NCBI RefSeq assembly: GCF_900009265.2
Contig: NZ_LR735001.1
Location: 126,059 to 162,588 of the forward strand
Length of the DNA: 36,530 bases
Direction: 5' to 3'
Origin: Planktothrix paucivesiculata PCC 9631
Lineage (GTDB): Bacteria > Cyanobacteriota > Cyanobacteriia > Cyanobacteriales > Microcoleaceae
Under the pieces are notes generated by a model. It was not told the origin of the DNA. It worked only from the letters and a program-made list of their open reading frames with translations, and made no database searches. Of this stretch, positions 1 to 36,530 are shown piece after piece. Made by a program: the position numbers and the translations under genes. Each line of letters begins with the position of its first letter. Positions within the stretch are counted from its first letter, which is position 1.

Positions 1-80
1 CTCCCCCTGCCTCTCCTGCCCTCTTACTCCCCCTGCCTCCCCTGCTCCCCCTGCCTCTCCTGCCCTCTTACTCCCCCTGC
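1..80. repeat. Pyrimidine-rich 9-mer-type tandem repeat tract
   Basis: Degenerate tandem repeats built from units such as CTCCCCCTGC and CTCCCCTGC run from the window edge up to the nadK stop codon. The same family recurs at about 2281-2366 and 36481-36530. The strong C/T bias on one strand is characteristic. The tract is non-coding and abuts the stop of the neighbouring gene directly. Confidence 0.9.
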
Positions 81-998
81 CTACGGCAATTCCACAGAAG
101 TCGGTTTAGCAATATGCGGCAGTCCCCAGCCCAATTTTTCTCGGAGAACTTGAAAAAATTCCGGGGCTTGAAGCCTAATAAATTTGGCGTGATAGAGCGA
201 TCGCCGAACTTTGACCTGATATTCTGGAAGCACATAACAGCCTCCATTTCCATCGACTACCATCACCAACTGATTCGGACTAGCCGGATAAATGATCACA
301 GGTTCCTTTTCCCCATAAATCAAAGCCCGAGAAGCCAGGGAATGGGGACAGATGGGCAGTAACTGTAACACTTCCACCCCGGGTGTCACCACCGCCCCCC
401 CAGCCGATAAGGAATAGGCAGTTGAACCCGTGGGAGTGGAAATAATCACCCCATCGGCGGCAATATCCACCGGAGCATGACGGCCGATTTTAATTTCAAA
501 ATGACACATACAGGTCATGGGTTCCCGGTGTAACACCATTTCATTCAGACATAGCGCTTCCCATAGCACTTCCTCTGACTGACATACCTCCACCGCAATC
601 ATAGTGCGGTTTTCAACAATATAGTTTCCGTCGATAACTTGTTCCAAGACCGCAGGCAGTTGATTCAGGTAGGTTTCGGTTAAAAATCCCATGTGACCCG
701 TATTCACTGCCAACAGAGGAATACCATGGGGTGCCAGTTGACGAGATGCCGAGAGAACCGTACCATCTCCACCCAGAACAATAGCAAACATCATCTCCCG
801 ATCAAAATCAGGAGGAGCAAGTTGATCTATAGGAATCCGATGTAAAGGATTTGGCCCCATGGAATAGCCCAATATCCCCCCGGTTCCGGGTGCAGTGCAA
901 ACCTTGAATCCTTGCCCCGTCAGCTTATCTTTGATCTCGGTAGCAGCACGACAAGCGGTGGGTTTGGAGTCATTATAAATAATCCCTACTTTTGGCAC
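81..998 (-). CDS. nadK: NAD(+) kinase
   Basis: ATP (or polyphosphate)-dependent NAD kinase, the cytosolic enzyme that makes NADP+ from NAD+. The 305-residue protein has the family signatures in order: an N-terminal Rossmann-like start (PKVGIIYND), the GGDGT loop at about residues 75-79 that binds the nucleotide, an NE motif in CLNEMVLHR, and the glycine-rich [14 protein letters not shown] segment in the second domain. The length is normal for bacterial NAD kinases. Translation starts at GTG (996-998), with a weak AAGAAG upstream. The TAG stop (81-83) forms the first bases of a GGCAGGGGGAG repeat tract, so the gene end and the repeat boundary coincide. Ycf39 lies upstream on the same strand after a 135-bp gap. 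Many cyanobacteria have two NAD kinases; which paralogue this is was not determined. Confidence 0.95.
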
Positions 999-1133
999 GC
1001 GACGTCTTCTTAAAATTGAGTTTAAACAGAGTCAGGGTCTATCTCAGAACTGGAATTTCCACCCCAATTCTGAGTAGACACAAAAATTTAGCTATAGTTA
1101 AAGCATACTCTGTCTTTGGGCGATTGCATTCAG

Positions 1134-2114
1134 TTAGAGGGGCTTGAAGGGATTGCTTCTTTTTTTGCGTTTTTTCAGTTTTTCCTGTTCATATTCGAGT
1201 TCTTTCAGTTTTTTCATAATTCGACTAAAGTATTCCTGCATATAGGTTTCTAAGCTGCTGATTTCCTTGGGGTCGATGCCAAATACTTGATAGGTTTCAT
1301 CCATTGAGGCTTGCAGGGATTGACCATTGGCTAAAACCTCGGCAAAGGCTAGACGGTCAGAGACATTCCAACTCCACTGAAACCAACGGGTCACTTGCCG
1401 GAATAGACGCAGGACTTGGGTGGGGGTGCGGGTAATTTTAGCTTCTTTACCCGAAAGCCGTTCACACAAACGAATAATTTCCTCGGCTGTCCAGGCTTTG
1501 GAACCGACGATGGGAAAACTTCTATTCTCAGTTTCAGCAACGGATAGGGCCTTAACCGCAAATTTAGCGACATCGATGGTGTCCATATAGGCAACGGCAG
1601 AACTTAACCCCGGAACCAAAACCGCTTGTTTATCTAAAATTGGAATGGCATATTGACTGATTAACCCCTGGAAAAATCCACAGGGCTTTAAAATGGTGTA
1701 ATTTAAACCGGACTCGGCTAAAAATAGTTCGGTACAGCGTTTGATTTCTAATAATGGGACTTGAGGATATTTCTCCGCATCTAAAAAGGAAAAAAAGATA
1801 AACCTTTCCACTCCGGCTTCCTTGGCCACTTGAATCAGAGAAACTTTCCCTTTCCAGTCTATTTGTTTAATCCCGAGGGAATCCGTAGGACGGGCTGTCG
1901 CTGCGTCGATGACGGCCGTTACTCCTTCTAGGGCAGATTTTAAGGTTTCAGGGTCACATAAATCCCCAGGAACCAATTCCGCCCCCCATTCTTTTAAAAA
2001 TGCGGCTTTGCGGTAACTGCGTGCTAAACAACGCACGGTATAACCCTCATCAATGGCGCGACGCACCACCTGTCTCCCCAATGTGCCAGTCCCACCAACA
2101 ATTAATAAAGTCAT
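1134..2114 (-). CDS. ycf39: Ycf39/HCF244-type NmrA-like protein (photosystem II assembly)
   Basis: Atypical short-chain dehydrogenase of the NmrA/Ycf39 family, 326 residues. The N-terminal NAD(P)-binding motif is visible as VGGTGTLGRQVV (residues 6-17), followed by a Rossmann-fold domain and conserved stretches such as ERFIFFSFLDAEKYPQVPL and LKPCGFFQGLI. In cyanobacteria and plastids this protein works with high-light-inducible proteins in early photosystem II assembly, at chlorophyll delivery to D1; that role is family knowledge. The C-terminus (KKLKELEYEQEKLKKRKKR region) is very basic and probably a charged helix. It sits on the same strand as nadK downstream and petM upstream, so a thylakoid-related neighbourhood is plausible. 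Confidence 0.92.
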   Translation of the reverse strand: MTLLIVGGTGTLGRQVVRRAIDEGYTVRCLARSYRKAAFLKEWGAELVPGDLCDPETLKSALEGVTAVIDAATARPTDSLGIKQIDWKGKVSLIQVAKEAGVERFIFFSFLDAEKYPQVPLLEIKRCTELFLAESGLNYTILKPCGFFQGLISQYAIPILDKQAVLVPGLSSAVAYMDTIDVAKFAVKALSVAETENRSFPIVGSKAWTAEEIIRLCERLSGKEAKITRTPTQVLRLFRQVTRWFQWSWNVSDRLAFAEVLANGQSLQASMDETYQVFGIDPKEISSLETYMQEYFSRIMKKLKELEYEQEKLKKRKKRSNPFKPL

Positions 2115-2280
2115 GAATATGAGTCTGAAGATTAAAGTTTGTTAAGTATGCTATCAAATATTCTCTCATTTTTTTACAAAACTTAACAAAAATTTGACAG
2201 TTGATTATCCACTATTGCGGAGTCAGAGGAAACAAACGTGCAAGCAAAAGACCAAGAAACATAAAGGAACATAAAAGTTT

Positions 2281-2366
2281 TCTCCCTGCTTCCCCTGCTT
2301 CCCCTGCTTCCCCTGCTCCCCCTGCCTCCCCTGCTCCCCCCGCCTCCCCTGCTCCCCCTGCTCCCT
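2281..2366. repeat. 9-bp tandem repeat tract (GCTTCCCCT / GCCTCCCCT type)
   Basis: Tandem units of CTGCTTCCC, then CTGCTCCCC and CTGCCTCCC variants, run uninterrupted for about 85 bp. They belong to the same family as the tracts at 1-80 and 36481-36530. Read on the minus strand the tract begins about 10 bases after the petM stop codon. A glycine/arginine/serine-rich reading frame across it is an artefact of the repeat. Confidence 0.9.
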
Positions 2367-2376
2367 ATTCCCCGTC

Positions 2377-2466
2377 TTAGATTTTCAGTAACAGAAAGCC
2401 CCCACCCAGACCCACAAGAATTAGGGCAAAGCACAGGAATGCGGTTGAGAAAATTTCGCCAGTCAT
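2377..2466 (-). CDS. petM: Cytochrome b6f subunit VII (PetM), short form
   Basis: A 29-codon ORF that starts at ATG 2464-2466 and stops at TAA 2377-2379. The product, [18 protein letters not shown] followed by [11 protein letters not shown], is one transmembrane helix with a short acidic N-terminus. It closely resembles the PetM single-helix subunit of the cytochrome b6f complex, whose cyanobacterial versions begin M(S/T/G)GE and carry LLLKI near the end. A good Shine-Dalgarno (GGAG, about 9 bases before the ATG) supports the start. Most PetM proteins I know continue past LLLKI with a short hydrophilic tail such as QGAEE. Here the frame stops right after KI and a repeat tract follows within about 10 bases, so the tail may have been lost. 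Identification rests on the pattern alone because so short a protein gives little signal. Confidence 0.75.
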
Positions 2467-2553
2467 GTATTTGATCTCCATTTATGATAGTTAAGGCTTA
2501 TTGTATCGGATTGTTGCCACCCCTTATCATGGCCTTAACGCCTAACTAAATTT

Positions 2554-3396
2554 ATGTCTAATTTTGCGGAACTGGGACGTTTCCTGTTTGAAGGAATCGA
2601 AGTTTTCTCTAATATTCCCTATCGCCGGATTAATGATGTTACAGTTCATCTGGATATCTACAAACCCCGAAACCGCCAGGGAGTCAATAAAACTTTGGTG
2701 GCGGTTCATGGTGGGGGTTGGATATCAGGAAGCAAAGAGGAAGTCCTGCCCCAACTGTTCCCGTTTTTAACTCAAGGATGGTCGATTGTTAATGTTGGGT
2801 ATCGTCTAGGGAATGTGGCTTTAGCTCCAGCGGCGGTTGAAGATGTTAGGTGTGCTTTGCGTTGGGTGTTTTCCCATGCTTCTGAATATCAATTTGATCC
2901 GAACAGAATTGTTATTATTGGCGGTTCAGCCGGGGGACATTTAGCCACGTTATGTAGTATTTTACCTAATTCTGCCGGATTTGATTTATTAACAGAAACA
3001 GCTAATAATGAAAACCTACCTGAATTAAAAGTTGCAGCGATTATTAATTTATTTGGGATTATGGATGTTAATGATGTTTTATTGGGAGTGAACCGCCAAG
3101 ATTATGCTCTGATGTGGTTCGGTCAACAACCCAATACTCAGGAATTAGCCACTAAAATTTCCCCGATTAATTATGTTCGCCCCGGACTACCTCCGATTTT
3201 AACTATTCATGGGAATCAAGATGGGCTAGTTCCCCACCAACAAGCGGTTAAACTCCATCTCAAGCTAGATGAATTAGGGGTATCTAATCAATTATTAACT
3301 ATACAAGGGGCTGGTCACGGGGGATTTTCTCCAGCACAAGCCCATTTACTCTATCAAACTATTCAAGATTTTCTGCAAACCCATCAACTTTGGTAA
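2554..3396 (+). CDS. Alpha/beta-hydrolase, HSL/BD-FAE-like esterase
   Basis: A 280-residue alpha/beta-hydrolase of the hormone-sensitive-lipase/esterase type. The oxyanion-hole motif HGGGW is at residues 52-56. The nucleophile elbow GGSAGG puts the catalytic serine at residue 125, and the acid (HGNQDGLVP, Asp223) and histidine (GAGHGGF, His255) complete the triad. There is no signal peptide, so it is probably cytoplasmic. The natural substrate cannot be read from the sequence; carboxyl esters of small molecules or acylated metabolites are typical of the family. Only 12 bp separate it from the cupin gene downstream, which has its own AAGGA ribosome site, so the two are likely co-transcribed. 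It diverges from petM. Confidence 0.88.
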   Translation: MSNFAELGRFLFEGIEVFSNIPYRRINDVTVHLDIYKPRNRQGVNKTLVAVHGGGWISGSKEEVLPQLFPFLTQGWSIVNVGYRLGNVALAPAAVEDVRCALRWVFSHASEYQFDPNRIVIIGGSAGGHLATLCSILPNSAGFDLLTETANNENLPELKVAAIINLFGIMDVNDVLLGVNRQDYALMWFGQQPNTQELATKISPINYVRPGLPPILTIHGNQDGLVPHQQAVKLHLKLDELGVSNQLLTIQGAGHGGFSPAQAHLLYQTIQDFLQTHQLW

Positions 3397-3408
3397 AAGG
3401 ATTCAATT

Positions 3409-3720
3409 ATGACTGAAAATATCTTAAATCTCAAGGATAAAATCAACTATTCAGAATCGGGGATTTTAAGTTCAGTGTTGTGGAAAAATGACATCTGTCA
3501 ATACACCCTATTTTGTCTGGCAAAAGGAACCGATATTTCTGAACATACCTCAAGTCGAAATGCTACAGTTCAGGTATTAGAAGGAGAAGGAATTTTCACC
3601 TTAAATGGGGAAGATATTAGATTAGAACCTGGGATTTTTATTATCATGGCTGCTAATGCCCCCCACGCTTTGAAAGCAGAGTCTAATTTGGCTTTTTTAT
3701 TAACATTATCCACACCGTAA
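3409..3720 (+). CDS. Small single-domain cupin protein
   Basis: A 103-residue protein with one cupin beta-barrel. The first cupin motif is degenerate around ISEHTSSRNATVQVLEGEG (residues ~44-62), and the second is recognisable in LEPGIFIIMAANAPHALKA (residues ~72-90). His46 and the second-motif His near residue 87 are the possible metal ligands. Some canonical metal-binding positions are replaced, so metal binding is not certain. The start is supported by AAGGA upstream of the ATG. The 12-bp spacing from the esterase gene suggests an operon. Similar small cupins act as sensors, isomerases or detoxification proteins; no specific function can be assigned. Confidence 0.8.
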   Translation: MTENILNLKDKINYSESGILSSVLWKNDICQYTLFCLAKGTDISEHTSSRNATVQVLEGEGIFTLNGEDIRLEPGIFIIMAANAPHALKAESNLAFLLTLSTP

Positions 3721-3787
3721 TTTCAAGAAATACGGTATGACAGGACACACCGGGGGAAAAAAACGCTCAGACGGATTAATTCCGATT

Positions 3788-3825
3788 AGGGATTCCTCAG
3801 ACTATACTCTAAAAAAGGAATCCCT
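3788..3825. terminator. Stem-loop between cupin and PHP genes
   Basis: AGGGATTCC (3788-3796) pairs perfectly with GGAATCCCT (3817-3825) across a 20-base loop, and flanking GATTAAT-like sequences extend the symmetry imperfectly. It lies 67 bp after the cupin stop and 17 bp before the PHP start. No T-run follows, so it could be a processing or attenuation hairpin, or a small repeat, rather than an intrinsic terminator. Confidence 0.45.
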
Positions 3826-3842
3826 GGGAGATTAATTAACCG

Positions 3843-4640
3843 ATGTTAGAACTACACTGTCATACCACCTACTCCGATGGTCAACTGACTCCAACGGAAC
3901 TGGTAAAGGTCGCCGCCGAAGCCGGAGTTAAGGCATTAGCAATTACGGATCATGATACTTTATCCGGTTGGGAAGAAGCATTGCAGGTGGCGCAATTCTA
4001 CGGTATAGAAATTGTCCCGGGTGTGGAATTGTCAACGGTTCATAATGAAAGATCATTGCATATTTTAGGGTTCTATCCTGATAGAAATAAATTAGAAAAT
4101 CCTCTCAAAGAACGTTTAAATGGACGCAAAAATCGAGCCAATCAAATTATAGAAAAACTGACTCAACTGGGTTATCCGATTGAGTTAGAACCCATGGGGG
4201 AAGGAATGGCGGTGGCGCGTCCCCATATTGCTATGGCGATGGTCAAAGCGGGTTATGTTAAGTCTACTAAAGAAGCTTTTGATCGCTGGTTAGGAGATTA
4301 TAAACCTGCATTTGTTCAGTATGAAAAATTTTCGAGTATTGATGGGATTAAATTATTAAAATCCTGTGGTGCAATTCCGGTTTGGGCTCACCCTTATTTA
4401 TATCAAGGGGGAAAAGTTGAAACGGTTTTTCAAGAATTATTGGAAGCTGGATTAATGGGTTTAGAAGTTTATCATCCTCACCATAGTTTATCACAAATTC
4501 AACGGTTAGAAAACCTTTGTGAAGAATATAATCTATTAAAAACAGGAGGGAGTGATTATCATGGAATCGGAGAAATCAATCAGTTTAATTTACCTCTAAG
4601 TTTATTAGAGTCCCTGAAACAATCAGTGATCAGGTTTTAA
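3843..4640 (+). CDS. PHP-domain phosphoesterase (TrpH/RNase AM-like)
   Basis: A 265-residue stand-alone PHP-domain metal-dependent phosphoesterase. The metal-ligand motifs are all present: HCHTTYSDG at residues 5-13, ITDHDT at 34-39, GVELS at 60-64, RPHIA in the middle, AHPYL, and the C-terminal GSDYHG. Members of this TrpH/YciV-type group hydrolyse 3',5'-nucleoside bisphosphates and can act as 5'-3' exoribonucleases trimming rRNA 5' ends; that role is family knowledge. The length is typical. Its stop codon overlaps the stop codon of the convergent histidine kinase gene by 4 bp, so there is no room for a separate terminator between the two. Confidence 0.9.
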   Translation: MLELHCHTTYSDGQLTPTELVKVAAEAGVKALAITDHDTLSGWEEALQVAQFYGIEIVPGVELSTVHNERSLHILGFYPDRNKLENPLKERLNGRKNRANQIIEKLTQLGYPIELEPMGEGMAVARPHIAMAMVKAGYVKSTKEAFDRWLGDYKPAFVQYEKFSSIDGIKLLKSCGAIPVWAHPYLYQGGKVETVFQELLEAGLMGLEVYHPHHSLSQIQRLENLCEEYNLLKTGGSDYHGIGEINQFNLPLSLLESLKQSVIRF

Positions 4641-6073
4641 ATAATTGGTAATAAAATCTCAAATTCCGTCCCCAATCCTAAATTAGAAATAAAATTCAGT
4701 TGACCCCCATGTTTTTCGCTAATAATTTGGTAGCTAATCGCTAATCCCAATCCGGTTCCTTTTCCGGCGGGTTTAGTGGTAAAAAAAGTATCAAAAATTC
4801 GAGCTTGAATTTCTGGGGGAATACCCATTCCATTGTCCCGAATACAAACTGATAGCCATTCCGAGTTTACATCAATATCAAGGATATCTGGCTCACTCAA
4901 AGATAAGGATTCTTTGTCAGTTGGTAAACAGTATAATAATCGATTTCCCTGAGAAAGTTGGGCTAACTGCGCCGGATATATTTGATCTTGAGATAGGGTT
5001 TTAACCTGGGTATTAATCTCAATTTTGGGAGACTTTTGATCAATTTCTTCTAAGGCATCAATTGCATTTGAAATTAGGTTCATAAACACTTGACTTAGTT
5101 GACCAGAATAGCATTTAATCAAAGGAATATCGCCATAATTTTTCACCACTTCAATTCCCTGTTTTAGACGATTTTTTAAAATCAATAATGTTCCATCCAG
5201 ACAATCATGAATATTGATTTCCCGCCGTTGACTACCATCCATGTGAGAAAAACTATGCAAACTATTAACCAGTTGACTCAGACGTTCTGAACTGACTAAA
5301 ATACTTTTAACTGCTTCTCCTAAGTCTTGCTGCAAAAATTCAAAATCAATTTCAGCTTTAACATCATCAATCGCCGGACAAGGTTTTTCGATATTGTCTT
5401 CATAGGTTTGAATTAACTTAATTAAATCTTGATAATAATTTAAGAGACAGCTAGAATTTCCTAAAATACAACTGACAGGATTTCGGATTTCATGGGCTAC
5501 TCCAGCGACCATTTTTCCTAAACTGGCTAATTTTTCAGTTTGAATCAGTTGGGATTGAGCCTGTTGACGTAATAATTCAGTTGCTAATTGATGAATATGG
5601 GATTGAGCAACTAATAATTGTTGAATATCGAGAAGTTGATGACGATTTTCTGTTAACTGAACTACAATGGGTTCATATAATAATTCAGGCGATCGCTTGA
5701 CAACTCGATGGGCTGCTTCTACGATTAAGGTATCTCCTGATAAAACTAATAATTGGCTTTGAGCAAACCGTTGTAATGAACGAATAGACCGTTGTAAAAA
5801 TAATTCCCGTCCATAGGGACGACTTAAACATTCTAAAAATATTCGTCGAGAAATCATTCCGCTAAACTGACCATTTTGAGTGAGCATCACCCCAGGAATC
5901 AGGGGATTTTCTTCTAACTTCTGAGTCAGAATGATTCCCGGTTGATTGACATCAACTTGAGCATCATACAAAGATAAATCTTTCAGGGTTGACCCTAAAT
6001 TTAATTCATTAATTGATGAAAAAGGAAGCATTAAGGATGACATTTCCATAGAGTAAGTATTGAGCATAATCAT
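4637..6073 (-). CDS. Sensor histidine kinase with SRPYG-type N-terminal domain
   Basis: A soluble histidine kinase of 478 residues with no transmembrane segment. Residues ~25-160 form a CBS-like sensor region containing GMISRRIFLECLSRPYG and LLYEPIVVQL, followed by a coiled linker. The HisKA domain has the phosphoacceptor in GVAHEIRNPV (His194). The HATPase domain shows the N box (NLISNAIDA, 332-340), the G1 box (DNGMGIPP, 413-420) and the G2 box (GKGTGLGLA, 437-445). No receiver domain is fused and no response regulator gene is adjacent, so its partner is elsewhere. The N-terminal ~160 residues are clearly paralogous to those of the diguanylate cyclase encoded next door on the same strand. 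Several in-frame ATGs near the start leave the exact N-terminus open. It overlaps the PHP gene tail to tail by 4 bp. Confidence 0.92.
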   Translation of the reverse strand: MIMLNTYSMEMSSLMLPFSSINELNLGSTLKDLSLYDAQVDVNQPGIILTQKLEENPLIPGVMLTQNGQFSGMISRRIFLECLSRPYGRELFLQRSIRSLQRFAQSQLLVLSGDTLIVEAAHRVVKRSPELLYEPIVVQLTENRHQLLDIQQLLVAQSHIHQLATELLRQQAQSQLIQTEKLASLGKMVAGVAHEIRNPVSCILGNSSCLLNYYQDLIKLIQTYEDNIEKPCPAIDDVKAEIDFEFLQQDLGEAVKSILVSSERLSQLVNSLHSFSHMDGSQRREINIHDCLDGTLLILKNRLKQGIEVVKNYGDIPLIKCYSGQLSQVFMNLISNAIDALEEIDQKSPKIEINTQVKTLSQDQIYPAQLAQLSQGNRLLYCLPTDKESLSLSEPDILDIDVNSEWLSVCIRDNGMGIPPEIQARIFDTFFTTKPAGKGTGLGLAISYQIISEKHGGQLNFISNLGLGTEFEILLPII

Positions 6074-6426
6074 GTCAAGATAAATAGATTGAAAGATTGC
6101 ATTTCAATTGATTGGATAGCTGTTGCTGCATCTAAATTACCGATTCAAAAACCGTAAAATCTTTACAATTTAGTCATATTGATGACCGGGGTAGTGTCTT
6201 TCAAATCCTTAACAGCTTAAAGGATACCGTTTCACCCTGAAAAGCCTTTACTCCATTTTATTCTATAATTTATAATTTGAAGCAAAATTTAAAATTTAAC
6301 CTATTATTAATCTGTTTACCTGCTGTTAAACTAATGGGGGATACATACTCCTATCATCCGCGATACAGATTTAAAAAACAACAATATGATTGTGTAATTT
6401 TAGCTGTCTTTCCGGGAATTTTGAAG
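6074..6426. other. Intergenic region upstream of the histidine kinase
   Basis: A 353-bp AT-rich stretch between the end of the diguanylate cyclase gene and the start of the kinase gene, both on the minus strand. It presumably holds the kinase promoter. I see no convincing -35/-10 pair, palindrome, repeat or small gene with a ribosome site. A plus-strand frame here has no coding features. Confidence 0.6.
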
Positions 6427-7515
6427 TCAAATTGCGGGATTTGTTACCCAGAGATAGGGATGTCTCAAACTCGAACAAACCACCCGATCACGTCCTTGAT
6501 TTTTAGCTTTATATAAGGCTTGATCCGCTATAATAATTAAATCTCCGGGTGTTTTAATCGTTTTTATGGTTTCTGGATTTCCAAATTCTGCGGTAGCAAT
6601 TCCTAAACTCAAGGTGACATAGGAACTCACCGAAGAATTTTGATGATTAAGTTGAATAGATTTGAGATTATCTCGGATTTTTTCGGCTATTGAAACCGCT
6701 TCATTTTGATCAATTTTGGGTAACACAACAACAAATTCTTCCCCTCCATATCGAGCCACTAAACCCGGTTTTGATGTTAAAGTTTGGGCGATGACTTGAG
6801 CGACTTGTTTAAGACAATCATCTCCCGCTTGATGTCCGTAGGTATCATTATAATTTTTGAAGTAATCGACATCAATAAAAATCAGAGATAGGGGAAATTC
6901 AGTGGATTTTAGTTGTGACCATTGTTGATCAAAATATTGGTCAAAAAACCGACGGTTGGGGACTTGAGTTAATCCATCTAAGCTGGCTTGAATTTGTAAT
7001 TCCTGATATAATTTGTGGAGAACTTGATTCGATAATTGATGAATTTTGGACTGAGCCAGTAACAGTTGGTACATATCAATCAGTCGATAAATCTGGGGAG
7101 AAAATTCAACCACAATGGGCTCATAAACTAAATCGGGTAAACGCTGTAAGGCGGTTTGAGTGGCTTCTAAAATTGGCGTAGAACCCGGTAGAACTAAAAT
7201 TTCTTTATTTTCCCAGCGATACAATACTTTTAAAGGACGTTTTAAAAATAGTTCAATACCATAGGGACGGCTTAACCGTTCTAAAAATCGTTGTCGAGAA
7301 ATCATCCCAAAAAAATTGTTATTTTCTGTTAAAATTACCCCGGGTAATAAAGGGTTAGAGTTAAAAAAATTAGCCACAACTTCTCCCGTTTCCGAAGTAT
7401 CTACCTGACAATCATATAAACATTGATCTTGCAGGGTTGATGATAGATTAGGATAGGAAATAGCAGTAGAACTCGGGAACAGGTTGTATAGCTCAAATCC
7501 GTTGCAACTTAGCAT
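6427..7515 (-). CDS. Diguanylate cyclase (GGEEF) with SRPYG-type N-terminal domain
   Basis: A 362-residue protein predicted to make cyclic-di-GMP from two GTP. The C-terminal GGDEF domain begins near ASLDGLTQVPNRRFFDQYF and carries the active-site loop RYGGEEF (GGEEF at 257-261) plus the metal-binding region FIDVDYFKNYND. The usual product-inhibition site RxxD five residues before GGEEF is replaced by SKPG, so classical I-site feedback is not expected. Residues ~25-160 match the sensor part of the neighbouring histidine kinase closely (for example GMISRQRFLERLSRPYG and LVYEPIVVEF). No transmembrane helix is present, so it acts in the cytosol. A 353-bp gap separates it from the downstream kinase gene, so separate transcription is possible. 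Confidence 0.93.
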   Translation of the reverse strand: MLSCNGFELYNLFPSSTAISYPNLSSTLQDQCLYDCQVDTSETGEVVANFFNSNPLLPGVILTENNNFFGMISRQRFLERLSRPYGIELFLKRPLKVLYRWENKEILVLPGSTPILEATQTALQRLPDLVYEPIVVEFSPQIYRLIDMYQLLLAQSKIHQLSNQVLHKLYQELQIQASLDGLTQVPNRRFFDQYFDQQWSQLKSTEFPLSLIFIDVDYFKNYNDTYGHQAGDDCLKQVAQVIAQTLTSKPGLVARYGGEEFVVVLPKIDQNEAVSIAEKIRDNLKSIQLNHQNSSVSSYVTLSLGIATAEFGNPETIKTIKTPGDLIIIADQALYKAKNQGRDRVVCSSLRHPYLWVTNPAI

Positions 7516-7805
7516 ACAATTTTGATGATGTTTGTAAAGAGATGATCTTGTAACTGATTCAGATCTCCAGAATCTTACATCAGATCAGTTATCCTCTATA
7601 ATAACTAAGTTTTTAATTTAATATTTGGGGTAGGGCGTTGACAAAGCCCCGGGTGATTCTGTGCGTCTTTGGATCGCTAGGATTTATATTTTACCTAGAA
7701 TCTATGGTTAAAATGCTTAACAGTTTAGGAAATTATAGTTGAGGAAATCACAGCGAGCGAGGGCGCGCTGCTACCATAGGGCTGACGCCAACCCACGGCT
7801 TGGTT
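7516..7805. other. Intergenic region with a short GC-rich island
   Basis: About 290 bp between the diguanylate cyclase and the next minus-strand gene. Most is AT-rich. Bases ~7750-7800 form a conspicuous GC-rich patch (GCGAGCGAGGGCGCGCTGC and CAACCCACGGC) unlike its surroundings, possibly an interspersed repeat remnant. No tRNA cloverleaf or ORF was found in it. Confidence 0.4.
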
Positions 7806-8876
7806 TTAATCGTTATCCGATAGAATTTGTAAGCGAATTTTGCCCTCACTACCATCGCCTAATTGTACTTCAATAATTTGACCCGCTAACTGTTCTAAAC
7901 AGCCTAAAAGCGATCGCAAATGGGGGGTACTTGCTCCGGTATCTACATATAAACGGTCGGCTAAACTGCCCACTCGTTTCCAACTGCTATACAGTCTAAC
8001 CATGGTTTGTTCGAGGACTGTGGCTTGTTTAACTAAATCAGAAGCCGTATTTAAACATCCCACCCGCAGCGCTTCTTCTAATGCCATTTCCATATCCACA
8101 GAAGACTGAGTTAAGGCTTGAACTTGACCCGCCGCATCCAAATATTTAGATAAATTTTTCGCTTCCGATGTTAACTGTTTAATCGTATCTACATCAGGAT
8201 TTTCGATCATTTCCCGTTGTAATTCCGTAATATGAACTTCCGGTAGTTTTTCCATTTCTCGCACTAAAGGCGCTAAATAGCGAGGCGGCATTGCGCCCTC
8301 CGTGGCTTTTTCTCGAATGCTATCGGGTATTAAATCCGAGCTCATTGCCGTCCATTCATCATTCAATTGTCGGACTTCCCGGCGGGTAATTCGATCGCCA
8401 TTGCAAGCCGCATCACTAACCATTTGTTGAACTTCTGCGGGGGCTTTTGCTGTTTCTATAAATGCTCGTTTACTAAAATTATTAATCGCATCGGGGTTAA
8501 GATGACCTTGAAGTAATAGGGCATCAGCGCTATTAGCTAATTCAATTAAAGCGTATGCTTGACTTTTACTAATTTCCCTTTCTTTTAACCAATTTAAAAA
8601 CCCTGTTCCCCGTCCTTCGCCGCCTTTTTTCTCGCGATCGCGAACCACTCTTAAAATTCTGCCGCGCCAGATTTCCGTTTGCAAGTCGAAGCGATCGCAA
8701 ACCTTCCAAGCGATATCAATTTGGTGTTCAAAATCCAATTCAGGAATTTCCGCTTCTGGATCAGGGAGTTCAAAATGCAGATCCTGAAATTCTGCTAAAA
8801 CCTGGATCAGTTCATCGGGAGCTTGGGGACTTTCGGCCATCGGACGCACGCACTTGTTGGGAGACTGCCGGATCAT
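7806..8876 (-). CDS. Conserved cyanobacterial protein of unknown function
   Basis: A 356-residue soluble protein I do not recognise by a named family. The first ~55 residues are acidic. Residues ~85-125 include FLNWLKEREISKSQAYALIE, which has the look of a helix-turn-helix (SKSQAYALIELA). The rest is strongly helical and charged, with a probable coiled coil around residues 225-300 and a small beta-rich end (IIEVQLGDGSEGKIRLQIL). HIP1 octamers and even composition mark it as native DNA rather than recent cargo. The start is uncertain: the first ATG (8874-8876) and an internal ATG at residue 13 both lack a good ribosome site. An IS630-type element ends only 57 bp upstream and reads toward this gene, so its original promoter may have been displaced. 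A DNA- or RNA-binding role is conceivable but unproven. Confidence 0.7.
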   Translation of the reverse strand: MIRQSPNKCVRPMAESPQAPDELIQVLAEFQDLHFELPDPEAEIPELDFEHQIDIAWKVCDRFDLQTEIWRGRILRVVRDREKKGGEGRGTGFLNWLKEREISKSQAYALIELANSADALLLQGHLNPDAINNFSKRAFIETAKAPAEVQQMVSDAACNGDRITRREVRQLNDEWTAMSSDLIPDSIREKATEGAMPPRYLAPLVREMEKLPEVHITELQREMIENPDVDTIKQLTSEAKNLSKYLDAAGQVQALTQSSVDMEMALEEALRVGCLNTASDLVKQATVLEQTMVRLYSSWKRVGSLADRLYVDTGASTPHLRSLLGCLEQLAGQIIEVQLGDGSEGKIRLQILSDND

Positions 8877-8933
8877 TATTGCACAATTCGGGAACCTCTG
8901 GAATTCTTCTGCGGGTGTTGTGTCCAGTTCATA

Positions 8934-10115
8934 AGTAGGTGGTCATAAATAAAGTCAACAATAGAAAAAATTGTTTAGGATAATTCTTGAGAGTTACTCA
9001 GGGAATTAAATCGCAAGCGATCGCAGGTACAATCATTTCTTTCGTTTCTATCTTCAATGGCTTGAATTACAGCTTGGCTCAAATCATATTCATCTTCAAA
9101 CATTCTTCCCGCCAGTTCATGAGTTTTTAATTGATGCCATTCTGGTTCGATTTCATTCAATTCAGGGCTATAAGCAGACAGGAAGAAAAATTCTAATTTT
9201 TTGTCTTGCCACTCCCTTTCTTTTTCTTGTATTTTTTGACTTTTATGGACACTGTAGTTATCTTGAATCAGTACGGTAATTTGTCGAGTATTTTGAAAAT
9301 GCTTTTCAGCTTTTTCCGCTTGCCAATCTATAAATTTTATGTAATTCTCACTTGTAATTCCTGACAAACTTAAACCGTACTCAAAACTTTTTCCTTTTTC
9401 TAATACTCCAATTACATTCAATCTTTTTCCTCGCTTTTTCGTCTGGTTTATTTGTTTCTGCTTCCCCTTTTTTACATAGGTGTAACTCACAGGACTCCAT
9501 AAACAAAAACCTGCCTCATCTAAATATTTTAATCTGACCAAACCCTCTTCTTCATAACGCTTTAACGTCTCCAAATCTCTTTTCTTGCTCGCTGTTTTTT
9601 CGGGATTCTGTTTTTTCTTTAAACTGGCTTTTGTTCTTTTCCAGCGCCAGTCTTTTTTTTTTAAGATTTTTCTAATTCTTTCTGCGCTTAGTGCGATCGC
9701 TCTCTCTCGCAGAAGTTTTTCCGACAGTTGACGGCTATTATAAGTTCTTTCATCTGACTCTATACAAGTTTCTAAATATTCTATATCTTCTTCTTTCCAC
9801 CTCCGTTTTCTTCCCGAACGAGGAGCATCAAATAATCCTTCTTTTTCTTGATTTATCCATCGAGTTATTGTTTTTCTTACCATGGCTTCTGAACACCTTA
9901 AAGTCTGGGCTATTTTTGAGACCATCCATCCTCCATCACTAAACATTAATATATCTATTCTCTGCCTTGTTCTTTTCGGAACTTTCTCTTGCTGATACAG
10001 AGTTAGTAGCTCTTGTTTTTCTTCTTCTGTTAGTTGAATTCTTAACCTGAGTGGCATGACTATTCCTCTGATATTTATTCATTTCTTATTTTAACTCTAT
10101 TTATGACCACCTACT
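8934..10115 (-). mobile_element. Complete IS630-family insertion sequence with TA duplication
   Basis: A 1182-bp element bounded by inverted repeats. The left end reads AGTAGGTGGTCATAAATAAA (from 8934) and the right end is its complement (TTTATGACCACCTACT up to 10115), with one mismatch over about 22 bp. Both ends are flanked by the dinucleotide TA (8932-8933 and 10116-10117), the target duplication expected for IS630/Tc1-mariner-type elements. One intact transposase ORF fills the interior. The near-perfect ends and open reading frame suggest recent or still-active insertion. Confidence 0.95.
8975..10057 (-). CDS. IS630-family transposase, intact
   Basis: A 360-residue DDE transposase. The N-terminus has tandem helix-turn-helix DNA-binding domains (GGWMVSKIAQTLRCSEAMVR around residues 42-61, and a second segment ending near SAERIRKILKKKDW). 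The catalytic DDE core shows the first aspartate in KYLDEAGFCLWSP, the second in VLIQDNYSVHKS and the final glutamate in SPELNEIEPEW. Unlike many IS630 copies, which are split by a programmed or degenerative frameshift, this is a single continuous frame. It is flanked by matching inverted repeats and a TA duplication. Its stop lies 41 bp inside the left end. Confidence 0.96.
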   Translation of the reverse strand: MPLRLRIQLTEEEKQELLTLYQQEKVPKRTRQRIDILMFSDGGWMVSKIAQTLRCSEAMVRKTITRWINQEKEGLFDAPRSGRKRRWKEEDIEYLETCIESDERTYNSRQLSEKLLRERAIALSAERIRKILKKKDWRWKRTKASLKKKQNPEKTASKKRDLETLKRYEEEGLVRLKYLDEAGFCLWSPVSYTYVKKGKQKQINQTKKRGKRLNVIGVLEKGKSFEYGLSLSGITSENYIKFIDWQAEKAEKHFQNTRQITVLIQDNYSVHKSQKIQEKEREWQDKKLEFFFLSAYSPELNEIEPEWHQLKTHELAGRMFEDEYDLSQAVIQAIEDRNERNDCTCDRLRFNSLSNSQELS

Positions 10116-10237
10116 TACAGGCTATCTGTTGTTGGTTAGATTTGGTAATTTTGTTAGAAATTAGCCCAAACACTCTGGGAATATAGAATAGTAAAGTATG
10201 ATCTAACCCCTCAATAAAATTGGTTGAGAAATCTCTT

Positions 10238-10486
10238 ATGAAAGTTCAAGAACTCCTCAAGGCGGCTCAAGAATTGAGCTTATCCGATCAAATTCATCTA
10301 GCTAGTCAAATTATGCAGTTAGTCGAACAAAAAATGCCACCCTCGACAGGAGAAATTGCCCCAATTCCCCAGTCAGAAGACCCCCTAATTGGTCTTTTCG
10401 CAGGTTCACCCGATTTGGCAACCCAGTCTGAGGAAATCTTGAATCGAGAACTGAACTCAACCTCTGGTTTTACATGGAAAGAGTAA
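10238..10486 (+). CDS. Antitoxin of a PIN-domain toxin-antitoxin pair
   Basis: An 82-residue protein from the ATG at 10238; a TTG six codons earlier (10220) is a possible but less likely start. The N-terminal half is helical (VQELLKAAQELSLSDQIHLA), probably the dimerisation or DNA-binding part. The C-terminal half contains DPLIGLFAGSPDLATQSEE and ends SGFTWKE, a pattern shared by many cyanobacterial antitoxins paired with PIN toxins and likely the toxin-neutralising tail. The gene overlaps the toxin ORF by 13 bp, the coupling typical of type II systems. The complex would be expected to repress its own promoter in the preceding ~100 bp. The IS630 element ends 122 bp upstream. Confidence 0.85.
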   Translation: MKVQELLKAAQELSLSDQIHLASQIMQLVEQKMPPSTGEIAPIPQSEDPLIGLFAGSPDLATQSEEILNRELNSTSGFTWKE

Positions 10487-10887
10487 TCGCCGATACTGGT
10501 TTTGTTGTCGCTCTTGCTAATCGTTTGGATCAACGCCATGCTGAGGTGACTCCCATTTACTTGCAGTATCAACAGATTTTTCTTCCCCAGGTCGCATTAG
10601 TTGAAATTGCATATTTAATCGGTCGTGATGCAGGAATTACTACCGTTGTCCAATTTCTGCACGGTTTATCTGCTAGTCGATTTGAACTCATTGTCGCGGT
10701 GGAGGAAGATATTGAGCGTACTGCCAACATTTTAGAACAATATATCGATAGTAGAATTGATTTTGTTGATGCCTGCATCATGGCGATCGCAGAACGACTC
10801 AACATTCAAACTGTTTTGACAATCGATCAGCGTGATTTTCGACTGTTTAGACCTAAACACTGTGATCATTTTATCTTAAAGCCATAG
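10474..10887 (+). CDS. VapC-like PIN-domain toxin (ribonuclease)
   Basis: A 137-residue PIN-domain protein, the usual VapC length. The acidic Mg-binding residues are visible: Asp7 in IADTGF, Glu44 in VALVEIAYL, Asp96/Asp99 in RIDFVDACI, and Asp118/Asp121 in LTIDQRDFRLF. VapC toxins are endoribonucleases that often cleave tRNA or rRNA; the target here is unknown. Translation is coupled to the antitoxin by a 13-bp overlap. The last codons (GACTGTTTAGACCTAAACAC) recur almost exactly at 11394-11416, evidence that another PIN gene of this type once lay nearby. Confidence 0.92.
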   Translation: MERVIADTGFVVALANRLDQRHAEVTPIYLQYQQIFLPQVALVEIAYLIGRDAGITTVVQFLHGLSASRFELIVAVEEDIERTANILEQYIDSRIDFVDACIMAIAERLNIQTVLTIDQRDFRLFRPKHCDHFILKP

Positions 10888-11062
10888 ATTAGACAGGCTA
10901 TCATCGTTATTGATGTACAATTGTTTAACTATTGTTCTAACGATTTTGGGCGAGATTGGGTAAAATATCGAGCTAATCAAGCCGATGAGCTTAATTGATT
11001 TTAAGAGACGAGCGATCGCAGGTTTATTAATTATTACAGTAAAAATAATTAGGATTGAGATC

Positions 11063-11356
11063 ATGAAAATTAGAGAATTTCTACAACAAAAACGAGAAGA
11101 TATTTTGCAAATAGCTGATCAACATGGAGCATTCAATGTGCGAATATTTGGTTCCGTGGCTAGAGGAGAAGAAACAGAGAATAGTGATATTGATTTTTTA
11201 ATTGATTACGATGTCTCTAAAATTTCTCCTTGGTTTCCAGTGGGGTTAATTGAAGATTTAGAGCAGATTTTAAATCGTAAGGTTGATGTGGTGACAGCAA
11301 AATCTTTACATTACTTTATTCGAGAAAAAATATTGAATGAGGCAATTAAATTATGA
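11063..11356 (+). CDS. MntA-type nucleotidyltransferase antitoxin
   Basis: A 97-residue minimal nucleotidyltransferase (MNT) protein. The catalytic signature is intact: RIFGSVARGEETENSDIDFL, with the GS of the fold and the two metal-binding aspartates in DID. In the MNT/HEPN (MntA-HepT) systems this protein is the antitoxin that AMPylates and silences the HEPN ribonuclease; that is family knowledge. I chose the ATG at 11063 because AGGA lies 8 bases upstream and the protein then starts MKIREFLQQKRE, as in relatives; an upstream in-frame ATG at 10985 would add 26 atypical residues. The stop overlaps the start of a truncated HEPN gene (ATGA), so the antitoxin now has no intact partner in the window. 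Confidence 0.88.
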   Translation: MKIREFLQQKREDILQIADQHGAFNVRIFGSVARGEETENSDIDFLIDYDVSKISPWFPVGLIEDLEQILNRKVDVVTAKSLHYFIREKILNEAIKL

Positions 11357-11403
11357 AAGAAAATAGAATTTACTTAATCCATATTCGAGATTTGACTATT
11401 TAG
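11353..11403 (+). pseudogene. HepT (HEPN toxin) remnant, first 13 codons plus junction
   Basis: ATG at 11353 overlaps the mntA-like stop as ATGA, the standard coupling of MNT/HEPN pairs. The frame reads MKENRIYLIHIRD, a typical HepT N-terminus, then diverges to LTI and hits TAG at 11401. The catalytic RxxxxH motif and the rest of the ~110-residue HEPN domain are absent. The divergence point coincides with a 23-bp segment copied from the end of a vapC gene, so the loss looks like a deletion or recombination rather than a point mutation. Confidence 0.75.
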
Positions 11404-11416
11404 ACCTAAACACTGT
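11394..11416 (+). repeat. Fragment matching the 3' end of vapC
   Basis: Twenty-two of 23 bases match 10841-10863 inside the vapC gene upstream (GACTGTTTAGACC and onward). In vapC it encodes LFRPKHC; here it has been joined out of frame to the hepT remnant. It is best read as the leftover end of a second, deleted PIN toxin gene. Confidence 0.75.
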
Positions 11417-11785
11417 CATGACTTACGCAAGCAGGCTATATATAGCGTGTCAAAAGTAGGCGATCGCATACCAATGATAATAGCAATCGCCCTAAAAAGT
11501 CCTAATTATTTATTTTCCCCCCAATGTTGGGGGCTAGGGGGCTAGATGGCTTGAAATGTATACTGTTGAGAATGTTAAGGTTATGAAGGATTGATCAGCC
11601 GTTTTGGAACAGATTTCTAAAGCAGCAATATTTGCCCCCTAAATCCCCCAAAATTGGGGGACTTTAAGAGGTTGTCCTCGCTGATTAGCACAGAAACCGG
11701 GTTTCTGAACAATAAGTCTTGATTTCATCCCAGAAATAATAGTCAGAAACCCGGTTTCTTGGTTTGTGTACCTCAGTCCTATTTA
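11404..11785. repeat. Intergenic region made of inverted-repeat fragments
   Basis: No gene. It contains a GACTTACGCA end sequence (~11420-11429) like the MITE ends at 13.96 and 14.31 kb, followed by GCTATATATAGCG. It has two oppositely oriented copies of a CCCCCAAT-TGGGGG hairpin unit (about 11518-11545 and 11632-11661), and two AGAAACCCGGTTTCT-type palindromes (about 11692-11706 and 11743-11760). The last pair could end transcription from the NB-ARC gene. Confidence 0.65.
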
Positions 11786-13309
11786 TTATTTATTAATGAT
11801 TGACTTTATCACCCTCTCAACCTGTAGAGGTGCTTCAATTTCTGTAAACAGTTGAATTGCATTATCAAAATTAGGTTTGCTGTTTTCCCTATCCCCCATC
11901 TGTTGATAGGTTAAAGCCAATTGATAATAGGCTTCAGCTAGTTCACATTTTGCCCCAATATTTTCTAAAAAATTATTAACACAATCTTTCCAAAAATTCT
12001 CAGGTTTAATATTAACGGTTTTCCAATCTTCACTTTGTCTAAAACGTGCGATCGCTTCTTCTCTAATCATTGGATGTAAAAAGAATTCACCATTTTTAAA
12101 TTCCACTAAAGAACAATTTTTTAATGACTCAATCACCCGACGTTGTTCACCTTTGTTGAAATCCCATAATAAACATAATAAGCCCTGATAAGGAACTGTC
12201 AGAGCATTTTGATACCAATAACCTAACCGACGCAATAATTTAAACGCAGAAGGATTAAGTTCTTGCAAACGCTTAAACTGAGAATTCACTAAATTTTTTA
12301 AATCAGGTTTAGCTAAAAGTTCAGCTTTGTTACAATTCCAATAAGCTTGAATATCTCCTTGATCATCTTCTTGAACTGCACCGCAAAGAATTCGCATCGC
12401 CTTGGCATTTCCCCCATAAGCTTTGTGCATTTCAGTTAAAATAGAATCATGATTATTAATCTGATAATATTCAAAATATTGTTTCCAGGCACAATAGTCT
12501 AAGCCAGGTAAACGATAGGTTTCAACCGTAATATCTCCTTCACACAAACGTTCACGACTGGTAATTAAAGTCACTGACTGCACCATCGGATCTGTTAACA
12601 TCCTCAATAGCTCAATATAACGTCGATGGGGTTCAATAAATCTAAATTCAGAATCCAGTGCAGGTTCTAAGTTATCAATTAATATCCCAATTTTTTGATT
12701 TTGTAACAATCGTTTTAGTCGTCCCAAGGATACCATAAAATCCCGTCCAGGTTCCTCATCAAAATCCTTTTTCAGCCATTCGTCAACAATACTTTCAACA
12801 GGCGAGATGGTTTCTCTTTCCTTCGCCATCGTCAAATATAAGATTTTATCAAAGTTTTGATTCTTCAGAAATTCTGTAGCCAGAGTTGTTTTACCAATTC
12901 CTGCTGCGGCTTGAATTAAAATAATTTTTGCACCCTGATTGATTTTGGTTTTAAGGTCAGCGAACGCATCTTCCCGACTAACAAAAATATTATTTTCATT
13001 AGCAATATTTTCGGGAATGGCGATCTCAACTTTATTATAGTAACGATAGTAATGCTCTACTACCGCTTGCACATTATTCCGATTTACCTTTTCTCCACAT
13101 AGGTTTGACAATCTCTGCCAAAGTTTGTATGCAGCCATCTTAACGCTTTCACCTACAAACCCCTGGCTTGCTCCAATTTCGTCATAACTTTTGCCATCTT
13201 TACCCTTCCACGTCTCTTTCAAGATAATAGTTTCAAGGGTACTCAAGGTTTTGAGATTCTTGGTCGGCAGTTGTGTACTGATAAAGTCCAACCCTGAATT
13301 GATCTCCAT
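11786..13309 (-). CDS. NB-ARC STAND ATPase with N-terminal vMAP-like HTH domain
   Basis: A 507-residue STAND NTPase. Residues ~20-70 (LSTLETIILKETWKGKDGKS and on) form the winged-helix-like N-terminal domain found on many cyanobacterial NB-ARC and vWA-MoxR-associated conflict proteins. The NB-ARC core has the P-loop AAGIGKTT (135-142), a Walker B segment GILIDNLEPAL (208-218) and the sensor-like LITSRERL (248-255). A winged-helix region ends in LHPMIREEAIARF, which stands in for the MHD motif. The C-terminus carries little more than one TPR-like pair (ELAEAYYQLALTYQQMGDRE), so the usual long WD40 or TPR sensor array is missing or short. Such proteins are switches in signalling or anti-invader responses; the trigger is unknown. 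No effector gene is adjacent. It lies among toxin-antitoxin genes and mobile elements. Confidence 0.88.
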   Translation of the reverse strand: MEINSGLDFISTQLPTKNLKTLSTLETIILKETWKGKDGKSYDEIGASQGFVGESVKMAAYKLWQRLSNLCGEKVNRNNVQAVVEHYYRYYNKVEIAIPENIANENNIFVSREDAFADLKTKINQGAKIILIQAAAGIGKTTLATEFLKNQNFDKILYLTMAKERETISPVESIVDEWLKKDFDEEPGRDFMVSLGRLKRLLQNQKIGILIDNLEPALDSEFRFIEPHRRYIELLRMLTDPMVQSVTLITSRERLCEGDITVETYRLPGLDYCAWKQYFEYYQINNHDSILTEMHKAYGGNAKAMRILCGAVQEDDQGDIQAYWNCNKAELLAKPDLKNLVNSQFKRLQELNPSAFKLLRRLGYWYQNALTVPYQGLLCLLWDFNKGEQRRVIESLKNCSLVEFKNGEFFLHPMIREEAIARFRQSEDWKTVNIKPENFWKDCVNNFLENIGAKCELAEAYYQLALTYQQMGDRENSKPNFDNAIQLFTEIEAPLQVERVIKSIINK

Positions 13310-13412
13310 GATTGTATCCAGTGGTAAGTAGTAACCTCTAATAATAACTTTAACTGACTTTAATTTACATTAATTGACTTTAAACAAAAACTTTTATCTA
13401 CTTTTATCTACC

Positions 13413-13441
13413 TTGACAAAATAAAGTATAATGTTTATATT
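13413..13441 (+). promoter_or_regulatory. Near-consensus sigma70 promoter reading rightward
   Basis: TTGACA (13413-13418), a 17-bp spacer and TATATT (13436-13441) give an almost ideal sigma70-type promoter on the plus strand. Predicted initiation is near 13448. No plus-strand gene with a ribosome site follows, so the transcript would run antisense through the small minus-strand gene at 13618-13782 to a possible terminator at 13840-13864. Confidence 0.6.
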
Positions 13442-13542
13442 GAAGTACATTGAGATATAAGATCTAATGTAGATTGCTAAGTCCCCTTAGCCTTGACTGA
13501 TCACCTATGCTGCACTGCTTGTGTAGTATTTTACTTGGGGAT

Positions 13543-13576
13543 AAAAAAATCCAGTCGATTTGCCGATCAACTGGAT
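13543..13576 (-). terminator. Intrinsic terminator of the 54-residue peptide gene
   Basis: On the minus strand ATCCAGTTGAT pairs with ATCGACTGGAT around the 6-base loop CGGCAA (one internal mismatch), and the 3' arm leads straight into TTTTTTT. This is a textbook rho-independent terminator about 40 bp after the stop of the small gene at 13618-13782. Confidence 0.85.
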
Positions 13577-13617
13577 GTCTGAAGTTAGATGTTGTTATCG
13601 TTAGCTTTATTGTGCCC

Positions 13618-13782
13618 CTACTTTCTTCGGTTTTTATCTGCTAGAGTCCGCCAGACAAATGCAGCTAAATCCAGAAGCAACAGGATCAGAGTCGTGTCCG
13701 CGATCAATCCGTCGAGACCTGAATCAGACACTCTGATCATACAGAGAGATAGAGTTGTAAAACGTAAGTATTTAGGAGTCAT
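13618..13782 (-). CDS. Small hydrophobic 54-residue protein, possible type I toxin-like peptide
   Basis: ATG at 13780-13782, stop TAG at 13618-13620. The product starts MTPKYLRFTTLSLCMIRVSD, has a hydrophobic helix TTLILLLLDLAAFVW (residues ~30-44) and ends in a basic tail RTLADKNRRK. I do not recognise a family. Reality of the gene is supported by AAGGA 9 bases before the ATG, an extended -10 (TGTTAATAT) about 115 bp upstream, a ~105-base leader able to fold, and a strong intrinsic terminator downstream. A near-consensus promoter fires toward it from the opposite side. A short membrane peptide with a basic end and an antisense transcript is the layout of several type I toxin-antitoxin loci; that reading is inference. 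A normal small membrane protein is the alternative. Confidence 0.55.
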   Translation of the reverse strand: MTPKYLRFTTLSLCMIRVSDSGLDGLIADTTLILLLLDLAAFVWRTLADKNRRK

Positions 13783-13839
13783 CAAAGTATCCTTGTCTAC
13801 ATACGTTCAGCTTTGTAGCCAAGCGAGAGCCTTAGCGTC

Positions 13840-13864
13840 CGCCCTTCAGGTATGGGCGCTTTTT
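13840..13864 (+). terminator. Possible rightward intrinsic terminator
   Basis: CGCCC (13840-13844) pairs with GGGCG (13854-13858) across a 9-base loop and is followed by CTTTTT. The 5-bp stem is short but GC-only. It would end the plus-strand transcript started near 13448, giving an RNA of about 415 bases that covers the whole small gene in antisense. Confidence 0.45.
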
Positions 13865-13893
13865 GGCGTCTGCAAAAAGACTACTTGAATGAC

Positions 13894-13902
13894 ATATTAA
13901 CA
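13894..13902 (-). promoter_or_regulatory. Extended -10 element upstream of the 54-residue gene
   Basis: On the minus strand TGTTAATAT combines the TGn extension with TAATAT. No good -35 hexamer lies 16-18 bp upstream (TTGCCG is 20 bp away), which is acceptable for an extended -10 promoter. Predicted initiation near 13887 gives a ~105-base leader. Confidence 0.4.
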
Positions 13903-13957
13903 CAAAAGAGTTTGGTTAACGGCAATAGTTTTTTAAATTTTTTTGCAGCATCATCAA

Positions 13958-14310
13958 CAGGACTTACGCAGCTACGCTATGCGTAGCGTAGCCCTGTATA
14001 TAAAATCGCGTTTTCTAAACCTTCTGCAACTGGGTGAGAAATTCCCAAGATCCCGATCATTATGTGTGTTTAAAATGCGATCGCCAAAAACGTCTTAATC
14101 AACCGGATTCTATTTGGACGTTTATTATTTTATTTGCGATCGCCTTGATTTTGGTACTAGCGATCGCCTAACATAAAATTAATATTAACCATCAACCAGA
14201 TAAAAGTAGTGAGGCGTTCACGCCTCATTCAGCCCTAACTAACTTTAATGCGTAGCGCTATATATAGCGCATTTTAGTACGCTACATATAGCGTAACTGC
14301 GTAAGTCCTG
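13958..14310. mobile_element. 353-bp MITE-like element with TIRs and 5-bp target duplication
   Basis: The ends are CAGGACTTACGCAG (13958-13971) and the exact complement CTGCGTAAGTCCTG (14297-14310). The symmetry continues with mismatches for about 30 bp (TACGCTAT followed by GTAGCG-rich sequence). Both sides carry the direct repeat ATCAA (13953-13957 and 14311-14315), a 5-bp target duplication that shows the unit moved as a whole. No transposase is inside. Internal features are a short possible coding frame (14034-14171), several HIP1 octamers and a TGAGGCG-TTCA-CGCCTCA hairpin at 14210-14227. Confidence 0.85.
14034..14171 (+). pseudogene. Short cargo frame: Cys-pair plus transmembrane peptide, probably a gene remnant
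   Basis: Inside the MITE, a frame open from 14019 reads FCNW, then from GTG 14034 VRNSQDPDHYVCLKCDRQKR, LNQPDSIWTFIIL and a hydrophobic end to TAA at 14169-14171. The CLKC pair preceded by a further Cys and His resembles a degenerate zinc ribbon, and the C-terminus is a clear membrane helix. There is no ribosome site and no ATG, and the frame closes just upstream, so the 5' end of a former gene appears lost. It could still be a non-canonical small gene carried by the element. Confidence 0.35.
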
Positions 14311-14681
14311 ATCAAGCATCCAGATCGTGAAGACGATTTTTTTTGTGTTGGAGTTACAACGGCGACGGCAAGCGATATGTCCGCTTAATTCAATATAATT
14401 CCCGTAGGGGCGGGTTCACCAATATCTCGAATATCTGCTATAAATTTAACTGAACCTTCCCCTTTTTATTATCAATTAACAGCAAACTCCTTTTGACTTT
14501 CAAAAATTAATAAATTAACTCGATTCTTACTCCTGAATACTAAAAACTTTAGTCAGTTTTAACTAACTAAAGTTTTAGCTTTATTAATTTTTCAACCTAT
14601 TTTAATAGGTTTGAGCTTTGAGCCTAAATTTTAATTCAATGATCCAATGATTCCAGATATCCTAGAGGGTGCGATCGCTAA
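14311..14681. other. Intergenic region between MITE and repeat-protein gene
   Basis: AT-rich, no gene seen. It includes a GTAGGGGCGGGTTCACC motif at about 14404-14420 that looks like an interspersed repeat, and near its right side the hairpins described separately, which probably end transcription of the minus-strand gene at 14682. Confidence 0.5.
14543..14576. terminator. Bidirectional hairpin downstream of the repeat-protein gene
   Basis: AAAACTTTAGTCAGTT (from 14543) and AACTAACTAAAGTTTT (to 14576) form a stem of about 15 bp with one mismatch and a very small loop. On the minus strand it is followed by TTTAGTATT. It lies about 105 bp after the stop of the gene at 14682-15659 and is the best candidate for its terminator. 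Confidence 0.55.
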
Positions 14682-15659
14682 TTAACGATTGTAACCGCCG
14701 TTAGGATAGGGTTGATTATTGCGATTATAACGATCATAGCGATCGCTCCCATTATAAGTTCCTGAATCATACTGACCATTGTAATTCCCGTTATTGTCAC
14801 CCCGTTGCCAGGCTGCATACTCCTGATCTAAACGTTGATCTAAAGCCGTATGAGCATCTCGAACCATTTGGGCTTTTTGGGCGGGAGATAAATTATTATA
14901 CTGAGGTTTATTTACCTCTTGTCGCATTTGTTGTTCTAACTCAGCATGACGTTGCTGACGATATTGATCAAAGGATTGTTGACTATTGGGATTGTTGGGG
15001 TTATTGCGATTGTTGCGGTTGTTGGAATTGGTATTATTATAACGACCATTATTGTTATTGGATTGCTGTTTTTTCCAGGTTTCATATTCCTGATCTAAAC
15101 TGTTATCCAAGTCACTATGAGCATCCCGAATCATTTGGGCTTTTTGGGATGAGGATAAATTGCGATATTGGGGTTTATTAACCTCTTGTCGCATTTGTTG
15201 TTCTAACTGTGCATGGCGCTGTTGACGATATTGGTCAAAGGACTGTTGATTATTGAAATTGTTAGGATTGTTGTTATTATTAGGATTGTTGTTATTATAA
15301 CGACCATTATTGTTGTAACGACCATTATTGTTATTATTGGATTGCTGTTGTTTCCAGGTTTCATATTCCCGGTCTAAACTTTTATCCAAAGTCGTATGAG
15401 CATCCCGAATCATTTTAGCTTTTTGGGCTGGGGATAAATTATTATATTGAGGTTTTTTCACCTCCTCCCGCATTTGTTGTTCTAACTGTGCATGACGCTG
15501 TTGACGATATTGATCAAAGTTATTTTGAGCCAGAATTAAATCTTGAGAGGGTTGTCTGGCGGAATTCGTATTAATCCGGTTATTAGGCATCACAGCATGG
15601 GCTGGGAGCATTGAACTCGCTAATAATACTAATGTTGCTAAGGTTAATGTCGGTTTCAT
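14682..15659 (-). CDS. Secreted protein with three ~58-residue repeats and Asn-rich linkers
   Basis: A 325-residue protein of unrecognised function. A signal peptide (MKPTLTLATLVLLASSMLPAHA) predicts export. Three near-identical modules follow at about residues 48-104, 141-197 and 230-286. Each starts FDQYRQQRHA, continues LEQQMR-EV-KPQY, has an NLS-QKA-M-RDAH core and ends DREYETW or a close variant; all look alpha-helical and charged. They are joined by linkers made almost only of Asn, Gly, Arg and Tyr (NNNNNGRYNNNGRYNNNNP), and the tail is Gly/Tyr/Asn-rich. The DNA repeats keep high identity, so module duplication is recent or is homogenised by recombination. Structure suggests an extracellular or envelope-associated binding protein; the ligand is unknown. 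It stands alone downstream of narB with its own 187-bp upstream region. Confidence 0.8.
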   Translation of the reverse strand: MKPTLTLATLVLLASSMLPAHAVMPNNRINTNSARQPSQDLILAQNNFDQYRQQRHAQLEQQMREEVKKPQYNNLSPAQKAKMIRDAHTTLDKSLDREYETWKQQQSNNNNNGRYNNNGRYNNNNPNNNNNPNNFNNQQSFDQYRQQRHAQLEQQMRQEVNKPQYRNLSSSQKAQMIRDAHSDLDNSLDQEYETWKKQQSNNNNGRYNNTNSNNRNNRNNPNNPNSQQSFDQYRQQRHAELEQQMRQEVNKPQYNNLSPAQKAQMVRDAHTALDQRLDQEYAAWQRGDNNGNYNGQYDSGTYNGSDRYDRYNRNNQPYPNGGYNR

Positions 15660-15846
15660 AGGTCAACTCAACTTAATAAAATTTTGAATCCCTTTATCTA
15701 TTTTATAATAAAGTTTTTTCAGGGAATTTGCCTCATCCTAAAAGATGATTTTAAAGGTCTTGATCAGACTTTTTAAGTTCTCTGAGGTAGATTGAAGTTA
15801 GCAGTTTTTCTAACTCCTGGCTTACTCTAATAGTCGATAAAAATTA

Positions 15847-18015
15847 TCAAAGGTTCCCCACTGATAACTGATGACTGATGACTGATTTAATCTGTACTGC
15901 ACAGGCTTTTAATTCCGGTTGGCGGGAATCGGGACAGGCGTGGGGATGGGTTAAATGATTAGCTTCTGCATCTGCAGCCCATAATGCCCCCCAGTGCATC
16001 GGGACAAATACGGTGCCCGGGGCGATAAAGGCGGTGACTTTAGCGGGAAACCGACAACTTCCCCGCCGAGAACGCACTTCCACAATATGGCCATTTTCAA
16101 CCCCCAAATTAGCTGCATCCTTGGGATGAATTTCAATGAACGGGTCGGGGTGCATTTGTTGAATTTTTGCCGTTCTCCCGGTGCGGGTAAGGGTGTGCCA
16201 GTGACCATACAGGCGACCCGTTGTTAAGACATAGGGATAATCGGGATCACTGGGTTCGGCTAAACCTTTGGAATGGTAGGGGCCAAAAATTGCCCGACCG
16301 TCGGCGGTGGCAAAATAATTATTGGTGTAGAGGCGTTTGCAGGAAATATCGGTGTTAACTTCCCCTTCTGGACAGGGCCACTGGGTCGGCCCCTGCTGTT
16401 GCAAACGCTCATGACTTAACCCGGACATATCACAGGGACGCCCTTTAGTCAGCCGCACAAATTCAGCATAGACATCCGCCGAGGTTTGAAAGGCAAATTG
16501 TTCCTTAAACCCTAAACGCCTCCCGACATCGGCAAAAATTTCCCAGTCATGTCGGGCTTCTCCCAGGGGGACATCAAACCCCGGACAGTATGTAACACGC
16601 CGTTCTGAGTTGGTCATCACCCCGGTTTTTTCACTCCATTGGGTCGCGGGGAGTAAAATATGGGCGTAGGGGGAGGTTTCCGTGGGATAGTAGGCTTCTT
16701 GATAGACGGTAAAAGGGGATTTTAATAGGGCGGCTTTGGTACGTTCCAGGTCGGGCATACTGACGGCCGGGTTGGTGGCGGCGATCCAGAGAAACTTAAC
16801 CTGATCCTGTTCTAAACCGAGAATCATATCCCAAACGGTGCGTCCGGGGGTGGGAGAGATCTGACCTGGGGGAATACCCCAAAACTGTTCGACTTCGGCC
16901 CGATGTTGGGGGTTAGTGACAAATCGATAGCCCGGTAAGAGATTGGAGAGTCCCCCGGCTTCCCGTCCGCCCATGGCGTTGGGTTGTCCGGTGAGGGAAA
17001 AGGGGCCAGAACCGGGTTTACCAATTTGACCGGTCATCAGGTGCAAATTAATTAGCGATCGCACTTTTGCCGTACCCTCGGAGGATTGATTTAATCCCAT
17101 TGACCACAGAGATAAAACCCGTTTTGATTCTTGCCAATAGCGGGCAGCCGTTTCTAAGGCTTCGATAGTAATTCCACAGGTTTCGGCAACTTTTTCGGGA
17201 GGATAAGATTGTAAAAGTTGAGCATATTCTTTGAAATTACGGGTACATTCATCCACAAAAAGTGTATCTATATCTCCCGATTTTAATAATAAATAACCTA
17301 TACCATTAAAGAGGTCAATATCAGTTCCGGGGCGAAGGGGTAAATGCAGGTCGGCGGCTTCGGCGGTTTGGGTATATCGAGGGTCAGCCACAATTAGTTT
17401 AACGTGGGGATTTCGTTTATGATATTTGGCTAAACGATTAAAGATAATCGGATGACATTCGGCGGTATTACTACCAACAATAAAGGCACAATCAGTTAAT
17501 TCTAAATCATCATAACAACAGGGTGGCCCATCAGACCCCAAGCTCTGAACATAACCCGACACGGCTGATGACATACATAAACGAGAATTTGCATCAAAGT
17601 TATTAGTTCCTAAACACCCTTTGAATAGTTTTTGTGCTACATAATAATCTTCGGTAACAAACTGACCGGAGCCGTACATACATAAAGCATCGGAACCATA
17701 ATCATTGCGAACAGTTTGAATCTGATCTACGATCAGAGTTAGGGCTTCCTCCCAACTCCCCTGACGGAAGGGTTGGTCTAGGGTTTCTCGAATCATGGGG
17801 TGTAAAAGGCGATCGCGGCGAATTGATTCGGTGACGGTAGCTCCTTTAACACAGACCATTCCCAGACTAGAGGGATGTTGGCGATCGCCTCTCACCTTCC
17901 AAATCGGGTTTCCATGTTCATCTCGTTTAATATCTTGATCAGTCGTTGCTGTCGATAGAATTTCCAAACCACAACCGACACCACAGAAAGGACAAAGTGT
18001 TTTAATCGATTTCAT
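15847..18015 (-). CDS. narB: Ferredoxin-nitrate reductase
   Basis: Assimilatory nitrate reductase of 722 residues, normal for NarB; it reduces nitrate to nitrite in the cytosol with electrons from ferredoxin. The N-terminal [4Fe-4S] motif is [11 protein letters not shown] (residues 8-18) with the fourth cysteine in GMVCVKG. The molybdopterin-binding domains follow, with typical segments such as [28 protein letters not shown] and [14 protein letters not shown]. The C-terminal dinucleotide-binding domain includes [17 protein letters not shown] and [10 protein letters not shown]. The last ~11 residues ([12 protein letters not shown] region) are encoded by a heptamer repeat and are probably not ancestral. 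It is the last gene of the nitrate operon, 167 bp after nrtD, with a palindromic repeat in the gap that could form an RNA hairpin and tune downstream expression. Confidence 0.97.
15859..15886. repeat. 7-bp tandem repeat (ACTGATG/ACTGATA) inside the narB 3' end
   Basis: Four heptamers (CACTGAT, AACTGAT, GACTGAT, GACTGAT) lie head to tail and overlap the last codons of narB. They belong to the short tandemly repeated repetitive (STRR) type known from filamentous cyanobacteria. The same CAGTTATCAGTG string (minus strand) encodes the end of ctaA at 34098-34115. Confidence 0.85.
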
Positions 18016-18045
18016 TATTTTATTTATAAAATAGTTATTGGGCTA

Positions 18046-18092
18046 GTTGTTGGGCTTTAGCCCTCCATATTCGTGGGCTGAAGCCCAACAAC
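18046..18092. repeat. Palindromic repeat between nrtD and narB
   Basis: GTTGTTGGGCTTTAGCCC (18046-18063) and GGGCTGAAGCCCAACAAC (18075-18092) are complementary at 17 of 18 positions around an 11-base loop. GGGCTTTAGCCC-type palindromes are interspersed repeats in cyanobacteria. Inside an operon it would form a strong RNA hairpin between nrtD and narB. Confidence 0.85.
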
Positions 18093-18182
18093 GAATTCCC
18101 AAATTTTTTAATATAAAAATTGTTAACTCAGAGTGAGAAATTGGGATGAATAATTAACTCCCAATTTCTCTTAAAATATTCC

Positions 18183-20090
18183 CTATTGAACCGCTTTTAA
18201 ATCCAAGGTTCCTACGGGGGTAAATGTCACCTCAAACTGCGTATAGGGAGTTTGGGTTACATCGGATTTCACTAACTTGGGCAGAGGGGTATTATTCAGG
18301 TTTTGAGTTGCATCGGCCGATTTAGCTTCATAACTCAAAATCTCTCCCGTTTGACTCACTTTAACCAGATAAACGGATACCGCCGTAACTGGGGTGCTTG
18401 TCCAAGCCTCATTAATTTGGGCAAAAACCTCTTGATTTAACTTTTCTAAATCCGCCGCACTCGGAGTTTTAGCCGTGCTACCGGTAGCCGTTGCCGTTTC
18501 TGTGGGGGGTGTTGTCGGAGAGGTTGTTGGGGTTGTTGCCGCTTCCGTGGGGGCTGTTGTGGGGGTTTGGGCCACCGTTGGGGAGGGTGATGCTGTTGCC
18601 GAAGCCACACTCTCAGGCGTTGGGGACGCAGCAGACACGGGAGATGGAGCAACTGTCGGGGCAGGGGTCGGGGTGACTGCACTGGGGGCAGGGGTCGTGG
18701 GAGTCGGGGACGCCACCGCATCGGGAGTCGGGGTAATCGTCGCCACCGCATTGGGAGAGACAGTTGGGGTTGAACCCAGAGAGGGAGAGGGACTCACTGA
18801 TGTTGCCGTATCCGGTGATAGGCTAGGGGAAGCGGTGGGGGATAGGGTGGGAGAGACTATCGTGACCGGAGTTACGGTTTCAGTAACGGTGGTGGTTTCG
18901 GTTTCCATCGTTGGGGAGGCAGATTCGGTTGTTTCTGCATCCTTACTGGCCGTGGTAGAGGTGGGGTTAAAGATCAATGACCCGACTAGAGTGGCAATAA
19001 TCACCCCCCAAAGGGCAAATAATACCCCCGTCTTTATTGCTGGAGACATTTCTTCCGAGGTTATGACCTGATCCGGTACGGGGGTTACATTTGGTTGAGA
19101 CAGGGAAGCATAGGGATTTTCATTAGCATCTGGTTTATTAGGTTGCATACTTGACACCTCTGTTGCAATAGGACTAGAACTGGGTGCTATTGTAGTGCTT
19201 TGTGCAGATCCGATGTCAGAGGTTGTCTGTTCAATTGTGTCTTCATCTTCTTGATCTTCTTCGTGGTGAGCAAAGCGCCGGAACAGAAAGTCGAGGGCCT
19301 GGTTGCGTAATTCGTAGTATCGGGGGTCTTCGGTGATTTTGGCGCGGTTACGGGGACGGGAGAAAGGAATATCTAGGATCTCCCCAATATGAGCGGCTGG
19401 GCCATTGGTCATCATTACCAGGCGATCGGCCAAAAACAAGGCTTCATCGATATCATGGGTAATCATTAACACAGTAATCCGATGATCCTGCCAAATACTC
19501 AAAAGTTCTTCCTGTAATTCTTCCCGGGTGATGGGGTCTAAGGCGCCAAAGGGTTCGTCTAAAATCAACATTTGGGGACGAGTGGCTAAGGCGCGGGCGA
19601 TGGAAACCCGTTGTTTCATCCCTCCTGAGAGTTGGGAGGGTTTTTTATTCGCCGCTTCCGATAGCCCGACTAACTCTAAATTTTCTTGAACAATGGTTTT
19701 ATGTTCGGCGGCGGATTTGTCAGGATATACTGACTCAACTCCTAACTGAATATTTTCTTTTGCGGTTAACCAGGGTAGGAGGGAATAGTTTTGAAACACC
19801 ACCATCCGTTCTGGCCCGGGTTCGGTGATCAGTTGTCCCTGAACGGAGATGACCCCAGTGGTGGGTTGATTAAACCCCGCCACCATATTTAATAGGGTGG
19901 ATTTTCCACAACCAGAGTGACCAATAATACAAATAAATTCGCCTTCTTGCACCTGAAGATTCACGTCTTCTAGTACAACATATTCACCTTTTGCTGTGTT
20001 ATAAACCTTGGAAACTTGATCAATCAGCAAAAAAGCATCGGATTTTGAGGATGGCATTGGTTGGGAAGAAATACTATCTAAAATTTGCAT
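18183..20090 (-). CDS. nrtD: NrtD nitrate ABC transporter ATPase with long membrane-anchored C-terminal extension
   Basis: ATPase subunit of the NrtABCD nitrate/nitrite importer. Residues ~20-275 are a complete ABC domain: P-loop GHSGCGKST (57-65), Q-loop VVFQNYSLLPW, signature LSGGMKQRV (154-162), Walker B MLILDEP (174-180) and the switch His in THDIDEA. Ordinary NrtD proteins stop near residue 275; this one has 635 residues. The extension has an acidic spacer, one transmembrane helix (TGVLFALWGVIIATLVGSLIF, about 354-374), a ~170-residue Pro/Thr/Ser/Ala-rich linker, and an end domain (545-635) with predicted helix-strand-strand character (EVFAQINEAWT, VSVYLVKVSQTGEILSYEAK, FEVTFTPVG). With the ABC domain in the cytosol the end domain should be periplasmic. 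Met348 (MSPAIKTG) could be the start of a once separate gene, so a fusion is plausible. Confidence 0.93.
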   Translation of the reverse strand: MQILDSISSQPMPSSKSDAFLLIDQVSKVYNTAKGEYVVLEDVNLQVQEGEFICIIGHSGCGKSTLLNMVAGFNQPTTGVISVQGQLITEPGPERMVVFQNYSLLPWLTAKENIQLGVESVYPDKSAAEHKTIVQENLELVGLSEAANKKPSQLSGGMKQRVSIARALATRPQMLILDEPFGALDPITREELQEELLSIWQDHRITVLMITHDIDEALFLADRLVMMTNGPAAHIGEILDIPFSRPRNRAKITEDPRYYELRNQALDFLFRRFAHHEEDQEDEDTIEQTTSDIGSAQSTTIAPSSSPIATEVSSMQPNKPDANENPYASLSQPNVTPVPDQVITSEEMSPAIKTGVLFALWGVIIATLVGSLIFNPTSTTASKDAETTESASPTMETETTTVTETVTPVTIVSPTLSPTASPSLSPDTATSVSPSPSLGSTPTVSPNAVATITPTPDAVASPTPTTPAPSAVTPTPAPTVAPSPVSAASPTPESVASATASPSPTVAQTPTTAPTEAATTPTTSPTTPPTETATATGSTAKTPSAADLEKLNQEVFAQINEAWTSTPVTAVSVYLVKVSQTGEILSYEAKSADATQNLNNTPLPKLVKSDVTQTPYTQFEVTFTPVGTLDLKAVQ

Positions 20091-20129
20091 AATTTTTTAG
20101 ACTAAACAACGGTTGACGATCAGAATGTT

Positions 20130-22133
20130 CTAGGCTGCTATGGGATCAAGGATAATTTCTTCAATCCGAATTTCTTGTTTAATCTTGAGATTTTTGAGAT
20201 ATTTAATCGGATCGTTAGGATTAAAAATAGTGCCATCAAGTAGCTTAACGCTTTGGCGATCGCGTCCTGTATCGGACAATCCTAATTCCCGGGCTGCTTG
20301 GCCATAAACATCAGTTCTTAATACCCTTTCTAGGATAGAAACCCAGTTTTTGGGAAAGGGTGTAATCCCCCAACGAGCCATTTCTGCCATGATCCAGAGA
20401 AATTCTGTAGCATCAGGGCAATTGGTTTTATCCAAATAAAACTGATTGTAATTCACTAATAATTGTGGGGGTTGACCATCGCCCCGGTCAACGGGATCAA
20501 TAAATCCTAAGCGGGTATATTCTGGGGCCGATCCGATATATTCATCCCGACATAAGATCTCTAAAATTTCTTCTCGATTTCGCCGATCATCGCAATAGTC
20601 ACAGGCATCAATTAATGCTTTTACTAAAGCAACATGGGTTTTGGGATAGCGATTTGCCCATTCTTCGGTTACGCCTAAAACTTTCTCCGTATGTCCATTA
20701 GGGAAAATATCAAAACTATTAGCAATCACAAATCCTAAGCCCTCATGAACAGACCGGGCATTCCACGGCCCTCCCACACAATACCCATCAATATTTCCGG
20801 CTTTTAAATTGGCTTGCATTTGGGGCGGTGGAATCACCGTTAAATTAACATCTTGATCGGGATTAATACCCCCGGATGCTAACCAATAACGCAACATTAA
20901 ATTGTGCATCGAACTCGGGTGAGCCATGCCCAATGTATGCACTTTGTCAAGATGATTTTCGATATAAATTTTAAAATCGGCTAAGGTTTTAACCCCATTT
21001 TCATACAAGTTTTTACTCAGGGTAATTCCATTGCCATTTCGAGATAGGGTCATAGCCGTAACAATCGGAATCGCTGGAGTTTTCCCAAAGCCCAAGGTCA
21101 TCGCGAAAGGCATTCCTGCCACCATTTGAGCCGCATCTAAACGACCTTCTACGACTCCTTGACCTAACAGTTTCCAACTGGTTTCTCGACTCAGGTTAAC
21201 TTCACTTAATCCATACTCTTCAAAAATACCCTTTTCTTTGGCAATAATCAGGGGGGCGCAGTCGGTTAGGGGAATAAAACCTAGGTCTAAATTGACTTTT
21301 TCTAAGCCATTTTTGGAAACCACCATCGGTGCTTTTTTGCCAACGGTTTTTTTGGCTTTTTTCTGTTGGTTGAGAAAGTAAACAACTTCATTCCGTAGGG
21401 CATAATAGCTGGGATGATTTACCACTTCCATCCGTTGACGGGGACGGGGAATATTCACGTCTAAAATTTGCCCAATATGAGCTTCTGGGCCGTTGGTTAA
21501 CATCACAATCCGATCGGATAATAATAAGGCTTCATCGACATCGTGGGTCACCATGACGGCGCTGACTTGGTTGGCTTCGCAGATTTTCATTAACTGCTCT
21601 TGTAACCCGCCTCTAGTTAAAGCATCTAAGGCTCCAAAGGGTTCATCTAGGAGTAATAATTGGGGACGAATCGATAGGGCACGAGCGATCGCAACTCGCT
21701 GTTTCATCCCCCCCGAAATTTCTCCCGGTCGTTTATCCGCCGCCTGTCTTAAACCGACTAATTTAATATGTTTTTCAACAATTTCTTTTCGTTCAGTTTT
21801 AGGCAGTTTACGATAGACCTCATCAACGGCTAAGGCGATATTTTCCCTAACAGTTAACCAAGGTAATAGGGAATAATTTTGAAATACCACCATTCGATCA
21901 GGCCCAGGTTCTCGGACTTCTCGCCCTTCTAAAATAATCCCTCCTTCTGAGGCTTGATCTAACCCGGCGATAATATTTAATAGGGTAGATTTTCCACAAC
22001 CCGAGTGTCCAAGAAGGGTGATAAATTCACCTTTATTAATTTTAAGTTCGATATTTTTCAGGGCAATATATTTTTCTCCATTGGGGAGATTAAAAACGCG
22101 ATGAACGTGGTCAACTTGTACGAATACAGACAT
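20130..22133 (-). CDS. nrtC: NrtC nitrate ABC transporter ATPase with regulatory NrtA-like domain
   Basis: A 667-residue fusion typical of cyanobacterial NrtC. Residues 1-260 are an ABC ATPase with P-loop GHSGCGKST (42-50), signature ISGGMKQRVAIARAL and Walker B LLLLDEPFGALDAL. A basic linker (QQKKAKKTVGKKAP) joins a ~380-residue C-terminal domain starting near LDLGFIPLTDCAPLIIAKEK that is homologous to the solute-binding protein NrtA. In this family the C-terminal domain is the regulatory part through which ammonium inhibits uptake; this is established for Synechococcus NrtC and inferred here. It is 44 bp after nrtB and 39 bp before nrtD. It is the natural partner of NrtD in a heteromeric ATPase pair. 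Confidence 0.97.
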   Translation of the reverse strand: MSVFVQVDHVHRVFNLPNGEKYIALKNIELKINKGEFITLLGHSGCGKSTLLNIIAGLDQASEGGIILEGREVREPGPDRMVVFQNYSLLPWLTVRENIALAVDEVYRKLPKTERKEIVEKHIKLVGLRQAADKRPGEISGGMKQRVAIARALSIRPQLLLLDEPFGALDALTRGGLQEQLMKICEANQVSAVMVTHDVDEALLLSDRIVMLTNGPEAHIGQILDVNIPRPRQRMEVVNHPSYYALRNEVVYFLNQQKKAKKTVGKKAPMVVSKNGLEKVNLDLGFIPLTDCAPLIIAKEKGIFEEYGLSEVNLSRETSWKLLGQGVVEGRLDAAQMVAGMPFAMTLGFGKTPAIPIVTAMTLSRNGNGITLSKNLYENGVKTLADFKIYIENHLDKVHTLGMAHPSSMHNLMLRYWLASGGINPDQDVNLTVIPPPQMQANLKAGNIDGYCVGGPWNARSVHEGLGFVIANSFDIFPNGHTEKVLGVTEEWANRYPKTHVALVKALIDACDYCDDRRNREEILEILCRDEYIGSAPEYTRLGFIDPVDRGDGQPPQLLVNYNQFYLDKTNCPDATEFLWIMAEMARWGITPFPKNWVSILERVLRTDVYGQAARELGLSDTGRDRQSVKLLDGTIFNPNDPIKYLKNLKIKQEIRIEEIILDPIAA

Positions 22134-22177
22134 AATTTAAGATGAGAGAGTAAAGGTAAACGGCAATCATTTCTGGT

Positions 22178-23017
22178 TTATTTTTGCTCGGCGGGAACCA
22201 CTTTAGAAGCAATAAAACCAATGGTTCTATCTAGGATCAAACCGACGACTCCGACATAAATTAAAGCCACGATAATCGCACTCATTCGAGAACTATTATA
22301 GGCATCCCAAATAAAGAATCCGATCCCAACTCCACCCACTAACATTTCCGCCGCAATAATCGCTAACCAAGATAGACCGATCCCAATTCTTAATCCGGTA
22401 AAAATATAGGGAACTGCGGAGGGAAATAACACTTTAAAGAAGTATTTATGTTTGGGTAAACGTAACACTCTAGCCACGTTTTTATAGTCTTGAGGAATTT
22501 GTTGTACCCCGACGGTGGTATTGATAATAATCGGCCAAACTGCTGTAATAAAGATGACGAAAATAGCCGCCGGATTAGATTGTTGTAAAGCAGCTAGGGC
22601 AATGGGCAACCAAGCCAGCGGCGGAATTGTTCTAAGAATTTGAAAGAGGGGATCTAAGGCATCATACATAAAGGAATTACTCCCCACTAAAATCCCTAGG
22701 GAAATTCCTACAATGACCGATAAGCTAAAGCCAATCGCCACCCGTTGTAAACTGGCAATGACTTGCCAACCCAACCCTTTATCAGTACCGCCATTATCAA
22801 AAAATGGGTTAACAATTAATTCCCAAGATTCTTTAACGGTTGTAATCGGAGAGGGTAAATTAGGATTTTCTCCTGAACATAATAGTTGCCAAATCGCTAG
22901 AAAAATAAAGACTCCAATCAAAGGACGGATCACTTTATTCCGATTATTATTAAACCAATTGAAAACAGAATTTAGAGGATTATTACTATCAGAATTAGCT
23001 TTGGCGCTAGTAGTCAT
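22178..23017 (-). CDS. nrtB: Nitrate ABC transporter permease NrtB
   Basis: A 279-residue inner-membrane permease of the NrtB/SsuC type. It has an Asn-rich cytosolic start, a first membrane helix (PLIGVFIFLAIWQLLC), several more helices, and the EAA-type coupling loop around IPQDYKNVARVLRLPKHKY, which contacts the ATPases. The ending (LILDRTIGFIASKVVPAEQ) is typical of the family. It works as a dimer with NrtC and NrtD on the cytosolic face and receives nitrate from NrtA. The 148-bp gap to nrtA contains a GTAGAGAC palindrome, larger than the other gaps in the operon. Confidence 0.96.
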   Translation of the reverse strand: MTTSAKANSDSNNPLNSVFNWFNNNRNKVIRPLIGVFIFLAIWQLLCSGENPNLPSPITTVKESWELIVNPFFDNGGTDKGLGWQVIASLQRVAIGFSLSVIVGISLGILVGSNSFMYDALDPLFQILRTIPPLAWLPIALAALQQSNPAAIFVIFITAVWPIIINTTVGVQQIPQDYKNVARVLRLPKHKYFFKVLFPSAVPYIFTGLRIGIGLSWLAIIAAEMLVGGVGIGFFIWDAYNSSRMSAIIVALIYVGVVGLILDRTIGFIASKVVPAEQK

Positions 23018-23054
23018 GATGATTACAAATTAGTTAGTTTTTTCTCTTTAAGCT

Positions 23055-23092
23055 CCCCGGTAGAGACATTGCCTGCAACGTCTCTACCGGGG
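23055..23092. repeat. GTAGAGAC-type palindrome between nrtA and nrtB
   Basis: CCCCGGTAGAGAC (23055-23067) and GTCTCTACCGGGG (23080-23092) are perfect complements, and the inner TTGC/GCAA bases extend the stem to about 18 bp with one mismatch. Related GTAGAGACG units occur at 29409-29440 and 34073-34101. In the nrt transcript it would fold into a very stable hairpin, possibly limiting read-through or protecting the upstream nrtA message. Confidence 0.85.
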
Positions 23093-23165
23093 GAATGTGT
23101 AGCAAAAATTTCATGATGGGATATTAGACCTTGAATAACCCCACCAGACAGTAATTAGGAGGGAA

Positions 23166-24494
23166 TTAAACTTTTTTGATCGCTAAACTATTGAGATAGG
23201 CTTTAGGATCATCGGGGTTGAATTGTACGCCATCAAAGAAGGTTTCAATCCCGCGAGAGGGTGTGGCTGGAATTTCGGCTGCGGGAACATTTAAAGACTT
23301 CGCTGCTTCTCGCCATAAATCTTCGCGGTTGACCTTATCAACGGTGGCTTTAATATCTAAATCGGCTGGTAAATATCCCCAGCGAATATCTTCGGTTAAG
23401 AACCAACTATCATGGCTCTTATAGGGATAAGACGCATTATCCCGCCAGAATTTCATAGCCAAGGGACTAGCCGTAATCACCCGACCATCCCCAAAATCAA
23501 TATTTCCCCTGGAGCGCTCAATAATATCTTTAAAAGGCACTTTAAACCATTTATCTTGGGAAACAATTTGACACATTTCCTCGATATTTTCCGGTTTATC
23601 ACACCATTGTTGCGCTTCTAATACGGCCATGGTTAAAGCTTTAGCGGCTTTGGGGTTTTTATCCACCCAATCTGCTCGCATGGTAAAGGCTTTTTCGGGG
23701 TGATCTTTCCATAATTCCCCGGTAATTAATGCGGTATATCCGGCTTTTTGATTGACTAATTGGGCATTCCAAGGTTCACCGACACAGAACCCTTCCATAT
23801 TTCCGACTTTCATATTCGCTACCATTTGGGCGGGTGGCACCGGAATAATTGAAATATCAGTATCAGGAACAGTACCCCCGGCAGCTAACCAATACCGCAC
23901 CCATAAATCGTGAGTTCCTCCAGGGAATGTAATCGCAGCCTTGACTTCCTTTCCGGCATTTTTGGCAGCTAATAAAATATCTCTGAACTTAGCACTATCA
24001 TTAACAGTAATTTTAGCATCCAGATAGTCTTTACTTAAAGAAATCGCCTGACCATTGGTATTTAATCGGGCTAAAAGATACATCGGAACGGGTTGTTTTG
24101 TAATCGTTCCTAATGTCATTAAATACGGCATAGGGGATAGGATATGGGCCCCATCAATACCCCCTCCACCTGACCCTAATTCTAGGTTATCTCTAGTAAC
24201 AGGCCAAGAGGCTTGTTTAACTACCTTAACGTCAGACATTCCATACTTAGCAAACAGGCCCTTTTCTAAGGCAATAATTAGGGGGGCTGAGTCGGTTAAA
24301 GCAATAAATCCTAATGTTGCTGTTGGTATTTCTGGAGCATCAGCCGGATTAATATTCACCGCCGGGGCTGGAGTAGAGGTTGTTGTCGTGGTTGTGGAAG
24401 GATTGTTATTAGCAGCACAACCATGGATGATTAGAGTTCCAGCCGCCGTTGCACCAGCCGTGAACAGGAATTTCCGTCGTGAAAGTTTACTCAT
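23166..24494 (-). CDS. nrtA: Nitrate/nitrite-binding lipoprotein NrtA
   Basis: The periplasmic solute-binding component of the nitrate transporter, 442 residues. The N-terminus has a twin-arginine-like start (SRRKFLFTAG) and a lipobox ending in GTLIIHGC, with Cys26 as the likely lipid attachment site. A Thr/Pro-rich spacer follows (TTTTTTSTPAPA). The binding domain begins at TATLGFIALTDSAPLIIALE and contains the family segments TFPGGTHDLWVRYWLAAGG and GNMEGFCVGEPWNAQLV. It is homologous to the C-terminal domain of NrtC. It lies 54 bp after nirA and is part of the same NtcA-controlled transcript. Confidence 0.97.
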   Translation of the reverse strand: MSKLSRRKFLFTAGATAAGTLIIHGCAANNNPSTTTTTTSTPAPAVNINPADAPEIPTATLGFIALTDSAPLIIALEKGLFAKYGMSDVKVVKQASWPVTRDNLELGSGGGGIDGAHILSPMPYLMTLGTITKQPVPMYLLARLNTNGQAISLSKDYLDAKITVNDSAKFRDILLAAKNAGKEVKAAITFPGGTHDLWVRYWLAAGGTVPDTDISIIPVPPAQMVANMKVGNMEGFCVGEPWNAQLVNQKAGYTALITGELWKDHPEKAFTMRADWVDKNPKAAKALTMAVLEAQQWCDKPENIEEMCQIVSQDKWFKVPFKDIIERSRGNIDFGDGRVITASPLAMKFWRDNASYPYKSHDSWFLTEDIRWGYLPADLDIKATVDKVNREDLWREAAKSLNVPAAEIPATPSRGIETFFDGVQFNPDDPKAYLNSLAIKKV

Positions 24495-24548
24495 ATTCTG
24501 TGTTTTGATTCTGTATTAGTAGGGTGTTGATGTGGATTTTGAGATTAA

Positions 24549-26084
24549 TTATTCTTTGACTCGAGCACCAAATTGTTCGACTAAAATTTGTCGCAAAACG
24601 GGCTTGAGATCCTCGCAGGGAATGGATTTTTGGACACATTCACCCAGTTGGGCATCTTTACCGACTTTTCCGCCCATATAGAGGTTCACCCCTTCAACGG
24701 TTTTGCCGTCTTTGCGGGCTTTGGTTCCCATTAATCCAATGTCGGCTACTTGGGGTTGTCCGCAGGAGTTGGGGCAGCCTGTCCAATGAATTCTGACGGT
24801 TTTTTCGACGGTTAATTCCGCTTCTAATTCCTTAACTAATTCGACAGCCTGATTTTTAGTTTCTACCAAAGCAAAGTTACAAAATTGTGCGCCCGTACAG
24901 GAAACTAATCCTCGACTTAAGGCAGAGGGATTAACGGAGAATTTTTCCAAAATCGGTTCGGTTAAAAAGGCTTCTAACCGACTATCGGAAATATTGGGAA
25001 TAATCACATTTTGTTCAACGGTTAAGCGAATTTCTCCACTCCCATAAACTTCAGCAATGCGGGATAATTCTAACATATCGTTAGCAGATAACCGGCCAAC
25101 GGGAATATTTAATCCCACATAGTTTAATCCGGGTTGTTTCTGTTGATAAATTCCCAAATGATCCCGTTTTTCCCAAAGAATTTCGTCTTTTTCCGCTTCA
25201 GATTCTAAAGCATAACCGATTTGTTTTTCGACTTCAGAACGAAACTTCTCAATGCCCCATTCATCGATTAACCACATTAACCGAGTTTTTTGGCGAACTC
25301 CCCTAGGCCCATGGTCTCGAAAGACTTCTAAAATCCCTCGACAAATATCGACAACTTGCTCGGGTTTTGCCCAAACATTCAGGGGAATGGCGGCTTCACA
25401 ACGGGTTGCAGAAAAGAATCCTCCAACTAACACATTGAAGCCAAAAGTTTCCTGTTTAAATGCCGGAATAAAGGCAATATCATTGATTTCGGCGTGAATA
25501 GAATTATCCCGACATCCGCCAATGGCAATGTTGAATTTTCGGGGTAAATTACTAAACTCTGGATTTCCTTTTCCTTTATTGGTAATTAGGTCTTGAACCT
25601 GTTGCACTAACTCCCGGGTATCATAGAGTTCATCGGCATCTAACCCCGCAACCGGTGAACCTGTGATATTACGGACGTTATCCATTCCCGACTGAATACT
25701 TGTGAGTCCAACGGTTTCAAACCGCCGAAAAATATCGCTGAGATCCTCAATCCGAATTCCTCTTAACTGAAGGTTCTGTCTTGTGGTAATATCAGCACTA
25801 CCGTCATCACCATAGCGTTGCACGATTTCCCCCAAAACCCACATCTGCTCACTGGTGATCACCCCATTTGGTAAACGCAACCGCATCATGAATTTACCTG
25901 GAGTCACGGGACGGAAAAACACCCCGAGCCATTTTAGGCGATGGTCTCGGTCGGTTTCGTCCATGGCTTCCCAACCCAATTGGGCGAAGGTTTCTAGTTC
26001 ATCTTTAACCGCTAAACCATCTTTTTCGGCCTTGAGTTTCTCAAATTTGTTTGTGGCTGTTTTTTGCGGGACTGTGCTGGTCAT
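24549..26084 (-). CDS. nirA: Ferredoxin-nitrite reductase
   Basis: Siroheme and [4Fe-4S] enzyme that reduces nitrite to ammonium with six electrons from ferredoxin. The four cluster/siroheme cysteines are visible as SCTGAQFCNFALVETK (C-x5-C) and HWTGCPNSCGQPQ (C-x3-C). Substrate/siroheme-binding arginines lie in DITTRQNLQLRG and RKFNIAIGGCRDN. I start it at ATG 26082-26084 (511 residues), since GAGGA precedes it at good spacing and the length matches other NirA; an in-frame TTG at 26135 would add 17 unusual residues and has no ribosome site. It is the first gene of the nirA-nrtABCD-narB operon. Predicted initiation near 26254 leaves a ~170-base leader. Confidence 0.97.
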   Translation of the reverse strand: MTSTVPQKTATNKFEKLKAEKDGLAVKDELETFAQLGWEAMDETDRDHRLKWLGVFFRPVTPGKFMMRLRLPNGVITSEQMWVLGEIVQRYGDDGSADITTRQNLQLRGIRIEDLSDIFRRFETVGLTSIQSGMDNVRNITGSPVAGLDADELYDTRELVQQVQDLITNKGKGNPEFSNLPRKFNIAIGGCRDNSIHAEINDIAFIPAFKQETFGFNVLVGGFFSATRCEAAIPLNVWAKPEQVVDICRGILEVFRDHGPRGVRQKTRLMWLIDEWGIEKFRSEVEKQIGYALESEAEKDEILWEKRDHLGIYQQKQPGLNYVGLNIPVGRLSANDMLELSRIAEVYGSGEIRLTVEQNVIIPNISDSRLEAFLTEPILEKFSVNPSALSRGLVSCTGAQFCNFALVETKNQAVELVKELEAELTVEKTVRIHWTGCPNSCGQPQVADIGLMGTKARKDGKTVEGVNLYMGGKVGKDAQLGECVQKSIPCEDLKPVLRQILVEQFGARVKE

Positions 26085-26260
26085 AGCGGATTCCTCAGTG
26101 TTGCTATGTCTCGAATTTGGATCAAATTTGGCCAAACATTAACAGGTCTGTGGGACACAAACCGTATCACGGGAGACTCAAATCTAAAATCAGAGTATTA
26201 ATCTCTTTTGTTTGAACTTAGAGGCTCTCGACCTCAACCCAAAGGTTAAGCAATGTGAAT

Positions 26261-26302
26261 AAGTTAGACCCCTATACCCGATGCAATCGTAGCTAATGTT
26301 AC
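26261..26302 (-). promoter_or_regulatory. NtcA-activated promoter of the nirA operon
   Basis: On the minus strand the sequence GTA-ACATTAGC-TAC (26289-26302) matches the NtcA consensus GTAN8TAC exactly. After 22 bases comes TAACTT (26261-26266), which fits the TAN3T -10 box. This is the canonical class II NtcA promoter geometry, so strong induction under nitrogen limitation and repression by ammonium is expected. The region is shared with the divergent amidohydrolase gene, but no matching -10 box lies on the plus strand. Confidence 0.9.
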
Positions 26303-26452
26303 AAAACTTAAAGTTTCATGAAGATTTTGCATTGTTGTCATACATTTTTTACATAACCTGAAATTTTTAGATTGTTTTTAGGTTTGGGCCGATGGTCAGG
26401 CTTCATTTGGCCATAGCCTTACAGTTAGGACGCTTCTAAATCCAGCAAACTA

Positions 26453-26487
26453 TTCCCTGTTCCCTGTTCCCTGTTCCCTGTTCCCTA
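26453..26487. repeat. 7-bp tandem repeat (TTCCCTG) x5
   Basis: Five head-to-tail copies of TTCCCTG, the last one TTCCCTA, 39 bp upstream of the amidohydrolase start. The complementary unit (GGGAACA) recurs at 31192-31208. It is a heptanucleotide STRR tract. Confidence 0.9.
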
Positions 26488-26525
26488 GTCCATAGACAAA
26501 GATGTTTTAACTACTAAAATTAATT

Positions 26526-27833
26526 ATGATTCCAAATACTTCTTGTTACTGGCTGAAAAATGTTCGCGTTCCGGTTTGTGTACTGACCGATGTTGATGGG
26601 GCGATCGCAGCTTCAGCTAATACGGATGGTATGGCTTTAGTTGATATTAAAATCACCTCGGGAATCATTAATCAGATTGCTATTGCCGAATCTATTGAGT
26701 TAGAAAATATCCCCACGGTGGATTTACAGGGGAAACAAATTTGGCCCTGTTTTGTAGATGTTCATACTCATTTAGATAAGGGTCATATTTGGGAGCGATC
26801 GCCGAATATTAAAGGAACCTTTGAAGACGCTTTAACTGCCACTTTTAAAGATGAAGAAACCTGGACTACCGAAGATATTTACCGACGAATGGAATTTGGC
26901 TTAAAGTGTAGTTATGTCCATGGAACCAAAGCGATTAGAACCCATTTAGATTCGGCAGGAAGATTGATAGATATAAACTGGGATGTTTTTAACACATTAA
27001 AAAAGGAATGGCAAGATCGCTTAATTTTGCAAGGTGTTTCCTTAGCTACCTTAGACTATTATTTAACGGCGGAAGGTGAAAAATTAGTTAATAAAGTAGT
27101 AGATTCAGGGGGAATTTTGGGTAGCGTTGCTTATATTAATCCTGATTTAGATCAACAAATTGAGCGAATTTTTGCTATTGCTAAAGACCGCAGTTTGAAC
27201 CTAGATTTCCATGTCGATGAAAATGGAGAAGCCGAATCAATTTGTTTATCTAAAATTGCCGAAGCCGCGTTAAAATATCAATTTCAGGGGAAAATTATTT
27301 GCGGACATTGTTGTAGTTTAGCCGTACAACCGGAGGATATTGTTCAAAAAACCCTAGAATTAGTTAAAGCTGCCAACATTGGAATTGTGAGTTTACCGAT
27401 GTGTAATCTCTATTTACAAGATCGTCAATATGATCAATCTCAACATCCAAAAACCCCCCGTTGGCGAGGAACAACCTTAGTTCATGAATTGAAACAAGCG
27501 GGGATTTCCGTGGCTTTTGCTAGTGATAATTGTCGTGATCCGTTTTATGGTTTTGGCGACCATGATGGGTTAGAAGTCTTTAAAATGGCGGTGAGAATTT
27601 GCCATTTAGATAGACCTTTCCAAGATTGGTTATCGACTGTCACAACCATCCCGGCGGATTTTATGGGTTTACCCGATACCGGACGCCTTGGCGTAGGACT
27701 TCCGGCGGATTTTATTATTTTTCAAGGAAGGTATTTAAGTGAAATTTTATCCCGGTGTCAGAGCGATCGGATTGTAATTAGAAACGGTAAAATATTGGAA
27801 GAAAAATTACCTGATTATGCGGAATTAGATTAG
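26526..27833 (+). CDS. Cytosine deaminase-like amidohydrolase
   Basis: A 435-residue TIM-barrel metal-dependent hydrolase of the amidohydrolase superfamily, closest in motif pattern to cytosine deaminase/CodA-like enzymes. Visible metal-ligand motifs are VDVHTHLDKGH near residue 77, DFHVDENGE near 231, KIICGHCCSL near 260, and FASDNCRDPF near 340. The C-terminal composite beta domain ends with LPADFIIFQGRYLSE. Cytosine deaminase releases ammonia and makes uracil, which would fit beside a nitrogen assimilation operon. The exact substrate (cytosine, creatinine or another cyclic amidine) is not proven by sequence. It diverges from nirA with a 441-bp gap that holds the NtcA site. A strong hairpin ends the gene. 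Confidence 0.85.
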   Translation: MIPNTSCYWLKNVRVPVCVLTDVDGAIAASANTDGMALVDIKITSGIINQIAIAESIELENIPTVDLQGKQIWPCFVDVHTHLDKGHIWERSPNIKGTFEDALTATFKDEETWTTEDIYRRMEFGLKCSYVHGTKAIRTHLDSAGRLIDINWDVFNTLKKEWQDRLILQGVSLATLDYYLTAEGEKLVNKVVDSGGILGSVAYINPDLDQQIERIFAIAKDRSLNLDFHVDENGEAESICLSKIAEAALKYQFQGKIICGHCCSLAVQPEDIVQKTLELVKAANIGIVSLPMCNLYLQDRQYDQSQHPKTPRWRGTTLVHELKQAGISVAFASDNCRDPFYGFGDHDGLEVFKMAVRICHLDRPFQDWLSTVTTIPADFMGLPDTGRLGVGLPADFIIFQGRYLSEILSRCQSDRIVIRNGKILEEKLPDYAELD

Positions 27834-27845
27834 CTATATTAAATT

Positions 27846-27878
27846 AAAAACCCGGTTTCTTCAAGAAACCAGGTTTTT
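27846..27878. terminator. Bidirectional intrinsic terminator
   Basis: AAAAACCCGGTTTCTT (27846-27861) pairs with AAGAAACCAGGTTTTT (27863-27878) with one mismatch, making a hairpin with A/T runs on both sides. It lies 12 bp after the amidohydrolase stop and 3 bp beyond the stop of the convergent DUF2301 gene, so it can end both. The AAACCCGGTTTCTT core also occurs near 11692-11760, suggesting a repeat recruited as terminator. Confidence 0.9.
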
Positions 27879-27881
27879 GTA

Positions 27882-28538
27882 TTAAGCTAACTGTTGATTC
27901 TTCAAATAATCAAAAACGCTTTTATCTCCAATATCTCCGGGAATTCCTTGGAATATTTTCCGACCTGCAAAAATAATAAATTGAATCGCCCAAAATGCCA
28001 GGAAAATTTTCTGAGCATCAACTGACCAAAAATCAGCCATAAATCCTAATAACAAAATCGGAACTAAAGGAGTTAGGAGTTTGGTTTCCATGCGATTAAA
28101 ACAGAAGGCTTCTTTAAAATAAATTCCGGTTAACGCCACAAAGGTAAATCCCACTCCAAATAAGCTATAGGGGTTGTGATAAATAGTTAATGCTAAGGGT
28201 TCAGGATCGACCAGAGCAAAAACTACCGAAGCAATTCCACCAATTAACCAAAACAGTTGCAGAAGTTGGTGTAACTGAATCAGATAAATATGAATGGTGA
28301 ATAAACTCACCCCTAAACCCAACCAAAAACAGAAGTAGAGGGGAGTTAATGCGGGTAGAACCCCGGGGTTATTGATTTGGAACAACACTAATCCGGCGGC
28401 GAGGGTGAAGCACAGGGCTGCTATAATTAAGCCCGTGCGGTAAATAATCACACTTTGGCGATCGCTATCATTAATTGTATAATTGCCAAATTGTCCTTGA
28501 TAAATAACGGGTATGGAAGGCGGTTGTGTTTGTACCAT
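27882..28538 (-). CDS. DUF2301 integral membrane protein
   Basis: A 218-residue membrane protein with about six hydrophobic helices, for example GLIIAALCFTLAAGLVLF and PLYFCFWLGLGVSLFTIHIY. The conserved stretch GVGFTFVALTGIYFKEAFCF and the GRKIFQGIPGDIGDKSVFDY end are characteristic of the DUF2301 family in cyanobacteria. Function is unknown. The start is supported by AGGAGAG-like sequence a few bases upstream of the ATG. Transcription converges with the amidohydrolase gene and both share one terminator hairpin. Confidence 0.85.
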   Translation of the reverse strand: MVQTQPPSIPVIYQGQFGNYTINDSDRQSVIIYRTGLIIAALCFTLAAGLVLFQINNPGVLPALTPLYFCFWLGLGVSLFTIHIYLIQLHQLLQLFWLIGGIASVVFALVDPEPLALTIYHNPYSLFGVGFTFVALTGIYFKEAFCFNRMETKLLTPLVPILLLGFMADFWSVDAQKIFLAFWAIQFIIFAGRKIFQGIPGDIGDKSVFDYLKNQQLA

Positions 28539-28735
28539 GATTTTCTCTCCTGAAGAATGTTAAAAATACCTGTAGCACGATATACTAAATTCTACTCCCT
28601 TCCCCATGGAAAAATCTTAAGGTTGAAATGGCTAGAAGCGTAAATTTTGACGTCTCTACAATTATAAACCTTAAAAAAGATTAATTAAAATCAACTAGGG
28701 TTGAGACGAATAACTACTGTGCTTGGTGTAACAGA

Positions 28736-29392
28736 ATGCCTAAACTATATCAAAACAAAAACAAAAAAAAAATCCAGCCCCCCGGAGATGATTTGAAACC
28801 GATTCAAATTGATGAAACCATTGTATCGGGTTTAGTGAATAAACAAAGAAATAGGCTGGACTCCTCCGACCCCAGGATGATTCTAAAAAGTATGATCGAA
28901 CAAATGGAATCCTTAGGATTAATTAATCAAAATTTCTTTGATGTGGGAGATGATGATGAGGATGAGGATGAGGAGTTTGATGTTGAAGAATTTGAAGAAA
29001 GAGTCAAGAAAATTTTAGGAAACAATAGAATCAAGGTAAATCCAAAAACTTTAAATAAATATTTTAAGTATTTGAAAGAAAATCTGGAATTACCTTGTTA
29101 TTTAAGTGGCTCGGAGGAGTTTTTCTGGGAAGAAGAATATCTTTATGGGCCCGGAAAAATCAAGGAATATGAAGAACTTAAAAAAACAAATCCTTCCTAC
29201 ACCGATATTTTTATATTAGAAAATTTCCAGCCTAAATTTGATGAAATGGATGGAATTATGGTGGATGTTAAACGAGCCAGCGACAATCGAAAATTTACCC
29301 TTCCTTTAGCAGAATTAGAAGTATCGGATGAAAACTCCCCAAACTATAGCCTTATCGAAGATTATTTAGTCTGGTTTCTAACTTATTCATAG
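28736..29392 (+). CDS. Acidic protein of unknown function
   Basis: A 218-residue soluble protein I do not recognise. The first ~20 residues are basic (NKNKKKIQPP). Residues ~75-90 form an unbroken acidic run (VGDDDEDEDEEFDVEEFEER). The C-terminal ~130 residues look like a compact alpha/beta domain with conserved-looking aromatic clusters (LPCYLSGSEEFFWEEEYLYG, LIEDYLVWFLTYS). The overall look recalls small cyanobacterial calcium-binding or adaptor domains, but no family could be assigned. No strong ribosome site precedes the ATG. It has its own upstream region with a fragment of the GTAGAGACG repeat. AT-rich codon use and isolation suggest accessory content. Confidence 0.65.
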   Translation: MPKLYQNKNKKKIQPPGDDLKPIQIDETIVSGLVNKQRNRLDSSDPRMILKSMIEQMESLGLINQNFFDVGDDDEDEDEEFDVEEFEERVKKILGNNRIKVNPKTLNKYFKYLKENLELPCYLSGSEEFFWEEEYLYGPGKIKEYEELKKTNPSYTDIFILENFQPKFDEMDGIMVDVKRASDNRKFTLPLAELEVSDENSPNYSLIEDYLVWFLTYS

Positions 29393-29408
29393 TTCTTATT
29401 TCTAAATT

Positions 29409-29440
29409 TTGTAGAGACGGAAACTTTTACGTCTCTACAA
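29409..29440. repeat. GTAGAGACG palindrome between convergent genes
   Basis: TTGTAGAGACG (29409-29419) and CGTCTCTACAA (29430-29440) are perfect complements with a 10-base loop. It lies 16 bp after the acidic-protein stop and 15 bp before the stop of the convergent ycf23 gene, so it may also serve as a terminator. It is the same repeat family as 23055-23092 and 34073-34101. Confidence 0.85.
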
Positions 29441-29455
29441 TTGATTCAAAAAATA

Positions 29456-30202
29456 TTAAGCGTAAACTCGGTTAGATTTAACCGTGGCTAAGGCTTCCAC
29501 TAAGCTCCGAACTACCGCCATCATCGCCACTTCGTTATCAAGGCGGTTAATAGCCGAACCCACGCCAACGCCTGCGGCTCCGGCGGCAATTGCCATGGGA
29601 GCGGTAATATTAGAAATACCTGAAGCGCATAACACGGGGACGGACACGGCGCGAGAAATTTCCGAGGCGGCGGCTAAGGTGGGGGCTGCTTTTTCAATTA
29701 GTCCCAATGTTCCGCCATGAACTGGGGAAGAACTGGTTCCGCCTTCGGTTTGGATGATATCTGCACCCGCTTTGACCAGTTCCAGGGCGAGTTCAACCTG
29801 TTGGTCGAGTTCGAGGATATGGGGAACCGTGACCGATAGGGTAATATGGGGCAGCAGGGCGCGGGTTTCGTGGGTCAGTTGCAGGACTTCCGCCGCTTCA
29901 AAACGCCGTCCTTGAGTATAGAAGGCATCAAAGTTACCAATTTCAATCAGGTCTACACCCGCTTCTACGCAGGTCACAAATTTTTCCGGTTCTACCGCAG
30001 AAACACAGATGGGGAGATGGGTTAATTCGCGGACAATCTGCACTAAGTTGGGGTCGGCGGCAATATCCACAAAGGTTGCGCCTCCTTGGGTTGCGGCTTT
30101 GACCACGGAAGCGACCCGCCCAACGTTGAAGTTGGTTAAACCACTAATCACTTTTAGGGCGTTACCTTGGTTGAAGGCTCGTTGTAAGGATGAATTCATC
30201 AT
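29456..30202 (-). CDS. ycf23: Ycf23/DUF561 protein, TIM-barrel fold
   Basis: A 248-residue protein of the DUF561 (Ycf23) family, conserved in cyanobacteria and red-algal-type plastids. Recognisable parts are ALKVISGLTNFN near the start, GATFVDIAADP, LIEIGNFDAFYTQGRRF, IIQTEGGTSSSPVHGG and the phosphate-binding-like end AAGAAGVGVGSAINRL. The fold resembles ThiG/TrpC-type TIM barrels, so a phosphate-containing small ligand is likely. The biochemical role is not established. The length is normal and two adjacent ATGs start the frame. It stands alone, convergent with the acidic-protein gene. Confidence 0.93.
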   Translation of the reverse strand: MMNSSLQRAFNQGNALKVISGLTNFNVGRVASVVKAATQGGATFVDIAADPNLVQIVRELTHLPICVSAVEPEKFVTCVEAGVDLIEIGNFDAFYTQGRRFEAAEVLQLTHETRALLPHITLSVTVPHILELDQQVELALELVKAGADIIQTEGGTSSSPVHGGTLGLIEKAAPTLAAASEISRAVSVPVLCASGISNITAPMAIAAGAAGVGVGSAINRLDNEVAMMAVVRSLVEALATVKSNRVYA

Positions 30203-30217
30203 AATTTTAGTATTGAT

Positions 30218-30236
30218 GTAGTGAGGCGTTCACGCC
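30218..30236. repeat. GTAGTGAGGCGTTCACGCC repeat copy
   Basis: The 19-base string is identical to 14206-14224 within the MITE, where its right arm is complete and gives TGAGGCG-TTCA-CGCCTCA. Here the right arm continues as CCCTA, so the palindrome is partial. It lies just upstream of the ycf23 start. Confidence 0.8.
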
Positions 30237-30327
30237 CCTAGCTATCTTAGTTAAAAACATTCTGCCATAAGTTATGACATTCGGGTGATCGTCAGCCTAA
30301 AAATTATTTTTTGCCCAGAATTTTTGA

Positions 30328-31140
30328 TTAATCCTTAAATCTTTGGGGTTGTTGAAATTTATATAAATCCTCAATTACTTGCACCCAACTATTAACTAAA
30401 GAGGCTAAAATTTGATCGCCTTTTTCTTTAGTTGCCACCGTTGCATCCCCTAAAACACCACTTTGGGTTAAATCTTTTGTCACCCAAGCAAAGGGTAAGT
30501 TTCCCTCCATACTTAATAAACTATTTTCGGGTAAATAATGGGGATATTCACAAACCGCTTGTTCCATTTTTACCTGTTCTGGAAGTAGGGACAACATTAA
30601 ACTGGTTTCCGCATCTCCGGCGTGAATTCCTAGTTCTAATTCTTTTGCGGTTAAGAGTTCCGCAGCAACGTTAGGAACTCGCCAAACAAATAGGGGAAAT
30701 ACGGAAAAATCCTGATATTTTTGATGTAAGTCTCGCGCTACCAGTTCTAAAATTTGCGGTTGTCCGCCATGACCATTAATAAAGGCTAATTTTCTAAACC
30801 CAGCCCGATAAAGACTTTCTCCTAATTCCATTAATACCGCCGTTAAGGTTTGGGAATTTAAGGTTATTGTGCCGGGAAAATGCCAATGTTCGTTAGATTT
30901 TCCATAATAAATTGTGGGCAAAGCATAGGCTGGAATATTATCATTAATTTGGGCTAAAGAATGACCGGTGATGGCCGTTGCGATCGCTGCATCAACTATT
31001 AAGGGTAAATGGGGGCCATGTTGTTCAATGGAGCCCATCGGTTGTAAAATAACTACATTATTTTTATCGGGCATTGATTCAATTTCTTTCCAGGTTAAAT
31101 AGGGAAAAAAACGTTCAGGTGGAATAAAATTATGGATCAT
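30328..31140 (-). CDS. Creatininase-family amidohydrolase
   Basis: A 270-residue protein of the creatininase/creatinine amidohydrolase family (metal-dependent hydrolases of cyclic or linear amides, including riboflavin-pathway formamide hydrolases). The signature GSIEQHGPHLPL (about residues 38-49) supplies metal ligands. Other conserved parts are YYGKSNEHWHFPGTITL, FINGHGGQPQIL and GIHAGDAETSLML. I prefer the ATG at 31140 (MIHNFIPPERF), which matches relatives; a GTG nine codons earlier (31167) is also open, and neither has a clear ribosome site. It is isolated, so the substrate is not indicated by neighbours. Confidence 0.88.
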   Translation of the reverse strand: MIHNFIPPERFFPYLTWKEIESMPDKNNVVILQPMGSIEQHGPHLPLIVDAAIATAITGHSLAQINDNIPAYALPTIYYGKSNEHWHFPGTITLNSQTLTAVLMELGESLYRAGFRKLAFINGHGGQPQILELVARDLHQKYQDFSVFPLFVWRVPNVAAELLTAKELELGIHAGDAETSLMLSLLPEQVKMEQAVCEYPHYLPENSLLSMEGNLPFAWVTKDLTQSGVLGDATVATKEKGDQILASLVNSWVQVIEDLYKFQQPQRFKD

Positions 31141-31191
31141 GGGTTCAATTTTATTAAGTAGTTGCACAAAATAAATTACCTAGTTGGGAGA

Positions 31192-31208
31192 GGGAACAGG
31201 GAACAGGG
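31192..31208. repeat. Heptamer tract GGGAACA
   Basis: A short run of AGGGAACAGGGAACAGGG, the complement of the TTCCCTG tract at 26453-26487. It is an STRR-type repeat in a 248-bp intergenic region upstream of the creatininase-family gene. Confidence 0.75.
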
Positions 31209-31334
31209 TAGAGGATTTGTAATTAATTTTGTTTAGGTACTTATCAAGATATTTAAGTTGTGTTCAAAATTATTGAGCAAAAGGGAACACCGGAAGCATC
31301 GGGGAGCAACGGGAGTAAACTATTTATATTACCC

Positions 31335-31362
31335 ATTCGTAATTCGTAATTCGTAATTCGTA
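31335..31362. repeat. 7-bp tandem repeat (ATTCGTA) x4
   Basis: Four exact heptamers in a row, followed by ATTACCCACTCCCCATTACC, which resembles the complement of the TAATGGG tract after ctaC. It lies 26 bp after the stop of the DUF456 gene on the minus strand. Confidence 0.9.
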
Positions 31363-31388
31363 ATTACCCACTCCCCATTACCTACTAT

Positions 31389-31934
31389 TTAAGGTTGTAA
31401 TGTGGAAACCAACGGCCAAGTCTTAATAATAAAAATACCAACGGCAACAATTCCTAAGACCAATTCAATCACATTGCCTAAAACTGAACCGATAAAAACC
31501 CCAATACTAGCCTTGAAAGCTGGCTTGATTCGTTCCGTTAATTTAACATCCCTTTGATAAAGTAATTCCCCAATAAAAGCCCCCAAAATCGGCCCAATTA
31601 AAACCCCTAATAACGGCCCTCCAAAGGGTAAAGCGGGTAAAAGTCCAAATACTCCGACGACCAATCCAATAATGGCTCCAAACTGCGCCCACTTACTCGC
31701 CCCAAACTGTTGTAATCCCAAAATTGTCGCTAAATAGACAATCACCATACTCACAATTAAAATCGAGATTACCACAATCATCGGCGTCACAATTCCCGTG
31801 AATTTTGTGGCAATTCCCCAAACTAAAATCGCACCTAAAATTAAACTGGTTCCGGGTAATAAAGGAACAACAATCCCAATAATCCCCACCATCATCAAAG
31901 CAATCACAATCCAATATAAAATCCAATAGTTCAT
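31389..31934 (-). CDS. DUF456 membrane protein
   Basis: About 181 residues with five to six hydrophobic segments. Glycine-rich turns such as VPLLPGTSLILGAILVWG and LPFGGPLLGVLIGPILGAFI are typical of the DUF456 family, whose function is unknown. I start it at ATG 31932-31934 (MNYWILYW); an upstream in-frame start at 31976 would overlap the peptidase gene and add 14 non-hydrophobic residues. The start lies only 4 bp after the stop of the M48 peptidase gene, so the two are almost certainly co-transcribed and perhaps translationally coupled. Confidence 0.88.
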   Translation of the reverse strand: MNYWILYWIVIALMMVGIIGIVVPLLPGTSLILGAILVWGIATKFTGIVTPMIVVISILIVSMVIVYLATILGLQQFGASKWAQFGAIIGLVVGVFGLLPALPFGGPLLGVLIGPILGAFIGELLYQRDVKLTERIKPAFKASIGVFIGSVLGNVIELVLGIVAVGIFIIKTWPLVSTLQP

Positions 31935-31938
31935 GGGG

Positions 31939-32832
31939 TTAATTTTCTGAGTTGTTAGTGAGAACCGCTTGGGCAAAGCGCTCTTGTCCTTCTTCCAAAT
32001 TCGCCGGAATCCCCTGCGGATAAGTTTCAGTAATTATAGCCTGTAGGAGTTCTACCCTGTTGCCCGGATTAGGATGGGTACTGAGAAATTCTGGTGGAGC
32101 TCCCCCCGAATTAGCAGACCCTAAAATCTGCATGAGTTCTACTAAACCCTTGGGACTGTAACCTGCTTTGGTCATGAATTCAAACCCCAAGCGATCGCTT
32201 TCTAATTCATCTGCACGACCATACTTAAGATTCACTAATTGATTCGCCGCTTGAGCTAAAATCGCTGCTTGTTGAGCATTCCGGGGGTCATCACTGGCTG
32301 TAATTCCCACCGCATTAACTAAAGCCGATCCTAACCGTTGTCTAGCCAAATGTTCTGAACCATGGCGGCCAATCACATGACCGATTTCATGTCCTAAAAC
32401 CCCCGCTAGTTGAGCTTCGGACTTGAGACGATTAAATAAAGCCATGGTCACAAATATTTGTCCCCCGGGTAATGCAAAGGCATTAACGGTTTTAGGATCA
32501 CGCAACAGGTGAAAATCAAAGGGATAGGAAGATTGGGCTGCGGCTGATTTCTTTACAACCCGCAATCCTACTTCATCAATATAATTTTGTAATCTGGAAT
32601 TGGGATCTAAACCTCCATACTGTTGCGCTAGTTGTCCCCGGGATTTGAGTCCTAAAACAATTTCTTGACTAGGAGACAGACTCACACGCTGGACTTCCCC
32701 GGTGATCGGATTTTTTTCAACATTGGTGCAATAACTGATTAATCCAAATAGGGCAAATACAAGTCCAATCAACATCCTGAATAAAAATTTTTGCACAGCA
32801 AATATCCCAATACTTGCCTTTGATAATAGCAA
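31939..32832 (-). CDS. M48-family zinc metallopeptidase, exported or membrane-anchored
   Basis: A 297-residue M48 peptidase (BepA/LoiP-like). The zinc motif HEIGH is in GVLGHEIGHVIGRHGSEH (His and His ligands plus catalytic Glu), and the third ligand Glu is in KYGRADELESDRLG. The conserved LSTHPNPGNRVELLQ segment near the end is typical. The N-terminus has a hydrophobic stretch (MLIGLVFALFGLISYC) that ends in a lipobox-like LISYC, so it may be a lipoprotein or use a signal anchor. Proteins of this group degrade or refold misassembled envelope proteins. Four bases separate it from the DUF456 gene downstream, suggesting a shared envelope-related role. Confidence 0.9.
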   Translation of the reverse strand: MLLSKASIGIFAVQKFLFRMLIGLVFALFGLISYCTNVEKNPITGEVQRVSLSPSQEIVLGLKSRGQLAQQYGGLDPNSRLQNYIDEVGLRVVKKSAAAQSSYPFDFHLLRDPKTVNAFALPGGQIFVTMALFNRLKSEAQLAGVLGHEIGHVIGRHGSEHLARQRLGSALVNAVGITASDDPRNAQQAAILAQAANQLVNLKYGRADELESDRLGFEFMTKAGYSPKGLVELMQILGSANSGGAPPEFLSTHPNPGNRVELLQAIITETYPQGIPANLEEGQERFAQAVLTNNSEN

Positions 32833-32990
32833 ATTTTTTTAAAATCTGATTGTCTTTAAATAATTCTGAAGTATAGATAAAATCTTCATATTTATTGTTT
32901 TTTTATATCAAAAGATAGATTCTATTTTAGAATTTTTAATTTAGAATAGTTGCCCGTTTTATCAATACTTTTTCTAAGCCGTGTTGGGTT

Positions 32991-33037
32991 GGGTGGATGA
33001 CATCAGAATTTAAGTTGTCTTTCTGGTGTCACCCACT
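32991..33037. repeat. Imperfect palindrome downstream of ctaB
   Basis: GGGTGGATGACATCAGA (from 32991) and TCTGGTGTCACCCAC (to 33037) pair with few mismatches around an AT-rich loop. It begins about 16 bp after the ctaB stop on the minus strand and could form the transcript's 3' hairpin, though no T-run follows. Confidence 0.6.
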
Positions 33038-33052
33038 CTAAAAATGTTGAGT

Positions 33053-34018
33053 TTATAGCAATCCCAGGGGCAAAGATTGACTCAATGCCATCACCATGTC
33101 ATTCGTAACGGGTAAACTATCTACAACCATTGCCAAACACAATAGCATTAAATAAAAAATGGAATATTTAAACAGCGATCGCGCTACATCTCTTTCTGAG
33201 GGAGATTGTAATAATTCCCAAGCTTTCTGTAGGAAAATCCCCCCTAAAATTAAAGCGATCGCGGCATAAACAAAACCACTGGTATGCAAAGGATAAACTA
33301 ACAATAGGGTTGAGGGAACCATAATTAAGCTATAAATCCAGATTTGTTTGGCTGTAACTTCATCCCCTTCAATTACAGGTAACATCGGAACCCCAACTTC
33401 CTGATATTCATCTCGGATCATCATGGCTAAAGCCCAAAAATGAGGCGGTGTCCAGAGGAAAATGATTGTAAATAATAGCCAAGCTGACCAACTTAAATCC
33501 CCGGTAACTGCCGCCCATCCCACTAAAGGAGGAATCGCTCCAGCGGCGCCACCAATCACGATATTTTGGACGCTATGACGTTTTAACCAATGGGTATAGA
33601 TCAGGACATAAAAAACAATTCCCGATAGGGCGAGACAGGCCGTTAATAAGTTAGCAAAAACCGTTAGTAAGGTAAAAGAAGTAATAGCAAGAGCGATCGC
33701 AAAAATTAGGGCATCCATGGGTTTAACTCGACCCGAAGGAATCGGCCGCCAACGAGTCCGCTCCATAATGTAATCAATATCTCGGTCATACAAACAGTTA
33801 ATCGTATTAGCAGAACCCGACGCTAAAGCACCCCCAGTTAATGTTACTAATAACAATAGGGGATCAACTTCTCCTTTTGATGCTAACCACATTCCGGCGG
33901 AGGTAGTAATTAATAACAACAGAATAATTCTAGGCTTGGTCAGTTGATAATAACTTTGAAGCACTTGTAAAATATTCTCGTGGTGTCGGGAGACCTGGGT
34001 TTGAATCACTTCTTGCAT
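33053..34018 (-). CDS. ctaB: Protoheme IX farnesyltransferase (heme o synthase)
   Basis: A 321-residue polytopic membrane prenyltransferase (UbiA superfamily) that adds a farnesyl group to heme b. The first Asp-rich motif is [19 protein letters not shown] (N74, D78, D82). The second is [17 protein letters not shown]. About nine membrane helices are evident, and [10 protein letters not shown] is a family hallmark. It lies 79 bp after ctaA on the same strand and makes the substrate that CtaA oxidises further to heme a. A hairpin follows its stop. Confidence 0.97.
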
Positions 34019-34072
34019 GAATTATGACCTAAATTGTTCACTAAAAACTAAAAACTGATGACTGGTGGAAAG

Positions 34073-34101
34073 TAGAAAGACGGGCCATGGCTCGTCTCTA
34101 C
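34073..34101. repeat. GTAGAGACG-family palindrome overlapping the ctaA stop
   Basis: AGACG-GGCCATGGCT-CGTCT (34078-34097) forms a near-perfect palindrome, flanked by GTAGA and CTAC. The ctaA stop codon TAG (34098-34100, minus strand) is contributed by the TAGAGACG bases of this repeat. It sits in the ctaA-ctaB gap. Confidence 0.75.
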
Positions 34102-35042
34102 ACTGATAACTGACGATCGCGTAGGGCGAGAATACTAAAACAAACTAAAGTTCCCAGAAGTGTAGCACCCATCGCTTGATGAGCAACCGTCAGGGGTTCC
34201 ACCTGTAACCGCATTTTATAGGTGGCGACCCCCAAAAGAATTTGAGCCACTAAACAAAATCCGGCGATATTTCCCAAAGTTCTCAGTTTAGGATGTAAGG
34301 CAGAAGTTCGCCAAACCCCGATCATCAGGGTGAGGGTGGCCAGGGTGGGGGGAACGACTCCGAAAATATGACTATTCATCACCGTACAGAGTTGGGAAGT
34401 TCCCAAACATTGATGTAAAGCCCATTGAGAACCCACTAAGGCCCCTAAAATGCTTTGTAAATAGACTAAAATTGCTGCGGTAAGACTGATTCCCGGTAGC
34501 TTGCCCACGGTTCCCGCGCCTTGATAGGGTAACAGCAAACAACCGATAATTAGCAGAGTGGTGAAAAATAGTAAAGCGGTTCCCAAATGGGCGGTAACAA
34601 TATCAAACCGCAGGAGTTGGGTCACCGTCAGTCCTCCTAAAACCCCTTGAAACAGAATTAAAGCCAGGGCAAATAGGGCAGCCCAAGGTAACCATTTAGG
34701 TAAGTGCTGTCGATCCCACCAGGATAATCCCACGAGGGCGATCGCACCCAGTCCGATCCCAGCCGCATCCAAACGGTGAAACCATTCCAAGAAGACTTGT
34801 AGATTCATTTGGGCGGTGGGAACTAACTGCCCGTAACACAGGGGCCAGTCGGGACAGGCTAATCCAGCATTCATCACTCGGGTTGCACTCCCAACGGCCA
34901 TCAAGAGTAAGGTAGCAATACTCAGTTTCCAGACCAGACGGCGGATTCTATCCTGGGCCTTAGAGCCGTTCTGTTGGGTCTGGGGGGTGGATAAACTGGC
35001 ATCATGAAGGACAGTATTGGTCATGGGTTCTACCGATTTCAC
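34098..35042 (-). CDS. ctaA: Heme A synthase (COX15/CtaA)
   Basis: A 314-residue polytopic membrane protein that oxidises the heme o methyl group to a formyl group. Heme-ligand and family motifs are ATRVMNAGLACPDWPLCYGQ, with the paired cysteines (Cys63, Cys69), and FLEWFHRLDA with His89. Further histidines sit in TAHLGTALLFF and TVAHQAMGATLLG. About eight helices are seen. The first ATG (35042) or Met7 may be the start. The last residues RQLSV are encoded by the CAGTTATCAGTG string that also ends narB, and the stop is within a palindrome, so the tail appears to be repeat-derived. It is divergent from ctaC with a 344-bp gap. Confidence 0.95.
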   Translation of the reverse strand: MKSVEPMTNTVLHDASLSTPQTQQNGSKAQDRIRRLVWKLSIATLLLMAVGSATRVMNAGLACPDWPLCYGQLVPTAQMNLQVFLEWFHRLDAAGIGLGAIALVGLSWWDRQHLPKWLPWAALFALALILFQGVLGGLTVTQLLRFDIVTAHLGTALLFFTTLLIIGCLLLPYQGAGTVGKLPGISLTAAILVYLQSILGALVGSQWALHQCLGTSQLCTVMNSHIFGVVPPTLATLTLMIGVWRTSALHPKLRTLGNIAGFCLVAQILLGVATYKMRLQVEPLTVAHQAMGATLLGTLVCFSILALRDRQLSV

Positions 35043-35386
35043 TTGACTAATGCTAATTGAAACATGATGGTTAATTCTACCTATCTAAGTCAAAAATGCG
35101 GTATGCAGATGAACAGACTTAAGATAAGTTTTTCGATTTGGGGGGTGCGCTCGGGGTTGACCGTTGACCCGACAGCCAAATTCTAAAGAAAATCTGTGAA
35201 TATCAACCCAGATCGTTCCAGAGTTTTGTGATCTGTTTTACCGTAGAAGCGGGATTTTAGATAGACAATCAACCCTGATGTTCAGGTTTCTCAACCAGCC
35301 ATTAAGATTAAACAAGCGCGTATGTGTATAGCAGTATCTTCCCATCCGATATCGGTGTTGGGGATGGTCAATAAGGAGGAATCAAC
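35043..35386. promoter_or_regulatory. Divergent ctaA / ctaC promoter region
   Basis: A 344-bp region that must hold both promoters. Directly visible is only the very strong Shine-Dalgarno AAGGAGGAA 8 bases before the GTG of ctaC. No clear -35/-10 pair, NtcA site or palindrome was found. Confidence 0.6.
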
Positions 35387-36367
35387 GTGAAAATTCCGAG
35401 TTCAATTTTGACCCTACTGGTGGGGATCGGGATTACTCTCGTATCTCTCTGGTATGGTCAAAACCACAATTTATTACCCGTGGCTGCCACCGAACAAGCG
35501 GCACAAGTCGATGGTCTATTTGATATTATGATGACCATTAGCTTCGGCCTAGTGCTTCTGGTAGAAGGAGTGCTGGTGGTCGCGGCGATTAAATTTCGTC
35601 GTCGCCCCGATGACAACACCGACGCGGCCCCGATTCACGGGAATATTCCCCTAGAAATCGTCTGGACAGCGATTCCGGCGGTGATCGTTTTGGGAATTGG
35701 TATTTATAGTTTTGAAATCTATAACAATATGGGGGGACTTGATCCGATGGCATCGGGTCAACATTCCATGCACGCCCACGGCAAAATGAATGGAGCAGCG
35801 ATCGCAGCCCCCTTAATCGACGGTCAAAATCCCCCAGAACTCACCCAAATTGCCTTGGGAATTGGGGCATCTCCCAGCCAAGAAGGGAAAGCCGCGGCCG
35901 TGAATGTGGATGTTACCGGGTTACAGTTTGCCTGGATTTTTAATTACAAAGAAACAGGCATTAACGCCGGGGAACTTCATGTTCCCGTGGGTCAGGAAGT
36001 GCAGTTAAATATGAGTGCCCAAGATGTGATCCATGCCTTCTGGATTCCCCAATTGCGGTTAAAGCAAGATACAATCCCGGGTCGGATCACAGAACTTCGG
36101 TTTACCCCAAGCTTGCTCGGAACCTATCCGATTGTCTGCGCCGAATTGTGTGGAAGCTATCATGGGGCGATGCGATCGCAAATGGTGGTGGAGACTCCAG
36201 AGGATTATCAAGCCTGGGTAGCAGAAAATCTAGTGGCGAGTAACCCTGACCTGCAAAAAGCCGTCGCGCTTAATCCCGCAGAACTCAGCGAGGGCGAATT
36301 CTTAGCGCCTTATGCCAACGAAATGGGCGTCAATTCTGATGTGATTACCCAAATTCATCACCACTAA
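35387..36367 (+). CDS. ctaC: Cytochrome c oxidase subunit II
   Basis: A 326-residue aa3-type oxidase subunit II. The N-terminal signal/anchor (ILTLLVGIGITLVSLWYG) is followed by two membrane helices (about 47-68 and 91-111). The periplasmic or lumenal cupredoxin domain binds the dinuclear CuA centre through His216 (DVIHAFWIP), Cys251, Glu253, Cys255, His259 and Met262 (CAELCGSYHGAM). It accepts electrons from cytochrome c6 or plastocyanin. A His/Met-rich stretch in the insertion (SGQHSMHAHGKMNG) and the HHH end could bind copper. The start is GTG at 35387 with AAGGAGG upstream. ctaD is expected next, outside the window, after a long repeat tract. Confidence 0.96.
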   Translation: MKIPSSILTLLVGIGITLVSLWYGQNHNLLPVAATEQAAQVDGLFDIMMTISFGLVLLVEGVLVVAAIKFRRRPDDNTDAAPIHGNIPLEIVWTAIPAVIVLGIGIYSFEIYNNMGGLDPMASGQHSMHAHGKMNGAAIAAPLIDGQNPPELTQIALGIGASPSQEGKAAAVNVDVTGLQFAWIFNYKETGINAGELHVPVGQEVQLNMSAQDVIHAFWIPQLRLKQDTIPGRITELRFTPSLLGTYPIVCAELCGSYHGAMRSQMVVETPEDYQAWVAENLVASNPDLQKAVALNPAELSEGEFLAPYANEMGVNSDVITQIHHH

Positions 36368-36369
36368 AA

Positions 36370-36473
36370 ATGGGTAATGGGTAATGGGTAATGGGTAATG
36401 GGTAAATAGGTAATGGGTAATAGGTAATAGGTAATAGGTAATAGGTTATGGGTTATGGGTTATGGGTTATAGA
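36370..36473. repeat. 7-bp tandem repeats (TAATGGG, TAATAGG, TTATGGG)
   Basis: About 100 bp of head-to-tail heptamers in three successive variants: GTAATGG-type, then GTAATAG-type, then GTTATGG-type. The tract begins two bases after the ctaC stop. The block-wise change of variant implies separate local expansions. Confidence 0.92.
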
Positions 36474-36480
36474 AAGAGTT

Positions 36481-36530
36481 TACTCCCCCTGCTCCCCCCT
36501 GCCTCCCCTGCTCCCCCTGCCTCCCCTGCC
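36481..36530. repeat. Pyrimidine-rich 9-mer-type repeat tract, runs off the window
   Basis: CTCCCCCTGC and CCTCCCCTGC units identical in type to those at 1-80 and 2281-2366. Together with the preceding heptamers it forms a repeat block of at least 160 bp after ctaC. Confidence 0.9.

Follow-up and report, generated by a model that had tools for sequence, protein, structure and literature searches.

A module with a predicted membrane anchor, a long linker and a small TonB/TolA-like C-domain is associated with nitrate and iron importers in cyanobacteria. Members of this family of 'importer arms' are fused to the nitrate importer ATPase NrtD or to FeoA, or are encoded beside nrtP or, at three loci, beside FTR1. 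The example analysed here lies in a 36,530-nucleotide stretch of the Planktothrix paucivesiculata PCC 9631 genome (NZ_LR735001.1, positions 126,059 to 162,588; hereafter the window), where it continues the reading frame of nrtD. Our preferred reading, held at about even confidence, is that the module is a dedicated importer arm that is anchored in the inner membrane, crosses the periplasm and docks on a partner through its TonB/TolA-like tip, with a role in nutrient coupling. To our knowledge, the passage of small inorganic nutrients across the cyanobacterial outer membrane to inner-membrane importers is poorly understood, and a module that has joined the nitrate importer more than once, and iron importers on separate occasions, is a testable candidate for a physical link between the two membranes. 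If correct, this reading would widen the TonB/TolA principle, which serves rare and bulky cargo, to include bulk nutrients like nitrate.

A tailed NrtD in the nitrate locus

Positions 18183–20090 of the minus strand form one uninterrupted reading frame of 635 amino acids. Its first 275 residues (19266..20090) are the NrtD ATPase, which matches NCBIfam ntrCD (TIGR01184) over residues 40–269 at 398.1 bits against a cut-off of 291.8, and PF00005 at 4.7e-35. There follow an acidic/Ser-Thr spacer visible in the translation (residues 276–314; 19149..19265), a single transmembrane helix (354–374; 18969..19031) indicated by hydropathy (top 19-residue mean 2.49 at residues 356–374) and predicted to run N-in/C-out, a 168-residue linker that is 78% Pro, Thr, Ser and Ala (375–542; 18465..18968; row L001 of our linker counts, in which the frame is counted from residue 31), the C-domain (545–635; 18186..18458) and the stop codon (18183–18185). 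These parts confirm the first-pass annotation, which had described an NrtD that runs some 350 residues past its usual end and carries a helix, a linker of about 170 residues and a small end domain; the segment it had marked, 18183–19049, corresponds to residues 348–635.

The surrounding minus-strand genes are ordered nirA, nrtA, nrtB, nrtC, nrtD and narB. Both nrtC (20130..22133; TIGR01184, 421.2 bits) and nrtB, the permease gene (22178..23017; TIGR01183, 357.4 bits), exceed their NCBIfam cut-offs, and nrtA and narB are placed by position together with sub-cut-off matches. We take 23166..24494 to be an nrtA-type binding protein gene from its operon position, general knowledge and an SsuA_fam match below cut-off. 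From context and general knowledge, 15847..18015 is presumably the nitrate reductase gene narB (Fdh-alpha 537.8 and NasC 519.7 bits, each under its own cut-off) and 24549..26135 presumably the nitrite reductase gene nirA, of which 76–80% identical frames adjoin nrtP genes elsewhere. The tailed protein shares with ordinary NrtD (TIGR01184) the ATPase above cut-off, the nrt gene order and a downstream narB, and differs from it by about 350 extra residues that hold the anchor, arm and tip. A second NrtD-like ATPase of the same genome (contig C127, 288-aa frame) has no tail, and NrtD-like paralogues in seven other fusion-bearing genomes have frames of 282–311 aa.

Three further features of the locus were noted. 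A 198-codon antisense frame (18475–19071, plus strand) lies opposite the linker and is most likely a by-product of its low complexity. An amidohydrolase-like gene (26526–27833) is divergent from nirA, and genes 61–63% identical to it lie near nitrate genes in three genomes of the family (G011, G018 and G023). Positions 14682–15659, 3′ of narB, encode a secreted-looking protein with three repeats of about 55 residues separated by Asn-rich linkers.

Conservation of the tail

The tail is a real module under selection. When 59 genomes were searched, among them that of the window (G000), the C-domain turned up in all nine same-genus relatives (E ≤ 8.7e-52; the genus comprises ten genomes, G000–G009, and the family 36, G000–G035), and in eight of the nine it lies in a frame of 631–668 aa that also holds the NrtD ATPase, the ninth being G006. 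Among the named relatives from a second collection are Planktothrix rubescens PCC 7821 and Planktothrix sp. PCC 11201. C-domain dN/dS values between the window's genome and the eight fused relatives are 0.015–0.093, and no pair computed exceeds 0.187.

NrtD length was surveyed with the tailed ends as query, which returned 339 confirmed relatives; the best 80 of these were kept, and because their similarity ranking was set by a tailed query the following counts are not natural frequencies. An ordinary NrtD end occurs in 40 of the best 80 loci, 33–39 aa past the start of the query, in frames of 277–345 aa from stop to stop. The C-domain is present on NrtD in 27 (the frame of L062 includes a masked run and that of L048 begins at a contig end), and the linker is 43–172 aa long among the NrtD fusions examined. 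The remaining 13 have a membrane helix without a C-domain match; two of them (L052 and L107) run off a contig end, leaving 11 (L053, L055, L064, L065, L068, L070, L074–L076, L079 and L080) from eight Microcystis, Snowella, Geminocystis and one metagenome-assembled genome, in which NrtD reads as a membrane-anchored ATPase. A stand-alone homologue of residues 348–635 just after nrtD, which the first-pass annotation had suggested looking for, was found in none of the best 80 of 339 loci when frames of at least 60 aa other than NrtD were searched with the C-domain profile (E ≤ 1e-3) in flanks that reached 6 kb at most and less where a contig ended.

In G006 the tail occurs without its importer. 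This locus lacks the stretch between window positions 26521, where the divergent amidohydrolase gene starts, and 19242, within the NrtD spacer; missing are nirA, nrtA, nrtB, nrtC and the ATPase half of NrtD, and also narB. The tail still reads through without a stop (73% DNA identity) and is again adjoined by the repeat protein encoded at 14682–15659 in the window. Across the G006 genome, rated 99% complete, we found no NarB (E ≤ 1e-100), no NrtP (E ≤ 1e-60) and no close NrtD or NrtC, the one match being a 284-aa frame of 54% identity; the absence of nirA, nrtA and nrtB was judged at the locus. C-domain dN/dS between G006 and the nine fused genomes is 0.048–0.187, highest with its closest relative G008. 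Past constraint on this tail is certain and present constraint probable. Survival of the tail in G006 after loss of the ATPase and nitrate genes argues that it serves, or once served, some purpose other than nitrate.

A C-domain family beside nitrate and iron importers

To place the tail in a wider context, a profile of 19 C-domains was run against 386 genomes of the phylum and matched 100 of them (E ≤ 1e-4). Of the 124 C-domain frames in the fetched loci, 112 are distinct; places matched in the search of 59 genomes but outside these loci are in frames of 353–466 aa, apart from two fragments, each in a 67-aa frame, in G026. The frames comprise NrtD fusions, FeoA fusions, DUF4335, WD40 and TPR proteins, free genes with anchor, linker and domain, nrtP-adjacent genes, and genes linked to ferritin and CbiM.

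Two of these contexts join the C-domain to importers other than NrtD. FeoA is fused to a helix, a linker and the same C-domain at 13 loci in nine genomes of the window's family (L018–L023, L026, L027, L164–L167 and L188); Pfam FeoA scores 6.1e-15 and 1.3e-11 in the two fusions tested, and FeoB lies within 5 kb of five of the 13 loci, some of which have short flanks. The FeoA fusion can be regarded as an iron counterpart of the NrtD fusion. A small gene with anchor and C-domain adjoins nrtP, which encodes a NarK-family nitrate permease (family assigned from L145), at 14 loci in 14 genomes (L145–L155 and L209–L211), with the permease on the same strand in 14 of 14, nirA present in 11 and narB in 12. 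At one of these loci (L146:4304-6510, in G023) narB is split by an in-frame TAG, from gene degradation or sequencing error.

Within the 36 genomes of the family, 17 have an NrtD fusion (including G028, whose frame is broken by a run of N) and 14 a C-domain gene beside nrtP; none has both, the nrtP content of the fusion genomes being outside this count. Besides G006, which has lost its nitrate genes, four genomes are exceptions in having nrtP with no adjacent C-domain gene: G015, where nirA, nrtP and narB follow one another with no C-domain gene between or adjacent, G021, G030, in which the contig ends about 1 kb upstream, and G012, in which nrtP has stops. Outside the family, in G054, nrtP lies just downstream of a fused nrtD.

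Other C-domain genes lie near metal-related genes (L156–L160 and L193). Ferritin-like and CbiM genes are near the C-domain gene at five of five loci, and FTR1 at three of the five, with short flanks in some (Pfam FTR1 and Ferritin were checked for L157); a similar C-domain gene in G002 stands beside imelysin and di-haem oxidoreductase genes. These clusters suggest an iron or metal uptake arm. DUF4335 proteins carry the C-domain at 22 loci, with DUF3038 within 5 kb in 19 and an OmpA-like gene in eight (L002, for which Pfam OmpA was confirmed, L192, L205, L207, L208, L215, L218 and L221, most of these also with DUF3038), a layout that recalls Tol-Pal. In some DUF4335 proteins from outside the window's family the C-domain is present twice.

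A porin gene lies near one of the 112 distinct C-domain frames, which we judge to be about chance expectation. In this case (L163:3061-5821, in G011) the C-domain gene lies 358 nt upstream of a gene for an SLH-OprB 'iron uptake porin', the frame of which is broken into two parts; as a single instance among 112 frames, it does not make porin neighbourhood significant.

Comparison with TonB and TolA

The tail had initially been likened to TonB and TolA as an inner-membrane anchor followed by a Pro-rich arm and a small C-domain. This order of parts stands, on a predicted topology, and the match at the level of the fold is weaker. The AlphaFold2 model of the C-domain has a pLDDT of 86.9, and its fold matches to TonB/TolA are weak, with AsfvPrimPol rows interspersed; the C-domain assignment draws on this model, the fold matches and the family profile. 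Searched with that profile, the PDB sequences gave no TonB or TolA match (best E 1). The window C-domain scores about 16 bits against Pfam TonB_2 (E 0.013–0.02; cut-off 22), and the genome search of G000 gave no TonB_C at E ≤ 1e-6 and no TonB_2 at E ≤ 0.05, so neither model detects the domain in a genome search. Among 13 genomes, TonB_2 matches C-domain places in G042 and G054 only, one of which exceeds the cut-off, at 22.8 bits, when joined with its in-frame neighbours.

The NrtD tail shares with TonB a single anchor followed by a Pro-rich linker, as judged by hydropathy and composition, and differs in a C-domain that scores below the Pfam cut-off. TonB has a conserved His in its membrane helix for coupling to ExbB/ExbD, whereas a His occurs in the 19-residue helix in none of 32 rows; it stands just before the helix in four FTR1/DUF4079-linked rows (L156, L157, L158 and L193). 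MotA_ExbB has one strong (2.3e-33) and one marginal (3.1e-4) match in G000, which speaks to presence in the genome and not to interaction, and we know of no TonB dependence of nitrate uptake. The arm of TolA is helical; here it is P/T/S-rich, the helix has no His and the anchor is joined to a cytosolic transport ATPase. The immediate neighbours of tailed nrtD are nrtC and narB, and not tolQ, tolR, tolB or pal. The C-terminal domain of FusB, a TonB homologue used for ferredoxin import, is 13% identical to the C-domain. Anabaena TonB2 and TonB4 are, in the available text of PMC8597729, TonB-like arms without a siderophore role, and a TolA-like envelope role is proposed there for TonB2; compared by that description, they differ in that their cytosolic region is short and they are fused to no importer. 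Our searches of the open-licence PMC literature brought up no account of a TonB/TolA-like domain fused to NrtD or FeoA or encoded next to nrtP.

Models for the function of the arm

The importer-arm reading draws on the order of parts, the constraint on the C-domain, the contexts of its family with their nitrate and iron importers, the 17 NrtD fusions and 14 nrtP-adjacent genes that never coincide in one genome of the window's family, the more than one origin of the NrtD-fusion C-domains, the start region and the predicted fold. In this model, the anchor would keep hold of the importer in the inner membrane, the arm would pass through the periplasm and wall, and the tip would bind an outer-membrane, wall or periplasmic partner; the importer would thus be placed beneath its entry route, and substrate might be caught before it diffuses off. 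Internal initiation at Met315 may additionally yield a separate arm. NrtP has no ATPase and yet is accompanied by the same kind of arm, so a common function is more probably to be sought in the periplasm than in the control of ATP hydrolysis. A stretched peptide extends about 0.3 nm per residue, and the 168-residue linker would therefore span about 50 nm when fully stretched; according to the available text of PMC8597729, about 32 nm suits the inter-membrane distance in Anabaena. The first-pass annotation had proposed that, given the predicted topology, a cytosolic ATPase is tied to a domain reaching across the periplasm that could couple uptake to the outer membrane, a porin or the binding protein. 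This proposal is partly supported: the fusion is real, topology and docking are predicted steps, and with a porin gene near one of 112 distinct frames, docking on a porin is put forward as a suggestion only. Several observations speak against a dedicated importer arm: the tail kept in G006, the nrtP genes of G015, G021, G030 and G012 with no C-domain gene beside them, the presence of FTR1 and FeoB near only part of their loci, the weak fold matches, the scarcity of Shine-Dalgarno matches at assumed gene starts, and the C-domain on DUF4335, WD40 and TPR proteins, for which no part in import is known. A tentative and rather doubtful extension of the model, which would define a previously unrecognised class of cyanobacterial transport parts, gives each inorganic nutrient importer (NrtABCD/NrtP; FeoAB, FTR1) one trans-envelope arm that docks onto its outer-membrane entry route and may be moved by the transport cycle rather than by ExbB/ExbD.

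Alternatively, the tail and the DUF4335-type proteins could be general envelope-organising arms that bind the wall or outer membrane for integrity, with fusion to nrtD serving mainly co-expression or localisation instead of nutrient coupling. We consider this possible, at well below even confidence. It would accommodate the tail of G006, the free tails of G010, G011, G013, G018 and G023, which have no nrt, nirA or narB genes in the fetched flanks (the G010 contig is 4.2 kb), the DUF4335-type loci with their DUF3038 and OmpA-like neighbours inside 5 kb, and the likeness, by description, to Anabaena TonB2 with its proposed TolA-like role (PMC8597729, available text). A general tether would not be expected to have been gained by NrtD more than once, to adjoin nrtP or to be linked to FeoA and FTR1.

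An unlikely third model makes the tail a periplasmic sensor or regulator, whose C-domain would either bind NrtA or nitrate or monitor the periplasm, and relay this to the ATPase in the manner of the NrtC regulatory domain. In NrtC an extension that resembles a binding protein is regulatory, and the nrtC frame observed here is correspondingly long; the NrtD tail is positioned for signalling across the membrane. Such a sensor is hard to reconcile with the same module beside the MFS permease NrtP and on FeoA, and a very long low-complexity linker transmits signals poorly.

A possible internal start and the origin of the fusion

The region around Met315 (19146..19148, minus strand) resembles the start of a free-standing tail gene. 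A Shine-Dalgarno-like GAGGTG at codons 311–312 (19155..19160), six bases and then the ATG of codon 315 are kept in all ten genus genomes. The 20 nt 5′ of Met315 are identical at 14 positions to those 5′ of the free-gene start in G011, a value reached by none of 400 other ATGs in the G011 locus (best 10). Ungapped comparison with the free starts of G013, G018 and G010 gave 7, 4 and 4 of 20, not above other ATGs, and the G018 and G023 start regions resemble the window by eye only with one base gapped. Met348 (19047..19049), first thought to mark the start of a formerly separate gene, has no 6-nt Shine-Dalgarno match at suitable spacing and was dropped in favour of Met315 as the better candidate.

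These observations bear on a model of two products, in which the gene would yield both the full-length fusion and an arm of its own initiated at Met315, with the separate arm the main functional form. The conserved GAGGTG-ATG spacing and its likeness to the G011 free gene favour it, as does G006, in which Met315 is the first ATG of the tail frame, with a GTG three codons before. A 6-nt Shine-Dalgarno match also precedes two other internal ATGs among the 179 in frame in the 24 window genes. Of the 24 assumed starts of these genes, one has a match of at least 6 nt and 17 have no 4-nt match, so such sites are no general mark of starts here. The fused frame moreover stays open in eight of nine relatives, and we regard a mainly separate arm as quite improbable. 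Neutral read-through or misassembly that left a tail without function would fit the low-complexity linker of variable length (43–172 aa), but is highly improbable and already contradicted by a C-domain kept in nine of nine relatives at dN/dS ≤ 0.187 and retained after loss of the ATPase, unless all genomes share one error.

The shared start region implies either that nrtD was joined in frame to a free tail gene or that the free genes derive from a fusion by loss of its ATPase part, as exemplified by G006. We prefer fusion of a free tail gene, with its start persisting at Met315, since four other genera have free genes, in five genomes (G010, G011, G013, G018 and G023). The C-domain trees are weak, as the domains are short (100 columns), and carry a long-branch warning. 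In a quick tree the C-domains of this genus group with five of six free tails (SH-aLRT 88); a single clade with all six is not rejected (AU p = 0.15), again with a long-branch warning. A single origin of the NrtD-fusion C-domains was rejected in a 73-row tree (AU p = 0.00137), yet in a quick tree the ATPase halves from this genus cluster with those from Microcoleus, Tychonema and Kamptonema (SH-aLRT 98 for 24 tailed rows). Tails were therefore gained or swapped independently. The nrtP-linked C-domains form one group (support 96/86) and the FeoA-fused C-domains another (99/92).
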